From Anaeromassilibacillus senegalensis (GTDB lineage Bacteria > Bacillota > Clostridia > Oscillospirales > Acutalibacteraceae), in the NCBI RefSeq assembly GCF_021531715.1, contig NZ_JAFBIT010000003.1, positions 62,001 to 126,000 of the forward strand: 64,000 nt of DNA, in the 5' to 3' direction. How positions within the stretch are numbered: position 1 is the stretch's first letter; each line of letters begins with the position of its first letter. A program made the position numbers and the translations under genes. Shown here in pieces: positions 1 to 64,000 of this stretch. The notes beneath the pieces are model-generated. The model had not been told where the DNA came from and ran no database searches. It was given only the letters and a program-made list of their open reading frames with translations.

Positions 1-2
1 GG

Positions 3-305
3 ATCTGGACCGGGCCGGTGGAAGCGGCGCGCAGCCCCGTGATTTCAACCGATCCGGGTGAGGTCGCTTTTCTCAACGCGCCCGTTTCCGGCATTTTTGT
101 CAAGACGCTTTCCCATGGCGCGGCCGTACGCGAGGGCGATGAAATCGGACGGATTATCGATCCGCTGCAGGGCGTTCTGCTCTGCCGGGTAACCGCGCCG
201 GCCGATGGTTGGCTGTTCACAATACGCGAATATCCGGTTGTGGATCAAGGCTCGCTGCTTGCGCGCATTCTTCGGAGAGAGGAGGCGCACACGGATGAAG
301 CGTGA
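3..305 (+). CDS. C-terminal part of a succinylglutamate desuccinylase/aspartoacylase-family (M14) protein
   Basis: The reading frame is open from the first bases of the window, so this is the 3' end of a longer gene. About 100 residues are visible and they form the small beta-barrel that closes AstE/AspA-type deacylases, with the pattern of alternating Gly and hydrophobic residues (NAPVSGIF, VREGDEIGRIIDP, APADGWLF). The catalytic zinc domain lies outside the window. The stop overlaps the start of the next gene by 11 bases, and that gene has the same domain layout, so the two are probably a translationally coupled paralogous pair. Substrate cannot be inferred; the family removes acyl groups from amino acids. 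Confidence 0.7.
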   Translation: MWTGPVEAARSPVISTDPGEVAFLNAPVSGIFVKTLSHGAAVREGDEIGRIIDPLQGVLLCRVTAPADGWLFTIREYPVVDQGSLLARILRREEAHTDEA

Positions 306-1227
306 AGTGCTTTATGAAATCAAGGCGCTGTATCGGGATGATTTCCGCGTCACGGGCTTTACTTTCGGGCAGGGAGAAAAGGCGATGTGCGTGGTCGGCA
401 GCATGCGCGGCAACGAAAACCAGCAGCTTTTTGTCTGTTCACAGCTGGTGCGCCGCCTGTCTGAATTGGAGGCGGACGGCCGCATCACACCGGATAAGCG
501 GGTTCTCGTCCTTCCCTGTGTCAATCCGTATTCCATCAACATCAAAAAGCGGTTCTGGAGCATCGACAATACCGATATCAACCGCATGTTTCCGGGCTAT
601 GATCAGGGCGAGACAACCCAGCGCATTGCGGCCGGCGTTTTCGACATCGTCAAGAAATACACCTACGGCGTGCAGCTTGCGTCTTTTTACATGCCCGGCG
701 CGTTTGTGCCGCATGTGCGCATGATGAAAACCGGATATGAAAATGTGGAGCTTGCGAAGCAGTTCGGCCTGCCGTATGTGGTGCTGCATGCGCCGCGGCC
801 GTTCGATACAACGACGCTCAACTACAACTGGCAGATCTGGGAGACAAACGCCTTTTCCGTATATACGACGAATACGGCGCGTGTCGACCGGACAAGTGCG
901 CGGCAGGCGGTGGAGGCGATTCTCACCTTTATGGCCAAGCAGGGCCTTATCCGGTATGAAGGCGAGGCGGGCTGCGTGTCCCGCGTGATTGAGAGCGAAC
1001 GTTTCATCTCCCTGCGTGCCGAAAGTGCGGGCTTTTTTGAGGCGCTTGTAAAGCCGGGCGAAGCCGTTGCTGCGGGGCAGCTTCTCGCGCGCATCTGGGA
1101 TCCTTATCTCAGCACACTGCGCTGCGGCCTTTACGCGCCTGAAAACTGCACCGTGGCTTTCGTTCAGGACGAGGATATGACCTACGAGAGCACGGCGGTA
1201 TTAAAATTGATTCCGGATGAATCGTAA
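295..1227 (+). CDS. M14-family deacylase-like protein with altered zinc motif
   Basis: A 310-residue protein of the succinylglutamate desuccinylase/aspartoacylase family. ATG 295 is chosen because a GAGAGGAGG ribosome site lies about 9 bases upstream, and the start overlaps the end of the previous gene. The N-terminal catalytic domain shows VNPYSIN and DINRMFPG, which match the family arginine loop, and a C-terminal barrel (about residues 220-310) like that of the upstream gene. The usual HGxE zinc motif is replaced by RGNE in GSMRGNENQQ, and the later DLH-type histidine seems replaced in YGVQLASF. The protein may therefore bind metal differently or be non-catalytic. A strong terminator follows. 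Confidence 0.75.
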   Translation: MKREVLYEIKALYRDDFRVTGFTFGQGEKAMCVVGSMRGNENQQLFVCSQLVRRLSELEADGRITPDKRVLVLPCVNPYSINIKKRFWSIDNTDINRMFPGYDQGETTQRIAAGVFDIVKKYTYGVQLASFYMPGAFVPHVRMMKTGYENVELAKQFGLPYVVLHAPRPFDTTTLNYNWQIWETNAFSVYTTNTARVDRTSARQAVEAILTFMAKQGLIRYEGEAGCVSRVIESERFISLRAESAGFFEALVKPGEAVAAGQLLARIWDPYLSTLRCGLYAPENCTVAFVQDEDMTYESTAVLKLIPDES

Positions 1228-1242
1228 ACCACCCGCATGCAG

Positions 1243-1276
1243 AAAAAGCGGTATCCGTTTTCGGATACCGCTTTTC
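1243..1276. terminator. Bidirectional intrinsic terminator
   Basis: A 14-base stem (AAAAGCGGTATCCG and its complement) with a 4-base loop has T-runs on both strands. It ends the M14 unit on the plus strand and the TM2 unit on the minus strand. Confidence 0.85.
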
Positions 1277-1293
1277 TATATGGATGATTCTGT

Positions 1294-2004
1294 TTAATCG
1301 ACAAACGGTAGGCCGTGACCGTCCACGGTCTTTTTGCCCTGCAGGAGCTGAATGCCCTCGACCATGCCCCAGATCATGGACACAGGAGAGAGCCAGCCAC
1401 AGGAGACGACGGAGATGGCGAGCTGTGCCACGCCGATGCCGACGCGGCCCTGATAGAAATTGTGTACGCCGAACGTGCCGAACATGATGCCGAGCAGCGC
1501 GGCCGCAATGCGGCTCTTCTGCGTGTACACTTTCGGCGCCTGATACGGATTCTGATAGCTCTGCTGGTAGGGGTTCTGATACGGCTGCTGATACGGTTGC
1601 TGGGGCTGCTGCGTTTCGTACGGCGGCTGATACTGCTGTGTATAGCGCGGCGGCTGGTATTCGCCGTGATCCTGCGTCGGCGTCGGCGGCGTCTGCTGTA
1701 CGGACTGTGCCGTATACTGGGGCGGCTGGTACTGCGGCGGCTGGTAATTCGCGTACTGCGGCGCGGGTGCGGTAAACGGAGATTCGACCGTCGGATTCTG
1801 CACGGGCGGGACGTTCATTTCCGGCGCCTTGGGTACCTCCACATTCTGTACGGCCTCGGCGTCCTTCGCGAGCTGCTCGGCTGCGGCCATCGGATCCACG
1901 GTCAGCTCCGGTACGGCGGGCGCGGGTGCGGCCGGCGTTTCGGAAACGGGCTGTGCCGGCGCGGGGGTGGTGTTCTGGATGTTGTTATCGTTGAAATCGG
2001 TCAT
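1294..2004 (-). CDS. TM2-domain membrane protein with long Pro/Gln/Tyr-rich N-terminus
   Basis: A 236-residue protein. Residues 1 to about 155 are low-complexity, rich in Pro, Gln, Tyr and Ala, with many YQPP and YQNPY-like repeats. The C-terminal 75 residues form a TM2 domain of two membrane helices (AALLGIMFGTFGVHNFYQGR, then a Gly/Trp/Ser-rich helix) ending in a short polar tail. TM2 proteins carry the G-x-H-x-F-Y-x-G turn seen here; their role in bacteria is unknown. An AAGGAG site precedes ATG 2004. It lies 24 bases after a second TM2 gene on the same strand, so the two probably form an operon. Confidence 0.8.
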   Translation of the reverse strand: MTDFNDNNIQNTTPAPAQPVSETPAAPAPAVPELTVDPMAAAEQLAKDAEAVQNVEVPKAPEMNVPPVQNPTVESPFTAPAPQYANYQPPQYQPPQYTAQSVQQTPPTPTQDHGEYQPPRYTQQYQPPYETQQPQQPYQQPYQNPYQQSYQNPYQAPKVYTQKSRIAAALLGIMFGTFGVHNFYQGRVGIGVAQLAISVVSCGWLSPVSMIWGMVEGIQLLQGKKTVDGHGLPFVD

Positions 2005-2028
2005 GGTTCCGGTACTCCTTTCCTTGGC

Positions 2029-2388
2029 TCAATCCTTCAGCTTGATGCCGTTGCCGTCGATGTTGATCTTGCCCTCGAGGATCTGGACGCCCTCGACGAC
2101 GCCCCAGATCATCATGGCCACAGTGCTGAGCCCGCAGGTCAGCGCCGAGCCGAGCGTGGCGACAAGAATCTGGATCAGGCCGCGCTGGCTGTTGCCCAGA
2201 TAGAAATTGTGCAGACCGAGCGTTCCGGCGAGAATGCCGAGGATGCCTGCTGCCAGACGGCTTTTCTGCGGGTAGCCGGCAGGCGGTTCCATGCCGCCGA
2301 AGGGAACGGCATTGTAGACGGGAGGCTGTGGGGGAACCGGCGCGCCGCCGGGCTGGTTGGTGTAGGGGCTGTAATTGTTGTCCTGCAT
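2029..2388 (-). CDS. Short TM2-domain membrane protein
   Basis: A 119-residue TM2 protein with a short Pro/Tyr/Asn-rich N-terminus (about 40 residues) and a two-helix TM2 domain containing GILAGTLGLHNFYLGN. It is the first gene of a two-gene unit with the larger TM2 protein downstream. The two differ mainly in the length of the disordered N-terminal region, so they look like a tandem duplication followed by expansion of the repeat-rich tail in one copy. Confidence 0.8.
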   Translation of the reverse strand: MQDNNYSPYTNQPGGAPVPPQPPVYNAVPFGGMEPPAGYPQKSRLAAGILGILAGTLGLHNFYLGNSQRGLIQILVATLGSALTCGLSTVAMMIWGVVEGVQILEGKINIDGNGIKLKD

Positions 2389-2433
2389 AACGGTTACCTC
2401 TTTTCGTGATCGTAGCGCTTGCTTTCTGCGTTT

Positions 2434-2462
2434 ATTGTATCGGAAACCGCTTGATTTTTCAA
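2434..2462 (-). promoter_or_regulatory. Promoter of the TM2 pair
   Basis: TTGAAA (2457-2462, minus) and TACAAT (2434-2439, minus) are separated by 17 bases. The -35 box sits inside a 10-bp inverted repeat (AACCGCTTGA and its complement around 2447-2467), which could be an operator or a plus-strand terminator. Confidence 0.55.
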
Positions 2463-2543
2463 GCGGTTTTATTTCGATGTAAGAATGTCTTAAATTTTTC
2501 TAAGACCGGTGTCGGTTTGCGCCGTTGTTTTGTAAGGCAAATC

Positions 2544-2572
2544 TTGAAAATTGCACTTTTGTGTTGTATACT
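2544..2572 (+). promoter_or_regulatory. Promoter of degV
   Basis: TTGAAA (2544-2549) and TATACT (2567-2572) with a 17-base spacer, 58 bases before the degV start. Confidence 0.65.
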
Positions 2573-2629
2573 GAACAACACAAAGATTTGTTTCAGACGG
2601 GATACTGGCAGAAAGGAAAGGGCAGAACG

Positions 2630-3472
2630 ATGAAAGTCAAAATTTCGGCGGACAGCACATGTGATCTTTCCGAGGCGCTGCGCGCGCAGTACGACGTGGG
2701 CATCACACCGCTGTATATCGAAAAGGAAGGCAAAAACTACCGGGACGGCATCGATATCGTGCCGCAGGATATTTACGACTATGTCGGCTCCGGGCAAGGC
2801 GTGTGCCGTACGGCGGCGGTCAACGTCGGCGATTATCTCGACGTGTTCACGGCGTACCGGAAGGAATACGATGCGGTGATCCACTTCAACATCAGCAGTG
2901 AGATGTCGAGCTGCTATCAGAATGCCTGCATGGCGGCGCAGGAGCTCACCAATGTATATGTTGTGGACTCCCGCAATCTTTCCACGGCGATCGGCCTTCT
3001 GGTGCTCGAGGCGGCGGAGCGCGCTGCGGCGGGCGAAGCGCCGGAGAAAATCGCGGAGACGATGCGCGAAACGGCGGAGAAGGTGGAGGCAAGCTTTGTC
3101 ATCGACACGCTGCTCTACCTGCAGAAGGGCGGACGCTGCTCCTCGCTGGTGGCGCTCGGCGCGAACCTTTTGAAGCTCAAGCCGTGCATCGAGGTCAAGG
3201 ACGGCAAAATGGGCGTCGGCAAGAAGTACCGCGGCAAGATCGGGAACTGCATCGAGCAGTACGTGCGCGAGCGGCTTTCCGGGCGTGACGATCTGCGCCG
3301 CAACCGCATTTTCATCACGCATTCGGGCTGTGCGCCCGAGATTGTCGAGCGCGTGCGCGGCGTGATCGCGGAATGCGGCGGCTTTGACGAGGTGCTCGAG
3401 ACGACGGCGGGCTGCACGATCTCGAACCACTGCGGGCCGAATACGCTCGGCGTTCTGTTTATTCGCAAGTAA
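2630..3472 (+). CDS. DegV-family fatty-acid-binding protein
   Basis: A 280-residue DegV protein. ATG 2630 follows a GAAAGGAAAGGG site, so the longer upstream reading is not needed. The N-terminal motif SADSTCDLSE, the central ISSEMSSCYQNA loop that holds the fatty-acid carboxylate in the family, and the C-terminal ITHSGCAPEIVE segment are all present, and the length is normal. DegV proteins (FakB in staphylococci) carry fatty acids to a kinase for phospholipid synthesis; no FakA kinase is seen here, so the pathway role is inferred from family only. The gene is followed after 17 bases by a ClC channel gene and may be co-transcribed with it. Confidence 0.9.
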   Translation: MKVKISADSTCDLSEALRAQYDVGITPLYIEKEGKNYRDGIDIVPQDIYDYVGSGQGVCRTAAVNVGDYLDVFTAYRKEYDAVIHFNISSEMSSCYQNACMAAQELTNVYVVDSRNLSTAIGLLVLEAAERAAAGEAPEKIAETMRETAEKVEASFVIDTLLYLQKGGRCSSLVALGANLLKLKPCIEVKDGKMGVGKKYRGKIGNCIEQYVRERLSGRDDLRRNRIFITHSGCAPEIVERVRGVIAECGGFDEVLETTAGCTISNHCGPNTLGVLFIRK

Positions 3473-3489
3473 AAGGGGCACATAAGGAA

Positions 3490-4755
3490 ATGAGTAAAAA
3501 TGAACAGTTCGCCCGGACAGCCAAAAACGTCTGGGCTTACATCGCGGCGTTCCTGCGCTGGTCCCTGCTGGGGCTTGTTGTCGGCGGATGCGGCGGTCTG
3601 GTCGGCGCGGCCTTTTCAAAGGCGGTCGCCTATGCAACGACACTGCGCGGCGAAAACAGCTGGCTGCTGTACCTGCTGCCGGTCGGCGGTCTCGCGATCG
3701 TCGGGCTTTATAAGCTCTGTCGCGTTTCGGGCGTCGGCACGAACGAGGTTTTTGAGGGCGTGCGCGCCGAAAAGGGCGTGTCCGTATGGCTCGCGCCCGC
3801 GATCTTCCTCGGCACGGTCATCACGCACCTGTTCGGCGGCTCCGCCGGACGCGAAGGCGCGGCGCTGCAGCTTGGCGGCAGCGTGGCGACGCTGTTCGGC
3901 CGCATCTTCCGCCTGAATGAGCGCGACCGCCACATTCTGACGATGTGCGGCATGAGTGCGGTGTTCGCGGCGGTGTTCGGCACGCCGATGGCGGCCTGCG
4001 TGTTTGCGGTCGAGGTTGTCAGCGTCGGGCGCTTCTGCACGGCGGCGCTGTTCCCGTGCATTGTGTCGTCGGCTTCGGCGTATGGTGTGGCGCAGCTTCT
4101 CGGCGTGCCGCCGGAGCGCTTCCTGGTGGAAAACGCCCCGGGCCTTGAACTTGGCGCGCTGTGGCGCGTGATCGTGGTCGCGATTGTCTGCGCGGTCGTG
4201 AGCATGCTGTTCTGCTGGGCGATGCATACAGGTGCAAAGCTCTTCAAGCGATTTTTCAAGAATGAATTCCTGCGTGTCGCGGTCGGCGGCGTGATCATCA
4301 TCGTACTCTCGCTGCTTGTCGGCACAACCGATTACAACGGCGGCGGCATGAACGTGATCGAGCGCGTCTTTGAGGAGGGCACGGTGCGCCCGGAGGCGTT
4401 CCTGCTGAAGATTCTCTTCACGGCGATCACGATCGGTGCGGGCTTCAAAGGCGGTGAGATTGTCCCGACGCTCTTCATCGGCGCGACGCTCGGCGGCGCG
4501 GTATCGCTTTTGATCGGCCTGAACCCGGCGTTTGGCGCGGCGGTCGGCATGGCGGCGCTCTTCTGCGGCGTGACAAACTGCCCGATGACAACCGTGCTGC
4601 TCAGCATCGAGCTGTTCGGCGGCGCAGGCGCGTTGTTCTACATGCTGGCGGCGTTCATCAGCTTCCTGTTCTCGGGCTATTTCAGCCTGTATTCCGGCCA
4701 GCACATCGTTTTCTCCAAGCTCCACGAGGAGGAAGTCAACGTCCGCGGGCATTGA
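3490..4755 (+). CDS. ClC-family anion channel/transporter
   Basis: A 421-residue membrane protein with about ten hydrophobic segments. The ClC selectivity loops are visible: GVGTNEVFEG near residue 80, SAGREGAA with the gating glutamate at residue 122, and GFKGGEIVP near residue 318. The gating glutamate is kept, as expected for a proton-coupled exchanger, but the first loop departs from the classical GSGIP form, as it does in fluoride-type CLCs. No fluoride riboswitch was recognised upstream. The protein is cytosol-truncated, with no CBS domains. It lies directly after degV. Chloride or fluoride specificity cannot be settled by reading. Confidence 0.85.
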   Translation: MSKNEQFARTAKNVWAYIAAFLRWSLLGLVVGGCGGLVGAAFSKAVAYATTLRGENSWLLYLLPVGGLAIVGLYKLCRVSGVGTNEVFEGVRAEKGVSVWLAPAIFLGTVITHLFGGSAGREGAALQLGGSVATLFGRIFRLNERDRHILTMCGMSAVFAAVFGTPMAACVFAVEVVSVGRFCTAALFPCIVSSASAYGVAQLLGVPPERFLVENAPGLELGALWRVIVVAIVCAVVSMLFCWAMHTGAKLFKRFFKNEFLRVAVGGVIIIVLSLLVGTTDYNGGGMNVIERVFEEGTVRPEAFLLKILFTAITIGAGFKGGEIVPTLFIGATLGGAVSLLIGLNPAFGAAVGMAALFCGVTNCPMTTVLLSIELFGGAGALFYMLAAFISFLFSGYFSLYSGQHIVFSKLHEEEVNVRGH

Positions 4756-4802
4756 CGGGCTTGACAACGCGGCTGCGCGGTGGTAAAGTTAATTCGACAA
4801 AT

Positions 4803-4892
4803 AAAGAGGGGGGCTTGTAAACAGGCTGAGAGGAGGGTGTGACCCTCGACCCGGAAACCTGATTTGGATAATGCCAACGTAGGGAAGCGAAA
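4803..4892 (+). promoter_or_regulatory. TPP riboswitch (THI box)
   Basis: The conserved core is clear: GGCTGAGA near 4824, GACCC then GAAACCTGAT near 4849-4863, and GGATAATGCC followed by CGTAGGGA near 4866-4885. It lies upstream of thiC and is followed at once by an intrinsic terminator, so thiamine pyrophosphate binding most likely stops transcription before thiC. Confidence 0.95.
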
Positions 4893-4897
4893 GCTAT

Positions 4898-4930
4898 GGG
4901 TATGCGCATTGCCGCGTACCCTTTTTGTTT
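4898..4930 (+). terminator. Riboswitch expression-platform terminator
   Basis: A 9-bp stem (GGGTATGCG with CGCGTACCC, one G-U pair) is followed by CTTTTTGTTTT. It stands between the TPP aptamer and thiC and is the likely switch hairpin. Confidence 0.85.
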
Positions 4931-4958
4931 TGCCCGGTGGCGGAAAGGGTGAATAAAA

Positions 4959-6266
4959 ATGACGTATACAACGCAGATGGACGCTGCGCGGCAGGGGATT
5001 CTTACCAAAGAGATGGAAGCCGTCGCCAAAAAGGAAAACATCGCGCCGGAGCGATTGATGCAGCTTATGGCAGAGGGAAAGGTCATCATTCCCTGCAACA
5101 AGGTGCACACCTGCATCGAGCCGAACGCGCTCGGTTCGATGCTCAAAACCAAGATCAACGTCAACCTCGGCACCTCGCGCGACCTGACGGATCTCGACAT
5201 GGAGCTTGAGAAGGTCAACCGCGCGGTGGATATGGGCGCGGAGGCCATCATGGACCTCAGCTCGTTCGGCGATACGCAGAAGTTCCGCCGCAAGCTGACG
5301 CATGAGTGTCCGGCGATGATCGGCACTGTGCCGATCTACGACGCGGTGGTCTATTACCACAAGGCGCTCGGCAAGATCACGGCGCGCGAGTGGATCGACA
5401 TCGTGCGGATGCACGCGGAGGACGGCGTCGACTTCATGACGATCCACTGCGGCATCAACAAGGAGACGGCGAAGAAGTTCAAGCGCAACCGCCGCCTGAT
5501 GAACATCGTCTCGCGCGGCGGCTCCATCATTTTCGCCTGGATGGAGATGACCGGCGAGGAAAACCCGTTCTTCCAGTATTTCGACGAGATTCTCGACATC
5601 TGCCGCGAATACGACGTGACGCTGAGCCTCGGCGATGCGTGCCGCCCCGGCTGTCTCCAGGACGCGACGGACGCTTCCCAGATCGAGGAGCTGATCACGC
5701 TCGGCGAGCTGACAAAGCGCGCGTGGGCGAAGGACGTGCAGGTCATGATCGAAGGCCCCGGCCACATGCCGCTCAATCAGGTGGCGGCGAACATGGAGAT
5801 TCAGAAAACGCTGTGCCACGGCGCGCCGTTTTACGTGCTCGGCCCGATCGTGACCGATGTCGCGCCCGGCTACGACCACATCACCTCCGCAATCGGCGGC
5901 GCGGTTGCCGCCATGAACGGCGCATCGTTCCTCTGCTACGTCACCCCGGCAGAGCACCTGCGCCTGCCGGACGTCGACGACGTGAAGGAGGGCATCATCG
6001 CCGCCCGCATCGCGGCGCACGCAGCGGATATCGCGAAGGGCGTGCCCAACGCGATGGACTGGGACAACGCGATGAGCGCGGCCCGCAAGAAGCTCGACTG
6101 GAACGCGATGTTTGACCTTGCGATCGACCCCGAAAAGGCGCGCCGCTACCGCGAATCCTCCCGCCCCGAAAAGGAGGACACCTGCAGCATGTGCGGCAAC
6201 TTCTGCGCGGTCAAGAACATGAACCGCATTCTGGACGGCGAGATCGTCTCCATTTTCGACGAATAA
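4959..6266 (+). CDS. thiC: Phosphomethylpyrimidine synthase ThiC
   Basis: A 435-residue ThiC, the radical SAM enzyme that rearranges aminoimidazole ribotide to the thiamine pyrimidine (HMP-P) in the cytosol. Seen motifs include [43 protein letters not shown] and [15 protein letters not shown]. The C-terminal cluster motif is C409-S-M-C412-G-N-F-C416, one residue shorter between the last two cysteines than the enterobacterial form. ATG 4959 has a GGAAAGGG site upstream. It is preceded by a TPP riboswitch and terminator and is a single-gene unit here; the thiazole and kinase genes are not nearby. Confidence 0.97.
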
Positions 6267-6339
6267 TCCGCACGGCGATGTCCGCTGGGGCGCGTTCTTT
6301 GGGGCTTCTTAGAATGAAACGCATCGCAAATACATAACG

Positions 6340-6370
6340 AAACGGCGCCGGGGTTCCGACGCCGTTTTCT
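6340..6370 (+). terminator. Terminator after thiC
   Basis: AAACGGCG and CGCCGTTT form a stem around a CCGGGGTTCCGA loop, followed by TCT. It can also end the minus-strand fragment that stops at 6376. Confidence 0.7.
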
Positions 6371-6375
6371 GATCT

Positions 6376-6744
6376 TTATGGATGTTCGCGGATGGCGGTG
6401 ACGGTCCACTTGCCGCCGTCTTGACTCAATTCCCATCGGGACAATATTTGACTTCCAATGGATTTTCCGCCGCTGCCGGAGGTCACTGCGTGGTTTTTAT
6501 CGTATGCGGTTTGGTAATAGGAAACCCACATATAGCCGGTATGTCCGGTGAAACGTGCCGAAACCAGATTTATGGCATGTTGTTCCGAGACGGCATCCTC
6601 GTCCGTGACGCAAAAGCGCGCCAGCTTGCCGAATTCCTCTTCAGCGCGTGCGTCAGTCCTTCCTGCATGTTCTACCAGCCAGTTGAGAATGGCGCTTTGA
6701 TTCTTCGGTTTGGCAAATCTGAATAACGCAAAAAGCGCCACCAC
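6376..6744 (-). pseudogene. C-terminal fragment of a secreted DUF4829-like protein
   Basis: About 120 residues are open, ending in SRWELSQDGGKWTVTAIREHP, which resembles the NTF2-like extracellular domains (DUF4829 type) that close many clostridial lipoproteins. The only upstream start (GTG 6744) lies inside the terminator hairpin of the next gene and has no ribosome site, and there is no signal peptide. I read it as a gene that has lost its 5' half. The family assignment is tentative. Confidence 0.45.
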
Positions 6745-6780
6745 ACCTGTCTCCAGATGTGATGGCGCTTCTCCTTTTTG
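6729..6780 (-). terminator. Terminator of the DUF1836 gene
   Basis: GCGCCA...TGGCGC arms with an inner CACA/TGTG stem surround CTGTCTCCAG. Read on the minus strand the hairpin is followed by CTTTTTGCG, just after the DUF1836 stop codon. Confidence 0.7.
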
Positions 6781-6824
6781 GTCGCTTTATGCATAAATCC
6801 TTTTTCAAACCTATAAAGCCCCCG

Positions 6825-7385
6825 CTATTCGGGAAGCTCTCCGAGCATGCGCTGCGCTTCGCTCTGCAGCTCGGCGGAACGCCACGCGGTCAGCATGATG
6901 CGCAGCACGGCCTCAATGCGCTCTTTCGCGCCGGGAATCGGCTCGGCGTAATCGTGCAGGCCGTCCTCCAGCATCGGCGTCAGCTCCTCCGGCGAGGGGA
7001 AGCCTTCGCGGGCGACCGTGCGCGCCAGCGCCAGAAACGCGCGGTAGAGCTGCGTGTCGTCGATGGTGTCGTCGCCCTCGTCGTCCAGCGCGCCGTTGAT
7101 GTAGCTTAGAAGCCGGCAGATCTGTTCGATCGGCAGAGCGCTTTTGAGCGCGTTGATCATCAGAATGCGGCTGAGCTGGCGGCGCGTGTATTTGCGCTGC
7201 TTGGGCGGCGGCAGAAAACCGCGCCGCACCCAGTTCTGCACGGTGTACGGCTCGAGGCCCGTCACCTGCGTGACCTGTGAAAGCACGAGCCCGCCCGTCA
7301 GAAACATGGCGGAGAAAACCTCTTCGGCCGCCTCGGGCCGGTCAAGATCGACCCGCAGCACCGTACCGGGAAGCATCCATTCCAA
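6825..7385 (-). CDS. DUF1836 helix-turn-helix protein
   Basis: A 186-residue DUF1836 protein, a MerR-like fold of unknown function found in Firmicutes. The recognisable core is VTGLEPYTVQNWVRRGFLPP, then QRKYTRRQLSRILMINALKSALPIEQI, then LLSYINGALDDEGDD. The first part is a winged-helix DNA-binding motif and the rest is helical. A good promoter lies upstream (7416-7444) and a terminator follows, so it is monocistronic. It is divergent from the DUF4349 lipoprotein gene and may regulate it, but that is inference from position only. Confidence 0.8.
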   Translation of the reverse strand: MEWMLPGTVLRVDLDRPEAAEEVFSAMFLTGGLVLSQVTQVTGLEPYTVQNWVRRGFLPPPKQRKYTRRQLSRILMINALKSALPIEQICRLLSYINGALDDEGDDTIDDTQLYRAFLALARTVAREGFPSPEELTPMLEDGLHDYAEPIPGAKERIEAVLRIMLTAWRSAELQSEAQRMLGELPE

Positions 7386-7415
7386 ATTCTCATCTCCTTT
7401 TTATCTGATGAATTA

Positions 7416-7444
7416 AATATATCATGCAGTCATATGATTGTCAA
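7416..7444 (-). promoter_or_regulatory. Promoter of the DUF1836 gene
   Basis: TTGACA (7439-7444, minus) and TATATT (7416-7421, minus) with a 17-base spacer. The spacer holds an inverted repeat (ATCAT...ATGAT), a possible autoregulatory site. Confidence 0.7.
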
Positions 7445-7556
7445 TAAGAATTTCAAGATTTTTTATATTATCTTAAAATTTAATTCGAATTCTTTCCGGA
7501 AGACGTAACCTTTGCGCTCCTTTTTCTTCCATATAGGGTGAAGGGGAAAAATCCAC

Positions 7557-7585
7557 TTGTAACTCCCCTTCGCCTTCTGTATAAT
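7557..7585 (+). promoter_or_regulatory. Promoter of the DUF4349 lipoprotein gene
   Basis: TTGTAA (7557-7562) and TATAAT (7580-7585) with a 17-base spacer, 45 bases before the start codon. Confidence 0.7.
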
Positions 7586-7630
7586 AAAACAGGGAGACAA
7601 AGGAAAAACGTTCAGAGAGGAGTTTTGGGT

Positions 7631-8584
7631 ATGAAACGGAAATGGATGGCATCACTGCTCTGCGCACTGGCGCTTGTGTTCACCTGCACGGCCTGCGCGG
7701 GCAATGCATCGGACAAATCGGCGAGCAGCACGGCATCATACGCAGTAAGCGGCGATTACGCGGCGGAGGCGGGCGGCGCAGACTGGGACGGCGGCGACTA
7801 CGCCACGACGGAGGAGGCAATGGATGAGGCCGGCGCGCAGATCAAGGAGATTACCGGCGATACGCTGCCGCAGGACGGCCGGAAGATCATCCGAAACACG
7901 AGCCTGACCGTGGAGACGACGGAATTTGACGAGTCCGCCGCGCTTCTGAAGCAGGCAGTCACGCAGGCCGGCGGCTACATCGAGTATTCCTCGCAGTATG
8001 CCGGCGGCAGCACGCGCAGCGCGAGCTATACCTGCCGCATCCCGGCAGAGCAGTATGGAATGTTCCTTGAGAACGTGCGCGGCGCGGGCAGCGTCGTGCG
8101 CACCGAGGAGAGCACGCAGGACGCAACCAGCCAGTATATCGACCTCGAAGCGCGTCTGAAGAGCCTGCGCACACAGGAAAACCGGCTTCTGGAGCTGATG
8201 GAGAACTCCGGCAGCCTGGAGGAGCTGCTCGCCGTGCAGGATAAGCTGTCCGAGGTGCAGTATCAGATCGAAAACTATACCGGGCAGATGAAAGCGCTCG
8301 AGAACCGCATCGATTATTCCACCGTTGAGATTGACCTCGAGGAAGTCGAAACGTACACGCCCATTGAGCCGGGCTTCGGCGAGCGCGCAGCGGAGGCGTT
8401 CCGCAATATGGTGAACGGTGTCAAGAACGGCGCGCAGGGCTTCGTCCTGCTGCTGATTTACGTGTCCCCGCTGATTCTGGTCGCGGCGGTCGCCTTGATC
8501 GTGGTGCTGATCGTTGTGAAGCGCAAAAAGCGCCGCACGCCGCCTCAGATGCCCATCCCGCCGCAGGATATGCAGCAAAAGTAA
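7631..8584 (+). CDS. DUF4349 lipoprotein with C-terminal membrane helix
   Basis: A 317-residue exported protein. ATG 7631 follows AGAGAGGAG. Residues 1-26 form a lipoprotein signal ending in FTCTAC. After a Ser/Ala/Gly-rich linker comes the DUF4349 domain, including GRKIIRNTSLTVETTEFDES, an AGGYIEYSSQY stretch and a long coiled coil from about residue 170 to 225 (LEARLKSLRTQENRLLELME and following). A hydrophobic helix near residues 275-300 is followed by a Lys/Arg tail. Family members are cell-surface proteins of unknown role. A nucleotidyltransferase-like gene follows 31 bases downstream and may be co-transcribed. Confidence 0.85.
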   Translation: MKRKWMASLLCALALVFTCTACAGNASDKSASSTASYAVSGDYAAEAGGADWDGGDYATTEEAMDEAGAQIKEITGDTLPQDGRKIIRNTSLTVETTEFDESAALLKQAVTQAGGYIEYSSQYAGGSTRSASYTCRIPAEQYGMFLENVRGAGSVVRTEESTQDATSQYIDLEARLKSLRTQENRLLELMENSGSLEELLAVQDKLSEVQYQIENYTGQMKALENRIDYSTVEIDLEEVETYTPIEPGFGERAAEAFRNMVNGVKNGAQGFVLLLIYVSPLILVAAVALIVVLIVVKRKKRRTPPQMPIPPQDMQQK

Positions 8585-8615
8585 CATACAGAAGAAAGGC
8601 AAACGGTTTTCCGGA

Positions 8616-9860
8616 ATGAAACAGCAGGATGAACGCTTTTTGCAGGCGCTTGCCGCCGCATTGAAGCATGAAAAAACCGCATGGGAGACGGCTTTCCCCG
8701 CGCAGGACTGGCTCGGCCTGTTCGAGTGCGCGGAAAAGCACCACGTCCTTCCGATGATCTACGAAGCGGTCTACGACTGCCCGGCGGCGCGAGAGCTCGA
8801 CCCCACCTTCCTGCTGCCGTTCAAGCGCAGGACGATCCAGCAGGTCACGCTGCAGGCCATCAAGACCGGCGCGTTTCTGCAGCTTTACGCGCACCTGCAG
8901 AAAGCCGGTATCCGGCCGCTTGTCGTGAAGGGCATCGTCTGCCGGGCGCTTTACCCGGATCCGGACGCCCGCGTGTCCGGCGACGAGGACGTGTGGGTGC
9001 AGCCAGAGCAGTTTTCCGCGTGCCACGAGGCGCTTTTGGCGTTCGGCATGCAGCCCGCGGAACCGGAAAAGGACATCGAGACGGCTTATGAAGTGGCGTA
9101 CGGCAAACCGGGCAGCCCGCTCTATATCGAGCTGCACAAATCGCTTTTCCCGCCGGATTCCGAGGCCTACGGCGACCTGAACCGCTTCTTTGCGGGCGCG
9201 CACGACCGCGCGGCTGTCGTCTCCGTGCAGGGCGCGGCGGTTTCCACGCTGAATAGTACGGACCACCTCTTTTATCTGATTTGCCACGCGTTCAAGCATT
9301 TTCTCCACAGCGGTTTCGGCATTCGGCAGGTGTGCGACATCGCGCTGTTCGCGAACGCATACGGCGATGGGATCGACTGGCCCCGTCTGCTTGCGCAGTG
9401 CACGGAGATCCATGCCGAAAAATTCTCGGCGGCGCTGTTTCATATCGGGGAAAAATACCTCGGTTTTTCGCCGGAGAAGGCGTACCTGCCGCCGCTGTGG
9501 ACGGAAATTGCGGTGGATGAGACCGCCTTGCTGGAGGATCTGCTTTCCGGCGGCGTCTACGGCGCGGCCGACCGGAACCGCCTGCACAGCAGCACCATTA
9601 CCCTGAACGCCGTGGCTGCGCAGAAGCAGGGCGGCAAAGCGAAGCGCAATGTGCTGAAAACGGTGTTCCCCTCGGCAAAGGCGCTTTCGGGCCGTTACCC
9701 GTATCTGAAAAAATACCCGTTTCTTCTGCCGGCCGCGTGGGGCGACCGCCTCCTGAAATACCGGAAGGAGACAGCCGCCGGAAACGGCGCGGCGGAGAGC
9801 ATCCGCATCGGCAGCCAGCGCATTGAGCTGATGAAGCAGTATGGTATTCTCAAGAAATAA
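8616..9860 (+). CDS. Uncharacterised nucleotidyltransferase-family protein (NTP_transf_5 type)
   Basis: A 414-residue protein of the PF14907-type nucleotidyltransferase family. An N-terminal helical region (KHHVLPMIYEAV) leads to the catalytic core near residues 90-160: PLVVKGIVCRALYPDPDARVSGDEDVWV, where the G-D-x-D-V acidic pair fits the metal-binding motif, and YIELHKSLFP supplies the third acidic residue. The C-terminal half is helical (STDHLFYLICHAFKHFLHSG). These proteins are often near sugar or peptide modification genes; none is seen here, so the substrate is unknown. A terminator follows the stop. Confidence 0.75.
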   Translation: MKQQDERFLQALAAALKHEKTAWETAFPAQDWLGLFECAEKHHVLPMIYEAVYDCPAARELDPTFLLPFKRRTIQQVTLQAIKTGAFLQLYAHLQKAGIRPLVVKGIVCRALYPDPDARVSGDEDVWVQPEQFSACHEALLAFGMQPAEPEKDIETAYEVAYGKPGSPLYIELHKSLFPPDSEAYGDLNRFFAGAHDRAAVVSVQGAAVSTLNSTDHLFYLICHAFKHFLHSGFGIRQVCDIALFANAYGDGIDWPRLLAQCTEIHAEKFSAALFHIGEKYLGFSPEKAYLPPLWTEIAVDETALLEDLLSGGVYGAADRNRLHSSTITLNAVAAQKQGGKAKRNVLKTVFPSAKALSGRYPYLKKYPFLLPAAWGDRLLKYRKETAAGNGAAESIRIGSQRIELMKQYGILKK

Positions 9861-9864
9861 AGCA

Positions 9865-9895
9865 AGGCCGCTCTGTGAGGGGCGGTCTTTTTGCC
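9865..9895 (+). terminator. Terminator after the nucleotidyltransferase gene
   Basis: GGCCGCTC and GGGGCGGTC pair around TGTGA, followed by TTTTT. Confidence 0.75.
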
Positions 9896-9924
9896 TTGAC
9901 AACGGCGGCCGGGAACAGTATACT
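9896..9924 (+). promoter_or_regulatory. Promoter of the zinc-ribbon membrane protein gene
   Basis: TTGACA (9896-9901) and TATACT (9919-9924) with a 17-base spacer. Confidence 0.75.
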
Positions 9925-9961
9925 GAAATTGGAATCTGTCGAATTTTGGGAGGCATGGAAC

Positions 9962-10435
9962 ATGGCAAGATGCAATCGATGCGGGGCGATCTATCAGGAT
10001 GGCGCGCCGTACTGTCCGAACTGCGGGGCGCAGGAACCCATTTATGAGCAGCAGGCGTATCAGCCGCCGCAGCAGACGGGGTACAGCCAGCCGCCGGTGT
10101 ACAATCCGCCGCCGGTGCAGCCGCCGTATACGCCCGTGCAGCCCACAAACCCGTATTATGTGGCGCCTCAACCGCCGCAGCCGCCGTACAACGGCATGTC
10201 GATCGCGGGCTTTGTCCTCTCGTGCGTGTCGATGGTACTGTGCTGCTTCCCGATCACGGCGATCATCGGCCTGATCCTGTCCATCGTCAGCTTGCCGCAG
10301 ATGACCAAAACCGGCGAGCGGGGCAAGGGGCTCGCGATTGCCGGCCTGATTCTGAACGGCCTTGTGATCCTGTTCTGGATCGTTATGCTGATCCTGTCGC
10401 TCTGCGGCGTCTATGTGGACAGCCTGCTTTATTAA
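9962..10435 (+). CDS. Zinc-ribbon, proline-rich DUF4190-type membrane protein
   Basis: A 157-residue protein starting at ATG 9962 after GGGAGG. The N-terminus is a zinc ribbon with C-x2-C pairs (CNRCG and CPNCG, residues 4-23). A Pro/Tyr/Gln-rich linker (about residues 25-75) follows, then two membrane helices: one from IAGFVLSCVSMVLCCFPITA and one near the C-terminus. Between them lies GERGKGLAIAGLILNG, the typical DUF4190 pattern. The architecture resembles the TM2 proteins at 1.3-2.4 kb. No function is known. It has its own promoter and terminator. Confidence 0.8.
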   Translation: MARCNRCGAIYQDGAPYCPNCGAQEPIYEQQAYQPPQQTGYSQPPVYNPPPVQPPYTPVQPTNPYYVAPQPPQPPYNGMSIAGFVLSCVSMVLCCFPITAIIGLILSIVSLPQMTKTGERGKGLAIAGLILNGLVILFWIVMLILSLCGVYVDSLLY

Positions 10436-10446
10436 CCGAAAGCCAA

Positions 10447-10481
10447 AGGGTAAGCCCGAATGCGCGGGGCTTACCCTTTTT
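10447..10481 (+). terminator. Terminator
   Basis: GGGTAAGCCC pairs with GGGCTTACCC across a short loop, followed by TTTTT. Confidence 0.85.
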
Positions 10482-10506
10482 GTGTGCCGGAATGCATGAA
10501 AAACGC

Positions 10507-10537
10507 AAAAAGACCGCCCCAGTGGAGCGGTCTTTTA
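10507..10537 (-). terminator. Terminator of rpsT
   Basis: On the minus strand AAAAGACCGCTCC pairs with GGGGCGGTCTTTTT. It lies 20 bases past the rpsT stop codon. Confidence 0.8.
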
Positions 10538-10556
10538 AGCTTTGCGATTTTGGAAG

Positions 10557-10817
10557 TTACGCGCCCGCGTTGAGTTTCTTATCGAGTGCGGACTTCTTTC
10601 TGGCAGCCGTATTCTTGTGCAGAATACCCTTCGCGGCAGCCTGGTCGATCTTCTTGACAGCGACCTTGACAGCCTCCGCCTTGTCAGCAGCATTGGACTC
10701 GATCGCGACGTTTGCCTTCTTGATCTCCGTCTTGAGCTGAGAGTTGATCATCTTGTTCTGCAGGGTCTTTGCAGCAGCGACCTTTACGCGCTTCTTAGCC
10801 GATTTAATGTTAGGCAC
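10557..10817 (-). CDS. rpsT: 30S ribosomal protein S20
   Basis: An 86-residue basic helical protein beginning [14 protein letters not shown], the family signature, and containing [20 protein letters not shown] near the C-terminus. The start is GTG at 10817, with a GAGGAGG site 8 bases upstream; a longer in-frame reading to 11006 is not supported. S20 binds 16S rRNA in the body of the small subunit. It is monocistronic with its own terminator. Confidence 0.95.
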
Positions 10818-11122
10818 AGTGGACACCTCCTCGATAACAGGATTATAGTACGGCGAAACCGCCTGAACCGTATTGGTGGGCATAGATTCGCCTAAAACTC
10901 CAATAACGCAGAAATAATGATACCACATCGCCCCGGAAAAAGCAAGCGTTTTTTCCGGTTTTTTCGCAAAACACGCCTTGTGGATGCAGGTTTTCCGAAA
11001 GACCACAAGATGCGGGGCCGCGCCGCATTTTTCTGTGGATTTTTTCGGCGCACTGCCTTATAATGAAAACAGAAAGACCGGCACGCCGCGCGGGTGCGCC
11101 GAAAGCGAACGGAGGAATTATC

Positions 11123-11956
11123 ATGTCAAAATTTTTCACGGCCCATAAGATTTATGAAAACGTCACGCAGATCGGCGGACTTGGCGGCGAGCTGTGCTAT
11201 CTCATCGAGGGCGAGGAGCGCGCGCTGCTGATCGACGGCCTGACCGGCATCGGCAGCCTGAAAGCGTTTGTGCGCGAGCTGACCGACCTGCCTGTGGAGC
11301 TTGTGCTCACGCACGGCCATGTCGACCATGCGGGCGCGTCGTTTGAATACGGTGTCTGCCGCGTGAACCCGGCGGACGTCGCGCTGCTCTACGAGCACGG
11401 CGATCCCGCGCGCCGGTATGAGTTCGTCACGCGCGGCAAGCCGGAGGGTGCATTCTTGCCGCGTATGGACGACGTGGTGCCGCTCTGCGCGGTGCGCACG
11501 CTGCCCGTCTGCGACGGCGACAAGTTCGATCTCGGCGGCATCACACTGGAGGCGGTCGCCGTGCCGGGCCACACGAAGGGCACGCTGGCGTTCCTCGATC
11601 GCGCGCACCGCACGGTTTATTCCGGCGATGCCTGTAACCCAAATACGCTGCTCGCCCTGCCGTGCTCCACGACGATCGAGACGTACAAGCAGAGCCTTCT
11701 GCACTTCGCGTCGTTTATGGATGCATTCGACGTGCTGTACGGCGGCCACGGAACCGGCGCCGTGCCGAAATGTATCATCGATGAGGCGCTCGAGCTGTGC
11801 GACGAGATTATGGCGGGCACGGACGATCAGTACCCGATGGCGTTCCTCGGACGCAATTTCCTCTATGCGCGCAGCTTCACCGGCGACTTTAAGCGCCGTG
11901 ACGGCAAGCTCGCGAATATCGCCTACAAGAAGGAAACGATTTTCAACGAGAGGTGA
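11123..11956 (+). CDS. MBL-fold metallo-hydrolase
   Basis: A 277-residue metallo-beta-lactamase-fold protein. ATG 11123 follows GGAGG. The metal ligands are seen in LTHGHVDHAG (HxHxDH, about residues 62-67), VPGHTKGT and YSGDAC, with a C-terminal GGHGTG histidine. Glyoxalase II-like and other thioester or phosphoester hydrolases share this set; which one applies here is not visible. There is no signal peptide, so it is cytosolic. The next gene starts 5 bases after its stop, suggesting co-transcription with a DUF4434 protein. Confidence 0.85.
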   Translation: MSKFFTAHKIYENVTQIGGLGGELCYLIEGEERALLIDGLTGIGSLKAFVRELTDLPVELVLTHGHVDHAGASFEYGVCRVNPADVALLYEHGDPARRYEFVTRGKPEGAFLPRMDDVVPLCAVRTLPVCDGDKFDLGGITLEAVAVPGHTKGTLAFLDRAHRTVYSGDACNPNTLLALPCSTTIETYKQSLLHFASFMDAFDVLYGGHGTGAVPKCIIDEALELCDEIMAGTDDQYPMAFLGRNFLYARSFTGDFKRRDGKLANIAYKKETIFNER

Positions 11957-11961
11957 ACGGC

Positions 11962-13026
11962 GTGAAAAAGCCGAAGAATAAAAAGCGCCGCCGCATCGTC
12001 CTGCTCTGTGCCGCCGGACTGCTCGTTGCGGCGGGCATCGGCGCGGCGCTGTTCCTGATCCGCGACCCGAACTACTATAAAACCGTGCAGAAGGAACCGC
12101 CGGAGATCACGCCCGCCGCGACCGGCTCGTTCCTCCAGCCGTGGTACTGCGCGGACTGGACGGAAAATGACTTTGCGGCACATATGGAGCAGCTTCTCGC
12201 GCTCGGTGCGGACAAGCTGATTTTGCAGTGGACGGCCGATACGCCCGAGGGAAAGATTCAGTCGGTGTTTTACGACACAGCGCTGCCGGAGGATTTCTTC
12301 GCGGAGGACGCCGAGCGCCACCCGCAGATGCTTGAAAACTGCCTGGCTGCCGCTGAAAAAACAGGCGTCAAGGTGTTTATCGGGCTGAACCTCGCGGACG
12401 AATGGTGGGACTTCGCGGTGAAAAAAGAAGCGTGGCGCGAAAAGCAAAATGCGGTCTCCGAAGCGATGGCACGGGAAATCTACGCGCTCTACGCGGAAAA
12501 ATACCCGAACGCCTTTCACGGCTGGTACTGGGCGTGGGAGCTGACAAACGGCTTTCGCGGCGCGGAGGACGCCGCTGCGCTGATCAACGCTGACCTCGCC
12601 GTGCTGACGGAGCTGAACTCCGACCTGCCGCTTTTACTCTCGCCGTTCAATTCCAAAAATTCCAGCTATAAGAGCGCCGAACGCGAGTGGACGGACTTCT
12701 TCGCGCAGGTGGATTTCCGCCCCGGCGACATCTTCTGCCTGCAGGACGCGATCGGCGCGGGATGGATCGGACTGGATGACCTCGATTACTACTACGCCGC
12801 CGTCAAGCGCGCGGTAGAGACAAAGCCGGAGCTGCGCTTCTGGGCGAACTGCGAGAATTTCACAAAGGACTACAAGCCTGCCGAAACGGAGCGTTTTAAA
12901 ACGCAGCTCGATACCGCCGCGCGGTACACGGAAGAGATCGTCAGCTTTTCACTTTCCCACTATTACCTGAATCCCGAATTCGGCACCGAACCGCGGGAAA
13001 GCTACTGCGAAATGCTGGAAAGATAA
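11962..13026 (+). CDS. DUF4434 membrane-anchored putative glycoside hydrolase-like protein
   Basis: A 354-residue protein. The second GTG (11962) is preferred because AGAGG sits 8 bases before it; GTG 11953 overlaps that site. Residues 1-30 hold a basic stretch and one membrane helix (RIVLLCAAGLLVAAGIGAAL). The rest matches DUF4434, a TIM-barrel domain related to glycoside hydrolases, with GSFLQPWYCADWT, ADKLILQWTAD, WYWAWELTNGF, where a glutamate follows the barrel strand, and LLSPFNS. It is probably exported and tethered. The substrate is unknown. Confidence 0.75.
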   Translation: MKKPKNKKRRRIVLLCAAGLLVAAGIGAALFLIRDPNYYKTVQKEPPEITPAATGSFLQPWYCADWTENDFAAHMEQLLALGADKLILQWTADTPEGKIQSVFYDTALPEDFFAEDAERHPQMLENCLAAAEKTGVKVFIGLNLADEWWDFAVKKEAWREKQNAVSEAMAREIYALYAEKYPNAFHGWYWAWELTNGFRGAEDAAALINADLAVLTELNSDLPLLLSPFNSKNSSYKSAEREWTDFFAQVDFRPGDIFCLQDAIGAGWIGLDDLDYYYAAVKRAVETKPELRFWANCENFTKDYKPAETERFKTQLDTAARYTEEIVSFSLSHYYLNPEFGTEPRESYCEMLER

Positions 13027-13094
13027 AGGCGCTGCGGCGGGAGAAAATGCGCCGAAAGATCGACAGGGTTTTGACAAATGGATAGAAATACCCC

Positions 13095-13123
13095 TTGATT
13101 TATCCCCGGGAATACACTATAAT
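13095..13123 (+). promoter_or_regulatory. Promoter of ldh
   Basis: TTGATT (13095-13100) and TATAAT (13118-13123) with a 17-base spacer, 81 bases before the start codon. Confidence 0.65.
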
Positions 13124-13204
13124 ATATAAGACAGTACCGCGCGCTTTTGCGGCGGTCAAACATGCACGAGCATAAACGCTTGAAAGGATCAGGGTGAACA
13201 CGCT

Positions 13205-14149
13205 ATGAATAAAATCACCATCATCGGCAGCGGCAGCGTCGGCGCAACAATCGCATACACGCTGACTGTTATGGGCGTTGCCTCCGAAATTGTCATGATT
13301 GACATCAACAACAACAAGGCGCTCGGCGAGGCGCTCGATATCCGTCAGGGTACACCGTTCTGCAGCCCCTGCTCGGTCTATGCGGGCAGCTATGCGGACA
13401 GCAAGGATTCGGACATCGTCATCATCACCTCCGGTGTGGCGCGCAAGCCGGGTCAGTCCAGACTGGATCTCGCCCAGACGAACGTCAACATCATCAAGAG
13501 CATCATTCCGAACATCACGCGCTATGCACCGGATGCGATTTATCTCATCGTCAGCAACCCGGTCGATATTCTGACATACACCTTCTGCAAGTGCTCCGGT
13601 CTGCCGCAGTCCCGCATCATCGGCTCCGGTACGATTCTCGACACCGCGCGTCTGCGTGCGCGCCTCTCGGAGTACTTCTCCATCAACCAGCTCAACGTGC
13701 ACGCGTACGTGCTCGGCGAGCACGGCGACAGCTCCTTTGTCCCGTGGTCCCTCGCGAACATTTCGAACATCCCGGTGCAGGACTACCACAGCTCTGTTGA
13801 GGGTTCGAACATGCTCGTACCGCCGCTCGATTTTGCCGAGGTTGAGAAGTATGTCCGCAAGTCCGGCGGCCGCGTCATCGAGAGAAAAGGCGCGACGTTC
13901 TATGCAGTTTCCGTTTCCGTCTGCCACATCGTCAAGTGCATCCTGACCGGCATCGACACCACAATGACCGTCTCCACGATGCTCAACGGCGAATACGGCA
14001 TCGATGACGTCTGCCTCAGCCTTGTGAACATTGTCGGTCACAAGGGTGCGGAGAGCAAGATTCTTCTCCCGCTCAACGACACGGAGCGCGCCTCCCTCGT
14101 CAAGAGCGCTGAGTGCCTGAAGGAAATTATCCGTCAGGTCGAGATCTGA
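13205..14149 (+). CDS. ldh: L-lactate dehydrogenase
   Basis: A 314-residue NAD-dependent L-lactate dehydrogenase, reducing pyruvate to L-lactate in the cytosol. The Rossmann motif IGSGSVGATIA is at the N-terminus. RKPGQSRLDL carries the mobile-loop arginine and the glutamine typical of lactate rather than malate specificity. DTARLRARL has the substrate-binding arginine and GEHGDSSF the catalytic histidine. AAAGGATC precedes ATG 13205. It is a single-gene unit between its promoter and a terminator. A D-lactate dehydrogenase gene lies 2.7 kb downstream on the other strand. Confidence 0.93.
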   Translation: MNKITIIGSGSVGATIAYTLTVMGVASEIVMIDINNNKALGEALDIRQGTPFCSPCSVYAGSYADSKDSDIVIITSGVARKPGQSRLDLAQTNVNIIKSIIPNITRYAPDAIYLIVSNPVDILTYTFCKCSGLPQSRIIGSGTILDTARLRARLSEYFSINQLNVHAYVLGEHGDSSFVPWSLANISNIPVQDYHSSVEGSNMLVPPLDFAEVEKYVRKSGGRVIERKGATFYAVSVSVCHIVKCILTGIDTTMTVSTMLNGEYGIDDVCLSLVNIVGHKGAESKILLPLNDTERASLVKSAECLKEIIRQVEI

Positions 14150-14172
14150 TTCGTATAAGCTTTATCGATTCA

Positions 14173-14211
14173 AAAGCACGAAGGAATTTCGGTTCCTCCG
14201 TGCTTTTTCTC
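14173..14211. terminator. Bidirectional terminator between ldh and the mutS2-like gene
   Basis: AAGCACGAAGGAA pairs with TTCCTCCGTGCTT across TTTCGG and has T-rich tails on both strands. The two genes converge here. Confidence 0.8.
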
Positions 14212-14213
14212 GT

Positions 14214-16157
14214 TTATAAATCTTCAATTTCCGTGTCGCAGCTCGCCTCCACGCCGGTGTGGCCCTTGTCCATCTTGTGCCGGGCCTTGCGGTTTTCCAC
14301 GGTGTCAAAGATGATGGAAAAGTCGTAATCCGGCGGGTAGAGCTCGCTCGCCTTGGTCTGGAGCTTCAAGCGGTTGTGCTTCACGCGGTACTTGCGCCCC
14401 TGCACCTGCACGACGAGCGTGCCGGTCTCATCGGCGGGCTGATAGATGATGCCGATCTTCTTGCCCGGATAGACGAAAACGGAATCGCCAAGCCCGAACT
14501 GCTGCGCGTGCGCGGGGATTGTCTTTTGGCGCGGCGCTTTTTCGATCTGGCTCTTCTTATGCGGCGCGGCGGGCGCGTTTTCGAGTGGGGTGAAGTTGAG
14601 AGCGCACTCGGGCGTATCCGACCGGCCGTACGTCACGCTTTTCGCGTAGTCGAGCAAATGCGCGGGATAGCCGAGCCGCTGGGCGATGTAAAACGCGCAG
14701 CTTTCGCCCGCTTCGCCGATGACGAGCCGGTATTCGGGGCGGAGCGTCTCACGGTCAAACGTCATGCGCGCGTTCAGAACGCCCTCCGCCTTTTCGGCGT
14801 ACTGCTTCACCTCCGCATAGTGCGTCGTCGCGAGGAACAGGCAGCCCCGGCGGCGCAGCTCCTCGAGAATCGAGACGGCAATGCCCATGCCCTCGGCGGG
14901 GTCGGTGCCCGAGCCGAGCTCGTCGAGTAAAACGAGCGAATCGCGCGCTGTGCCGTTCAGAATGTCGATGATGTTCGTGATGTGCGCGGAGAACGTCGAG
15001 AGATTCTGCGTGATGTCCTGCCGGTCGCCGATGTCGCACAGCACATTGCCGTTCATGCAGATTTCGGCACTTTCGCAGGGCAGGTGCAGGCCGCACTGCG
15101 CCATCACCGAGAACAGCCCAACGAGCTTGAGCGTCACGGTTTTGCCGCCGGTGTTCGGGCCGGTGATGACGATGCCGCGGATCTTCTGCCCGTGGCGCTC
15201 CTGCCCGATTTCAAAATCGACCGGCACGCAGTCGTCGCGGTTCAAAAGCGGGTGTCGCCCCTTGACGATCTTCATACGGCGCTCGGTGTTGAGCTGCGGC
15301 GCTGAGCCGTCCGTCTCGAGGCTCAGCTTTCCCTTCGCAAAGGCGAAGTCGAGCGACTCAATCGTTTCGGCGTTCAGCCGGATCACCGTGTCCTGTTCGG
15401 CGACGAGCGCGGAGAGCGTGTAGAGAATCTTGTCGATCTCGACGGTCTCCTCCGTCTCGAGCAGCGCGAGCTTCTCCGTGAAGCGGTGGATCGCGCTCGG
15501 CTCGATGAAGCAGGTGGAGCCCGCCGAGGAGGTCGCGATCACCGTGCCGGCAACCTGATTCTTGTAGTTTTTCGAGACCGGCAGCGTGTAGTGCCCGTTC
15601 TTGACGGACACAAAGCTGTCCGTGCAGTATTTCTTGTGGCTCTTCAGAAGCTCATCCATCTTTGTTTTGATCTGCCCGCGCGCGTTTTCCATCTGGCGGC
15701 GGATGTCCCGCAGCGCCTTGGTGGCGTTGGAATCGACGCCGCTGCCCGAGATGCACCGGTGAATTTCGAGCGTGAGCTCCTCGAGCGGGTCGAGCACCGC
15801 GCCGTTGAAGGCGAGCGACGCGCCGGTGCTCTCGGCTTTTTTGAGGTAGGCCTTGAGCCGCTTGCAGGCCGCGCCGAAGGCGGCGCAGGAAAGAAGCTGC
15901 TCGGACGTGAGCAGCGCGCCCTTTTCCGCGAGCGTCAGCGCGGTTTTCACGGCGGCGGTGTCGGGCAGCGGCGGCAGTCCGGCGAAGTCGAGAATTTTCC
16001 GCGCGCCGTCGGTTTCGCGCAGCGCGCCGCTCAGGCGCACCTCGCTTAAAATCGGCGTGAGCGCTGCAAGCCGCTCCTTTGCGCTCTGCGTCGCGGCATA
16101 GGAGACGAGCTGTTCGCGTATTTTATCAAACTCCAGGGTTTCGAGTGCATTTTGCAT
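14214..16157 (-). CDS. MutS2-like ATPase lacking the Smr nuclease domain
   Basis: A 647-residue MutS2-type protein, shorter than the usual 780-790. It has the MutS2 core clamp region, Walker A GPNTGGKT (residues 333-340) and Walker B LVLLDELGSGTDP (about 407-419). It then has FLATTHYAEVK and a C-terminal KOW-like part (FGLGDSVFVYPGKKIG) but no Smr domain. ATG 16157 follows GGAGGATA; longer readings run into the leader. MutS2 acts on recombination and, in Bacillus, on collided ribosomes; without Smr it can bind and hydrolyse ATP but should not cut. The leader carries a small ORF and an attenuator, so expression is probably controlled before translation. Confidence 0.85.
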   Translation of the reverse strand: MQNALETLEFDKIREQLVSYAATQSAKERLAALTPILSEVRLSGALRETDGARKILDFAGLPPLPDTAAVKTALTLAEKGALLTSEQLLSCAAFGAACKRLKAYLKKAESTGASLAFNGAVLDPLEELTLEIHRCISGSGVDSNATKALRDIRRQMENARGQIKTKMDELLKSHKKYCTDSFVSVKNGHYTLPVSKNYKNQVAGTVIATSSAGSTCFIEPSAIHRFTEKLALLETEETVEIDKILYTLSALVAEQDTVIRLNAETIESLDFAFAKGKLSLETDGSAPQLNTERRMKIVKGRHPLLNRDDCVPVDFEIGQERHGQKIRGIVITGPNTGGKTVTLKLVGLFSVMAQCGLHLPCESAEICMNGNVLCDIGDRQDITQNLSTFSAHITNIIDILNGTARDSLVLLDELGSGTDPAEGMGIAVSILEELRRRGCLFLATTHYAEVKQYAEKAEGVLNARMTFDRETLRPEYRLVIGEAGESCAFYIAQRLGYPAHLLDYAKSVTYGRSDTPECALNFTPLENAPAAPHKKSQIEKAPRQKTIPAHAQQFGLGDSVFVYPGKKIGIIYQPADETGTLVVQVQGRKYRVKHNRLKLQTKASELYPPDYDFSIIFDTVENRKARHKMDKGHTGVEASCDTEIEDL

Positions 16158-16184
16158 AAGGTATCCTCCATGAAATAAAAAAGT

Positions 16185-16211
16185 CCGCAGGTACTCCGGT
16201 TGTACCTGCGG
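16185..16211 (-). terminator. Attenuator terminator before the mutS2-like gene
   Basis: A perfect 10-bp stem (CCGCAGGTAC with GTACCTGCGG, 7-base loop), followed on the minus strand by ACTTTTTTATTT, lies 28 bases before the start codon. Confidence 0.8.
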
Positions 16212-16362
16212 ATACGCACAAAAGGACGCAAAGCAGCGCGCGGCTCTGCGAAAAGGTGAACGTATCGGCTGAAAGGCGCAAACAGAGTACACAAATTCAA
16301 GACGTGCCGCACGCGGTACGCCCTTTGGGTGTCTGTTTACCGCCGGTCAAAGTCTCAGAGAC

Positions 16363-16392
16363 TCAGACCGACGCACCTGCCGATAATGTCAT
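16363..16392 (-). CDS. Leader peptide MTLSAGASV
   Basis: ATG 16392 follows AGAAAGGAAAAGG and encodes nine residues before TGA. The last codons lie in the 5' arm of a hairpin, so a ribosome at the end of this ORF would open it. It is too short to act as a protein; a regulatory role in the attenuator is inferred. Confidence 0.5.
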   Translation of the reverse strand: MTLSAGASV

Positions 16393-16538
16393 AAAACCTT
16401 TTCCTTTCTGAATATGCAATGGGATCATGCTCAGAATAACACGAAGCCCGGCGCTTGTCAAGGTCGGGCTTGTTTTGCTGCGGGTTTTGTAGTAAAATCC
16501 ATCTGTAAACCGATCGGACAGAGAAAAGAGGAACCAAC

Positions 16539-16862
16539 ATGGAGCATCTTTACAGCCGCATCACCTTCGAGGAGGCGAAGCGGATCATGGATACAGAGCC
16601 GGCGCATGTGCTTTTTGACGTGCGCGAGGAGGAAGAATACGTCACGGGACACGCGGCGGACGCCGTCCTGTTCCCGGTCGATACGATCACGGCCGAAACC
16701 GCGGCGGAGCGGATCCCTACCCCCGACACGCCGGTGCTGCTCTACTGCCGCAGCGGACGGCGCAGCCGTGAGGCGGCGGAAAAGCTCATCGCCTTCGGCT
16801 ACACGCGCGTCTATGATGTCGGCAGTCTCGTCGGCTGGCCCTACGGGTTGGAGTGGGGCTAA
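16539..16862 (+). CDS. Single-domain rhodanese
   Basis: A 107-residue rhodanese-fold protein. It has the entry motif LFDVREEEEYVTGHAADAVLFP, the active-site loop YCRSGRRSREAA with the catalytic cysteine, and the closing segment YDVGSLVGWPYG. Rhodaneses move sulfane sulfur between thiols. GAGGAACCAAC precedes ATG 16539. Its stop codon overlaps the end of the convergent D-lactate dehydrogenase gene by 4 bases. No signal peptide is seen, so it is cytosolic. Confidence 0.88.
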   Translation: MEHLYSRITFEEAKRIMDTEPAHVLFDVREEEEYVTGHAADAVLFPVDTITAETAAERIPTPDTPVLLYCRSGRRSREAAEKLIAFGYTRVYDVGSLVGWPYGLEWG

Positions 16863-17896
16863 AAGCAGCGCTCTTTCCGCTCCTTTCTGCAGCCGTGCGC
16901 GGCTTTGTCGCGGTCACAGAGGTAGCAGATTTCGTTGTCGAGCGGCGCACCGGAGAAGAAAGCATCGAGATTTTTGACCGTCTCCTCCGCGATGTTGTGC
17001 AGCGCCTCCTCGGTCAGAAACGCCTGGTGTGCGGTTAAAACGACATTCGGGCGCGAGACGAGCAGCGCGAGCGTGTCGTCGCGCATGATGGTGTCGGAGC
17101 GGTCCTCGTAGAAAAGGTTCGCCTCCTCCTCGTAGACATCGAGTCCTGCGCCGCGCACGATGCCGTCGTTCAGCGCGTCGAGCAGAGCGGCGCTGTCGAT
17201 CAGCGCGCCGCGCGAGGTGTTCAGAATAAACACGCCTTTTTTCATCAGGGAGAAGGCGTTTTGGTCGAGAATATGGTAGGATTCGTCGTTCAGCGGACAG
17301 TGCAGGGAAATCACATCGCTCTCGCGCAGCAGCGTTTCAAGCGGGACATATTCGATGCCGCTGTCTTTAAGCGGGAATTTGTCGTAGGCGATGACGCGCA
17401 TCCCAAAGCCCCGGCAGACCTCGATGAACGCGCGCCCGATCTTGCCCGTGCCGATGACGCCGACCGTTTTGCTGTAAAGGTCGACGCCGGTCAGGCCGAC
17501 GATGCTGAAATTGAATTCGCGCGTGCGCCCGTACGCCTTGTGCAGGCGGCGGTTCAGCGTGAGCAGCAGGCCCATCGTGTGCTCGGCGACGGCGTGCGGC
17601 GAATAGGCCGGCACGCGCACGATATGCAGCTTTTCATATGCGGCTTTCACATCCACGTTGCTGTATCCCGCGCAGCGCATGGCGATGAGCTGCACGCCGT
17701 TTTGATACAGCCGTTCAACGGCGAGTGCGTTGATGCGGTCGTTGACGAACGCGCAGACAGCGTCGAAGCCGTCCGTGAATTTCGCGGTGTGGTGGTTGAG
17801 CTTTTCTTCAAAATACGTGATATCATAGTTTTGGCCCAGCGCGTCGAACCACGTGCGGTCGTACGGCTTGGCGTCAAAAAATGCGATTTTTTTCAT
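16859..17896 (-). CDS. D-2-hydroxyacid dehydrogenase, probably D-lactate dehydrogenase
   Basis: A 345-residue protein like LdhA-type D-lactate dehydrogenases. The catalytic set is seen in MRCAGYSNVDV (about residues 73-83), the NAD-binding VGVIGTGKIGRAF, NTSRGALID with the catalytic arginine, an acidic residue in the GAGLDVYEEE strand, and VVLTAHQAFLT with the catalytic histidine. DVYEEEANLF is typical of D-lactate dehydrogenases. It reduces pyruvate to D-lactate with NADH in the cytosol. An AAGGAGAATCC site precedes ATG 17896. With the L-enzyme nearby, the cell could make both lactate isomers. Confidence 0.85.
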   Translation of the reverse strand: MKKIAFFDAKPYDRTWFDALGQNYDITYFEEKLNHHTAKFTDGFDAVCAFVNDRINALAVERLYQNGVQLIAMRCAGYSNVDVKAAYEKLHIVRVPAYSPHAVAEHTMGLLLTLNRRLHKAYGRTREFNFSIVGLTGVDLYSKTVGVIGTGKIGRAFIEVCRGFGMRVIAYDKFPLKDSGIEYVPLETLLRESDVISLHCPLNDESYHILDQNAFSLMKKGVFILNTSRGALIDSAALLDALNDGIVRGAGLDVYEEEANLFYEDRSDTIMRDDTLALLVSRPNVVLTAHQAFLTEEALHNIAEETVKNLDAFFSGAPLDNEICYLCDRDKAAHGCRKERKERCF

Positions 17897-17986
17897 CGGC
17901 GGATTCTCCTTTTGCGTTTGCCCTTAGTCTGCGCCGGATAAACCGTGTTATTCCGCGCAGAATACAGGGGAAAGGAGGAATCGCTT

Positions 17987-18343
17987 TTGGAATATATCCG
18001 TGCCTTTGTGGTCGGCGGGCTGATCTGCGTCGTCGGTCAGCTCCTGATCGACCTCACGAAGCTCACGCCGGCCCGCATCATGGTGCTGTACGTCACAGCG
18101 GGCGTCGTGCTCGGCGCGCTCGGCTGGTATGCGCCGCTCGTGAATTACGCCGGCTGCGGCGCCACGGTGCCGCTCTCGGGCTTCGGTTATCTGCTCGCGG
18201 AGGGTGTGCGCACGGCGGTGGAGGAAAAAGGATTGCTCGGCGCCTTCACCGGCGGCGTTACGGCGGGTGCGGCCGGCATTGCCGCCGCCGTGTTCTTCGG
18301 CTACCTCGCCGCTCTGCTCGCCAAGCCGGGGGATAAGTCCTGA
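17987..18343 (+). CDS. spoVAE: Stage V sporulation protein AE (SpoVAE/SpoVAEB)
   Basis: A 118-residue, strongly hydrophobic protein with about four membrane segments and the SpoVAE signature (VVGGLICVVGQLLIDLTKLTPARIMV, then PLVNYAGCGATVPLSGFGYLL). TTG 17987 is the start, since AAAGGAGG lies 9 bases upstream; an earlier ATG at 17945 has no site. SpoVA proteins form the channel that moves dipicolinic acid into the forespore. Usually spoVAC, spoVAD and spoVAE are adjacent; here the gene stands alone. Confidence 0.88.
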   Translation: MEYIRAFVVGGLICVVGQLLIDLTKLTPARIMVLYVTAGVVLGALGWYAPLVNYAGCGATVPLSGFGYLLAEGVRTAVEEKGLLGAFTGGVTAGAAGIAAAVFFGYLAALLAKPGDKS

Positions 18344-18371
18344 TATCGTTTCCGCTCTGTGCTCAAAAAAG

Positions 18372-18416
18372 CAAAACAGGCAAAACGGGAGAATTCATCC
18401 TGTCTTGCCTGTTTTT
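18372..18416. terminator. Terminator after spoVAE
   Basis: AAACAGGCAA pairs with TTGCCTGTTT, with an inner CGGGA/TCCTG stem, and is followed by TTTTG. Confidence 0.75.
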
Positions 18417-18434
18417 TGTGCGGATAAACAGATG

Positions 18435-18830
18435 TCATGTCTGGTTCAAATAAACGCTGATTTTATAAATGGGCTCGTCTTTGAGGGCAATATATTCGGC
18501 CGACTTGCGGATGTGGTCAAAAATATTTTCCTTCAGGTCGATATCCCAATCGGTTCGGCTAAATGGCGCGGTCGTTTCGGATGGCTCATACAGCAGCTCC
18601 AGACGCAATTGATAGAATTCATCTTCTTCGTCCGGGTATTGCCGGACAAGTGAAAAATAGAAAAGCGGTTTGCCGGTAAAGGTGTATGTTCCGGTCTCAA
18701 ACAAGATCATAATATCGGCGTCGCTTACATTTTCAATTGGCAATTTACACATCTTCTCAAAAACATCAACCAGCGCAGGCAGGGTGGTCTTTCCGGCAGT
18801 CTCGGCTTTCAGAAAATTAAACACATCCAT
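18435..18830 (-). CDS. Hypothetical protein
   Basis: A 131-residue acidic protein not recognised. ATG 18830 follows AAAGGAC; a longer reading to 18881 lacks a site. It has no signal peptide or membrane segment. The middle (ILFETGTYTFTGKPLFYFSLVRQYP) looks like beta strands and the C-terminus has DIDLKENIFDHIRKSAEYIA, probably a helix. Small acidic proteins of this form are often immunity or housekeeping proteins, but nothing here decides that. Confidence 0.6.
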   Translation of the reverse strand: MDVFNFLKAETAGKTTLPALVDVFEKMCKLPIENVSDADIMILFETGTYTFTGKPLFYFSLVRQYPDEEDEFYQLRLELLYEPSETTAPFSRTDWDIDLKENIFDHIRKSAEYIALKDEPIYKISVYLNQT

Positions 18831-18991
18831 AACTTGTGTCCTTTCATCTGTATTCGTAAGGGCTTGCCGCCTGCAATTCACAGACTACAAGCCCTTTCGG
18901 TTGCTTGAACAATTCGCTTTAGAATTATTTGTCTAACTTTTTGGGGTCACTTCATTCCCTCTGGAGCGGCTCCTTTTCTGTATGCGGTTTG

Positions 18992-20398
18992 TCACGCCGT
19001 GCGTTTGACCTCGAACCGGTAGGAGAGTGTCTCGCCGGTCTCAGCAAAGTCGATCGTGTAGTCGATCGTGATGCCGCCCCACATGTAGTGGGCGGGGTTG
19101 TAGGGCGTGCCGGACAGCATTTTGATGACGCTGTTCTGCGCGCCGGAGAACACACCGGCGTTCGGTTCAGCGGTGACGGCGGCGAGCGCGAGCATCGCCA
19201 TTTTGTCCGCTGAGGGCACGTCGAGCAATTCGCAATCCTCGGCAGAGAGAGAAAACCCGGTGAGCCTATCGCCATCTGTCGTGTAAGTCAGAGGCTTCGG
19301 ACTGCTGCCGAGGTAAATCACGCCGTAATCATGGCGCGTCGTGGCGGCGGGCAACCAACTCCCATCCGCGCCGAGGGTATAGCTGTATTCCAGATCGTAG
19401 TACCGGCAGAGATAGTTGTAGTTTTCCGCGAATGCGGCGACGGTCAGCTCGCCGCGGTTCGGCGGCAGCTTGGAGACCTCCACTGCCCAGTTTGAGAGCA
19501 GCGTGCACAGTACATACGCAGCGGCAAAGACGACGCCGCGCCACGGCTTTGTATCGCGGATCGTGTACAGGCGGCTCAGCGGGTAGTCGTCCCACGGCTC
19601 GGTTTCGTTGGCCTTACAGGTCTTGTAGCTTTTCCACAGGCGGACCAGGATATACACCGGGATGAAAAGACCGTAGCCGCGCCAGAATACCGTCCATGTG
19701 CGGCGAAGTCCCTCGGCGTAGGACAGGCGGCGGCCGCTCGCATCGGTCAGATGCAGGCCGAAAATCGCTTTGCCGGGCGTCGTTCCGAAAAGGTGCAGAA
19801 ACAGCGGCTCGAGAAAGAGCATCAGGAGCAGCCCGAGCAAAAGGATCGCGGCGTTTGCCGTTTCGCCTGCGTCCGTCGCGGGATTGATACGAAAGACGAG
19901 CGAAAACAGAAAGTTCAAAGGCAGCCCGTAGAGCATGAGGTCGATCTCGCGCGCGAACAGCCTGCGCCACGGATACGTGAGCGGCGGGATGGTATCCTGC
20001 TTCGCGGAAAAGTACGGGCTTTCCGCAGGCGCGCCGTCCTCGAGCTTTTGAAGATATTTTTCGGCGTCCAGCGTTTCAAACCGCGCGCCGTCTGTGCGGA
20101 TCGCGCGGCAGACCGCTTCGGCGCATGCAATGTTTTCCCGTTCCGTTTCCAGCATGCGGAGCTGGTCGGACAGCACGGCGTCCAGCGTCTGCGCACCGGA
20201 CTGCACCGCGCGGATGTCCTCGATCGGCACGCGCAGACTGCGCAGAAGCTTGATGCGCAGCAGCGTCTCGGCGTCCTGCTCTGTGTAGTCGCGGTAACCG
20301 TTTGCGAGCCGCTCGGGCGAGAGCAGCCCTTCGCGCTCGTAAAAGCGGATGTTTGCGCGATCCATGGCGCAGCGCTCCTCCATTTCCTTGATTGTCAT
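18992..20398 (-). CDS. MerR-type DNA-binding domain fused to an RDD membrane domain
   Basis: A 468-residue fusion. Residues 1-70 are a MerR winged helix (MTIKEMEERCAMDRANIRFYEREGLLSPE, broken by NGYRDYTEQDAETLLRI), followed by a helical dimerisation arm to about 115. Residues 140-265 are an RDD domain with several membrane helices and the signature TTPGKAIFGLHLTDASGR. Another membrane helix (VVFAAAYVLCTLLSNWAVEV) near 305-325 leads to an extracytoplasmic-looking C-terminal domain of about 140 residues. ATG 20398 follows AAAGGGGCG. A transcription factor held in the membrane is the simplest reading, sensing through the C-terminal domain. Its targets may include the transporter gene upstream. 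Confidence 0.75.
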   Translation of the reverse strand: MTIKEMEERCAMDRANIRFYEREGLLSPERLANGYRDYTEQDAETLLRIKLLRSLRVPIEDIRAVQSGAQTLDAVLSDQLRMLETERENIACAEAVCRAIRTDGARFETLDAEKYLQKLEDGAPAESPYFSAKQDTIPPLTYPWRRLFAREIDLMLYGLPLNFLFSLVFRINPATDAGETANAAILLLGLLLMLFLEPLFLHLFGTTPGKAIFGLHLTDASGRRLSYAEGLRRTWTVFWRGYGLFIPVYILVRLWKSYKTCKANETEPWDDYPLSRLYTIRDTKPWRGVVFAAAYVLCTLLSNWAVEVSKLPPNRGELTVAAFAENYNYLCRYYDLEYSYTLGADGSWLPAATTRHDYGVIYLGSSPKPLTYTTDGDRLTGFSLSAEDCELLDVPSADKMAMLALAAVTAEPNAGVFSGAQNSVIKMLSGTPYNPAHYMWGGITIDYTIDFAETGETLSYRFEVKRTA

Positions 20399-20449
20399 AC
20401 GTACACGCCCCTTTCTGCCTTCATCATAGAGCATGAAGCGGGTTTACAG

Positions 20450-21577
20450 TCAAGTGTTTTTCAGGAAAAACCATAAAATCGTGAGCAAAACGAAAAATGC
20501 GGCGTTGACGGCGGTGAAAACGAGCAGATAGTTCTTCGGCCGCGCGCCCTCGGTGGAGCAGTAGAGTTTGTAGGAGATGAGGCTCGCGAGCGAGGCGATC
20601 AGCGTGCCGAGGCCGCCGACGTTCACGCCGATGAGCAGCTCGGCGTAATTCGATGTGAACGCCGAAAGGAGCATCGCAGCGGGGACGTTGCTGATGACCT
20701 GGCTCAGGAGCGCGCCGGTCAACATCTCGCGCCCGGCGATGAACCCGCTGAGAAACGCGCGCACCGGCTCGATGCGCCCCATGTTGCCGATGAAAACGAA
20801 GAAGCAGACGAAGGTGAGCAGCAGGCCGTAATCGACGCGCAGCAGAAGCCGCCGCTTGTAGACAAGCAGCGCGAACGCCGTGACGAGCGCCGCGACCCAG
20901 CTTTCGAGCACGCGCAGGACGCACAGCAGGCACAGGACGAAAAGCGCCGCGCAGAGCAGCTCGGTTTTCAGGCAGCGCGCGGGGCGCTCGGCGGTCTGCG
21001 GGGGAATCGCCTCGTGCCGCACGAACAGGCAGGCGAGCACCAAAAGGACAAGCGAAAGCGCCGCGTACGGCAGGAGCGTCAGGAAAAAATCGCCGATGCC
21101 CATGCCGGAAAGCGCGTAGAGGTACAGGTTCTGCGGGTTGCCGATCGGCGTCAGCATGCTGCCGAGGTTCGCCGCGATGGTTTGCAGCGTCACGGTGAGC
21201 AGTGTCAGCCGCCCGAGACCGGCGCTTTGCAGCAGCAGAATCGCGAGCGGCACAAACGTGAGCAGCGAGACGTCGTTTGTGATGAGCATACTCGTGAAAA
21301 AGCAGACGAGCACAAGGCAGAGTACCACGCCGCGCGCCGTTTTGACGCGGGAGAGCAGCGCGTGGCTCAGCGCCGAAAACGTGCCCGCGTCGCGAAAGCC
21401 CGCGACAACTGCCATCAGCGAAAAGAGCAGGCAGAGCGTGCGCGTGTCGATATAGCCGGGGTACGCGCCGTCGGGCGGCACGAAGACCATCGAGAGCACC
21501 GCCAGCGCTGCCGCGATGCAGAGCACCGTCTCCTTTTTGAAAAATGCCCTGACGCGGGAGAAGCGATCCGTTTCCAT
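20450..21577 (-). CDS. ArsB/NhaD/SLC13-superfamily anion transporter
   Basis: A 375-residue membrane protein of about ten helices. ATG 21577 follows GGAAGGAAG; upstream in-frame residues lack a site. Helix hairpins typical of the ion transporter superfamily are seen: SMLITNDVSLLTFVPL in the first half and SQVISNVPAAMLLSAFTSNY in the second, plus NLGSMLTPIGNPQNLYLY. These match the paired Asn-Asp/Asn-Val-Pro motifs of ArsB- and SLC13-like carriers. Substrate is unknown. The MerR-RDD gene follows 51 bases downstream, so the two may be co-transcribed. Confidence 0.8.
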   Translation of the reverse strand: METDRFSRVRAFFKKETVLCIAAALAVLSMVFVPPDGAYPGYIDTRTLCLLFSLMAVVAGFRDAGTFSALSHALLSRVKTARGVVLCLVLVCFFTSMLITNDVSLLTFVPLAILLLQSAGLGRLTLLTVTLQTIAANLGSMLTPIGNPQNLYLYALSGMGIGDFFLTLLPYAALSLVLLVLACLFVRHEAIPPQTAERPARCLKTELLCAALFVLCLLCVLRVLESWVAALVTAFALLVYKRRLLLRVDYGLLLTFVCFFVFIGNMGRIEPVRAFLSGFIAGREMLTGALLSQVISNVPAAMLLSAFTSNYAELLIGVNVGGLGTLIASLASLISYKLYCSTEGARPKNYLLVFTAVNAAFFVLLTILWFFLKNT

Positions 21578-21719
21578 GAACAAAACTTCCTTCCGGGGAA
21601 AATGACGAAAAAAGTATACCACGCCGCGCGCAAAATGACAACGCAGGAACAAATGTGCTTGCCCGCGAGGACGCGGTGTGGTAGAATCAAAGCAAATAAA
21701 AAACGGGAGGCGCAGAGCC

Positions 21720-22139
21720 GTGCAAACCAAAATTTATCCGTACAATACGTTCAGCGACCGCAAATACGTCGTGATCCTCTCCCGCATGGACGAGAAAATT
21801 CTCCTGAGCCGCCACAAAGCGCGCACCACCTGGGAGACGCAGGGTGGGCACATCGAGCCGGGCGAGACGCCGCTCGAAGCTGCAAAGCGCGAGCTGTGGG
21901 AGGAATCCGGTGCGGCGGACTACACCATCGAGCCGCTGTGCGACTACTGGGCGGGCGAAGCGGATGACTGGGCGACCGGTGCGGTGTTCTGCGCCAAGAT
22001 CACGCGCCTCGGGACTCTCCCCGAAAGCGAAATGGCGGAGACCCGGCTGTTCGACACCCTGCCCGAAAATGTGACCTACCCGGCCATCACGCCGGCGCTC
22101 TTCGCTTTTGCGGATGACAGGTGGAGGCGTGACAGCTGA
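21720..22139 (+). CDS. NUDIX hydrolase
   Basis: A 139-residue NUDIX protein. GTG 21720 has ACGGGAGG upstream. The Nudix box is complete from GGHIEPGETPLEAAKREL to WEESGA, with the two metal-binding glutamates in REL-WEE. These enzymes hydrolyse nucleoside diphosphates linked to another group; the substrate here is not visible. It is a stand-alone gene between two oppositely oriented neighbours. Confidence 0.88.
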   Translation: MQTKIYPYNTFSDRKYVVILSRMDEKILLSRHKARTTWETQGGHIEPGETPLEAAKRELWEESGAADYTIEPLCDYWAGEADDWATGAVFCAKITRLGTLPESEMAETRLFDTLPENVTYPAITPALFAFADDRWRRDS

Positions 22140-22180
22140 ATCTACACGGGACGGTACTGTCATGCAGCCTGTACGGGCAG

Positions 22181-23281
22181 TTACCGCCTTGCGTCCACTG
22201 TCCAGCGGTCGGTGATGCGTCCGTTTTCGGCGACGAGGGCGGCGCTGTACAGGGCAGTGGTGGGGCAGATATGCGTCGGAATGACGTAAAACACCGTGCC
22301 GATCGCCGGGCGCTCGGCTTCAAAGCCGGGCAGCATGCGCCACGTCCAATGCTCCTCGCTCTGGAAAAGCGCTTCGGCGTGCTCGAGACCGACCACCACG
22401 CCGCGCGCGCCGGCGGGGTCGCTCGCGATGCCCTTGCAGCCGAGGTCGAGCGTGAAAATGCCGCCTGCCGGGTGGCTGATAACGCGCGTCAGAACCGCCG
22501 CCGCTGGGGTGAAGGGCAGGTCGGGATAATTTTTGAGATATCCGCTGTCCCAGAGGAACACCGTGCCGGGCGAGAGAAACACGTCCGGGTTCGCCGCGTG
22601 GCACGGGAAGGACGGGCTGCCGCCCGCAATAATCATCGGCACGTCGATGCCGTCTGCGCTGAGGCGGTCGAGCACGTCGGCGATGTCGGACACCATCTCG
22701 GTGACCTCCGCCTCGCGCTGCAAAAGGTCGGTCGTGTGCACGTGTCCGTCGTAGCAGTGCAGGCCGCTGAATACGATGCGCTCTGTTTTGCCGAGGGCGT
22801 TCACAAAGTCGTACAGCCGCGCGGTTTCGATGCCGGTGCGGTTCATGCCCATGTTCACATCGAGGAAGAAGCCGAGGTCGGCGTCCTGCCGTAGGGCCTC
22901 CTTGTCGAGCGCGCGCAGGCAGGAAAGGTCGTCGCCAAGCGCGTAAAACTTCGTTTCGGGGAAGCGCTTTGCGAGCGTGACGAACGCGGGAATATTTGGC
23001 CCGACGAGCGGATAGGCGAGCAGGACATGCTCCGCGCCGCAGGAAGCGGTCATCTCCGCCTCGGCGAGCGTGGCGCACTTGAAGCGCACAATGCCCATTT
23101 CCATCTGCATTTCGATCAGCTTTTTCATCTTGTGGGACTTGACGTGTGGCCACAGACGGTTCGCGCCGCCCGCGATTTCGATGGCACGCCGCGTGTTTTC
23201 GCGGATGAGGTCGGCGTAATAAATCAGCGCGGGGGAGAGAATCTCGCCCGCGTTTTCGAGCGCGTAGGTTTTGGTCTGCAT
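22181..23281 (-). CDS. D-threonine aldolase/DSD1-family PLP enzyme
   Basis: A 366-residue member of the alanine-racemase-fold D-threonine aldolase family. The PLP lysine lies in PHVKSHKMKK (about residue 48). GLHCYDGHVH, MIIAGGSPSFPCHAA and the late IPTHICPTTAL, whose His and Cys probably form the metal site, match the family. ATG 23281 follows AAAGGAGGG. Such enzymes cleave D-3-hydroxy amino acids or deaminate D-serine. It is divergent from a D-aminoacylase gene, which supports a D-amino-acid role. Confidence 0.85.
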   Translation of the reverse strand: MQTKTYALENAGEILSPALIYYADLIRENTRRAIEIAGGANRLWPHVKSHKMKKLIEMQMEMGIVRFKCATLAEAEMTASCGAEHVLLAYPLVGPNIPAFVTLAKRFPETKFYALGDDLSCLRALDKEALRQDADLGFFLDVNMGMNRTGIETARLYDFVNALGKTERIVFSGLHCYDGHVHTTDLLQREAEVTEMVSDIADVLDRLSADGIDVPMIIAGGSPSFPCHAANPDVFLSPGTVFLWDSGYLKNYPDLPFTPAAAVLTRVISHPAGGIFTLDLGCKGIASDPAGARGVVVGLEHAEALFQSEEHWTWRMLPGFEAERPAIGTVFYVIPTHICPTTALYSAALVAENGRITDRWTVDARR

Positions 23282-23405
23282 GTGCAGCCCTCCTTTTTTT
23301 GTTCTGATTTTGAGTATACGCCGCGAAAATTGCCGTGTCAAGCGCTTGACTTTGCGCCGCCGGGGCGGTACACTGAACATAACAGACAGGGGAGGAGGGC
23401 CTGCG

Positions 23406-25004
23406 GTGTTTACCCTGTTTTGCCATGCGAACATATACGACGGCTCGGGCGAAGCGTCCTTTTTTGGCGATGTGCTCGTGCGGGATGACCGCATTGAAGC
23501 GGTGGGCAGGGGGCTCCCCGCGCCGGAGGGCGCGAACGTGATCGACGCCGAGGGGCTTTGGCTCTGCCCGGGCTTTGTCGACATTCACCGCCACGCGGAC
23601 GTCCAGCCGCTTTTGCACTGGAGCGGCGAAGCCGAGCTGCGGCAGGGCATCACGACCGCTGTATCGGGCAACTGCGGCATCTCGCTGACGCCGTGCGGAA
23701 ATGCCTTCCGCGCGCAGCAGACGGCGTTTTCCGCCGCCGTGCTCGGCCCGGTTCCGGAGAACGCGCCGGGGACGTACCGCGAATACAGCGCCTTTATGGA
23801 GAAAGCCGCGCTGCCGTTCGATTTTGCCGCGATGCTCGGCACGGGCGCGGTGCGCATCAGCCTGATGGGCTTCTCCCGCGCGCCGTTCACAAAGGAAAAC
23901 CTCGAGAAAGCCGCCGCGTGCGTGGAGGAAGCGCTTGCGCTCGGCGCTCCGGGCATCTCCTGCGGCATCATGTATATGCCCGAGTGCTTCAACACGTTCG
24001 ACGAATACGTTTCGATGCTCCGTCCGCTCGGGAGATACAACCGCCCGCTGACGGCGCACATCCGCGGCGAGGGCGACGGGCTCGTCGAGAGCGTGGAGGA
24101 GGTCATCCGGCTCGCCGAAGCCGTCGGCTGCCCGCTCGAGATCAGCCATTTCAAGTCCTGCGGCATGCAGAACTGGGGGCGTGAAATTTACCGCGCGATC
24201 GAGAAAACCGAGGCGGCGCGCGCCCGCGGACAGGACGTGACCTGCGATTTTTATCCCTACTGCGGCGGCTCGACGATGCTGACGACGATGCTCCCGCCGG
24301 CGCTCTGCGCGGATGGCGCGGACGCGGCCTGCGCAAGGCTCGGCACGAAAGCAGGCGTGGAAACTTTCCGCCGCGCGGCGCGGCAGACGTACCCGGACTG
24401 GGACAACTACGCCGTGACGCTCGGCTGGGACCGCATTCTTATCAGCACGGTCGCACAGACGGAGAACCGGCGGTTCCTCGGGCTTTCGGTGCAGGCAGGG
24501 GCGGAGAAATTCGGCTTTGCGGATGCGGAAGCGCTCGCTGCGCACCTGATGCACACGGAGGGCGGCGCGTGCGGCATCATCAACCTCAGCATGGCGCAGG
24601 AGGATGTGGACGCCGTAGCGCAGCTGCCGTACTCGATTCTGATTTCCGATTCGCTCTACGCCGCCACTGATACGCCGCACCCGCGGCTGCTTGGTTCATT
24701 CCCACGCTTTCTGCGCGAATACGCGCTCGAGCGGCACGTCGTGACGCCGGAGACGGCGATCCGCAAGATGACTGCTTTGCCCGCCGACCGCTTCGGCTTT
24801 TCCGGCTGCGGACGCATCCAAGCGGGCTGCAGGGCGGACTTACTGCTCTTTGACCCCGCGAAATTCACCGACAACGCGGACTTCTCCGGCCGCAGTGATC
24901 CCGCGAGCGGGCTTTCATACAGTCTGATCGGCGGCGTACCCGTCGTCGAGGACGACCAGTTAACAGGCAATCGCCCGGGCCGATGGCTCAGGGCGCATAG
25001 ATAA
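23406..25004 (+). CDS. N-acyl-D-amino-acid deacylase (D-aminoacylase family amidohydrolase)
   Basis: A 532-residue amidohydrolase. GTG 23406 follows GGAGGAGG; upstream in-frame residues are not needed. Metal and catalytic residues are in PGFVDIHRHADVQPL (HxH), GNCGIS with the D-aminoacylase cysteine, EISHFKS, and a late acidic residue near SDSLYAATDTPHPRLLGSFPRFL. These enzymes remove the acyl group from N-acyl-D-amino acids in the cytosol. A RidA gene follows after 25 bases and a D-threonine-aldolase-like gene is divergent upstream, so the three probably degrade D-amino acids from cell walls or diet. Confidence 0.87.
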   Translation: MFTLFCHANIYDGSGEASFFGDVLVRDDRIEAVGRGLPAPEGANVIDAEGLWLCPGFVDIHRHADVQPLLHWSGEAELRQGITTAVSGNCGISLTPCGNAFRAQQTAFSAAVLGPVPENAPGTYREYSAFMEKAALPFDFAAMLGTGAVRISLMGFSRAPFTKENLEKAAACVEEALALGAPGISCGIMYMPECFNTFDEYVSMLRPLGRYNRPLTAHIRGEGDGLVESVEEVIRLAEAVGCPLEISHFKSCGMQNWGREIYRAIEKTEAARARGQDVTCDFYPYCGGSTMLTTMLPPALCADGADAACARLGTKAGVETFRRAARQTYPDWDNYAVTLGWDRILISTVAQTENRRFLGLSVQAGAEKFGFADAEALAAHLMHTEGGACGIINLSMAQEDVDAVAQLPYSILISDSLYAATDTPHPRLLGSFPRFLREYALERHVVTPETAIRKMTALPADRFGFSGCGRIQAGCRADLLLFDPAKFTDNADFSGRSDPASGLSYSLIGGVPVVEDDQLTGNRPGRWLRAHR

Positions 25005-25029
25005 ATTGATTTTGAAAGGATGACAAACC

Positions 25030-25491
25030 ATGCATATCGAAAAGAAACTCGAAGCGCTCGGTCTGACGCTCCCGCCCCCGCCCCCGCGCGGCGGCCTGTA
25101 TAAGTCCTGCAAGCTGTTCGGCACGAACCTCGCGTACGTGTCCGGCTGCGGCTGCATCATCGACGGCCCGGTTGCGGGCAAGCTCGGCATTGATTTCACG
25201 CTCGAGGAGGGCCAGGAGCATGCGAAAAACGCGATGCTGAACGTTCTCTCCGTGCTCAAGGCGGAGATCGGCGATCTCGACCGCGTCAAGAGCTGCGTGA
25301 AGATCCTCGTCTTCGTCGCGAGCGCCGATGATTTCTACGACCAGCCCGCCGTTGCGAACGGCGCGACCAAGCTGCTCGGCGAGCTCTTCGGCGAGGAGAT
25401 CGGCATTCCCTCCCGCTCGGCCGTCGGCATGAACGTCCTGCCCGGCAATCTGCCGGTCGAGATCGAGGCCATGTTCGAGCTGTGCGACTGA
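25030..25491 (+). CDS. RidA-family enamine/imine deaminase
   Basis: A 153-residue RidA/YjgF protein. The family core YKSCKLFGTNLAYVSGCGC, then LNVLSVLKAEIGDLDRVKSCVKI, and the active-site arginine in IPSRSAVGM are present. RidA proteins hydrolyse reactive 2-aminoacrylate and other enamines formed by PLP enzymes. An AAAGGATG site precedes ATG 25030. Placement after the D-aminoacylase gene fits a role in clearing intermediates from D-serine or D-threonine breakdown, which is inference. A terminator follows. Confidence 0.9.
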   Translation: MHIEKKLEALGLTLPPPPPRGGLYKSCKLFGTNLAYVSGCGCIIDGPVAGKLGIDFTLEEGQEHAKNAMLNVLSVLKAEIGDLDRVKSCVKILVFVASADDFYDQPAVANGATKLLGELFGEEIGIPSRSAVGMNVLPGNLPVEIEAMFELCD

Positions 25492-25504
25492 TCTGAAAAA
25501 CCAT

Positions 25505-25547
25505 CAAAGCCGACCGAAGCGCGAAAGCAGCGCCCGGTCGGCTTTTA
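25505..25547 (+). terminator. Terminator after ridA-like gene
   Basis: AAAGCCGACCG pairs with CGGTCGGCTTTT around a 19-base loop. Confidence 0.8.
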
Positions 25548-25615
25548 CCGTTTTTTGAGATCAATATAGTGGAAAGAATGGTCAAAAGAGTAGATGAAAT
25601 CCGCAGGAAAAAGCT

Positions 25616-26479
25616 CTATGATGAGGGTGTATTCAAACGGGGCGCGGCGGCGCGGAAATGGTCGCGGAAGGTCTTCGGCGGGCAGCCGTAGCGCTCGGAA
25701 AACAGGCGGTAAAAGCGGCTGAGGCTGTTGAAGCCGCAGGCGCCGCCCACCTCGATGACCGGCAGATCACTCTCGAGCAGCAGGTGCGCGGCAAGGCCCA
25801 TGCGCTTGCCGTTGATGTACGCCGTCGGCGTGAGGCCGATGTACCGGCGGAACGAGCGCGTCAGGTGCTCCTGCGACATATTGGCAAGCGAGAGCAGGCG
25901 GGGCAGGCCCGCGATGAAATTCTCCGGCTCATCCATCTTTTCGAGCAGCGCGGAGAGCCACTGGGGAAGAAACGCCTCGGGCGCAGGGCTGAGCAGGAAG
26001 AGCTGGATGAGGAACGGGAAAAGGCTCACCATATACAGCGCGCCGGCTTCCGCGTCGCGAAACTGATGGCTCTGCAGCAGCTTGTGCTTCACGTCGGAGA
26101 GTGTCGCGCCCGAAAGCACGCAGTGCAGCGGCAGCGCGGGCGCGTCGAACTGCGCGCGGTCGAGCCGCAGATAGCCGCACAGCCGCGTGAACAGCGTGGT
26201 CGGGATGCCGATGTCCAGAAGCTCAAAATCGGCGTTGTTGAAGAAGTCGTAGCGGTGGACGTCGCCGGGGCGGATCAGCACGAAGGAGCCCTCGGTCAAA
26301 AGCTGGGAGCGACCGTTGATGAGGTGCACGGCGCTGCCTTTGGGCACGAGGAACAGCTCGTAAAAATCGTGCGAGTGGATTTTGTAGGTGGACGGCACGC
26401 CGAACTGGTGCAGGACGCGGCCGCCGCTTTCCCGCAGCATCTCCTCGGTAAGCTGCAGGCGTTCAATTTCTTCGGGCAT
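25616..26479 (-). CDS. AraC-family transcriptional regulator
   Basis: A 287-residue AraC regulator. The N-terminal cupin-like domain has HSHDFYELFLVPKGSAVHLING and IRPGDVHRYDF, giving a possible ligand pocket. The C-terminal 100 residues hold the double helix-turn-helix, with YINGKRMGLAAHLLLESDLPV and GFNSLSRFYRLFSERYGCPP. The gene is divergent from the glycyl radical enzyme gene with only 112 bases between, so it probably controls that gene and its activase. No clear repeated operator was identified. Confidence 0.88.
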   Translation of the reverse strand: MPEEIERLQLTEEMLRESGGRVLHQFGVPSTYKIHSHDFYELFLVPKGSAVHLINGRSQLLTEGSFVLIRPGDVHRYDFFNNADFELLDIGIPTTLFTRLCGYLRLDRAQFDAPALPLHCVLSGATLSDVKHKLLQSHQFRDAEAGALYMVSLFPFLIQLFLLSPAPEAFLPQWLSALLEKMDEPENFIAGLPRLLSLANMSQEHLTRSFRRYIGLTPTAYINGKRMGLAAHLLLESDLPVIEVGGACGFNSLSRFYRLFSERYGCPPKTFRDHFRAAAPRLNTPSS

Positions 26480-26591
26480 ACGATTCGCCGCCTTTCTCCG
26501 AAAATTTCGTTTCCATTATAGAAAACCGGCGGGAGGAAATCAAGATCTTTCGCATCAATAAAGAAGAAAATACACACGGGAGGTATGCAAT

Positions 26592-28841
26592 ATGTTCAAG
26601 ACCGATCTCGAAAAACTGCACAATGCGCTGGAATTCACGCGTATCTACAAGGAGAACAGCGGGGATATCAACCTGCGCGAGGCGCGCTGCCTCGATTTCC
26701 AGCTCGAGCACATTCTGGTGCCGCTCGATGAAAACGACCGCATCGCCGGTCGCTACGAGCACGATTTCGTCGGCTTCTCCTCGCAGGTGGGCGGCTACTC
26801 CGCGCTCGGCGCCGGTTACACGTATTATTTCAACGACTTTGAATTTACGCTCGCCATGCGCGCGTGCAATGACCGGCTCACGAACGACGAGAAATGCGCG
26901 CTGCAGTCCGTCGAGATGTTCTGGCGCGAGGAAAACACCGCCCGCAAGCTCGACGTCGCCTTTGCGAATCGCTACGGGCACATTCTGCCCAAGGGCTACC
27001 AGGGCCCGGGCGCGGCAAACTGCGACTGCCGCGTGGCGGGCACGAACGTCGACTTTGAAAAGCTGATTCAGCTCGGTCTCGACGGCCTCGACCGCGAGAT
27101 CGGCGAAATGGTGGCGCAAAACGGCGCGTCCACGTTCTACGATGCGCTGAAGATCTGGATCGAAAGCCTGAGAAAGGCCTGCGCGCGCTACCGGGAGCAG
27201 GCGCTCGCGCTCGCCGAACAGGCGGCGGATGCGAAGGCGAAGCAAAACTTCCTTGATCTCGCGGACGCGCTTGAGGCGATCCGGCACAACCCGCCGAAGA
27301 CGTTCCTCGAGGGCGTGCAGCTCATGTGGATCTACTCGGTCAGCTCCGACCTGATGAATTACGGCCGCATGGACGACTACCTCGGCCAGCTCTACGCGGA
27401 CGATATCGACGCCGGGCGCATCACCGAGGAGGACGCGGTGGAGATCGTCCTCGGCCTTTACAAGCACTTCAAGGAGATCAACAAGATTCACGACTGCCGC
27501 GTGATCATCGGCGGCGTGGGGCGTCAGCACCCCGAGGCCGCAGACCGGCTCGCGATCGTTATCATGGAGGCATCCCGCCGATTCCGCGAGACCGTGCCGC
27601 AGCTCACCCTGCGCTATTACAGCGGCATGAGCGACGCGGTGTTCCAGAAAGCGATGGAGGTCAACGCGGAGGGCACGACGTTCCCGATCATCTATTCCGA
27701 CGAGACGAACGTCCCCGCCGTGGAGAAGGTATACGGCGTTTCGCGCGAGGAGGCCGAGCAGTATGTGCCGTTCGGCTGCGGCGAGTATGTGCTCGTCGGG
27801 CGCAGCGTCGGCACGCCGAACAACGGCGTCAACGCGCTCAAGGCGCTCGAAATGACGCTGCACAACGGGGTCGATAAGTACCAGAACGTGCGCTGCGGCG
27901 TCGAGACCGGCGCGCTCAGCACGTTTGACACATTTGAAAAGCTGTATGACGCGGTGCTCGGGCAGCTCAAGCCGTTCATCGAAAAGCTCGCCGTACATAA
28001 ATATCTGAACTACAAGGTCGCGGGCGAAAACGCCCCGTACCTGCACCTGAGCCTGCTGCTCGACGACTGCATCGCGCGCGGCAAGGCGGTCTTTGAGGGC
28101 GGTGTGCGCTACCTGAACGCTTCGAGCGAGATGTTCGGCATCATCAGCTGCGCGGATAGCCTGACCGCGATCAAGAAGCTTGTCTACGACGAAAAGCGTT
28201 TCACGCTCGAGGAGCTTGTCCATATGCTCGACTGCAACTTCGAGGGCTTTGAAGCGGAGCGCAAGCTCTGCCTTGACGCGCCGAAGTACGGCAACGACGA
28301 CGACACCGCCGACGATATCGCGACGCGTCTCTTTGCCGATCTCGCCGATCTGACCACGGCGGCGGGCAAGGCGGCCGGGCTCGACCACTACAACATCGTC
28401 AGCGTCAACAACTCGATGAGCGCGGAGTGGGGCAATTTCTGCGAGGCCTCGGCCTGCGGCAGAAGACGCGGCAGCGCGATGGCAAACGCGAACGGCGCGT
28501 CTATCGGCGCAGATAAGAGCGGCATCACGGCGCTGCTGAATTCCATGTCGAAGTTCGACAACACGAAGCATGTCGGCGTCATCAACAACGTGCGCTTCAC
28601 GAAGGAGCTCTTCACCGGCTCGATGGATAAGGTCGGCGCGGTGCTCAAGGCGTTCTACGACAACGGCGGCGTGCAGACGAACCTATGCGTCATCGGCCGG
28701 GACGATCTCGAAAACGCGATGGCGCATCCGGAGAATTACCAGAACCTGCTCGTGCGTATCGGCGGCTTCAGCGCGCGCTTTGTCACGCTGAACCCCGTCG
28801 TCCAGCGCGAAATCATCGAACGCACCACCTACGGCGCGTAA
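26592..28841 (+). CDS. Glycyl radical enzyme of unassigned substrate (pyruvate formate-lyase superfamily)
   Basis: A 749-residue glycyl radical enzyme. The thiyl cysteine is C396 in YVPFGCGEY, followed by the general-base glutamate E398. The C-terminal radical loop is RIGGFSARFVTL, with the radical glycine near residue 725. The usual dehydratase/lyase motif is GCVE; here it is GCGE, which I do not match to glycerol, propanediol, hydroxyproline, choline or isethionate enzymes. The active site loop lacks the double cysteine of pyruvate formate-lyase. GGGAGG precedes ATG 26592. The activase follows at 29,023 and an AraC gene is divergent. Confidence 0.88.
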   Translation: MFKTDLEKLHNALEFTRIYKENSGDINLREARCLDFQLEHILVPLDENDRIAGRYEHDFVGFSSQVGGYSALGAGYTYYFNDFEFTLAMRACNDRLTNDEKCALQSVEMFWREENTARKLDVAFANRYGHILPKGYQGPGAANCDCRVAGTNVDFEKLIQLGLDGLDREIGEMVAQNGASTFYDALKIWIESLRKACARYREQALALAEQAADAKAKQNFLDLADALEAIRHNPPKTFLEGVQLMWIYSVSSDLMNYGRMDDYLGQLYADDIDAGRITEEDAVEIVLGLYKHFKEINKIHDCRVIIGGVGRQHPEAADRLAIVIMEASRRFRETVPQLTLRYYSGMSDAVFQKAMEVNAEGTTFPIIYSDETNVPAVEKVYGVSREEAEQYVPFGCGEYVLVGRSVGTPNNGVNALKALEMTLHNGVDKYQNVRCGVETGALSTFDTFEKLYDAVLGQLKPFIEKLAVHKYLNYKVAGENAPYLHLSLLLDDCIARGKAVFEGGVRYLNASSEMFGIISCADSLTAIKKLVYDEKRFTLEELVHMLDCNFEGFEAERKLCLDAPKYGNDDDTADDIATRLFADLADLTTAAGKAAGLDHYNIVSVNNSMSAEWGNFCEASACGRRRGSAMANANGASIGADKSGITALLNSMSKFDNTKHVGVINNVRFTKELFTGSMDKVGAVLKAFYDNGGVQTNLCVIGRDDLENAMAHPENYQNLLVRIGGFSARFVTLNPVVQREIIERTTYGA

Positions 28842-29010
28842 GCGGCAACGTGCCGCGGCGAAGTCGCGGTGGGGACGCCCCACGGCGGGGTCGCGGAATC
28901 GTTCGTTTGCACTCACTTCGCCGGTGTAGGAAACGACCGGAGCAAACGCGGACGTAGGGCGCTTCCGGTTCGTGCGACGGACGTAGGACGCTCCCGGGAT
29001 GGGGCAAATT
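28842..29010 (+). other. GC-rich spacer with small hairpins
   Basis: This 169-base gap holds short perfect hairpins (GCGGC/GCCGC near 28851-28865 and GTGGGG/CCCCAC near 28869-28883) and ends in an imperfect tandem repeat. No T-run terminator is present, so transcription may continue into the activase gene. Confidence 0.5.
28950..28997 (+). repeat. Imperfect tandem repeat, 29-base period
   Basis: GGACGTAGGGCGCTTCCGG (28950-28968) recurs at 28979-28997 with 17 of 19 bases the same. Function unknown. Confidence 0.6.
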
Positions 29011-29022
29011 GGAGGAACAACA

Positions 29023-29895
29023 TTGAAAAGCTTGATTTTTGATATTCAGCGCTTCTGCGTATATGACGGACCGGGCATCCGCACAACGGTGTTCTTCAAG
29101 GGCTGCAACATGCACTGCGCGTGGTGCCATAATCCGGAGAGCTTCTCGGCGGCGGCAGAGCTTCTGTTCCGCGCGGAGAAGTGCACCGCCTGCGGCGCGT
29201 GCGCGGTCTGTCCCGAGGGCGCACACACCTTTGAAAACGGCGTGCACACGTTTCACCGCGAACGCTGCGTCGCCTGCGGCAAGTGCGCATCGCTCTGCCC
29301 GAACGGCGCGCTCGAGCTTTCCGGCCGCGAAATGACCGCCGAGGACGTGATGCGGGTCATCGACAAGGACGCGAAGTACTACAAATCGTCGGGCGGCGGC
29401 GTGACGTTCTCGGGCGGCGAGGCATCCTTGCATTTCGAGCTGCTCACAGAGCTGCTCGAAAGTTGCCGCGAGCGCGGCTATCACACCGCGCTCGAGACGA
29501 ACGGGCTGATCCCGCCGGAGCGTCTGCAAAAGCTGCTCCCGCTCGTCGATCTCTTCCTGTTCGACTGCAAGCACACCGATCCCGAGCAGCACAAGCGTTG
29601 GACGGGCGCGCCGCTCGAGCCGGTGCTCGAAACGCTCGCTTCACTCGACCGCGCGGGCGCAAACGTTGTGCTGCGCTGCCCGATAATCCCGGGCGTCAAC
29701 GACACGGACGCGCATTTCGCGGCGATCCGCGCGCTGAAAAAACAATACAATTGCATTCAGAAAGCCGAGATCATGGCGTATCATGACATCGGCAAATCCA
29801 AGTGGGACGCGCTCGGCGCGCCCTACACGCTCGCGGCGCTCAAAACCGTATCGCCCGAGCAGAAGCGCCTCTGGGAGGCGCAGATCGCCGATTGA
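29023..29895 (+). CDS. Glycyl radical enzyme activating protein (radical SAM)
   Basis: A 290-residue activase. TTG 29023 is chosen because GGAGG (29011-29015) lies 7 bases upstream. The radical SAM motif C-x3-C-x2-C is in FFKGCNMHCAWCHNPES. An inserted two-cluster ferredoxin domain follows (CTACGACAVCPEGA and CVACGKCASLCPNGA), typical of activases for dehydratase/lyase-type enzymes and absent from PflA. GGGVTFSGGEA is the family SAM-binding loop. It abstracts the hydrogen from the radical glycine of its partner, here almost surely the enzyme encoded just upstream. Confidence 0.93.
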   Translation: MKSLIFDIQRFCVYDGPGIRTTVFFKGCNMHCAWCHNPESFSAAAELLFRAEKCTACGACAVCPEGAHTFENGVHTFHRERCVACGKCASLCPNGALELSGREMTAEDVMRVIDKDAKYYKSSGGGVTFSGGEASLHFELLTELLESCRERGYHTALETNGLIPPERLQKLLPLVDLFLFDCKHTDPEQHKRWTGAPLEPVLETLASLDRAGANVVLRCPIIPGVNDTDAHFAAIRALKKQYNCIQKAEIMAYHDIGKSKWDALGAPYTLAALKTVSPEQKRLWEAQIAD

Positions 29896-29961
29896 CCGGC
29901 ATTTTGGGGACTTACATATACAGAAAGGACGCAACCGATGGGGCGGCGTCCACAAAACTGA

Positions 29962-30004
29962 GAATCCTCCGTATGTTCACGATCATACGGAGGATTGCTT
30001 TTTT
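29962..30004 (+). terminator. Terminator after the activase gene
   Basis: AATCCTCCGTATG pairs with CATACGGAGGATT across 8 bases, followed by GCTTTTTTA. The rest of the gap to 30,190 shows no gene. Confidence 0.9.
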
Positions 30005-30191
30005 ATTTATTAAAAAAGGAGAATAAGCATATCACATAAATGTTGAAAAATCTACCGTTGTCACAAGAAACGATCGAGCATTTTTCATTCGGGGATTCCC
30101 GGTATCCGTTGCAGAGCCATTTTGTGCGATTTCGCGCGCCTTTTGTCAGTCAGCGGCGTGCTTCCAATTTCAGGAGAAAGCCGCGCGGGAA

Positions 30192-30220
30192 TTGACAGAT
30201 TTTGCAGAATATTGTATGCT
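30192..30220 (+). promoter_or_regulatory. Promoter of the zinc-ribbon repeat protein gene
   Basis: TTGACA (30192-30197) and TATGCT (30215-30220) with a 17-base spacer. Confidence 0.65.
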
Positions 30221-30275
30221 TATAGCAAAATGGGGGAGAATTCCCCGCTTTAGGAGAAAGGCAAGTGATTCCCTG

Positions 30276-31958
30276 ATGTTTTGCATATACTGCGGCGCGA
30301 CGCTGCCGCCGGATGCCGAAAAGTGCACGATCTGCGGCAATCTGGTCGTGCTGTCCGAGCCTGTAAAGGACGAGCCTGCGGCGACGGAGCCGGTGGCCCC
30401 CGCACCCGAAGAATCCGTTTTGGAAGAGCCTGTTCTGCAGGAGCCGGAGGATCTCGATTCCGGCGAGCAGATTCCCGATATGCCCGGGGATTTGGATTCG
30501 GGCGCGCCCGAAGCGCGCGGGCTGCCCGAGGACATCTACTCCGGCGAACAGCTTTCCGCAGACGCTGCCGTGCCCGGTTATGACGACGGCTATGTTTACG
30601 AGGAGGAGCTGCCGCCGCGCCGAAAGCGGTCGTTCAAGTGGCTTCTGATCGTTGTGCCGATCGTGCTCGCGGTGGCGGGTACGGTGATCGGCATTCTCTC
30701 GTGGTACAACGCGCCGATGCAGAAGTTCACCCGCGCGCTCGACGCATACGATTATTCCGCCGTGACGCAGATGCTGCCGCGCCTCTCCGACGCGGAGCGC
30801 GCGTCGCTCTACACGAAGATGGAAAAATACGCCGAGACGGTCTATGACCGGTACAACCGCGGTGAAGCGGAATACGGGGACTCGTATGAGCTTCTGGACC
30901 GTCTGCAGCGGCTGTTCCCGGACGCGAAGGTGAACGGCGCCGCCGATCGGATCGCTGCGCTCAAGGTCTCGAAAGACGCCTTCCGGGAGGGGCAGAAGCT
31001 CGAGCAGCAGGGCGATATCGCCGGGGCCATCGGTCGCTACGGCGAGGTTATCCGCGAGGACACGAATTACGACGCGGCGCAGAAGCAGATCGAAGCCATC
31101 AAGGCCGCGTATAAGGCGCAGGTGCTCGAGGAGGCGCAGAAGTGCGCGGACGCGAAGGACTTCCCCGGCGCGAAGGCCGTTCTGGAGAACAGTGCGGCGA
31201 TTCTCGGCGACGACGCGGATATCGCGGAGAAGCTCGAATCGCTCGGCCAGGCAGAGCTCGACGACTACGTGGAGAACCTGCTGAAGACCGCCAAAACGCT
31301 TGTGGACGACAACGACTACGCCGGTGCAATCGGGCTGCTCACAGACGCGACGAAGAAGGACCCGCGCATCGATAAGCAGATCGAGGCGTATCAGGACGAA
31401 TACAGGGAGAAGCGCCTTGAAGAAGCCGCCAAGCACGCCGAAGTGAGCGACTACGAGGAAGCGGTCGCCGTGCTCGAAAAGGCCAGGGAGCTGCTCGGCG
31501 ACGACGCGGAGATCCTTGCGAAAATCGAGGAATATAAATCGCTCTATCCGGTGCGGCTCATTGACCTCTCGCCGATCGGCGGCGCGGACTGCGCTTCGGG
31601 CTGGACGGCGACGGACATTTCCGGCAATACCTACTCGAGCGGCCTGAGCTTCACGCTGTACCCGATCCTCGTGACGAGCGTTGCGACGGAGTATGCGCCG
31701 TACGGGCAGTACAGGCTGCTCAGCGGCACATGGGTGGTGGAAAGCGACAGCACGGACGACTTCTCCGCCACGGTGCGCATCTATGTGGACGGCAGCCTCC
31801 AGTACGAGGTCAGCGCGCTCACGCGCAATTCCCAGCCGATCGACCTGAACCTGCAGATCGGCGGTGCGCAGACGGTGCGCATCGAGGTTGACGGCGCGTT
31901 CGGCTCTCCGCGCGCTTCCGGCTATGTCTACCTCGCCGGCGCGACCTTTAGAAACTGA
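30276..31958 (+). CDS. Zinc-ribbon membrane protein with helical repeats
   Basis: A 560-residue protein. ATG 30276 begins a zinc ribbon (CIYCG and CTICG, residues 3-20); the ribosome site AGGAGAAAGG is somewhat distant. An acidic Pro/Glu linker (30-115) leads to one membrane helix (LLIVVPIVLAVAGTVIGILSW, about 125-147). Residues 150-430 hold TPR-like helical repeats, with near-repeats of the form DYxxAIxxLxxA and LGDDAEI in two copies. The C-terminal 130 residues are beta-rich (GLSFTLYPILVTSVATEYAP). Such proteins are membrane scaffolds of unknown function. A hairpin at about 31,973-32,008 follows. Confidence 0.75.
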   Translation: MFCIYCGATLPPDAEKCTICGNLVVLSEPVKDEPAATEPVAPAPEESVLEEPVLQEPEDLDSGEQIPDMPGDLDSGAPEARGLPEDIYSGEQLSADAAVPGYDDGYVYEEELPPRRKRSFKWLLIVVPIVLAVAGTVIGILSWYNAPMQKFTRALDAYDYSAVTQMLPRLSDAERASLYTKMEKYAETVYDRYNRGEAEYGDSYELLDRLQRLFPDAKVNGAADRIAALKVSKDAFREGQKLEQQGDIAGAIGRYGEVIREDTNYDAAQKQIEAIKAAYKAQVLEEAQKCADAKDFPGAKAVLENSAAILGDDADIAEKLESLGQAELDDYVENLLKTAKTLVDDNDYAGAIGLLTDATKKDPRIDKQIEAYQDEYREKRLEEAAKHAEVSDYEEAVAVLEKARELLGDDAEILAKIEEYKSLYPVRLIDLSPIGGADCASGWTATDISGNTYSSGLSFTLYPILVTSVATEYAPYGQYRLLSGTWVVESDSTDDFSATVRIYVDGSLQYEVSALTRNSQPIDLNLQIGGAQTVRIEVDGAFGSPRASGYVYLAGATFRN

Positions 31959-32116
31959 ACACACAAACAGCAAAACATCCCGCTGCCTGTTCTGGGCGGC
32001 GGGATGTCTATATATAGCGCCAAAGGGTAAGAATTTATTGCAGCACGATAAATTCTGCTTGACAAACCCCGCTTTTGACGGTATGCTGTAAGCAGGAAAA
32101 CGGGAGGATGGTTTTT

Positions 32117-32596
32117 ATGGATCAAAAAAAGCTCGCGCTGTGGCTCCGCGCGATTCTGGCAGGCGTGGTGCTGTGCAGCCTGGTCGTTTATTTTGTGCTG
32201 GTTCCGCTCTGGGGCGTGCGCATAGCGGCGCGCCATCCGGAGATTGACAGCGGCTTCTGGCCGTGGATTGTGTTCATCTGGTGTACGGCGGCGCCGTGCT
32301 ACCTGTGTGCGTTCTGGGGCTGGCGGATCATCAGCGAGATCCGGCGGGATAATTCCTTTTCGCACATCAACGCCGTTTATCTGCGCAGAATTATGAAGGC
32401 GCTGCTTTTTGACGCGGCCTTTTTCTTCGCGGGCAACGTCGTCATGGTGCTGCTGGACTGGAGCGAGCTTTCGGTGTTCGTGACGGCTGTGCTCGTCTGC
32501 TTCCTCGTCGTCGCCGTGGCGACGGCTGCCGCGGCGCTTTCGCATCTCGTGGAGAAAGCGGCGCTGCTGCGCGAGGAAAACGAATCGATCATCTGA
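32117..32596 (+). CDS. DUF2975 membrane protein
   Basis: A 159-residue protein with four membrane helices. ATG 32117 is preferred over ATG 32108, which touches the CGGGAGG ribosome site. The loop IISEIRRDNSFSHINAVYLRRI between helices two and three is the DUF2975 hallmark. Members pair with a small Cro/C1-type regulator, as here (the next gene starts 19 bases later). The system may be a membrane-linked regulatory switch; function is unproven. Confidence 0.85.
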   Translation: MDQKKLALWLRAILAGVVLCSLVVYFVLVPLWGVRIAARHPEIDSGFWPWIVFIWCTAAPCYLCAFWGWRIISEIRRDNSFSHINAVYLRRIMKALLFDAAFFFAGNVVMVLLDWSELSVFVTAVLVCFLVVAVATAAAALSHLVEKAALLREENESII

Positions 32597-32615
32597 GGCG
32601 AAGGGAGCGGATTCC

Positions 32616-32819
32616 ATGATCATCCTGAATATCGACGTGATGCTCGCAAAACGGAAGATGTCGGTGACGCAGCTCGCCGAGCACGTGGGCATCACGCTTG
32701 CCAATATGTCCATTCTGAAAACCGGCAAGGCGAAGGGCGTGAAGTTCTCCACGCTGGACGCCATCTGCAAGGCACTCGACTGCCAGCCCGGCGACATCCT
32801 CGAATACCGCGAGGACTGA
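32616..32819 (+). CDS. Small Cro/C1-type HTH regulator
   Basis: A 67-residue protein that is only a helix-turn-helix: MLAKRKMSVTQLAEHVGIT and a recognition helix near LANMSILKTGK, ending ALDCQPGDILEYRED. It is of the YozG type. Its gene follows a DUF2975 gene, an arrangement seen in many Firmicutes, and probably encodes the DNA-binding partner. GAAGGGAGCGG precedes ATG 32616. Confidence 0.88.
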   Translation: MIILNIDVMLAKRKMSVTQLAEHVGITLANMSILKTGKAKGVKFSTLDAICKALDCQPGDILEYRED

Positions 32820-32828
32820 AAAAAATAA

Positions 32829-32868
32829 GACCGCCCTTTGCATCCACACGGGTGCGAAGGGCGGTTTT
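32829..32868. terminator. Bidirectional terminator
   Basis: GACCGCCCTT and AAGGGCGGTT arms with an inner GC/GC stem, T-run on the plus strand; it separates the XRE gene from the convergent DUF3298-type gene. Confidence 0.8.
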
Positions 32869-32881
32869 GCGTTGCTTGGAC

Positions 32882-35176
32882 TTAATCCGTCAGTATTATA
32901 TCTTCGATGGAGAAGGTATCGCCGGTAATGGTGAAGCACAGGGCTTGAGACAGGGCGGAAGACTTGCTCGTCACCTTGGTTTCAAAGCAGACGATGAACG
33001 TATTGGTCTCCGTTTCCGGCAGCCAGAACAAATCCCCGCCGCGCATGTAATTGGCATAGAACCGCACGTCGTTGCGGTAGACAGAGTAACCGTTGACACC
33101 GTCGCCTAGCGAAACCTCGAACACTTCGCCGTAGCCCGAGGTGAGGCCGAAGGCGGATTCCTCGCCGTAAAAATCCGTGAAATCGCCGGCATCTTTCACT
33201 TCGCTCTGCGCGTAAAGGTTGCAGTAGCCGGTTGTCTCCTCGCTTGCGCGGTTCGGCGGCATGTAGTCGGACTTCAAAATGCCGTCCAGCTTGCCGTACG
33301 GTACGACGGCCTCAATGTAGCCCGCGCCGTAGGCGGCGATCATGTACGGGGAGAACGTGATGCACAGGCCTTCTTCCGTGAAGCGCCAGATGCTCAGCGC
33401 AGATGGGCCGTCAAAGCAGGAGCGGATAATCTGCTCCGGATCGGAGAAAAGGTTGTCGCTTTTCTCGCGCAGTTCCTGCGTGAGAAGGCGGATGAGCGCT
33501 TCTTCCGCGTTGAGGTTCTTCGGATCATACAGATCGGAAAACGTGAGCTGCTCACCGGTCGCGAGATCAAAGTTGTAGGAATACCGCGCATGCATCGGAT
33601 GTATGCCGCCGGAATAGTTGATTTCCATGAAATGCAGACTGAGCGCGCCGGCAGTGGCGTATGTGTCGTATAGCTTGATCGTGTAGTCCCACGAATAAAG
33701 GTCACTATACTTGCGCGCTTCAGAGAGGGATTCCTCGCGCTGCTCGACCGCATGGGAATAGAGCGTGGTAAGCGGTTCGCTGTTTGTGATCTTTTCTGCA
33801 ATGTCCTCTGCGCCGGGCATGTAGATGGTCGGCTTTGCAAGGCTGCTTGTGAAGACAGGATCCTCCGTTTCCTCAACCGATACGGTCACGATGACCTGCT
33901 GCGCGCGGTCGGGGAAGATCGCGGCAAGGGCGCTGTAACAGCGCGTCAGCAGATCTGTGGTGTGGCCGAAGATCTCGTCGAGATTCTGCGGCGCGGTTTT
34001 CTTGTCGCGGATGGATTCCACCGCGCAGTATTCGCCGCGCAGCCGGACGTAGCAAAGCCCCTCGCCGACGGCGACGAAATCGCGGATGGCCGTGAGCTTT
34101 GAGCCGCCACTGCCGCCGTTCGCCGCTTTTACAAGGCTGGGGAGCGCCGTGGTCAGTGCGCCGCCGATTTCATCCATCGCCTTCATCTCGCGGAAGAGCT
34201 CCACGTCGTCGGCGAAGAACGGTGCCATCACGGCGCCGCCGATGGCAAAGCCTGTTTTTATGCAGCCGTATGCCGAGAGCAGCTTGCCCATGCCGAACAG
34301 CGCCGCGCCTCCGGCGGTGGAGAGCTTCTGGGTCAGGCTGTTGTCTCCGAGCACATAGCGCGCCCAGGGTTCAAATTCTTTGGCCAGGCGATTTCCCGCC
34401 GCTTCGATCGCATCGCCGAGGTTATCCTCATCGAGCCAGTAGGTGGTGAAATCGGCGCTGTCAAGCACGGCGCTGAAGGTGCGCTTGTCGAGATGAAAGG
34501 CAAATTCCAGCGTGGCGGTGCTGATCAGGCTTTCGGCGGCCTTTTTCAGCGCTTTGTCGTCCGTGTTGTCGCGGATCGCCTCCAGAAAAGCGATCTTATG
34601 CGCGCAGCTCTCGCTCAGGGCGGTGGCGAGCACCGCTGCGCTGGTGTCCACCGTGGTTTCCGACACGATTTTGATCAGGTCTATGCCGGCGCCAAGCGCC
34701 TTGAGATCCTTGTTGATCTTTTCCAGATAGCCCACGTCGAGAAACGCGGTGAGCGTGGCGGCGCCGATGTCCATGGCTTGCTTAAGGCCGTTTTCCTTCG
34801 CAGTGTAATTGGCCTGCGCCGCGAGCGTTTCGGTCAGGCCCCTATCCATCAGCGCCATGATCTTCGTCAGGTAATCCATGTACGCCTCAGTGTCGAGCTC
34901 CTTGCCGAGCAGCTTATGCGTCGCCCAGAGGATGGCTTTCTCGACGGCGTTGTAGGATTCGATCTCGTCCGCCCAGGCGCAGTAGGAGAATCGAGAGGTG
35001 TCGATCAAATGCGCGTATGTATTTCGGCCGGAACAATAGTCCTCATACCGCTGGAAGACACGCTCGCGGTATGCTTCGGCTTCCTGCGCTTCGTCGGCAA
35101 GGACGGAACCGGGCAGCATGCCGATGAGCAGCAGAGCGCTCAGGAGCAGAGCGACGACGCTTTTTACCCTTTTCAT
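32882..35176 (-). CDS. Large secreted protein with C-terminal DUF3298-like domain
   Basis: A 764-residue exported protein. Residues 1-27 are a signal peptide (VVALLLSALLLIGMLPGSVLA). The first 430 residues are mostly helical and not recognised. From about 500 the sequence is like the RsiV/DUF3298 domain: SLHFMEINYSGGIHPMHARY, FDLATGEQLTFSDLYDP, and FSPYMIAAYGAGYIEAVVPY. This domain binds ligands such as lysozyme in RsiV, but is also in many secreted proteins. The start overlaps the end of the upstream lipoprotein gene by 4 bases, so the two are coupled. Confidence 0.75.
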   Translation of the reverse strand: MKRVKSVVALLLSALLLIGMLPGSVLADEAQEAEAYRERVFQRYEDYCSGRNTYAHLIDTSRFSYCAWADEIESYNAVEKAILWATHKLLGKELDTEAYMDYLTKIMALMDRGLTETLAAQANYTAKENGLKQAMDIGAATLTAFLDVGYLEKINKDLKALGAGIDLIKIVSETTVDTSAAVLATALSESCAHKIAFLEAIRDNTDDKALKKAAESLISTATLEFAFHLDKRTFSAVLDSADFTTYWLDEDNLGDAIEAAGNRLAKEFEPWARYVLGDNSLTQKLSTAGGAALFGMGKLLSAYGCIKTGFAIGGAVMAPFFADDVELFREMKAMDEIGGALTTALPSLVKAANGGSGGSKLTAIRDFVAVGEGLCYVRLRGEYCAVESIRDKKTAPQNLDEIFGHTTDLLTRCYSALAAIFPDRAQQVIVTVSVEETEDPVFTSSLAKPTIYMPGAEDIAEKITNSEPLTTLYSHAVEQREESLSEARKYSDLYSWDYTIKLYDTYATAGALSLHFMEINYSGGIHPMHARYSYNFDLATGEQLTFSDLYDPKNLNAEEALIRLLTQELREKSDNLFSDPEQIIRSCFDGPSALSIWRFTEEGLCITFSPYMIAAYGAGYIEAVVPYGKLDGILKSDYMPPNRASEETTGYCNLYAQSEVKDAGDFTDFYGEESAFGLTSGYGEVFEVSLGDGVNGYSVYRNDVRFYANYMRGGDLFWLPETETNTFIVCFETKVTSKSSALSQALCFTITGDTFSIEDIILTD

Positions 35177-35691
35177 TCCGCATCCGCCCCGCTTTCCGTC
35201 GTTTCCTCGGGCGTGAAATCGCCGGGATAGCTGCCCGCAAGCAGACCGAGGCAGAATTCCTCAACCTCCGCGTCAAACGCGGCCTGCTGCGCCGCGGCGA
35301 TCAGCTCCTTTTCGGTCCAGTCCTTCTGCGCCTTCTTCTCGTTGAGCGCGCTGAGATTCACCGAAACCTCGCGCGTGCAGTCTGGGGGCGCGTCGGCGGC
35401 TGCCTCCAGAACGAGCTTGTAGAGCTTCTGCTCAAAATCGTCCTCGTCCTTGGCGGTTTCCCCGGCCTGCGCCATGTATTGCAGCATATAGGCGCTGTAA
35501 TCCGGCATGGTCACGGTGGCGGTCATGCCCACGCCCGTCAGCGCGTCGGTCTCCACGTGGTAGTTGCCCATCGTGATTTTCTCCTTCATTGCGTTTTCCA
35601 GCCGTGCAGATGGATCCGCGCACCCGCTGAGCGCCAGCACGGCGAGTACGGCAGCCAGCAAAAGCGCGGTCACCCTCCGTTTTTTATCCAT
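35173..35691 (-). CDS. Small lipoprotein of unknown function
   Basis: A 172-residue lipoprotein with signal and lipobox LAVLALSGC (cysteine near residue 24). After it comes a helical region (ARLENAMKEKITMGNYHVE) and a C-terminal acidic tail. No family was recognised. ATGA overlap with the downstream DUF3298-type gene means the two proteins are made in step and may form a complex at the outer face of the membrane. Confidence 0.75.
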   Translation of the reverse strand: MDKKRRVTALLLAAVLAVLALSGCADPSARLENAMKEKITMGNYHVETDALTGVGMTATVTMPDYSAYMLQYMAQAGETAKDEDDFEQKLYKLVLEAAADAPPDCTREVSVNLSALNEKKAQKDWTEKELIAAAQQAAFDAEVEEFCLGLLAGSYPGDFTPEETTESGADAE

Positions 35692-35843
35692 TTACCCCAG
35701 TCCTCTCGGTGCAGAGCGGCGCTCTGCAAAATCATATAAAATCAGTATACACGCAATTTACTCGGCAGGCAAGCGGCTCATGAAAAATTGACAGGCTTTT
35801 GCGCGCCTGCTATAATTTTAAAAAAGGAAAGGGGACGTTTGAT

Positions 35844-36635
35844 ATGGAACTAGGAGTACAAATTTACGGCTGCATGCGCGAATTCCGCGCGGATCCGCAG
35901 GCGTTCTGCGGGCGGCTTGCGGCGGCGGGCTACACGCAGCTTGAGCCGTGCGTTTCGCTGAACAAAACGGCGGCGCAGCTTTTGGAAGCAGGCGTGAACT
36001 CGGTCTGGCAGCCGGAGGAGGCCGCGGGCTTTGCAGCGCTCGCAGCGGCAAACGGGCTGGCGTTTTCGTCCTGCCATATTTTCGGCGATCTGCGCGCGGA
36101 TGCGGACCAGGCGGTGGCGCTTGCTGCGGCAAATGGTCTGCAGGCAATTGTCATCGGCTTCCCGGAGGGCGACCTCGCGGAGATCTGGCCGGTGTTTGCA
36201 GAGGACTGCCTGTATCTGGCTCAGAAGCTGCAGGCGGTCGGCACAGAGCTGTGGATTCACAACAGCTGGCGGGAGATCCGCACGAAAACGGATGACGGCA
36301 GGAGCGCGCTGGAACGCGTGCTCGAGCGGTGCGCGGGCGCGGTCGGCACACAGATCGACGTCGGTTGGGTGCTGTACGGTGGCGAAGACCCGGTTGCGTA
36401 CATGGAAAAGGTGCTCCCGTATCTGCGCTCGGTGCACTATAAGGACATGAAGCCCGGCTATGCGGCGCTGCCGCTTTCGGACGTCCACACGCCGCTCGGA
36501 CACGGCGCACTCGACTGGCGCGCGGTGCAGGCGTTTGCACGGGCGCACGCCATACCGGAGCTGATCGATCAGGATATGAGCGCGGGCGATTTCCTCGCCG
36601 ATCTCGGGGAATCCGCGGCGATCCTCCGGGCATAA
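35844..36635 (+). CDS. Sugar phosphate isomerase/epimerase-family TIM-barrel protein
   Basis: A 263-residue AP-endonuclease-2-like TIM barrel. ATG 35844 follows AAAGGAAAGGGG. Seen motifs: GYTQLEPCVS near the N-terminus, SSCHIFGD, WIHNSWREI with metal-binding histidine, TQIDVGWVLYGGEDP with aspartate, SVHYKDMKPG, and a final LIDQDMS where the acidic ligand is usually Glu. These are metal-dependent sugar isomerases; the sugar is unknown. A strong terminator follows. Confidence 0.85.
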   Translation: MELGVQIYGCMREFRADPQAFCGRLAAAGYTQLEPCVSLNKTAAQLLEAGVNSVWQPEEAAGFAALAAANGLAFSSCHIFGDLRADADQAVALAAANGLQAIVIGFPEGDLAEIWPVFAEDCLYLAQKLQAVGTELWIHNSWREIRTKTDDGRSALERVLERCAGAVGTQIDVGWVLYGGEDPVAYMEKVLPYLRSVHYKDMKPGYAALPLSDVHTPLGHGALDWRAVQAFARAHAIPELIDQDMSAGDFLADLGESAAILRA

Positions 36636-36649
36636 AGTAAAAAGCGAAA

Positions 36650-36684
36650 GGCGCGGTTCCGTTTGGTGGGAACAGCGCCTTTTT
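36650..36684 (+). terminator. Terminator of the TIM-barrel gene
   Basis: GGCGCGGTTCC pairs with GGGAACAGCGCC (one bulge), followed by TTTTTG. Confidence 0.8.
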
Positions 36685-36689
36685 GCACG

Positions 36690-36893
36690 CTGGATTTCCG
36701 GGCAGACAAAGGAAAAGCCGCCCGCGTCGAAGTAAAGCTCCGCCGCCTGCACGTTGTCGTCGGAAATGGTATTCTCGAGCTGCGCCAGGTAGAATTCCTC
36801 GCCGACGGCCTCCTTCGCACCGCTGTACATCGATGCAAAGTGCGCTTCCATCGCGTTGCGCACAAACCCGGAGTATTCCGCGTCGCCGATTCC
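36690..36893 (-). pseudogene. Fragment of a secreted-protein gene
   Basis: About 65 codons read well as protein on the minus strand (NAMEAHFASMYSGAKEAVG, FYLAQLENTISDDN, AAELYFDAGGFSFVCPEI) and resemble extracellular domains such as DUF3298. The 5' part is missing because the frame runs into foreign sequence at 36,893, and the 3' part merges with the terminator. Assigned as a remnant; family uncertain. Confidence 0.4.
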
Positions 36894-37251
36894 TAAATTC
36901 TGGAATGAATGGCTGGCACAGGGAGAAGATCGTCCGATTATGGGAGTCTTTGGTGTATGCATCAATACGAAGGGGAAGGACTTCGATTACTGGATTGCGG
37001 ATCTCTATTCCCCTTGGAAGGAAATACCGGAAGGTTGTGAGACCAGAGTGATTCCGGGAAGCTTCTGGGCGCAGTTTCCATGCACCGATGAAACACTGCA
37101 GGATACAAACACAAAGATCTGGTCGGAGTGGTTGCCTGCGCTTCAAGGGTATTCCCTTGCGGGAGAACACTATATCGAGGTTTATCTTTTCCCGGAAGAC
37201 GGATCAAATGAATTGAGGGTTTCCATCTGGGTGCCGCTGAAGAAAAACTGA
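36893..37251 (+). pseudogene. C-terminal fragment of a GyrI/AraC effector-binding domain protein
   Basis: Starting IPKFWNEWLAQG, about 120 codons match the second half of GyrI-like small-molecule-binding domains: MGVFGVCINTKGKDFDYWIA, RVIPGSFWAQFPC, and IEVYLFPEDG. The domain lacks its first half and any DNA-binding region. An ATG at 36,856 makes a chimeric ORF across the junction, but no ribosome site is clear. Base use from here on is more AT-rich than upstream. Confidence 0.55.
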
Positions 37252-37317
37252 ACCGCCCCAGATTGTGCGGACAGCACAAAAGAGCCCCTAAGTAGGAAAT
37301 AATAAGTATTAAGCGGA

Positions 37318-38061
37318 GTGGCGCAGCGTAAAGTTGCAATCATCACCGGAGGCAGCCGTGGCATTGGCTACGCTACCGCAGACAAATTTTTGAAGGAAGG
37401 CGCTACGGTAATCCTGACCGCAAGCTCACAAGGTTCTGCTGACAAAGCGATTGCGCAGCTGAAAGAAAAGTACCCTGATGCAACAGTTGCGGGAATCAGT
37501 CCTAACCTGTCCAATTTGGAATCTGTCCGCAATGCGTTCCGAGAAGCTGCCTCAAAATACGGTTGCATTGATATTCTGGTGAACAATGCCGGTGTATCCG
37601 AAAGCACTCCCTTTACCGAGTATACGGAGGAAACCTTTGATAAGGTTATGGATCTGAATGTGAAAGGCGTGTTCAACGCCACACGGGCGGTCAGTGAGTG
37701 CATGGTGGCCCGGGGCAAGGGCGTTATTCTCTCCACGTCCTCTATGGTCAGTATTTCTGGCCAACCCAGCGGCTTTGCATATCCCGCGTCCAAGTTCGCA
37801 GTGAATGGCCTGACGGTATCCCTAGCCCGTGAGTTGGGTCCCAAGGGTATCCGGGTCAACGCGGTGGCTCCCGGCATCACGGAGACCGACATGATGAAGG
37901 CCGTACCCAAGGAAGTTATCGAGCCGATGATCAAGCAGATCCCTCTGCGCCGCCTGGGTCAGCCGGAGGATATTGCCAATGCATTTGTGTTCCTGGCATC
38001 TGACGAAGCATCCTATATCACGGGCGTTGTGCTCAGTGTAGACGGAATGGCAAGAACATAA
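37318..38061 (+). CDS. Short-chain dehydrogenase/reductase, FabG-like
   Basis: A 247-residue SDR. The cofactor motif TGGSRGIG is at residues 10-17, NNAG near 88, and the catalytic Ser, Tyr and Lys in STSSMVSISG and YPASKFA. PGITETDMM and the C-terminal SYITGVVLSVDGG-like end resemble FabG and related oxidoreductases. The start GTG 37318 has only a weak ribosome site (GCGGA), so translation may be low or the true start altered by the nearby junction. It leads the stress cluster, but its part in sulfur chemistry is unclear. Confidence 0.85.
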   Translation: MAQRKVAIITGGSRGIGYATADKFLKEGATVILTASSQGSADKAIAQLKEKYPDATVAGISPNLSNLESVRNAFREAASKYGCIDILVNNAGVSESTPFTEYTEETFDKVMDLNVKGVFNATRAVSECMVARGKGVILSTSSMVSISGQPSGFAYPASKFAVNGLTVSLARELGPKGIRVNAVAPGITETDMMKAVPKEVIEPMIKQIPLRRLGQPEDIANAFVFLASDEASYITGVVLSVDGMART

Positions 38062-38120
38062 AAAAGGAAACAGAGCAGCTGGAAACGGCTGTCCTATCTT
38101 CAAAATATGGTGGTATACAC

Positions 38121-38510
38121 ATGAAAAGAATCATTCCCATTTTAATGACTTTACTGCTTCTCTCTGGTTGTGCAACGCAATCCGCTGAAAAAACCTATCG
38201 ACAGATTACTATGGAGGAAGCTATTACGATGATGGAGGAGGAAACCGGATACATCATCCTCGATGTTCGTACTGCTCAGGAATATAGCGAAAAGCATATT
38301 CCCGGTGCTATCAATATTGCCAACGAATCCATTGGCACAGAGGATATCTCTGAACTGCCGGATAAAGATCAGCTGATTCTGGTATACTGCCGCAGCGGTA
38401 ATCGGAGTAAGCAGGCATCTGAAAAACTGGTGAAACTGGGCTACACCAATATCATTGAGATCGGCGGAATTAATAGTTGGCCCGGTGAAACAGTCACCGG
38501 CGATAAGTGA
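38121..38510 (+). CDS. Rhodanese lipoprotein
   Basis: A 129-residue exported rhodanese. The lipobox LLLLSGC ends at Cys17, so the protein is anchored to the outer side of the membrane. The rhodanese domain has IILDVRTAQEYSEKHIPGAI and the active loop VYCRSGNRSKQA, with catalytic cysteine, ending IGGINSWPGE. It probably handles sulfane sulfur outside the cell. Two cytosolic rhodanese domains are encoded just downstream. Confidence 0.9.
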   Translation: MKRIIPILMTLLLLSGCATQSAEKTYRQITMEEAITMMEEETGYIILDVRTAQEYSEKHIPGAINIANESIGTEDISELPDKDQLILVYCRSGNRSKQASEKLVKLGYTNIIEIGGINSWPGETVTGDK

Positions 38511-38581
38511 TAAAATCACAGAACAAGGAACGACTACTGGATATAATAAAGCCATAAAAAAGAAAACAGGAGGACTTAAAT

Positions 38582-38887
38582 ATGTCTGCTATCAGTGTTA
38601 ATAAAAACAATTTCAATCAAGAGGTTTTGAACTCGGACAAGCCCGTCCTGATGGATTTCTGGGCTCCCTGGTGTGGTCCTTGCCGCATGGTAGTTCCTCT
38701 GGTAGAGGAGATTGCCAAGGAGCGCTCCGATATCAAGGTTGTTAAAATTAATGTGGATGAGGAACAGGAACTGGCTATGCAGTTCGGTGTGATGAGCATA
38801 CCCACTCTGGTGGTTATGAAGAACGGAAAGATTGTCAATCAAGTCACCGGTGCCAGACCTAAGGCTCAGATTCTCGCCATGCTGTAA
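38582..38887 (+). CDS. trxA: Thioredoxin
   Basis: A 101-residue thioredoxin with the active site WCGPC (Cys31 and Cys34), a buried aspartate upstream, and the cis-proline in [19 protein letters not shown] precedes ATG 38582. It reduces protein disulfides and, in this cluster, could receive persulfide sulfur from rhodaneses. The following rhodanese gene starts 12 bases later. Confidence 0.93.
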
Positions 38888-38899
38888 GGAGGTGCAAAG

Positions 38900-39220
38900 A
38901 TGAGATTCTTCGATTTCCTGAAAGGCCCTGACATCAATCAGGGTGTCAAAGAATATAGCACTACGGATGGCGCAGTCCTGCTGGATGTTCGCACTCCCGA
39001 CGAATACCGGCAGGGGCATATCCCCGGCAGTAAAAATATTCCCTTGCAGTCCATTGACAAAGTGGCTGACATGATCGACAATAAAGCTACCCCCATCTTT
39101 GTACACTGTCTCAGTGGTGCAAGAAGCCGCCAGGCAGCTGCTGTTTTGCAGCAGCTGGGTTATACCAACGTGAAAAACATAGGCGGAATTTCCGCTTATG
39201 CAGGAAAGGTGGAACGATAA
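38900..39220 (+). CDS. Cytosolic single-domain rhodanese
   Basis: A 106-residue rhodanese with LLDVRTPDEYRQGHIPGSKNI and active loop HCLSGARSRQAAAVL. AAGGAGG precedes ATG 38900. No signal peptide. It lies between thioredoxin and the CoA-disulfide reductase genes with short gaps, so it is part of the same operon. Confidence 0.92.
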   Translation: MRFFDFLKGPDINQGVKEYSTTDGAVLLDVRTPDEYRQGHIPGSKNIPLQSIDKVADMIDNKATPIFVHCLSGARSRQAAAVLQQLGYTNVKNIGGISAYAGKVER

Positions 39221-39221
39221 T

Positions 39222-40916
39222 ATGAAAGTTGTCATTGTAGGCGGTGTGGCAGGCGGTGCTACCGCTGCCGCCCGTATTCGCAGGCTGAATGAACAGGCGG
39301 AGATCGTGGTGTTTGAGCGGTCGGGATATATTTCCTATGCCAACTGTGGTCTGCCTTACTATATCGGTGATGTCATTACCGATCCTGAGGCTCTGACCCT
39401 CCAGACCCCGGAAAGCTTCTTCTCCCGGTTCCGTGTAAACATGAAGGTGCGCCATGAGGTTACGGCGATTCATCCCGAAGAAAAAACTGTTTCCGTAAAA
39501 AATCTGGAGACGGGTGAGGAATTCAAGGAACGCTATGACAAGCTGCTTCTCTCTCCCGGTGCCAAGCCTACCCAGCCCCGACTTCCCGGTGTGGGACTTG
39601 ACAAACTGTTTACCTTGCGCACCGTGGAGGACACCTTCCGTATCAAGGATTACATCAATGCAAACCATCCCAAATCCGCTGTACTGGCAGGTGGTGGCTT
39701 CATTGGATTGGAGCTTGCAGAAAACCTGCGAGAGCTGGGGATGGATGTCACCATTGTCCAGCGTCCAAAACAGCTTATGAATCCCTTTGATGCCGATATG
39801 GCTTCTTTCATCCATAATGAAATGCGCAAGCACGGTGTAAAGCTGGCACTTGGTCATACCGTAGAAGGGTTTGAGGAAAGGGACAGCGGCGTGGATGTGC
39901 TGCTGAAAGACGAACAGCCTCTCCATGCGGATATGGTAATCCTGGCCATTGGTGTTTCTCCCGAAACCACCCTTGCAAAGGATGCCGGGTTGGAACTGGG
40001 CATTAAAGGAAGTATTGTGGTCAATGACCGAATGGAAACCTCTATTTCCGACATCTATGCCGTGGGCGATGCGGTGCAGGTGAAGCACTTCGTCACCGGG
40101 CAGGAGGCTCTGATCTCTTTGGCTGGCCCTGCCAATAAACAGGGACGAATCGCTGCGGACAACATCTGTGGCGGAGACAGCTATTATACCGGCTCCCAAG
40201 GCAGCAGTGTCATCAAGATCTTCGGCATGACTGCCGCTACTACCGGCGTAAATGAGACCAACGCCAGAAAAACAGGGCTGGATGTTGATACGGTTATCCT
40301 GTCGCCCATGAGCCATGCAGGTTACTACCCCGGCGGGAAAGTCATGACAATGAAGGTGGTCTTTGAAAAGGCGACTTATCGCCTGCTGGGTGCGCAGATC
40401 GTAGGCTATGAAGGTGTGGATAAGCGCATTGATGTGCTGGCCACCGCTATCCGGGCAGGAATGAAAGCCACGGAACTGAAGGATCTGGATCTGGCCTACG
40501 CACCGCCTTATTCCTCTGCGAAAGACCCGGTAAATATGGCTGGCTTTATGGTTGAGAATATCGCAAACGGTGTTCTGAAACAATGGCATCTGGAAGATGC
40601 AGATCGTCTTCCTCGTGACGGAAGCGTAACTCTGTTGGACACCCGCACTGTGGAAGAATTCGCACACGGACACATTGACGGCTTCTTTAACATCCCGGTG
40701 GACGAGCTGCGAGAGCGGCTGGGTGAGCTGGACAAGCGTAAGAGAGTCTACGTCATCTGTCAGAGCGGTCTGCGCAGCTACATTGCCTGTCGTATCCTGG
40801 CCGGAAACGGCTTTGACTGCTATAACTTCTCCGGCGGCTTCCGTTTCTATGATGCTGTGACCAATGATCGCTGTCTCATTGAATCGGCTACGGCCTGCGG
40901 AATGGATCGAGCATAA
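39222..40916 (+). CDS. CoA-disulfide reductase/persulfide reductase with C-terminal rhodanese
   Basis: A 564-residue flavoprotein. The FAD motif VGGVAGGATAAAR opens the protein; the active cysteine is C42 in SYANCGLPYY, the single-cysteine site of CoA-disulfide reductases. The NAD(P) site is near VLAGGGFIGLELAE, and a second FAD motif is DIYAVGDAVQV. The C-terminal 100 residues form a rhodanese domain with catalytic C513 (VICQSGLRS). The fusion in other bacteria reduces CoA persulfide or polysulfide with NAD(P)H. It is the last gene of the operon and suggests the cluster deals with sulfane sulfur. Confidence 0.93.
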   Translation: MKVVIVGGVAGGATAAARIRRLNEQAEIVVFERSGYISYANCGLPYYIGDVITDPEALTLQTPESFFSRFRVNMKVRHEVTAIHPEEKTVSVKNLETGEEFKERYDKLLLSPGAKPTQPRLPGVGLDKLFTLRTVEDTFRIKDYINANHPKSAVLAGGGFIGLELAENLRELGMDVTIVQRPKQLMNPFDADMASFIHNEMRKHGVKLALGHTVEGFEERDSGVDVLLKDEQPLHADMVILAIGVSPETTLAKDAGLELGIKGSIVVNDRMETSISDIYAVGDAVQVKHFVTGQEALISLAGPANKQGRIAADNICGGDSYYTGSQGSSVIKIFGMTAATTGVNETNARKTGLDVDTVILSPMSHAGYYPGGKVMTMKVVFEKATYRLLGAQIVGYEGVDKRIDVLATAIRAGMKATELKDLDLAYAPPYSSAKDPVNMAGFMVENIANGVLKQWHLEDADRLPRDGSVTLLDTRTVEEFAHGHIDGFFNIPVDELRERLGELDKRKRVYVICQSGLRSYIACRILAGNGFDCYNFSGGFRFYDAVTNDRCLIESATACGMDRA

Positions 40917-40964
40917 AATCAGGACATCTGCTTGCAACGAATAGCAAGCAGATGTCCTTTTTGC

Positions 40965-41624
40965 TTAATCATTTTGCAGTTGTTCCAGTCTGATTTTGTC
41001 TGTAACCTCCACTGTTCCACGAGACAGCCTGACCATACCCTCGTTCTGGAAATAGCGGAGCATTCGGGTAACTACCTCACGGGCGGTGCCCATGTGGCCC
41101 GCAATGGTTTCATGGGTAATCTTGAGGATGTTTGTTTCCTCTAAGCTGCATTCCTCCAGCAGAAATTCTGCCAGCCTTTTATCAAAGCTTTTCCACATGA
41201 TCTGCTCCATGAGCCACATAACCTCAGAAAAACGGGTAGCCATAATTTCGTTGGTAAAATTAGCTACCACAGCAGACTCTTTCATAATGCGCTGATAAGT
41301 GTCAGCAGAAATAACCCACATCGTGGTATCCTTCTGCGCCTCAATGGTGATCTCAAACTGAATGCTGTTCATCATACAGGAGGCGGAAAACAGGCAAATA
41401 TCCCGATCAAACAAACGATAGAGGCTAATCTCCCGTCCTTCATCGGAAAGAATATAGGCACGAAGCTGTCCGCTTCTTACCAGCAGAAGACCGGTACACT
41501 CCACAGTTCCGTTGTGAATCACAGTCCCTTTGTCCACTTTTCGTAAAACTGCATTTTGCTCCAAAATCTGCTGCTGAGTCGGTGTCAGTTTGTTCCAAAT
41601 TGGAAAATAGGATGAAAAATCCAT
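40965..41624 (-). CDS. Crp/Fnr-family transcriptional regulator
   Basis: A 219-residue Crp/Fnr protein. The N-terminal cyclic-nucleotide-like fold has GTVIHNGTVECTGLLLVRSGQLRAY; the C-terminal winged helix has HETIAGHMGTAREVVTRMLRYF. The N-terminal four-cysteine Fnr Fe-S motif is absent, but C-rich positions (SASCMM, LEECSLEE) are present and could sense redox or sulfur. ATG 41624 follows AAGGAGGTGT. It is divergent from the DUF134-NifX gene and convergent with the CoA-disulfide reductase gene, so it probably controls this cluster. Confidence 0.9.
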   Translation of the reverse strand: MDFSSYFPIWNKLTPTQQQILEQNAVLRKVDKGTVIHNGTVECTGLLLVRSGQLRAYILSDEGREISLYRLFDRDICLFSASCMMNSIQFEITIEAQKDTTMWVISADTYQRIMKESAVVANFTNEIMATRFSEVMWLMEQIMWKSFDKRLAEFLLEECSLEETNILKITHETIAGHMGTAREVVTRMLRYFQNEGMVRLSRGTVEVTDKIRLEQLQND

Positions 41625-41648
41625 GGGTACACCTCCTTGAATACACAT

Positions 41649-41677
41649 AGTATAAAATAATTTATGGCATATGTCAA
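41649..41677 (-). promoter_or_regulatory. Promoter of the Crp/Fnr gene
   Basis: TTGACA (41672-41677, minus) and TATACT (41649-41654, minus) with a 17-base spacer. Confidence 0.8.
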
Positions 41678-41695
41678 TAATTCCGTTGACATATA
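41668..41695. promoter_or_regulatory. Inverted repeat joining two divergent -35 boxes
   Basis: CATATGTCAA (41668-41677) and TTGACATATA (41686-41695) are an inverted repeat, 9 of 10 bases matching, with an 8-base spacer. It contains both -35 boxes. A second palindrome, GGCATATGCC, lies at 41727-41736 near the plus-strand start site. A dimeric regulator bound here would affect both promoters. Confidence 0.6.
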
Positions 41696-41714
41696 GGAAA
41701 AGGAGATGTACAAT
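41686..41714 (+). promoter_or_regulatory. Promoter of the DUF134-NifX gene
   Basis: TTGACA (41686-41691) and TACAAT (41709-41714) with a 17-base spacer. Confidence 0.8.
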
Positions 41715-41759
41715 GGTCGCATAAATGGCATATGCCGCAAATAATATGGAGGTGAATCT

Positions 41760-42530
41760 GTGCCAAGACCGAGAAAATGCAGAAAAGTTTGTTGTTTGCC
41801 GGATAATGATGGTTTTGTTCCGGTTCGTGGCGGCGAGGAACTGACTCCCATTGTCCTGAATGTGGATGAGTATGAATCCATTCGCCTGATTGACCGTGAA
41901 GGTTTTTCTCAGGAGCAATGCGGAGAATATATGCGTATTGCCAGAACAACGGTTCAGCAGATTTATGCAGCTGCCCGCAAAAAACTGGCCGATGCGCTGG
42001 TTGAGGGACTTCCTCTGCGAATCGAGGGAGGGGATTTTACACTCTGCAGCGGAAACAGCGCAGCCTACGGGTGCAAAAATTGCTATCAGCAAAAAATCCA
42101 TCCGATGCACGAAAAACCGAAAGGAGATAATATTATGAGAATTGCAGTCACTTATGAAAACGGAGAAATCTTTCAGCACTTCGGTCACACCGAACAGTTT
42201 AAAATCTACGATGCGGAAGATGGAAAAATCATTTCATCTGAGGTTGTGGATGCTGGCGGCAGCGGACATGGTGCACTGGCAGGCGTCCTGAGTGCACTGA
42301 AGGTGGATGCCCTGATCTGCGGCGGTATTGGCGGCGGTGCCCGGATGGCACTGAGCGATGTGGGTATCCGGCTTTATGGTGGTGTTTCCGGCAACGCTGA
42401 TGCAGCAGCAGAAGCACTGGCAGCAGGCGAGCTGGACTTCAACCCCAATGTCCGGTGTGATCATCACGACCACCATGGGGAAGGTCACTCTTGCGGTTCC
42501 CACGGCTGCAGCCATCACTCCTGCGACTGA
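41760..42530 (+). CDS. DUF134 DNA-binding domain fused to NifX/NifB-type domain
   Basis: A 256-residue fusion starting at GTG 41760 after GGAGG. Residues 1-100 are DUF134 (MPRPRKCRKVCCLPDNDGFV, ESIRLIDREGFSQEQCGEYM, a helix-turn-helix). Residues 126-230 are a dinitrogenase Fe-Mo cofactor-type domain (IAVTYENGEIFQHFGHTEQF, GVLSALKVDALICGGIGGG). The tail is rich in His and Cys and should bind metal. An internal AAGGAG (42121) and ATG 42135 at the domain joint could give the second domain alone. These domains are usually separate genes; they sense or carry Fe-S or Mo clusters. Confidence 0.88.
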   Translation: MPRPRKCRKVCCLPDNDGFVPVRGGEELTPIVLNVDEYESIRLIDREGFSQEQCGEYMRIARTTVQQIYAAARKKLADALVEGLPLRIEGGDFTLCSGNSAAYGCKNCYQQKIHPMHEKPKGDNIMRIAVTYENGEIFQHFGHTEQFKIYDAEDGKIISSEVVDAGGSGHGALAGVLSALKVDALICGGIGGGARMALSDVGIRLYGGVSGNADAAAEALAAGELDFNPNVRCDHHDHHGEGHSCGSHGCSHHSCD

Positions 42531-42544
42531 AATAGGTGATTAAG

Positions 42545-42564
42545 TCACGGAATATGTGTCGTGA
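42545..42564 (+). promoter_or_regulatory. Inverted repeat before the rubredoxin gene
   Basis: TCACG (42545-42549) and CGTGA (42560-42564) are separated by 10 bases, 37 bases before the start of the rubredoxin-domain gene. A candidate operator. Confidence 0.4.
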
Positions 42565-42600
42565 TTTGATAAAATATAGATAAAGGAGGCGGTAAAACCT

Positions 42601-43230
42601 ATGAAACAATATGTTTGCGGCATTTGTGGATATATTCACGATGAAGCTGTCGGTGGCAAGTGGGAAGACCTACCTGCCGATTGGAAGTGTCCTGTCTGTA
42701 AAGCAGGCAAAGACGCTTTCAAACCCAAAGAAGAAAAAACAGCGTTCCAGGAGGTCCTTGAAAAGCCCCATGTGGACAAGGAACTCTCTCCCATGGAAAT
42801 GAGCATCATCTGCTCCAATCTGGCCCGTGGCTGCGAAAAGCAGTATCTGCCCCAGCAGGCAGATGATTTCAGAAAATTGGCAGAGTTCTTCAGAAGCAAG
42901 GCTGCGCCCATCGAGGAGGCCAGCACAGCCAAGCTGCTGGAACTCATTGACAAGGATTTGTCTGTAGGGTATCCCTATGGCAATGCTATAGCCGGTGAAA
43001 AGCATGATCGGGGTGGTCTGCGCTGTCAGGTGTGGAGTGAAAAGGTTACCCGAATGCTCCAATCTCTGCTGACTCGATATGAATCTGAGGGAGACAAGAT
43101 GTTGGAAAACACCGGTGTCTGGGTTTGCACGGTCTGTGGTTTTGTCTATGTTGGTGACATAGCTCCGGAGCTATGTCCGGTGTGTAAGGTTCCCAGTTGG
43201 AAATTTGAAAAAATGGAAGGGAGGGCATAA
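42601..43230 (+). CDS. Two-rubredoxin protein with central helical domain
   Basis: A 209-residue protein. The N-terminal rubredoxin domain has [20 protein letters not shown] and CPVCK (residues 6-45). A helical middle (about 60-165) contains [19 protein letters not shown]. The C-terminal rubredoxin-like knuckle has [30 protein letters not shown] precedes ATG 42601. Rubredoxins feed electrons to rubrerythrin and similar peroxidases, whose gene begins 2 bases after this stop, so they are coupled. Confidence 0.88.
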
Positions 43231-43232
43231 CT

Positions 43233-44381
43233 ATGGCTGAAAAATATGCAGTAAGAAATCTTCGCTTATGTACCAAGGATTGCCTTTGCCTCTATGTCTG
43301 CCCAACCGGAGCGACTGATACAGAGAACAGCATCATTGATCCTGAAAAGTGTATCGGCTGCGGTGCCTGTGCCGAAGCCTGTCCGTCCTCGGCCATTTCT
43401 ATGGTTCCCAAGACCCTTCCTGTGCAGCAGCCCAAGGAGGACAAGGTAGTGGAAGCCCTGCGGGGTCTGGTACAGAGTAAGGCTCAAGCCGAGAGCATTG
43501 CTTCTCAGCTTCCTGATGTCTTGAGCGTCGCTGTGGAAAAATCCTCTCGCCTGATGGCTGAGGATCTGTGCAGAGAAGCCGGCTTTATGCTGCCTCAGAG
43601 CAGCAACACCAGAACGTTTCTGGAAAGCATTAAAACGTATCCCGGCATTCCTGTGGATGCTGTGGAATCCCTGTTAAAAAACATTCAATTCAATGAAAAA
43701 ACGGAGGAAAAGAAAATGGAAAAGTGGAAATGCTCTGTCTGCGGTTACATTCACGAAGGCCCTATGACACCTGATTTCAAGTGCCCCATCTGCAAGCAGC
43801 CTGCCAACAAGTTTGTGAAGATTGAGGATGCTGCGGCTCCTGCAAAGAATCCCTATGCAGGCACCAAAACCGAGAAAAATCTGTGGGAAGCCTTTGCTGG
43901 TGAATCTCAGGCACGCAACAAATATACTTACTTTGCTTCAGTAGCCAAGAAAGCCGGTTACGAGCAGATTGCTGCTCTGTTCCTGCATACTGCACAGAAC
44001 GAGATGGAGCACGCCAAGCTGTGGTTCAAAGCTCTGGGCGAGCTGGGCGATACTGCCGAGAACCTGCTCCATGCTGCTGAAGGTGAGAACGCCGAGTGGA
44101 CGGATATGTATGACCGCATGGCTCGTGAAGCCGATGATGAGGGATTCCATGATCTGGCTGAACAGTTCCGTGGCGTAGCTGCTATTGAGAAGATGCACGA
44201 GGAGCGCTACCGCAAGCTTTTGAGCAACGTGGAGGCCATGCAGGTGTTTGAGAAGAGCGGCGTTACCATCTGGGAGTGCCGTAACTGCGGACATATCGTA
44301 GTAGGAACCAAGGCTCCTGAGATCTGCCCTGTCTGCAAGCATCCTCAGGCATTCTTCGAAGTGCGTGCGGAAAATTACTAA
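43233..44381 (+). CDS. Ferredoxin-rubredoxin-rubrerythrin fusion
   Basis: A 382-residue fusion. Residues 1-65 hold a 4Fe-4S ferredoxin-like part ([30 protein letters not shown]). Residues 70-155 are helical. From 162 comes a full rubrerythrin: an N-terminal rubredoxin ([15 protein letters not shown]), the di-iron bundle ([46 protein letters not shown]), then a second rubredoxin knuckle ([15 protein letters not shown]). Rubrerythrin reduces hydrogen peroxide. An internal GGAGG and ATG 43716 at the fusion joint can give rubrerythrin alone. The ORF follows the rubredoxin gene with a 2-base gap. Confidence 0.92.
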
Positions 44382-44870
44382 GAATCAATCAACAGATAAA
44401 TAAGGAATTCTATTCCGCATACCTTTATCTCAATTTTTTAAACTATTTCGAGGAAGTCGGGCTTGACGGCTTTGCCAACTGGTATAAAATTCAGGCTCAG
44501 GAAGAGCGTGACCACGCCATGCTTTTCTATCAGTACCTGCAAAACGAAAACCAGAAGGTAACGCTTGAAGCCATTGACAAGCCTGATCTGAATGCAGCTT
44601 GCCATATGGATGTTTTGAAGGCAGGTCTTGAGCACGAAAAAATATGTGACCTCGCTGATTAATGATATCTATAGTGAGGCTTACGAAGCAAGGGATTTCC
44701 GTACCATGCAGTTCCTCGATTGGTTTGTGAAAGAACAAGGTGAAGAAGAAACCAATGCAAAGAATTTGATTTCCAAAATTGAACTCTTTGGCTCCGATCC
44801 CAAGAGCTTGTATATGCTCAATCAGGAATTGGCAGCACGAATTTACTTTGCTCCTTCTTTGGTTCTTTAA
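44381..44870 (+). pseudogene. Ferritin gene, 5'-truncated and frameshifted
   Basis: Directly after the rubrerythrin stop, the frame at 44,384 reads INQQINKEFYSAYLYLNF, YFEEVGLDGFANWYKIQAQE, ERDHAMLFYQYL, which is ferritin missing about its first ten residues and any start codon. At a run of six A near 44,635 the frame changes: LEHEK continues in another frame as KYVTSLINDIYSEAYEARD, then FRTMQFLDWFVKEQGEEE. One extra A would restore the frame. Ferroxidase residues are largely kept, so decay is recent. Confidence 0.8.
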
Positions 44871-44912
44871 TCACTATAGCCTATAGATGATGGAAGTATA
44901 AAAGGCAGTATG

Positions 44913-44944
44913 CCGCCTGTCGGTTTCCCGGCAGGCGGTTTTTC
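44913..44944 (+). terminator. Terminator of the stress cluster
   Basis: CCGCCTG pairs with CAGGCGG, extended by a GG/CC step, and is followed by TTTTTC. Confidence 0.85.
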
Positions 44945-44958
44945 GCAGGAGGATGCCT

Positions 44959-45558
44959 ATGATTCAAGATAATGCCAGCTTTACCTTTTTTACATCGCAT
45001 AGAGGAACCTCAGTTTGTCAACTGGATAGAATTGGTTCTGACAATAGCCTTACGGACATCCGTATCGATATTGAACAGTTTTGCCGAAGAATGTGCCAAG
45101 CGGCCAGAGCTTATTATAAAGCAGTACATACAGAAAAAGATTTCAACCTTTATAATACGCCAGTTCTTGATTTTATAAAGGCATCACAAGATGATCAATC
45201 AAATGCCACGATTGCCATTATGTGCAGTGATTCAGCCTATGGGAACGGACTGAAACTGGCACTTCAGCGCTTATCAAAAAACATCCTTGTATTTGAAACT
45301 CCGGAGGCAGCAAGAAAAAAACTTGACAAGAAAAAGCATATGCTTTGGGTTGTTACGGAAGCTCTGACAAAACAGCCGGATCAGCCGTGGCAGGCGGACA
45401 AAAGAACACCTGTGATTCTTCTATCCAATCAACCGGAATCAGAAATAACGATAGAAAAGAATGCAGGTAAGTTGATCATCTTGCCCATGCCTGTTCTACC
45501 AGGAAGTCTCCGTAATGCAGTTAAGGCTTATCTTTTGTTAAAGGAAGGAAAGCAATAA
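44959..45558 (+). CDS. Hypothetical protein with receiver-like C-terminal half
   Basis: A 199-residue protein not recognised. ATG 44959 is preferred to ATG 44953, which touches the GCAGGAGG site. The N-terminal half (IDIEQFCRRMCQAARAYYKA) looks helical. The C-terminal 110 residues alternate strands and helices (ATIAIMCSDSAYGNGLKLAL, MLWVVTEAL, PVILLSNQPE), like a response-regulator receiver, but the phospho-acceptor aspartate is not evident. A small coiled-coil gene starts 2 bases after its stop, so they formed an operon before the insertion. Confidence 0.6.
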   Translation: MIQDNASFTFFTSHRGTSVCQLDRIGSDNSLTDIRIDIEQFCRRMCQAARAYYKAVHTEKDFNLYNTPVLDFIKASQDDQSNATIAIMCSDSAYGNGLKLALQRLSKNILVFETPEAARKKLDKKKHMLWVVTEALTKQPDQPWQADKRTPVILLSNQPESEITIEKNAGKLIILPMPVLPGSLRNAVKAYLLLKEGKQ

Positions 45559-45560
45559 GA

Positions 45561-45668
45561 ATGATTATTATCCTATCAATCATATTACTGCTACTTCTTC
45601 TTACTTCTTTCCTCTATATTCAAAAGAAAAAAGTGATGTCGCTTCAACAGCAGATTAGGTCAGTTTAC
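45561..45668 (+). pseudogene. 5' half of a small membrane coiled-coil gene, split by the mobile element
   Basis: ATG 45561 follows AAGGAAGGAAAGC. It encodes a membrane helix (IIILSIILLLLLLTSFLYI) and then KKKVMSLQQQIRSVY before foreign DNA begins at 45,669. Joined to 53,278 the frame continues as FGDLQNKISILEKQY without a gap, giving a protein of about 108 residues. In the present state the ORF reads 11 codons into the element and stops at 45,704. Confidence 0.75.
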
Positions 45669-45680
45669 AAGGAACTACAC
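45661..45680 (+). repeat. Left terminal inverted repeat of the mobile element
   Basis: CAGTTTACAAGGAACTACAC matches the inverse of 53,255-53,274 at 19 of 20 bases. The outer eight bases come from the split gene. Confidence 0.8.
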
Positions 45681-45705
45681 GCAGACCGTGAAACGGGCTG
45701 CTGAC

Positions 45706-45818
45706 AACAAACGGCGCTATGCTCCCGGCTGGGTGCATAGCACCTGTTTGTTGCGGGGGTTTCCAAAGGGGGCAGCGCCCCATTTGGCACACGACTTTGC
45801 GGAGCAAAGTGTAGTGTG
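45706..45818. other. Cluster of three hairpins, candidate oriT region
   Basis: A long hairpin (AACAAACGGCGCTATGC paired with its near-complement, 45,706-45,752), a second (CCAAA-GGGC/GCCC-TTTGG, 45,763-45,787) and a third (CACACGACTTTGC/GCAAAGT-GTGTG, 45,788-45,818) follow each other. Relaxase origins are of this kind, but no nick motif was identified. The stretch 45,820-46,228 shows no convincing gene. Confidence 0.4.
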
Positions 45819-46228
45819 TTATACGCTCTGTCGGCGTTGCCCTGAAAATACCGTTGCCGCCGGGGAGGGCAAGGGCATTTGACGCGGCAGGAAAGCAGGG
45901 CTTTGTTTGGGGCTGGTAAGCCGGAAACAAAGGGCTGATTTCAGCAGCAGACAGGGCGTATTATGAAAGCCCCCGTCCCTCGTCCTCCGCCCCCGGCCTA
46001 TGGGACAAAAAGTCCCAAAGCTCTGGACACCGTGACCAGATGTGTGGCCACACTCCGGGAAAAGTAGCAGGACGGCAGGAAACCGTCAAGGCTGAAATGA
46101 ATGGGCTGACGCCCGGCCTTGACCGTTCCCCGCCGCCCCGCTGGATGGGTGGACAAGGTGGCCAATCCCTAAAAGTGTTTGGCCGCACTCGTTCATTTTG
46201 GGGCCTTTCTTCTCCCAAAATTGAAATG

Positions 46229-46259
46229 GGCGGGAAAGCCCTAAAATGGCTTTCCCGCC
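46229..46259. repeat. Perfect 12-bp inverted repeat
   Basis: GGCGGGAAAGCC and GGCTTTCCCGCC with a 7-base loop; a further hairpin (AACGGCGGCGCT/AGCGCCGTT) is at 46,298-46,321. Role unknown. Confidence 0.7.
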
Positions 46260-46403
46260 TTGATTACCCATTAGCAAAGACGGGCGAGACTGTCAACGGC
46301 GGCGCTGAAAGCGCCGTTCATCTTGACCGTTGACTGGCTCGCCTGGCTTTGCTACTGCCCGTAAGAGATGGAAAAACAAGATGGAAAACAAGGTTAAAAA
46401 TGG

Positions 46404-46433
46404 TTGACAAGTCTATCGGATGTGTGTTATACT
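46404..46433 (+). promoter_or_regulatory. Promoter of the Mef-like gene
   Basis: TTGACA (46404-46409) and TATACT (46428-46433) with an 18-base spacer, about 275 bases before the gene. Confidence 0.75.
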
Positions 46434-46467
46434 GTGCGACAGTTTGAGATTGGAAGGAGGCTTACGT

Positions 46468-46488
46468 GTGTTAATTTGTGTACGCTAA
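46468..46488 (+). CDS. Leader peptide MLICVR
   Basis: GTG 46468 lies 7 bases after GGAAGGAGG and encodes six residues before TAA. Short leaders ahead of macrolide-resistance genes stall ribosomes in the presence of drug. An overlapping GTG at 46466 would give only two codons. Confidence 0.5.
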   Translation: MLICVR

Positions 46489-46510
46489 TAAGCAATAAAA
46501 AGTAGAAGTA

Positions 46511-46538
46511 CCTTTCCACATGATGGTGGGCTTTTTTT
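46511..46538 (+). terminator. First leader hairpin with T-run
   Basis: A short CCAC/GTGG stem is followed by CTTTTTTTG. It is weak by itself. Confidence 0.45.
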
Positions 46539-46569
46539 GCGTGCGTATGCAAAGGAACACGTAGGTTTG

Positions 46570-46606
46570 ACACGAGCAGTCTTTGAACTGTATCGTGGTG
46601 TTTTTT
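46570..46606 (+). terminator. Second leader terminator
   Basis: ACACGA pairs with TCGTGGT across a 17-base loop, followed by TTTTTT. Confidence 0.55.
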
Positions 46607-46622
46607 CGTGCTTTGTTGTTAT

Positions 46623-46664
46623 GCAGGCGTCTGCCCTCTCTGTGGGACAACGCCTGCTTTTTAT
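46623..46664 (+). terminator. Third leader terminator
   Basis: GCAGGCGT pairs perfectly with ACGCCTGC, followed by TTTTTATT, 45 bases before the Mef-like start codon. Confidence 0.75.
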
Positions 46665-46708
46665 TGCAGAAACAAAGGAACAATGCAATAAAAAAGGAGG
46701 TTCGCATT

Positions 46709-47929
46709 ATGACCCAAAACAACAATTCATGGAGAAAAACTTATTTTACACTTCTTGCCGGACAAGCAATATCCTTTATTAGCAGCGGTATTTTGCAAAT
46801 GGCCATTATCTTTTATTTGGTTGCGAAAACTAATTCTGCAATCATATTGACGGCGGCAACACTGATTGGATTTTTGCCGCAAGCCTGTTTAGGCCCGTTT
46901 GCAGGTGCTTTTGTTGACCGGCACAGCCGTAAAAGCGTAATGATTGGTGCGGATTTGATAATTGCCGCCGCTGGCGGTATTCTGGCGCTGGTGGCGTTTT
47001 ACATGGAATTGCCCGTATGGTCTATTATGGTTGTCCTGTTAATCCGAAGTGCGGGAACTGCTTTTCATTCTCCAGCATTCAGCGCAGCAACACCTATGAT
47101 TGTGCCAAAAGAGGAACTTACAAAATGCGCTGGTTACACGCAGACCATGCAAGCAGTAAGTGCGATTATCAGTCCAGCTGCCGCAGCGTTTTTATATGCT
47201 GTTTGGCCTCTTAATGCAATTATATTGTTAGATATTGTGGGTGCAATCCTTGCCTGTGTGACTGTTGCGATTTCGTCCATACCAACGCCTGAACTATGTC
47301 CAGAAACGAAAAGACAACAGTTTTTACAGGATATGAAAGAGGGGTATGTGGTATTAAAGCAAAACAGGGGCCTCTTTGCTCTGCTCTGGATTGGTGTAAT
47401 TTATATGTTCTTTTATATGCCAATCAGTACGCTTTTTCCTCTCATCTGTATGTCATACTTCAAAGGAACACCGGCCCATGCCTCTGCCGCTGAAATTGCT
47501 TTTGCGGTTGGTATGCTGCTTGGCGGAGTCATTCTGAGCATTTGGGGCGGTTTTAAGAAACGGCGGTACACCATCGGTCTTTCCGTTCTCCTGATGGGCG
47601 TTAGCAATATGCTCTCCGGGCTTTTGCCGCCAGACGCATTTCTTGTCTTTGTTGTGTGCTGTACTGTTATGGGAATTTCCGCTCCATTTTACGGTGTGCA
47701 AAATGCGATTTTTCAAGAAACGGTCAAACCAGAATATCTGGGGAGAGTTTTTTCTCTACTGACAAGCGCCGCTTCCCTCGCCATGCCGTTTGGCCTTGTC
47801 ATTTCCGGGCCTCTGGCGGAGCGGCTGGGAGTTGAGAAATGGTTTGTCATTTGCGGAATTGGCATTATCATCGTTGCGCTTGCCGTATTTTTACTACCCG
47901 GTTTGAGAGAGATTGACAATACGCAATAA
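46709..47929 (+). CDS. Mef-family MFS macrolide efflux transporter
   Basis: A 406-residue MFS protein of 12 helices. ATG 46709 has AAGGAGG 8 bases upstream. It resembles Mef(A) along its whole length: AGQAISFISSGILQMAIIFY at the start, GPFAGAFVDRHSRKSVMIGADL for MFS motif A, SAGTAFHSPAFSAATPMIVP, LTKCAGYTQTMQA, and PEYLGRVFSLL near the end. Mef pumps export 14- and 15-membered macrolides. The leader carries a peptide and three T-run hairpins, as in attenuated resistance genes. No msr(D)-type partner gene follows. It is close enough to Mef for the family name, not to say which allele. Confidence 0.85.
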   Translation: MTQNNNSWRKTYFTLLAGQAISFISSGILQMAIIFYLVAKTNSAIILTAATLIGFLPQACLGPFAGAFVDRHSRKSVMIGADLIIAAAGGILALVAFYMELPVWSIMVVLLIRSAGTAFHSPAFSAATPMIVPKEELTKCAGYTQTMQAVSAIISPAAAAFLYAVWPLNAIILLDIVGAILACVTVAISSIPTPELCPETKRQQFLQDMKEGYVVLKQNRGLFALLWIGVIYMFFYMPISTLFPLICMSYFKGTPAHASAAEIAFAVGMLLGGVILSIWGGFKKRRYTIGLSVLLMGVSNMLSGLLPPDAFLVFVVCCTVMGISAPFYGVQNAIFQETVKPEYLGRVFSLLTSAASLAMPFGLVISGPLAERLGVEKWFVICGIGIIIVALAVFLLPGLREIDNTQ

Positions 47930-47958
47930 TCAACTGCACCTTTTTCTATTACTAAACA

Positions 47959-48010
47959 AAATGCCTGGATGGTGGTTCTGAAAAACCAGAACCGCCGTTC
48001 AGGCATTTTT
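47959..48010. terminator. Bidirectional terminator after the Mef-like gene
   Basis: AATGCCTG and CAGGCATT arms with an inner GGTTCTG/CAGAACC stem and T-runs on both strands. Confidence 0.85.
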
Positions 48011-48810
48011 TATCTTCGTCCTCTCTGCGGTTTTGGATTCTTCAGCAAGTCGGATTTTTCCGCAATCTTTTTCAGCCACTTCCGTTCTTCTACTGACAGC
48101 TTCCTAAAATTCAGCTTGAGCCGTTTGCAGATAAACGCCAAGTACGCTTGTTCCGTGTCGCTGTCCTGGCTGACGATTTCACCAGCAGTTTCCAGCATTT
48201 CTTTTAGCGGGTTATCCTCTGGGACGCTGAAAAAATCGTCCTTGTGTGTTTCCCGCAGAGCAAGGGCAATCCCGTTTATGTCCCGTTGTATCACATAGCG
48301 GCAAAACTCGTCCTCATCAATATGGGCGGTGATAAGCTGTCTTAACTGCGTATCACTCATGCCAGGATTATGCTTTTTTATAACAGTTGCGCTCATCGTG
48401 TCCACTATGGCGTTTGCACCCTGCGCCTGTTTCAGTGCCGTTCCGTTCACATAGATTTCAAGGTCAGCCATCAGCCGGGGGAAATCCGGGTGCGCCGCCA
48501 GCTCACACAGCAGGGTATTGTCTATCCTCCCGCTTTTCAGCAGGTCAATCATTTCATCACTCAAACGCAGGTCTGCAAGATCGGCGTTTGGGTGATTTTT
48601 CATTTCAGACAGCCCCAGCAGATAATCAGCGGTCACACCGTAAAACTTCGCCAGCCGGATAAGGGCATAGTGGCTGATGTCCTTGAAGTCTTCCGTTTCG
48701 TAACTGCCCAGCGCAGACTTGGAAAGCCCGGTCTGCTCCGCAAGCTGCCCCAGCGTCAAGCCACGCTCCACACGTAGGTCTTTTAATCGCTCTTGTATGG
48801 ATAAAGACAT
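48010..48810 (-). CDS. Cro/C1-type regulator of the mobile element
   Basis: A 266-residue protein. ATG 48810 is preferred to GTG 48816, which touches GGAGGG. Residues 1-65 are an HTH of the XRE type (LKDLRVERGLTLGQLAEQTG, LSKSALGSYE, YALIRLAKFYGVTADYLLGL). The remaining 200 residues are helical and not recognised. It probably represses the element's transfer or recombinase genes. Confidence 0.85.
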   Translation of the reverse strand: MSLSIQERLKDLRVERGLTLGQLAEQTGLSKSALGSYETEDFKDISHYALIRLAKFYGVTADYLLGLSEMKNHPNADLADLRLSDEMIDLLKSGRIDNTLLCELAAHPDFPRLMADLEIYVNGTALKQAQGANAIVDTMSATVIKKHNPGMSDTQLRQLITAHIDEDEFCRYVIQRDINGIALALRETHKDDFFSVPEDNPLKEMLETAGEIVSQDSDTEQAYLAFICKRLKLNFRKLSVEERKWLKKIAEKSDLLKNPKPQRGRR

Positions 48811-48888
48811 ATTCACCCTCCTTGCTAGCTCAACGAAAGAGAAGCCGTTATGCTATGTACTATGCTCATAGCATAACGGCATAGGCAT

Positions 48889-49152
48889 TTACAGTTTTAT
48901 TTTACCATTTGCTACATCTTCACGAAATTTATCAACAAGCTTCGCTGTCAGCTTGGATTTACCGTAGTGTTCAAGTACAAAAGTACGATAACTTTTTCCA
49001 TCTACAAGCACATCACTTTTTCTGGTCAACAACCAATTTCCGTTACCTCCTCCCTGTTCTCTAATATTCCAGTCTTTCCCATATCTTTTATAGATTTCAT
49101 CTTTTTTACCTTGAACAGACATTGATTCGCTTGGAATATAAACAATTTGCAT
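48889..49152 (-). CDS. Small hypothetical protein of the mobile element
   Basis: An 87-residue basic protein, not recognised. ATG 49152 has AAAGGAGG upstream, so it is likely translated. Contains EIYKRYGKDWNIREQGGGNG and a C-terminal Lys-rich helix (KSKLTAKLVDKFREDVANGK). Lower GC than its neighbours in the element, which suggests separate acquisition. Confidence 0.6.
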   Translation of the reverse strand: MQIVYIPSESMSVQGKKDEIYKRYGKDWNIREQGGGNGNWLLTRKSDVLVDGKSYRTFVLEHYGKSKLTAKLVDKFREDVANGKIKL

Positions 49153-49380
49153 AATAGCTCCTCCTTTATTTTGTGCAAGAAGACCAGAAACCTGAATTTG
49201 TCTTTTATCTTTTTTTGATTATATCACAAATCCGAGAGCGTGGAAATAGGGAGTTTTTCAGGCTGATTTCCTACCTCTTGGATATACGGCACAGGCGGTC
49301 AAAAAGGTGTAGACTTGGGATAGTTCATCGATGGACAAGCACCTTGGAAACAGAACACGCCAAAGAAAACGGAGGGACGC

Positions 49381-49794
49381 ATGAGCAAAAGACCCTATCA
49401 ACACCTGCCGCCGCTGGAACACAGGCCGGACGGCTCCCCCTACCGCATAACCCCGCCCCAGAAGAGACGAGCCAGCGGCCTGATACGCCGGGAGTGCTGC
49501 AACTGCGAGGACGGAAACTGCCTTGCGCTGGACGATGGCGACACCTGCGCCTGTCCGCAGATGATTTCGTTCTCCGTCTGCTGCAAGTGGTTCCGCTGGG
49601 CGGTCTTGCCGCTGGACAGGACGCTGGAAGCGGAGATTTACCGGGACAGGGACTTGAAACGCTGTGCGGAGTGCGGCGGTGTGTTCGTCCCGAAGTCCAA
49701 CCGGGGCAAATACTGCCCGGACTGCGCCGCCAGAGTTCACAGGCGGCAGAAAACAGAAAGTGAACGGAAAAGGAGGTCTGCTGTGGACAGTTAA
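49381..49794 (+). CDS. Cysteine-rich VLP-type protein
   Basis: A 137-residue protein with many cysteines: ECCNCEDGNCLALDDGDTCA, then SVCCKWFRWAVLP and a zinc knuckle CAECGGVFVPKSNRGKYCPDC. It matches the cysteine-rich VLP family found on mobilizable elements next to relaxase and replication genes. Function is unknown; DNA binding through zinc is likely. Confidence 0.8.
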   Translation: MSKRPYQHLPPLEHRPDGSPYRITPPQKRRASGLIRRECCNCEDGNCLALDDGDTCACPQMISFSVCCKWFRWAVLPLDRTLEAEIYRDRDLKRCAECGGVFVPKSNRGKYCPDCAARVHRRQKTESERKRRSAVDS

Positions 49795-49905
49795 GAGCGG
49801 GAAAAGCCTTGATTTGCAAGGCTCCGCAAGCCCTCAACCGGGGCGGCTGGTATCATTTATCATTCGCCCCGGAAAACGGGCCTCTAACCGTCCACAAAAC
49901 ACGCT

Positions 49906-50301
49906 ATGACAAACACGATTTATATTCACCAGCCGGAAAAGGCGTTCAGTTTCACCCGGCTCCCCAATTTCCTTTTTGAAGCACCCACATTCCAGCCCTT
50001 GAGCAACGAAGCGAAGGTGCTGTATGCCTTTGTCCTGCGCCGGGCGGAGTTGTCCCGGAAGAACGGCTGGGCGGACGAGTACGGGCGGGTCTACCTGTAC
50101 TACCCCATCTGCGAGGTGGTCGCTTTGCTCCGCTGCGGGCGGCAGAAAGCGGTCAACACCCTGCGGGAGTTGCAGTATGCGGGGCTGGTGGAAATCCAGA
50201 AACAGGGCTGTGGAAAACCCAACCGCATTTACCCGAAATCCTATGAAGCGGTTCCAAACACCGACTTCAAGAAATCCGGTTATGGTACGCCGGAGGGCTG
50301 A
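49906..50301 (+). CDS. RepA_N-type replication initiator domain protein
   Basis: A 131-residue protein matching the N-terminal DNA-binding domain of RepA_N initiators: FTRLPNFLFEAPTFQPLSNEAKVLYAF, YLYYPICEVVALLRCGRQKAVNTLREL, and a wing GLVEIQKQGCGKPN. It lacks the rest of a full initiator. On integrative elements it may promote replication of the excised circle or act as a regulator. About 170 bases to the relaxase gene hold no other gene. Confidence 0.8.
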   Translation: MTNTIYIHQPEKAFSFTRLPNFLFEAPTFQPLSNEAKVLYAFVLRRAELSRKNGWADEYGRVYLYYPICEVVALLRCGRQKAVNTLRELQYAGLVEIQKQGCGKPNRIYPKSYEAVPNTDFKKSGYGTPEG

Positions 50302-50474
50302 AAACCGTACTTGGCGAGTACGAAAATCAATCCTCTTGAAGTACGGAAATCTGACGGTATATAGAAATACAGAGATTAAAACCATCTATTTACATTCATT
50401 CCATTCCAATCCTATCAGAGATATTTTCGGCGGGAAAACCCGCCGGAAAGGAATGGAATGGGGAAAGGAGTTCA

Positions 50475-51419
50475 ATGGCACAACACGCAATTTTGCGATT
50501 TGAGAAGCACAAGGGCCACCCGGCGGGGCCGCTGGAAGCCCACCATGAACGGAAAAAGGAGCAGTACGCCAGCAACCCGGACATTGACACCAGCCGGAGC
50601 AAGTACAATTTCCACATCGTCAAGCCGGATGGCCGCTACTACCATTTCATTCAGAGCCGCATCGAGCAGGCCAGATGCCGCACCCGCAAGGACAGCACTC
50701 GGTTTGTGGACACGCTGATTACCGCCAGCCCGGAGTTTTTCAAGGGCAAGTCCCCAAAGGAGATAGCGGCCTACTTCCAGAGGGCGGCGGACTTCCTCAT
50801 TGACCGGGTGGGCCGGGAGAACATCGTTTCGGCTATGGTACACATGGATGAAAAAACGCCCCATCTGCACTTGGTCTTTGTGCCGCTGACAAAGGACAAC
50901 CGCCTGTGCGCCAAAGAAATTATCGGCAACCGGGCCAATCTGACGAAGTGGCAGGACGATTTTCACGCCTGTATGGTGGAGCAGTACCCCGACCTGGAGC
51001 GTGGGGAAAGCGCCAGCAAGACGGGCCGGAAGCATATCCCCACCCGGCTGTTCAAACAGGCGGTCAACCTCTCCAAACAGGCGAGGGCCATTGAAGCGGT
51101 TCTCTCCGGCATTACCCCGCTGAACGCCGGAAAGAAGAAAGAGGAAGCCCTCTCCATGCTGAAAAAGTGGTTTCCGCAGATGGAGAACTTCTCCGGGCAA
51201 CTGAAAAAATACAAGGTCACAATCAATGACTTGTTAGCGGAAAATGAAAAGCTGGAAGTCAGGGCAAAGGCCAGCGAAAAAGGCAAGATGAATGACACGA
51301 TGGAACGGGCGAAGTTAAAAAGCGAACTGGATGATATGCGGCGGCTGGTTGACCGTATCCCGCCGGAGATTTTAGCGGAACTGAAACGGCAACAGCGGCA
51401 GCATGGAAAGGAAAGGTGA
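50475..51419 (+). CDS. MobV/Pre-family relaxase
   Basis: A 314-residue mobilization protein. GGAAAGGAG precedes ATG 50475. The MobV metal motif is HMDEKTPHLHLVFVPL (about residues 123-138). The C-terminal 80 residues form a coiled coil (LLAENEKLEVRAKASEKGK and onward). It nicks oriT to start transfer, using conjugation machinery supplied by another element. Confidence 0.9.
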   Translation: MAQHAILRFEKHKGHPAGPLEAHHERKKEQYASNPDIDTSRSKYNFHIVKPDGRYYHFIQSRIEQARCRTRKDSTRFVDTLITASPEFFKGKSPKEIAAYFQRAADFLIDRVGRENIVSAMVHMDEKTPHLHLVFVPLTKDNRLCAKEIIGNRANLTKWQDDFHACMVEQYPDLERGESASKTGRKHIPTRLFKQAVNLSKQARAIEAVLSGITPLNAGKKKEEALSMLKKWFPQMENFSGQLKKYKVTINDLLAENEKLEVRAKASEKGKMNDTMERAKLKSELDDMRRLVDRIPPEILAELKRQQRQHGKER

Positions 51420-51615
51420 TCTTATAAGTAATATCAGATACAAAAAGGAAATCGAAATCGTGACTTTTCAGGGAAAGGAAATCACACTGGAAAATCTCTC
51501 CCCGGTGTTCACGCCGGAACAGGAAGCAGCCAAACGCCGGGAACTGGAACAGCAGCTTTATGAGGTGTTCCGCAAGTACGCCGACAAGCGGGAGAGTGAG
51601 GAAGCCGGGACATAA
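51403..51615 (+). CDS. Small protein between relaxase and recombinase
   Basis: A 70-residue protein overlapping the relaxase end by 17 bases. The C-terminal half is a charged helix (EQEAAKRRELEQQLYEVFRK). The start at ATG 51403 has no clear ribosome site and may be coupled. It sits where TnpW-like small proteins occur in Tn4451-type elements, but similarity is not convincing. Confidence 0.5.
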   Translation: MERKGDLISNIRYKKEIEIVTFQGKEITLENLSPVFTPEQEAAKRRELEQQLYEVFRKYADKRESEEAGT

Positions 51616-51709
51616 GGTTTTCCAAACCCATCATTGATTTGCGGGGCTGCTGGCGGTATAATAGAACTGTCAGCAGCTCCGTTTCTTTTTTAAGAAAAGG
51701 AGCGACAAT

Positions 51710-53221
51710 ATGAACAATCGGATAGACGCAATCTATGCAAGACAATCGGTAGACAAAAAGGACAGCATTTCCATTGAAAGCCAGATTGAATTTTGCAAAT
51801 ACGAGTTGAAAGGCGGTAACTGCAAGGAATACACAGACAAAGGGTACAGCGGCAAGAACACAGACCGTCCGAAGTTTCAAGAACTGGTGCGGGACATCAA
51901 GCGGGGCTTGATTGCAAAGGTCGTGGTTTACAAGCTCGACCGTATCAGCCGTTCCATTCTGGACTTTGCCAACATGATGGAGCTGTTCCAGCAGTACAAT
52001 GTGGAGTTTGTGTCCTCTACGGAAAAGTTTGATACCTCCACGCCGATGGGACGGGCCATGCTGAATATCTGTATCGTGTTCGCCCAGCTTGAACGGGAAA
52101 CGATACAGAAGCGGGTAACGGACGCTTACTACTCCCGCAGTCAGCGGGGCTTTAAGATGGGCGGGAAAGCCCCTTACGGCTTCCATACGGAGCCTATCAA
52201 GATGGACGGTATCAACACAAAGAAGCTGGTGGTAAACCCGGAGGAAGCGGCCAATATCCGGCTGATGTTTGAGATGTACGCCCAGCCCACAACTTCCTAC
52301 GGGGACATTACCCGGTACTTTGCCGAACAGGGGATTTTGTTCCATGGCAAAGAGCTGATACGCCCCACGCTGGCGCAGATGTTACGCAATCCTGTCTATG
52401 TGCAGGCAGACCTTGATGTGTACGAATTTTTCAAAAGTCAAGGTACAGTCATTGTCAATGACGTTGCCGATTTTACGGGCATGAACGGCTGCTATCTGTA
52501 TCAAGGGCGAGATGTAAAGGCCAGCAAGAAAAACGACTTAAAAGGCCAAATGCTGGTACTGGCTCCCCATGAGGGTATCGTCCCCTCCGACACCTGGCTG
52601 ACCTGCCGCAAGAAGCTGATGAACAACATGAAAATCCAGTCTGCCCGGAAAGCCACCCACACATGGCTGGCAGGAAAAATCAAGTGCGGGAATTGCGGGT
52701 ATGCTCTTATGAGTATCTACAATCCCTCCGGCAAACAGTATCTCCGCTGCACGAAACGGCTGGACAATAAAAGCTGTCCTGGCTGTGGGAAAATCATCAC
52801 TTCGGAACTGGAAGCGGTTGTTTATCAGCAGATGGTAAAGAAGCTGGCAAGCTACAAGACGCTGACAGGAAAAAAGAAAGCGGCAAAGGCAAACCCGAAA
52901 ATCACCGCCCTGCAAGTGGAACTTGCCCATGTAGACAGCGAGATTGAAAAGCTGGTGGACAGTCTGACGGGGGCAAACAATGTCCTGTTCTCCTATGTGA
53001 ATGTGAAGATAGCGGAACTGGACGGGCGCAAGCAGGAACTTCTGGCAAGGATAGCGGAGTTGACTGTGGAGGCCATCAGCCCGGAACAGGTCAGCCAGAT
53101 TTCCGGCTACCTCGATACCTGGGAGAATGTATCTTTTGATGACAAGCGGCGTGTGGTGGATTTGATGATCACCACCATAGCCGCCACAAGCGACAGCTTG
53201 AACATCACATGGAAAATCTGA
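51710..53221 (+). CDS. Large serine recombinase of the mobile element
   Basis: A 503-residue serine recombinase. AAAAGGAGCG precedes ATG 51710. The catalytic serine is S13 in YARQSVDKK, with DRISRS and AQLERETIQKRV of the resolvase domain. A recombinase domain follows (GKAPYGF, FAEQGI), then a zinc ribbon (IKCGNCGYALMSI, SCPGCGKI), and a coiled coil to the C-terminus. It probably integrates and excises the element at the ends described, 34 bases from the right inverted repeat. Confidence 0.92.
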   Translation: MNNRIDAIYARQSVDKKDSISIESQIEFCKYELKGGNCKEYTDKGYSGKNTDRPKFQELVRDIKRGLIAKVVVYKLDRISRSILDFANMMELFQQYNVEFVSSTEKFDTSTPMGRAMLNICIVFAQLERETIQKRVTDAYYSRSQRGFKMGGKAPYGFHTEPIKMDGINTKKLVVNPEEAANIRLMFEMYAQPTTSYGDITRYFAEQGILFHGKELIRPTLAQMLRNPVYVQADLDVYEFFKSQGTVIVNDVADFTGMNGCYLYQGRDVKASKKNDLKGQMLVLAPHEGIVPSDTWLTCRKKLMNNMKIQSARKATHTWLAGKIKCGNCGYALMSIYNPSGKQYLRCTKRLDNKSCPGCGKIITSELEAVVYQQMVKKLASYKTLTGKKKAAKANPKITALQVELAHVDSEIEKLVDSLTGANNVLFSYVNVKIAELDGRKQELLARIAELTVEAISPEQVSQISGYLDTWENVSFDDKRRVVDLMITTIAATSDSLNITWKI

Positions 53222-53254
53222 CTGGCGGCACCCCTCCCGTCAGATACCTACCCT

Positions 53255-53274
53255 GTGTAGTCCCTTGTAAACTG
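53255..53274 (+). repeat. Right terminal inverted repeat of the mobile element
   Basis: GTGTAGTCCCTTGTAAACTG; inverse of the left end with one mismatch. Confidence 0.8.
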
Positions 53275-53277
53275 TAC

Positions 53278-53493
53278 TTTGGTGATCTCCAAAATAAAAT
53301 TAGTATTCTTGAGAAACAATATCTTGCAGCTGAACAGTATAACGATTCTCTCAGGCAGGAAGCATACACGGTTCATTTATATGCTTCTCTCTCGCTGGAG
53401 GAGGCAAGAAAAACATCCATAAAAGATAAGCAGTCTCAAATCATCCGTTCCAGTGAACATATCCTCGAGTTACTTAATAACGAAAAAATTTAG
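53278..53493 (+). pseudogene. 3' half of the small coiled-coil gene split by the element
   Basis: Frame FGDLQNKISILEKQYLAAEQ through to LEEARKTSIKDKQ, ending LELLNNEKI. It continues the 5' half at 45,561-45,668 exactly in frame. It is a heptad-rich helix, so the intact protein was a one-helix membrane protein with a coiled coil. A small hairpin (TGCGACA/TGTCGCA, 53,493-53,512) follows. Confidence 0.75.
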
Positions 53494-53591
53494 TGCGACA
53501 GCAATGTCGCACTATTTTATGTGATCTCATCACCGAAATGTTATTTTAGATTGGCTATACTATAATCAAGCAAAGGAAAGGAGCTGGCAAT

Positions 53592-53657
53592 ATGGCAGTT
53601 ATCAATATTAAAACCTTGCAGCAAGGAATTGACATGATTATTTCCGACAGGCGATGA
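53592..53657 (+). CDS. Short ORF, probably 5' end of a broken gene
   Basis: ATG 53592 follows AAGGAAAGGAG and encodes 21 residues (MAVINIKTLQQGIDMIISDR and R) before TGA. A good ribosome site on so short an ORF suggests a gene whose body was lost. The remnant recombinase lies just after it and a DUF4357 3' end beyond; they may be two ends of one gene, but that is not shown. Confidence 0.4.
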   Translation: MAVINIKTLQQGIDMIISDRR

Positions 53658-53743
53658 TCAGCATATTATATCGAAGTAATAAAAGTCACCCGGAACTGAC
53701 CAAAAAAGTCGGCTCCGGGTTTCGTTTTGTGTCCATATTTTCT

Positions 53744-54613
53744 TTACTCTTCAACTTCCATCTGAAGACCAGATTTCAATTCCACCACAATCTTCTCATC
53801 GAAAATGGTGATCCTTTCGACCAGCCTTCTGGCGAGGGCTTCGCTGTACTCCGTAACGGCTGCGGGCATTTCTTCCAGAAAAGCAATCATGTCGTTCATT
53901 CGTGCCTGCAGGTCAGTTCGCTCTGCTGCCTCGGCAAGGATATCCTGGCGATCTCCTCGAAGGTCATCCATCTGAAGCCCCAGTTCTTCCACCAGTGTGT
54001 TATCGCCGGAGTTGTCGATCATCTGCTGCTGAAGATCTGCAAGCTGTTCATCAATCGCCGCAATCTTCGCTTCCAGGTCATCAAAGACCGTTTCCTGGAT
54101 GTTTGTTTTCAGAAGAGAAATGACGGCGTTCCTTCTAGCATAGGCATCGTTGACCGCAGTGACGATTGCCCCTTGCAGAACTTCTTCTTTCACCGTCCTT
54201 GCCGGACAGTCAAAGTCCATCTTTCCTTTGAGAACTCTGCTGACACATCGCCAGACCGTGGATTTGCAGCCACGGTTGTTCCATTTCACTCGGCGGTAGA
54301 TGTCTCCGCAGTGTCCACAGAACACCATGCCAGAAAGTGCGTACTTGCTACTGTAAACTCTGCGTTTGCCGTCAGGATTCAGATTGACTCGTCTGGCGAT
54401 CTCCGCTTTGACTTTCGTGAACACATCCCTATCAATAATGGCTTCATGGCTGCCTTCCACATAGTATTTCGGCATCTCGCCGTTGTTGGCAGCACGTTTC
54501 TTGTCCAGGATGCTGACCGTGTAAGTCTTCTGCAGAAGGGCATCTCCGATGTACTTCTCATTGGTAAGGATCTGATGGATGTTGCTCTCATGCCATTTCA
54601 GATGTCCCGCTCC
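53744..54613 (-). pseudogene. 3' two-fifths of a second large serine recombinase
   Basis: About 290 codons are open from [16 protein letters not shown] to the stop, covering part of the recombinase domain ([32 protein letters not shown]), the zinc ribbon ([26 protein letters not shown]) and the coiled coil. The catalytic resolvase domain is absent; the frame runs into DUF4357 sequence at about 54,613. It differs from the recombinase at 51,710, so it is from another element. Confidence 0.8.
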
Positions 54614-54937
54614 GTTGGAAATACTGTCCGCTTCTTGAATTTGGGCAATGCATCCGGCAAGGGTATGATTACTACTGAAGGCTTCGTGCTGTTTGCAGGA
54701 GCAGTCCTCAATGAAAAGACATCAGAGAAATCTCTGAGTAAGGGTGCTGCCACTCTTCGTAAAAAGTACCTTGCTTCTAACAAGGTGAAGGACTTTGTGA
54801 CCACTGAAGATATTCTTTTCTCCAGCTCTTCTGCTGCCGCCGATTTCGTCACCGGATACAGCGTAAGTGGACCCGCTACATGGAAGAATGCAGCCGGTGT
54901 GACACTGAAAGAACTGGAGGCAAAAGCCACAAAATAA
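54614..54937 (+). pseudogene. C-terminal fragment of a DUF4357 protein
   Basis: The frame from 54,614 reads [20 protein letters not shown], then [20 protein letters not shown] and ILFSSSSAAADFVTGYSVSG, ending NAAGVTLKELEAKATK. This is the DUF4357 domain, often at the end of restriction-associated or GIY-YIG proteins. The 5' part is missing, replaced by the recombinase remnant. An ATG at 54,602 lies inside the remnant and is not a credible start. Confidence 0.65.
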
Positions 54938-55032
54938 TGACAATAGTCCTATCGTCTCAGTAGCCCAAAAAGCAGTTTCTTGTCTCAACCTATCCAAATG
55001 CAGACTATGACGCTATTGTCAAAACACGAAAA

Positions 55033-55086
55033 AAGGGATTCCAGGAGACTGCCAAAAACTGCAAATCTCTCGGAATCCCTTATTTT
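55033..55086. terminator. Terminator between the DUF4357 remnant and rlmCD
   Basis: AAGGGATTCC pairs with GGAATCCCTT, enclosing an inner GAGA/TCTC stem, with a T-rich tail on the plus strand and A-rich sequence on the other side. Confidence 0.7.
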
Positions 55087-55107
55087 AAGCCTATTTCTGT
55101 ACTTTTT

Positions 55108-56268
55108 TTACTTGTTTCGTGACAGAAGACATACCGTCTCGACGTGATTCGTGTGCGGGAACATATCGACGGGCTGTATTTTCTGGACGCGGTAGCCGCG
55201 CTTTGAGAGGAAGGTGAGGTCACGGGCGAGGGTTTCGGGGTTGCAGGAGACATACACGATGCGCTTCGGCGCGAGCGTGACGGCGGAGGAGAGGAACGCC
55301 TGGTCGCTGCCCGCACGCGGCGGGTCCATCAAGAGGACGTCGCACGGCTCGCGGTTTTCCGCCATGTCGATCATGAATTCGCCTGCGTCGGCGCAGATAA
55401 AGCGGATGTTCTGCATGCCGTTCAGTTTCGCGTTGGAGATCGCGTCGCGCACGGCGTCGCGGTTGACCTCCACGCCGAGCACCTGTCCGGCGGTTTTCGC
55501 GGCGATCATGCCGATGGTGCCGATGCCGCAGTATGCGTCGATGACCGTTTCGTGCCCCGTGAGCGCGGCGAATTCCATCGCCTTGCCGTAGAGCACCTCG
55601 GTCTGCACGGGGTTGATCTGGTAAAAGGACTTCGCCGAGATGCGGAATTTCAGCCCGCAGAGCACGTCCGTGATGTAGCCGGGGCCGTAAAGCGCCTTTT
55701 CATTCGGGCCGAGCAGCATCGAGGTGAAGCGGTCGTTGACGTTCTGCACGACCGTCGTGATCTCCGGATGGAGCTTCAGCAGCGCGCGCAGGAAGTTGTT
55801 CTTCGCGGGGAAGACCGGAGTGCCGGTCACGAGCACGACCATGACCTCGCCGGTCTGGAAGCCGCGCTTTACGAGCACATGGCGCAGAAAGCCGCGCCCT
55901 GTCACCTCGTTGTACGTCGTCATTTTGAAATCGACGAGGAGCTTCCGGATATCGACGATGATGCGGTCGGCGGTTTCGTCCTCCGTCATGCAGCTGTCCA
56001 CCGCGACGATGTTGTGCGTGCTGCTCTGGTAGATGCCGGAGATGACGCGCCCGGCGCGCGTTGTGCCGAACGCTGCCTGCACCTTGTTGCGGTAGTGGTA
56101 CGGATTTTCCATGCCGATGATCGGCTCCACATGGCAGAAGCGCCCGAGAAGCCGGATGCACAGGCGGTTTTTCCACGCGAGCTGCTCCTTGTAGCTGAGG
56201 TTCTGAAGCTGGCAGCCGCCGCATTTCTTACTGTGCGGGCAGCGGTTTTCGTTTTGAGAGGCGGTCAT
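55108..56268 (-). CDS. 23S rRNA (uracil-5-)-methyltransferase RlmCD/RlmD
   Basis: A 386-residue methyltransferase. ATG 56268 follows GGAAGGGATA. The N-terminus has the Fe-S motif CPHSKKCGGCQLQNLSY; a TRAM domain is missing. The SAM site is ETVIDAYCGIGTIGMIAA; LMDPPRAG is the target-base motif and VSCNPETLARDL has the catalytic cysteine. It makes 5-methyluridine in 23S rRNA. Base use is as in the core region, so this host gene separates two low-GC segments. Confidence 0.9.
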   Translation of the reverse strand: MTASQNENRCPHSKKCGGCQLQNLSYKEQLAWKNRLCIRLLGRFCHVEPIIGMENPYHYRNKVQAAFGTTRAGRVISGIYQSSTHNIVAVDSCMTEDETADRIIVDIRKLLVDFKMTTYNEVTGRGFLRHVLVKRGFQTGEVMVVLVTGTPVFPAKNNFLRALLKLHPEITTVVQNVNDRFTSMLLGPNEKALYGPGYITDVLCGLKFRISAKSFYQINPVQTEVLYGKAMEFAALTGHETVIDAYCGIGTIGMIAAKTAGQVLGVEVNRDAVRDAISNAKLNGMQNIRFICADAGEFMIDMAENREPCDVLLMDPPRAGSDQAFLSSAVTLAPKRIVYVSCNPETLARDLTFLSKRGYRVQKIQPVDMFPHTNHVETVCLLSRNK

Positions 56269-56423
56269 AGCGGTATCCCTTCCGTTTCCGGTTTGTTTTC
56301 TGCTTCTTTTATACCATAAGTGTGGGAGGAAATCAAGAAAAGCCCCTCGCAAAAGAGCGTTCAGCCTAGGGATAACCAAAAAAGGATATTTTTGACTGAC
56401 ACTCTTCAAGTGGGACCAACAGA

Positions 56424-56464
56424 AAGGCCACACAACAGGCTACAATGTCTGCTGTGTGGCCTTT
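56424..56464 (-). terminator. Terminator of the KwaA-like gene
   Basis: On the minus strand AAAGGCCACACA pairs with TGTGTGGCCTTT across 16 bases, with an inner CAG/CTG stem. It follows the stop codon. Confidence 0.75.
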
Positions 56465-56482
56465 CCTATTTTGCGATGATAC

Positions 56483-57052
56483 TTAATGCTGCTTTTCTTC
56501 ATTTAATTTTACAGCGTATTCATTGTTAATGGGACGTACCAATATCGTTTCGCCAATTCGAGCGGAGAGTATCTCCTGGCAGATTACAGTTTTGCTAATA
56601 GAAATACCATCTTCATTCTTGAGTTCGCAAGAATAGAATCTATAATTCATTAGCTCAAGCAATATATTCACTGAGAAATGGCTATGACGTATAGACAGAA
56701 ATGCAAAGACAAAGAAAAAAACGAGGAATAGGACTACTTCACTCCATACAGTGAAATCAAATGCAAACAGAGGGAGTATATACGATAACAAAAAATCTGC
56801 AGTAATAGTTTTTTCTTCTATAGCCGTGATAATTGAATATTCCTGTGATCCCTGCATGTTCTTGGGATTAAATTCCAGCATTAAGATAATGAGAGAAATA
56901 ATGCTGACAATCAATATCAATAAAACGCTGATTGCCTCTGTTTGTATATTCGGATTTCCCTCGCAAATGCTCTTTATATCTAAGAAAAGCACAGATATCC
57001 AAAGGGGAAAAAACGAAAGGAAAAACATGCTAAAACCCGTTATTATCGACAT
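56483..57052 (-). CDS. KwaA-like four-helix membrane protein
   Basis: A 189-residue protein from ATG 57052, which follows GGGGGAAG; a longer start at 57,091 overlaps the upstream gene. Four membrane segments are visible (MFFLSFFPLWISVLFLDI, SVLLILIVSIISLIILML, ADFLLSYILPLFAFDFTVWS, VVLFLVFFFVFAFLSI). A polar C-terminal 60 residues follow. Size, topology and pairing with a DUF4868 gene match KwaA of the Kiwa antiphage system, a membrane sensor. Direct sequence identity to known KwaA was not tested. Confidence 0.6.
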   Translation of the reverse strand: MSIITGFSMFFLSFFPLWISVLFLDIKSICEGNPNIQTEAISVLLILIVSIISLIILMLEFNPKNMQGSQEYSIITAIEEKTITADFLLSYILPLFAFDFTVWSEVVLFLVFFFVFAFLSIRHSHFSVNILLELMNYRFYSCELKNEDGISISKTVICQEILSARIGETILVRPINNEYAVKLNEEKQH

Positions 57053-57068
57053 TTTCTTCCCCCCATGA

Positions 57069-58001
57069 TTACTTCCATTGGCGCGCTCCATCGACTTCTA
57101 CTGCAGTTTTTTCAAATGGATCGATCATTCCCTTGTTGCACAGTAGTTTTACGATTTTCTCAGCTGCTCCCTCTACTGTCGCGTCAAACTTATCTCCAGC
57201 ATCATACAACGGAATAGAGAAACGCTTGGCCATTGCTACACGAATGTTTTTCTTCTTCAATGCAGTCAGCCGACTTGCATTGAAGGCAATAAATCTTCTT
57301 GGATTGTGACCGGATTCTGCAGTAGATTTAAAGCAGTCTATACCACCAATAATATTTGCTTGCTCGACTTCTTCAATTTTTTGCTGACAAACCGCTTTGT
57401 ACGAACGAGCCATATTAAAAAGGTTCTCGCCAGCCAAAGTCAAAAAGTACACCGTTTCCCCAACAACGAGAATATCCATTGTTGGTCTTAGTGATAAGAC
57501 CTTATCAGATAATTCTTCGAAAACACCATTTTTTCGGAGAAATTTATGTTTGAGCGTGGTGACAGGATTTTGCATAGAAATCAATTTTACAGGTGTACTC
57601 TCATTGTCAAGCTTAATCTGTCCCTTAAGCAGATATGCCGAGGTATATTCAAAAGGATCATTCTCGGTATTTGGATCTGCAATTACCTGCAAAAAGCTGG
57701 CATATTCCGAAGCAATCAATTCATGGGCAGTAGAAAGCTTATAAACAACAAGCGCATCTGCAGTCCCGTCATACTCACGAACTTCTCGATACGAATCGAT
57801 TGCTTTTTTTCCAGTTCCGGTATAAACAGCCGCTATATCATTTATCAATGTAGAAAGTCTTCCATTCGGAGAGAGTGTAATCTGTCTGCTACTGTATCCT
57901 GTGCCTGTCCGCTTTGATGTTTTTATATTCAACAATTGCAGGGACCAATTGCTTCCAGAACCTAGATTTTGAAACACCTTCTTAATTATATCAAGCGACA
58001 A
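57069..58001 (-). CDS. KwaB-like DUF4868 protein
   Basis: A 310-residue protein. TTG 58001 is likely, with AAGGGAG 8 bases upstream; GTG 58010 is too near that site. The middle (VTTLKHKFLRKNGVFEELSD, LSLRPTMDILVVGETVYFLT, GENLFNMARSYKAVC) fits DUF4868, the domain of KwaB. KwaB binds DNA and blocks phage in Kiwa. It begins 15 bases after the res stop codon and is followed 16 bases later by the KwaA-like gene. In the described Escherichia system kwaA comes first; here the order is reversed. Confidence 0.65.
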   Translation of the reverse strand: MSLDIIKKVFQNLGSGSNWSLQLLNIKTSKRTGTGYSSRQITLSPNGRLSTLINDIAAVYTGTGKKAIDSYREVREYDGTADALVVYKLSTAHELIASEYASFLQVIADPNTENDPFEYTSAYLLKGQIKLDNESTPVKLISMQNPVTTLKHKFLRKNGVFEELSDKVLSLRPTMDILVVGETVYFLTLAGENLFNMARSYKAVCQQKIEEVEQANIIGGIDCFKSTAESGHNPRRFIAFNASRLTALKKKNIRVAMAKRFSIPLYDAGDKFDATVEGAAEKIVKLLCNKGMIDPFEKTAVEVDGARQWK

Positions 58002-58016
58002 AATAATCACTCCCTT

Positions 58017-60665
58017 CTATACTTCTTTAAATCTACCTGCCAACTGCATGAACGAAGAGTTCGGCATGACTTGTTTAGACGGAATGAACAGATACCGCCA
58101 TTCCTTATAACCATTCGCCTTGCCCCAACGGGAAGCAACTTCGCAATACTGGATACCACGCTTTTTCTTGGCTATGACATCCGGGTCGTTGAGTTTATCT
58201 TCGCCTTTGACTTCAACGAGATAGATGACGCTTTCTGTTTCTACAACGAAGTCCGGTTCATAGCTGTGTCCGTGATTATAAGTGATATTGAATTCCAGCG
58301 GTGCCGGACGGAGCCAGTTCTGCACATCGGTATCATATTCCAATACCCGTGCGAGGAGCAGTTCCGGGTGGCTGTCAAACTTGGCTCGGTCAAATACACC
58401 CTTTTTGATACCATCGAAGAGGACAGACTGGATTTTTTCCGTATAAGCAGAAAAAAGATTGACGCGCTCGATGTAGCTATAGGACTGCTGCAAATTGTAA
58501 TCCCGGGTGCCCACCACCTCTTCCTGTAAGAATCCATTTTCACAGTAGAAGTGCTGGAGCATCTGCTTGTAGATTTTGTTGCCGATATCACGCTTGTACA
58601 TCATGATGATGTTCTGCATACCATTGGTACCGTACCGGCTTTCGTAATGGTCACAGACCTGGGTGATCAGCTTGAACAACAGCTTGGAGCATTTTTCATA
58701 ATCGATTTCCGGCTTCTTACGAAGCTGCTCCAAAATGACCTTTTTCGGATTGTATCCATCAAAATCGATGGCATCGCCTTTGATGCGCTGACGATCCTGC
58801 ATATCCTCCAGATTTTGCACCAGCAGTTCGTTCTTGATGGGCACATGAGTGAACTCGGTCATATCCAGGTCAAAGTCCACGAACACATACTCTTCAACGC
58901 CGGTATCGGTCACTTTGATCCGAGGGATGGGAATAAACTTGCTGACCGCAGCTCGATGGGTTTCCTCTGTCTGGTATAGCATCCACGCCGCAAGCGGGTT
59001 TTCATTTTCCTTGAATACATCGCCCAGGTCTTTATCTTCAGAAACCTTCTGCTTGACCGTCTCCACAATCTGCTGGGCTTGAGCAGGGGTAACCGTGTGC
59101 GCAGGCGTATGTTGGATATGCTGCGTGACCTCTGTACTGATGATTTCAGCGGCCTTTTTCAGCAGTGCATCCGTTGCCGCTGTTTTCTGAAGCTGGGTAT
59201 GCTCATAAGCCTTTTGAAGGTTTGTTTCCGGCTCGGTCTCAATCGCCAGCTGCGTATAGGCAACCTGTTCCGGTACGATTTCTTCCGCCTTGATGATATT
59301 CCCGGCTTTAAAGATAGAATCGCCCTTCTGTGCTTCAGCCAGAATGTCATTGAATTTATCGTGAGCAGTCAGCATAACTGCATCCACATCTTTGTCCCCA
59401 GTGCGTTCCCCATAGGGCAGACGCAGGCCACGGCCTACCATTTGCTCACGCAGAATTTTGGATGCAGCCGTTCGGAGAGGAACGATTGTATAAAGGTTAT
59501 TAACGTCCCACCCCTCTTTGAGCATGTTGACGTGAATGACAATTTCCACCGGATTTTCCGGATTTTCCACATCCAGAAGCAGGCGGGTGTTGGCTTCGGT
59601 TTCAGAACCCTTTTGCTTGGAATGGACGATAATGGTCTTGTTTCGATAAGCTCCGCCGCGAAATTCATCGGATTTGACAAACTTCTCCACCCAGGCCGCA
59701 TGGTCGGTGTCCTTGCAGACGACCAGCATAAACGGTTTTACAAGCCGTTTGCCGTGATTGGCAGCGTAAACCTCCAGCTTGCGTTTCGTGTTCTCATGAC
59801 AGGCGATGCCGTCCAGCAGCATCATTTTATCGAGTTGCTCATCGCCAAAGTTGTAAAAATCAATATCGGAACGGGTAACCGCATACGGAGTACGGGTATA
59901 GCCATCCTCAATCGCCTTGGACAGCGGATACTCATATACCACATTTTTGAAAGGAATCTGCTTGCTTCCCTGGGTCACAAGGGGTGTGGCGGTCAATTCC
60001 AGGCCCAGAAGCGGATGCAGTTCGTTGAGTGCCTGTGCGCCCTTTTCTGCCCGATAGTGGTGGGATTCATCCATAATGAGGACCAAATCCGGCAATTCGG
60101 ACAGATACTGATAGAACGAGTTGCCAATCAGCTCGTTCACTTTTTTCATGTTCGCGCCTTCCTTATTGAACTTGTCGATGTTGTATACGAAAATATGAAC
60201 ATCGGATTCAAACAGGGAAATCGTTTTTTCGCGATAATCATCATCCGTGATAATCTGCGGTGCCGTGACGAAGCAGCCGAGGCCGCGGAACACATATTTT
60301 TCGCTGTTGCTGTCGCTCAGATCCTTCTTCAGCTTCTCATAAATTGTTGTATTCGGCGCGACAACGAAGAAGTTGCGGATATTGTGCTGGGTATATAAAT
60401 GGGCAATGAACGCACCCATCAGCCGGGTTTTGCCCACGCCGGTAGCCAGGGCAAAGGTCAGCGACATGAAATCCCGCTCAAAATCGGAGCAGATCGGATA
60501 CATGGCGTGGACAGCACCGAGGGCAGCCTTCAGGTTCATAGCCTTGCGAAGCTGCACAGTATTGACAATCTCCTCCAGAATTTTGAGAGACTGCGTCTGC
60601 GGCTTGCGCAGGGACATGACGCCGCTGATATAGTCCGTGGTATATTGAGGAAAATGATTATTCAT
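58017..60665 (-). CDS. Type III restriction enzyme Res subunit
   Basis: An 882-residue protein from ATG 60665, whose start overlaps the end of the methylase ORF by 8 bases. The SF2 helicase motor has Walker A ATGVGKTR, DEAD-like LIMDESHHYRA, LTATPL, and MVGRGLRLPYG. The C-terminal nuclease is of PD-(D/E)xK type: PDFVVETESVIYLVEVKGED. Type III Res needs Mod for target recognition and cutting. It appears complete, unlike its Mod partner. Confidence 0.92.
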   Translation of the reverse strand: MNNHFPQYTTDYISGVMSLRKPQTQSLKILEEIVNTVQLRKAMNLKAALGAVHAMYPICSDFERDFMSLTFALATGVGKTRLMGAFIAHLYTQHNIRNFFVVAPNTTIYEKLKKDLSDSNSEKYVFRGLGCFVTAPQIITDDDYREKTISLFESDVHIFVYNIDKFNKEGANMKKVNELIGNSFYQYLSELPDLVLIMDESHHYRAEKGAQALNELHPLLGLELTATPLVTQGSKQIPFKNVVYEYPLSKAIEDGYTRTPYAVTRSDIDFYNFGDEQLDKMMLLDGIACHENTKRKLEVYAANHGKRLVKPFMLVVCKDTDHAAWVEKFVKSDEFRGGAYRNKTIIVHSKQKGSETEANTRLLLDVENPENPVEIVIHVNMLKEGWDVNNLYTIVPLRTAASKILREQMVGRGLRLPYGERTGDKDVDAVMLTAHDKFNDILAEAQKGDSIFKAGNIIKAEEIVPEQVAYTQLAIETEPETNLQKAYEHTQLQKTAATDALLKKAAEIISTEVTQHIQHTPAHTVTPAQAQQIVETVKQKVSEDKDLGDVFKENENPLAAWMLYQTEETHRAAVSKFIPIPRIKVTDTGVEEYVFVDFDLDMTEFTHVPIKNELLVQNLEDMQDRQRIKGDAIDFDGYNPKKVILEQLRKKPEIDYEKCSKLLFKLITQVCDHYESRYGTNGMQNIIMMYKRDIGNKIYKQMLQHFYCENGFLQEEVVGTRDYNLQQSYSYIERVNLFSAYTEKIQSVLFDGIKKGVFDRAKFDSHPELLLARVLEYDTDVQNWLRPAPLEFNITYNHGHSYEPDFVVETESVIYLVEVKGEDKLNDPDVIAKKKRGIQYCEVASRWGKANGYKEWRYLFIPSKQVMPNSSFMQLAGRFKEV

Positions 60666-62229
60666 CCTGTTCCTCCTCTTCTGCTTCATCGTCATAGACC
60701 GGTGGATGTACAATGTTCAGGTTGTAATCGGTCTTGCCGAACTCACAGCGGTCAAGCAGCATTTGCGGTATTTTTTTGACGGTGATATTGCCGTACGCCT
60801 TGTCCAGACCGCTGTCAAAGGAGCGGCAGGCGATAATCAGGTATTCGCCCTCCTCCATGGTGTCCTTGATGGAGTCCAGATAGATGCTGTTGAGGTGCCG
60901 TGTGGTCACGAAGAGGTAGCTGCTCTCGTTGCCCACGGACTGCTTCCAGAACAGACTGCTGTCCGGCTGATAGCGGAAGCCCTCATGCAGCGCAACTGCC
61001 GCCGCCAGCATATCCGCATCATACGCTCCATTGATGACATACTCATCAAAGGGGTCTTTGTTGATAAGGGTCGGGGCAACCTCATAGAAACGGTAACCAC
61101 CGCCACCCTGCCAATTCTGTGCTTTGGTGATGCCAAGCAAATCCGTACCAGCAATTACTGAATCAAGTCTTGTTTTACAGTGGGTGTATGCATGGTTACC
61201 CATTTCAATGCCAATGTATCGTCTCCCCATTTTGTGTGCGACGGCAGCGGTTGTTCCAGAACCTAAGAAACTATCCAAAACGATATCTCCAGGCTCAGTT
61301 GACATTTCAATTATGCGACGCAATAACTGTTCAGGCTTTTTACTCCTTGGAAAGTACACGCCCCCTTCGTTAGCAATGTCAGCTTTGGGGATTTCACTGT
61401 GTTTCCAAAGCGTAGTCATTTTCTGCGACTTTGTAAGCATACCATTTTCAAGGGCTGTGGTATCTTTGAGCCAGGATAGAAGCTCACAATTATAATAGTA
61501 CAAAGTAGTCTGTTCGTCCTTATTCTTACCGCGGCTTGGAATGTAATCTACCGAATAAAACTTACCTTTTTCTAACGACGCAATGATATCATTTTGAAAC
61601 TCATTTTCTTTTTGCACTCGATTTCCTCGGAAAAGAGAACCCAAATGAGTGACAAACTCCTGACGTATTTCTGCTTCGCGATTCTTTACATCACGCAAAG
61701 AAATACTTTCAATTTCAACGCCGGAATGTTCGTAAATACGAACAACTTCTCCATTGGATTTAGCGGTAAACTCTCTAACAAGTTTGCGCTCACCGAAACT
61801 TGATACATAGCGGTTATATCTTTTAATAATGTTAAACCCAAGTTCTTCAAAGCTGAGATTTGTTTTATCTGGCAAAGCACCTTTTCTGTATAGTAAAATA
61901 TGCTCCGTCGTATTTACAAGATACCCACCTTGTCCTAGCCCCGCTACAGCCGAACGCTCATATGTAATATGTGCGACAAAATTTTGACGAGAGAAAATTT
62001 CATCGAGAACCACCTTGCAATAATGCACTTCTACGTCATCCAAATGGATCCAAAACATTCCATTTGCTTCAAGCAGATTATATAAATGTTTGAATCTCTG
62101 GTACATCAAATTTAACCAAATTGAATGCTCCAGATTATCATCATAATGTTCAAAAGCCTGTCCAGTATTAAATGGAGGGTCTATAAAGACGCTGTCTTTG
62201 ATACAAACAGAAAAAGCCTTCTCCGGCAC
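60658..62229 (-). pseudogene. Type III DNA methyltransferase Mod, 5'-truncated
   Basis: About 515 residues of a beta-class N6-adenine methylase. Motif IV DPPFNTG is only about 20 residues from the only possible start, where intact Mods have 80 or more; motif I DSFLGSGTTAAVA is in the C-terminal half. Upstream codons reach a terminator hairpin (62,214-62,249) within about ten codons of motif IV. The central target recognition domain is intact. The gene has lost its start and N-terminus and probably any promoter of its own. Confidence 0.75.
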
Positions 62230-62249
62230 ATAAGTGCTGAAAAAGGCTT
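62214..62249 (-). terminator. Terminator hairpin at the mod breakpoint
   Basis: AAGCCTTTTTCAGCAC and GTGCCGGAGAAGGCTT pair on the minus strand with two small mismatches, followed by TTTCTGTTTG. Confidence 0.65.
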
Positions 62250-62255
62250 GAAATA

Positions 62256-62306
62256 AAGGGCTTTCGAGGTTCCGCTGTGTTTTACAGCAGAGCTTCGGAA
62301 GCCCTT
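62256..62306. repeat. 51-base imperfect inverted repeat
   Basis: AAGGGCTTTCGAGG and CTTCGGAAGCCCTT arms around an inner GCTGTG/TACAGC stem. It lies between the SLOG gene and the mod breakpoint. Confidence 0.6.
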
Positions 62307-62412
62307 ATTCTGTTTATTCGATTGTCGCCGGCCGGTTCTGTGGCCTTTGAAACTTACCCCTCAAAGCCGACTGTCGGAGGAATAATTAAAAAGTGTGGAA
62401 TAATTAAAAGGT

Positions 62413-62883
62413 TCAGTCGGTGGCGAGGTTGATTACAGTCTTGCCGCTTTTCTCTGCATAGGCCTTTGTCTGATAGGCCCCACCGCTCTCGTGTTCAACA
62501 TAGCACACCACCAGATCAGACCGGTCTACCATACTCCGGTTCCTTACCTGAATCGCTGCTTTTGGATGGCTCCGGGCGGCTTCATCACAGACTTCGACTC
62601 TGTCGTAATACTCGTCGAAGGAGTCCACATTGTCGGTGTATTCGGCTTTCGGGTACGCCAGCACCCAGACGAGTTCGTTGTTGTCGTCCCGGATGTCACG
62701 CTTTGCCCGTCTGACTGTCGATGCCACAATCTGGTCAAACTCGCCATCTCGTCCGATCAGGAACTCCACATATTCTTTTTCGGTAATGAGCTTCCTGACC
62801 AACTCAGTAACCTTTTCTTCAGTTTCAAAGAAGCGGTCAACCTGACGGTGGCCAAAGAAGGACACGGTATAGACATCGAGCAA
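62413..62883 (-). CDS. SLOG-fold protein (DUF1273/YpsA-like)
   Basis: A 156-residue protein starting at TTG 62883, with GAGG 9 bases upstream. The Rossmann-like SLOG core is seen in FFGHRQVDRF, FLIGRDGEFDQIVASTVRRA, and DLVVCYVEHESGGAYQTKAYAEK, where Gly and Ser bind nucleotide phosphate. YpsA-type SLOG proteins may bind NAD or ADP-ribose ligands. It sits between mcrC and the mod remnant on the same strand, so it may act as a sensor or accessory in defence. Confidence 0.82.
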   Translation of the reverse strand: MLDVYTVSFFGHRQVDRFFETEEKVTELVRKLITEKEYVEFLIGRDGEFDQIVASTVRRAKRDIRDDNNELVWVLAYPKAEYTDNVDSFDEYYDRVEVCDEAARSHPKAAIQVRNRSMVDRSDLVVCYVEHESGGAYQTKAYAEKSGKTVINLATD

Positions 62884-62901
62884 GCACTGTCGCCTCGTTT
62901 C

Positions 62902-63960
62902 TTATGAAAAGTGTTCTGTGACTATTGCATTCAGCTGTGCAGCAATCTCCGAGAAATCCCGGTTCAAATCAAGCGTCTTCACGCTGATCTTGTTGCCGCT
63001 CATCTGATAGCTGTTGTCCGGCTGAATAGCCTCGTCCGTTGCGGCATAAAGTAGCATACCGGAAACCTTATGGGGCTGCTCCCCGAACTCCGTATCCTTG
63101 TTCTTGACGTAGGTAAAGATCTGATACAGATTGCCGGAATGGAGCGTGTGGACGTCGTACTGTGTTTGCGTAGTATGCGTGTAGTACTTAGCATCAATTA
63201 TTAGCACTGTATCGCCAGACCTGCTTGTGAGCATGATGTCGCTCTGCATTACCGGCAGCATCGTCCCGATACCATCATCCAAGGCCCACGGGATTTGCGA
63301 GGCCGTCGCCGTCACCTGCGGGCACTCCTTGGCGTAGTATTCGAGGATGAATTTTTCGTACAAACGGTTCATGCGCTGCTCATCCACAAAGGAGGCCAGC
63401 TTGTATTCTCCGGAGTCTGTGGTCAGAAGCATTCCTTCCAGAATGAGCTGGCAGAGGCTGATGAGCATCCGATAGGTATTGTTGTTTCTCTGGAACCGAA
63501 TGGCTGACCAGCGGATCGTGGTGGGATCGATTGTGTCAACATTCGAGAAGAACAGCATTTCCTTTTTCAGATCGCTTTTGTACTCCTGATCCACCCTCGT
63601 GTGCCGGAGCAGAAGCATAACAGTCGTTTTCAGTATCTGATTCAGGAGATTGTTCTCGGAAAGCTCGTCGTACTCGCAGGTCAGCACCCGCTTTCTGGCA
63701 AGGCGGTTCTGAATGGTCCCCGGCATATCAATCTTGCCTCGGACTACCGCAACATCCTCCTTGCGGTTCAAATACTCCCGGTACAGGCCCTGTTTCAACT
63801 GTCTGCTGATGCCCTTCGCCAGAATCGCAGCGAAGAGGTTATGCATGTTCTCAAACTCTTCGGTAGCAACATCCTCATAACCGCCTTGATTCAGCGTCGT
63901 GAAGGCATACGAAAGCATATAGTATATGTTTTTTATGAAGATGCTCTTATCCTTAATCAT
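62902..63960 (-). CDS. mcrC: McrC subunit of a 5-methylcytosine-type restriction system
   Basis: A 352-residue McrC. ATG 63960 has AAGGTG upstream and overlaps the stop of the previous gene as ATGA. Motifs: NIYYMLSYAF at the N-terminus, LLNQILKTTVMLLL, MNRLYEKFILEYYA, and the PD-(D/E)xK nuclease core SDIMLTSRSGDTVLIIDAKYY. McrC is the nuclease that works with the GTPase McrB, whose end is probably just upstream. Confidence 0.9.
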   Translation of the reverse strand: MIKDKSIFIKNIYYMLSYAFTTLNQGGYEDVATEEFENMHNLFAAILAKGISRQLKQGLYREYLNRKEDVAVVRGKIDMPGTIQNRLARKRVLTCEYDELSENNLLNQILKTTVMLLLRHTRVDQEYKSDLKKEMLFFSNVDTIDPTTIRWSAIRFQRNNNTYRMLISLCQLILEGMLLTTDSGEYKLASFVDEQRMNRLYEKFILEYYAKECPQVTATASQIPWALDDGIGTMLPVMQSDIMLTSRSGDTVLIIDAKYYTHTTQTQYDVHTLHSGNLYQIFTYVKNKDTEFGEQPHKVSGMLLYAATDEAIQPDNSYQMSGNKISVKTLDLNRDFSEIAAQLNAIVTEHFS

Positions 63961-64000
63961 TGAAACACACCTTGCAGAATGTTCTCCCAACGCTGGAGCT
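63957..64000 (-). CDS. 3' end of the gene before mcrC, probably mcrB
   Basis: Fourteen codons remain (LQRWENILQGVFQ then TGA), running off the window. The TGA overlaps the mcrC ATG. Position and coupling suggest McrB, the GTP-driven partner, but the sequence is too short to prove it. Confidence 0.5.
   Translation of the reverse strand, partial: LQRWENILQGVFQ

Follow-up and report, generated by a model that had tools for sequence, protein, structure and literature searches.

A predicted kwaB-first Kiwa gene pair closing a defence island in Anaeromassilibacillus senegalensis

Layout of the locus

The window, by which we mean the whole 64,000-nucleotide stretch analysed here (Anaeromassilibacillus senegalensis, contig NZ_JAFBIT010000003.1, positions 62,001 to 126,000), carries on its minus strand mcrC, an SLOG-like gene, mod, res, kwaB, kwaA and then rumA, in that order:

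62902-63990, minus strand: mcrC, above the cut-off of the NCBIfam McrC model
62413-62883, minus strand: SLOG-like gene of 156 residues (the label is our own reading)
62188..62412, minus strand: hairpin-rich dispersed repeat adjoining the truncated mod
60658..62229, minus strand: mod, type III methyltransferase minus about 60 N-terminal residues
58017..60665, minus strand: res, type III restriction subunit, 882 residues from ATG (frame open to 60713)
57069..58001, minus strand: kwaB, 310 residues from TTG (alternative GTG at 58010)
56483..57052, minus strand: kwaA, membrane protein of 189 residues from ATG (frame open to 57091)
56423..56466, minus strand: strong hairpin between kwaA and rumA, a possible transcript end
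55108-56433: rumA (rumA/rlmD, 23S rRNA methyltransferase), beyond kwaA

Judged by eye, the open reading frames upstream of the window are presumably mcrB and the three genes of a type I system, hsdM-hsdS-hsdR, giving a defence island with the order type I restriction-modification, McrBC, SLOG-like gene, mod/res, kwaB, kwaA, rumA.

As originally predicted, kwaB and kwaA follow res in a same-strand run, with 15 bases between the res stop and kwaB and 16 between the kwaB stop and kwaA, and each gap holds a run resembling a ribosome-binding site; the two kwa genes are adjacent and on one strand, as expected of a Kiwa pair. The kwaB frame (57069-58010) begins with GTG, and TTG at 58001 is the likelier start because homologues begin MSL and AAGGGAG lies upstream of it, and the refuting condition of the original prediction also took this start; in the kwaA frame (56483-57091) the likelier start is ATG at 57052, preceded by GGGGGGAAG. 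The hairpin beyond kwaA (-32.3 kcal/mol, z -6.15 against shuffles) is absent from the list produced by a terminator scan, promoter-like sites were no more frequent than chance (12 found, 11.1 expected), and an Rfam search of positions 56000-64000 returned no family at gathering score. The G+C content of the kwa genes is 0.35 and 0.40, that of mod 0.44 and that of hsdM, res, mcrBC and hsdR 0.47-0.50.

Two further observations concern the genomic setting. A rumA/rlmD gene adjoins the kwa pair or lies a few genes off in four separate loci (55108-56433 here; L013, 6281-7972; L083, 2921-4369; L086, 639-2339), which suggests that defence islands have an insertion site in common there. Elsewhere in the same genome, a Shedu-like SduA_C gene (61.8 bits) stands beside a recombinase-like open reading frame (L111, G000:C1:333206-333646).

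Identity of KwaB and KwaA

The product of 57,069-58,001 had been proposed to be a DUF4868/KwaB protein, and it passes the Pfam KwaB model (PF16162, DUF4868) with 34.9 bits against a cut-off of 26.3 (2e-8) and matches the PADLOC KwaB model at 1.5e-6; its NCBIfam equivalog score of 26.5 bits lies below the strict cut-off of 200. An AF2 single-chain model (pLDDT 87 and pTM 0.82, with the last 20 or so residues below 50) takes the fold of solved KwaB, with a Foldseek value of 8.2e-10 to 9mrx_D and a VIA Z of 16.8 (rmsd 4.2, 274 residues aligned) to 9mtn_B. The highest non-Kiwa row in that VIA search stood at Z 5.1, and the rows at or below this value, among them PNP-oxidase-like proteins and YejK, were rejected as background far below the Kiwa rows. 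A KwaB profile searched against PDB sequences matched no KwaB, and the KwaB structures were reached by fold only.

The assignment of the membrane protein to KwaA held as well, on three lines of evidence. Thirteen PADLOC KwaA models matched it (best 3.6e-13), a profile of 16 rows found the solved KwaA entries 9o0i (4.6e-16) and 9mrg (6.4e-16) in the PDB, and its AF2 single-chain model (pLDDT 78, pTM 0.66), with helical spans at 3-31, 36-60, 82-97 and 103-122 and a C-terminal strand domain, matches solved KwaA by Foldseek (1.5e-7) and 9mrx_A by VIA (Z 15.0, rmsd 3.5, 183 aligned; highest non-Kiwa row Z 4.1). The NCBIfam equivalog score was 57.4 bits, below the strict cut-off of 100. Structural comparison with KwaA and KwaB had been named beforehand as the result on which the prediction could fail, and both models match solved Kiwa, Kiwa entries across the two VIA searches reaching Z 13.7-16.8. 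Both proteins are therefore homologues of the Kiwa components by sequence and by fold, with an identity to the solved proteins of only 10-17%; this low identity, the missed equivalog cut-offs and the lack of a KwaB match by PDB profile indicate that the details of the Kiwa system in the window may differ from those known. In one relative (L104, 4086-5123), KwaA is 345 residues long and extended at its N-terminus by about 134 residues; the KwaA match starts at residue 135.

Gene order among relatives

The pair is conserved, with homologous kwa pairs at about 30 further loci and a near-identical pair in UBA7225 (KwaB 98%; KwaA 96% over 167 columns). Three KwaB family searches, each of them counting the window's genome, gave hits in 8 of 296 relatives, in 12 of 391 genomes from the class and in 8 of 398 from the phylum, together 26 genomes. 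Six were dropped: G471 has no kwaA beside kwaB, G626 is cut at a contig edge, G557 is a fragment, G506 encodes a stand-alone KwaB-like protein, and G1014 and G1138 have long reading frames that the KwaB profile does not recognise. The remaining 20 have both genes side by side, 15 with kwaA first and five with kwaB first (the window's genome, G142, G459, G413 and G1039, where kwaB is split). A pattern-based scan of GTDB species genomes with the KwaB alignment returned 17 loci, of which 12 (L071-L082, with L079 and L080 near-copies) have a KwaB identity of at least 41% and are all kwaB-first; four (L083-L086, 24-27%) are kwaA-first and L087 is a fragment.

In trees built from 30 of the 34 pairs (without L102, L078, L082 and L080), the window falls in a ten-row kwaB-first clade supported at 97/94 for KwaB and 96/94 for KwaA, and the two trees agree. 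The sister of this clade is a five-row kwaA-first clade. Gene order changed three times on the best trees and at least twice by well-supported branches; several long branches make the deeper placements unsure. The kwaB-first order is thus real, inherited and not unique.

At the limits used, with viral scans that were pattern-limited, the window KwaB had no relatives in plasmids, phages or viral contigs, and two other KwaB queries likewise found nothing in plasmids. A KwaB-like protein of about 315 residues occurs amid housekeeping-looking genes with no KwaA in view at L049, L050, L051, L053-L058 and L069; that of L069 (in G506) lies just under the Pfam KwaB cut-off, and that of L049 has no NCBIfam match at 0.001.

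The type III neighbour, DNA-modification operons and known Kiwa systems

The res product is well recognised (Pfam ResIII 82.1 bits, PADLOC REase_III 4.1e-143), with a RE_endonuc score of 17.4 bits under the cut-off of 23.4. An intact Mod subunit is missing: the PADLOC MTase_III match of mod begins at profile position 71, the gene begins near the catalytic Asp-Pro-Pro motif, the alignment with the intact relative in L092 does not set in before residue 61 of the latter, and by eye no reading of the missing N-terminus was found upstream in three frames. Because of this 5' truncation, the type III system is probably inactive. The truncation looks old, since the same truncated start occurs in the related genome G086, where both mod and res are frame-broken.

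The repeat of about 225 bases, rich in hairpins, stops at the point from which the truncated mod continues, its Asp-Pro-Pro motif, and in G086 the same truncated mod is preceded by a copy with 90% identity; the repeat recurs in other places too (all copies: 62188-62412; L091; L138, 10076-10291; L139, 2359-2598). On the IMG/VR contig L139, the repeat (79%) borders an hsdM-like gene that is truncated at its 5' end, at an Asp-Pro-Ala motif, and it also occurs elsewhere in G086 and in L138, there without a truncated methyltransferase gene. It is odd that one repeat cuts two unrelated methyltransferase genes at a similar motif.

The original prediction had also raised the possibility that res and the kwa pair form one combined restriction-Kiwa machine, a reading that we reject and consider very improbable. 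In its favour are the 15-base spacing on one strand, the retention of res-kwaB-kwaA in UBA7225 (95.3% identical over 4,244 bases) and purifying selection on res (dN/dS 0.06 against UBA7225). Against this, mod is broken in the window and also in UBA7225, where only its two ends remain, out of frame, in a metagenome assembly in which an artefact is possible. Moreover, res at or below 1e-100 occurs in three of 250 family genomes, namely the window's, G086 (83%) and G156 (50%), and the latter two have no kwa genes in the 14-16 kb examined around res; the triplet of res, DUF4868 and membrane protein genes is kept in UBA7225 and absent from these two. Upstream genes are visible in five other members of the clade; there the pair follows different genes and no res is in view. 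Synonymous divergence from UBA7225 is also unequal, with 129.75 differences in 586 sites in res and 20 in 317 in kwaB plus kwaA (p 1.6e-10; the kwaA end, cut by the contig, was left out), or about four times as much in res. By these sequence comparisons, res and kwaBA seem to have separate histories, and kwaBA has the look of a cassette that settled behind res, most likely as a chance neighbour; the lower G+C content of the kwa genes also speaks for such movement; that res and kwaBA stayed together in UBA7225 counts against such a cassette. A related observation is that the dN/dS of res is about 0.04 against G086, where synonymous sites are saturated, while mod is damaged in the window, UBA7225 and G086; purifying selection on res fits poorly with a dead Mod.

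The pair itself could be a decaying, functionless remnant like the adjoining mod. The broken neighbour, the low G+C content and a kwaA dN/dS of 0.46 against UBA7225, based on as few as 11 differences (7 non-synonymous and 4 synonymous), are in line with decay; however, both reading frames have their full length and retain the columns conserved in the 16-row alignments, kwaB has a dN/dS of 0.12 and both models take the shapes of solved Kiwa, and we regard loss of function as improbable.

Kwa pairs elsewhere repeatedly stand among or beside DNA-modification genes. Within the ten-row clade, the surroundings are as follows, the remaining members being cut upstream by contig ends:

L072: type II/Mrr set upstream of the pair
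L079: after a Dnd phosphorothioation operon, dndBCDE-dndA-HNH-MT-kwaB-kwaA, the nearest gene methyltransferase-like and the Dnd genes just beyond
L076: SIR2 gene upstream, with a mod-like gene farther up past an opposite-strand gene
L075: Schlafen/AlbA-type gene upstream
L047: integrase-like gene on the other strand

Outside the clade, we observed:

L067: inside BREX, brxC-pglX-kwaA-kwaB-brxHI-pglZ
L014: after BREX, pglZ-brxL-kwaA-kwaB
L015: inside type I, hsdM-kwaB-kwaA-hsdS
L065: before type I
L100: after an hsdR-like gene
L064, L083: after IIG-type or specificity genes
L012: dndE-kwaA-kwaB

A restriction, BREX or Dnd gene lies in the same run in 11 of 32 distinct kwa pairs (34 pairs less the near-copies L071 and L080) and in one of 21 control loci (Fisher p 0.017; p 0.009 for the 8 of 20 pairs in the family-search sample), a comparison made post hoc, once the pattern had been noticed. 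The count of 11 is a lower bound, as the larger same-strand neighbours within 200 bases were compared with the family library and about a dozen others, small or clearly of another kind, were assessed by eye alone (for example L047, L062, L063, L082 and L103). Controls from the same class, with flanks of 1.5 kb, comprised 5 of 6 Shedu and 16 of 19 AbiEii rows (L114 and L127 fell below the cut-off; L131 and L132 were left out), and 19 control neighbours were compared with PADLOC. One of these (L128) matches the DpdF model and is in our reading an ordinary topoisomerase; counting it would give p 0.053 and 0.032. The count leaves aside a C5-methyltransferase frame in L109, which lies on the opposite strand at a distance of 687 bases from the Shedu gene. 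A link between kwaB-first order and restriction neighbours was rejected (5 of 15 kwaB-first and 6 of 17 kwaA-first pairs, p 1). Neither Kwa nor DUF4868 appears in the main text of a Dnd survey (PMC10853773) or of a BREX survey (PMC12839542), and the BREX survey does not name Kiwa either; the literature searched yielded no report of Kiwa placed in modification operons.

These neighbourhoods raise the idea that Kiwa recurs as an auxiliary effector in defence operons built on DNA modification, of which the window would be a decayed example: modification enzymes would mark self DNA, and KwaA and KwaB, under shared transcription, would form a second layer close to the membrane that acts on DNA which restriction has missed. 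The excess over controls argues for it; against it stand the post hoc, small and short-flanked comparison with its sensitivity to L128, the 21 of 32 pairs in which no such neighbour is visible (a contig end cuts 6 of them upstream), the variety of partners inside the window's own clade and the putative nature of any reading of DNA modification by KwaB. We consider this account unlikely. Its general form is equally doubtful, namely that across Bacillota Kiwa serves DNA-modification immunity as a plug-in effector, inserted in or appended to BREX, Dnd phosphorothioation and type I, II or III operons in either order, and provides a co-expressed, membrane-bound, DNA-trapping complex that may take its self/non-self cue from the modification system or back it up.

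Our preferred reading, which we hold to be likely, is that kwaB-kwaA is a complete predicted Kiwa system of the Clostridia kwaB-first clade, a self-contained two-gene cassette that ends the defence island. By analogy, the window pair probably works like known Kiwa: the genes would be transcribed from the upstream res transcript, and their products would be expressed and assemble, with KwaA as a complex in the membrane that detects the attachment of a phage or its injection and keeps hold of KwaB; KwaB in turn would bind the incoming DNA and block its replication and late transcription, protecting the cell against phage. The kwaA dN/dS of 0.46 and the chance-level frequency of promoter-like sites weigh against this reading. 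The damaged type III system may lend its position, and perhaps transcription, and would not be a partner of Kiwa.

The finding extends Kiwa to a well-supported kwaB-first clade, drawn mostly from Clostridia metagenomes and of low similarity to solved Kiwa, and makes gene order an unsafe criterion for calling the system. If placement in or beside modification operons holds in a larger survey, it would point to the means by which Kiwa escapes self-targeting or to the systems for which it acts as a backup.

In known Kiwa, KwaA tetramers sit in the membrane with KwaB dimers, and the complex is recruited to the site of injection, where KwaB binds phage DNA and stops its replication and late transcription without cutting, as described in PMC12904381. 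The solved systems (9mrx complex; 9mrr and 9mrg for KwaA; 9mtn and 9nyu for KwaB) share with the window two adjacent same-strand genes and both folds, which agree along most of each protein; the window differs in sequence, as set out above, and in having kwaB before kwaA, where the canonical sub-type has kwaA and then kwaB. The res and mod genes upstream belong to type III restriction-modification and are not part of Kiwa. Streptococcus thermophilus 90730 is already listed with 'Kiwa (kwaB, kwaA)', ORFs 0688 and 0689, and its cloned pair lowered plaquing by 5 logs for phage sk1 and by 4 logs for phage c2 (PMC11514479); we take the listing to give the gene order. Thus, the reversed order and the Gram-positive relatives that had been predicted are real, while neither the order, found in a quarter of the sampled pairs and apparently in print, nor a Gram-positive Kiwa is new, and the swap amounts to a variant that recurs, not to a new system. 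Likened by its description in PMC11514479, the S. thermophilus system resembles that of the window in its Gram-positive host and kwaB-first listing and, unlike it, lies in a CRISPR3-associated island.
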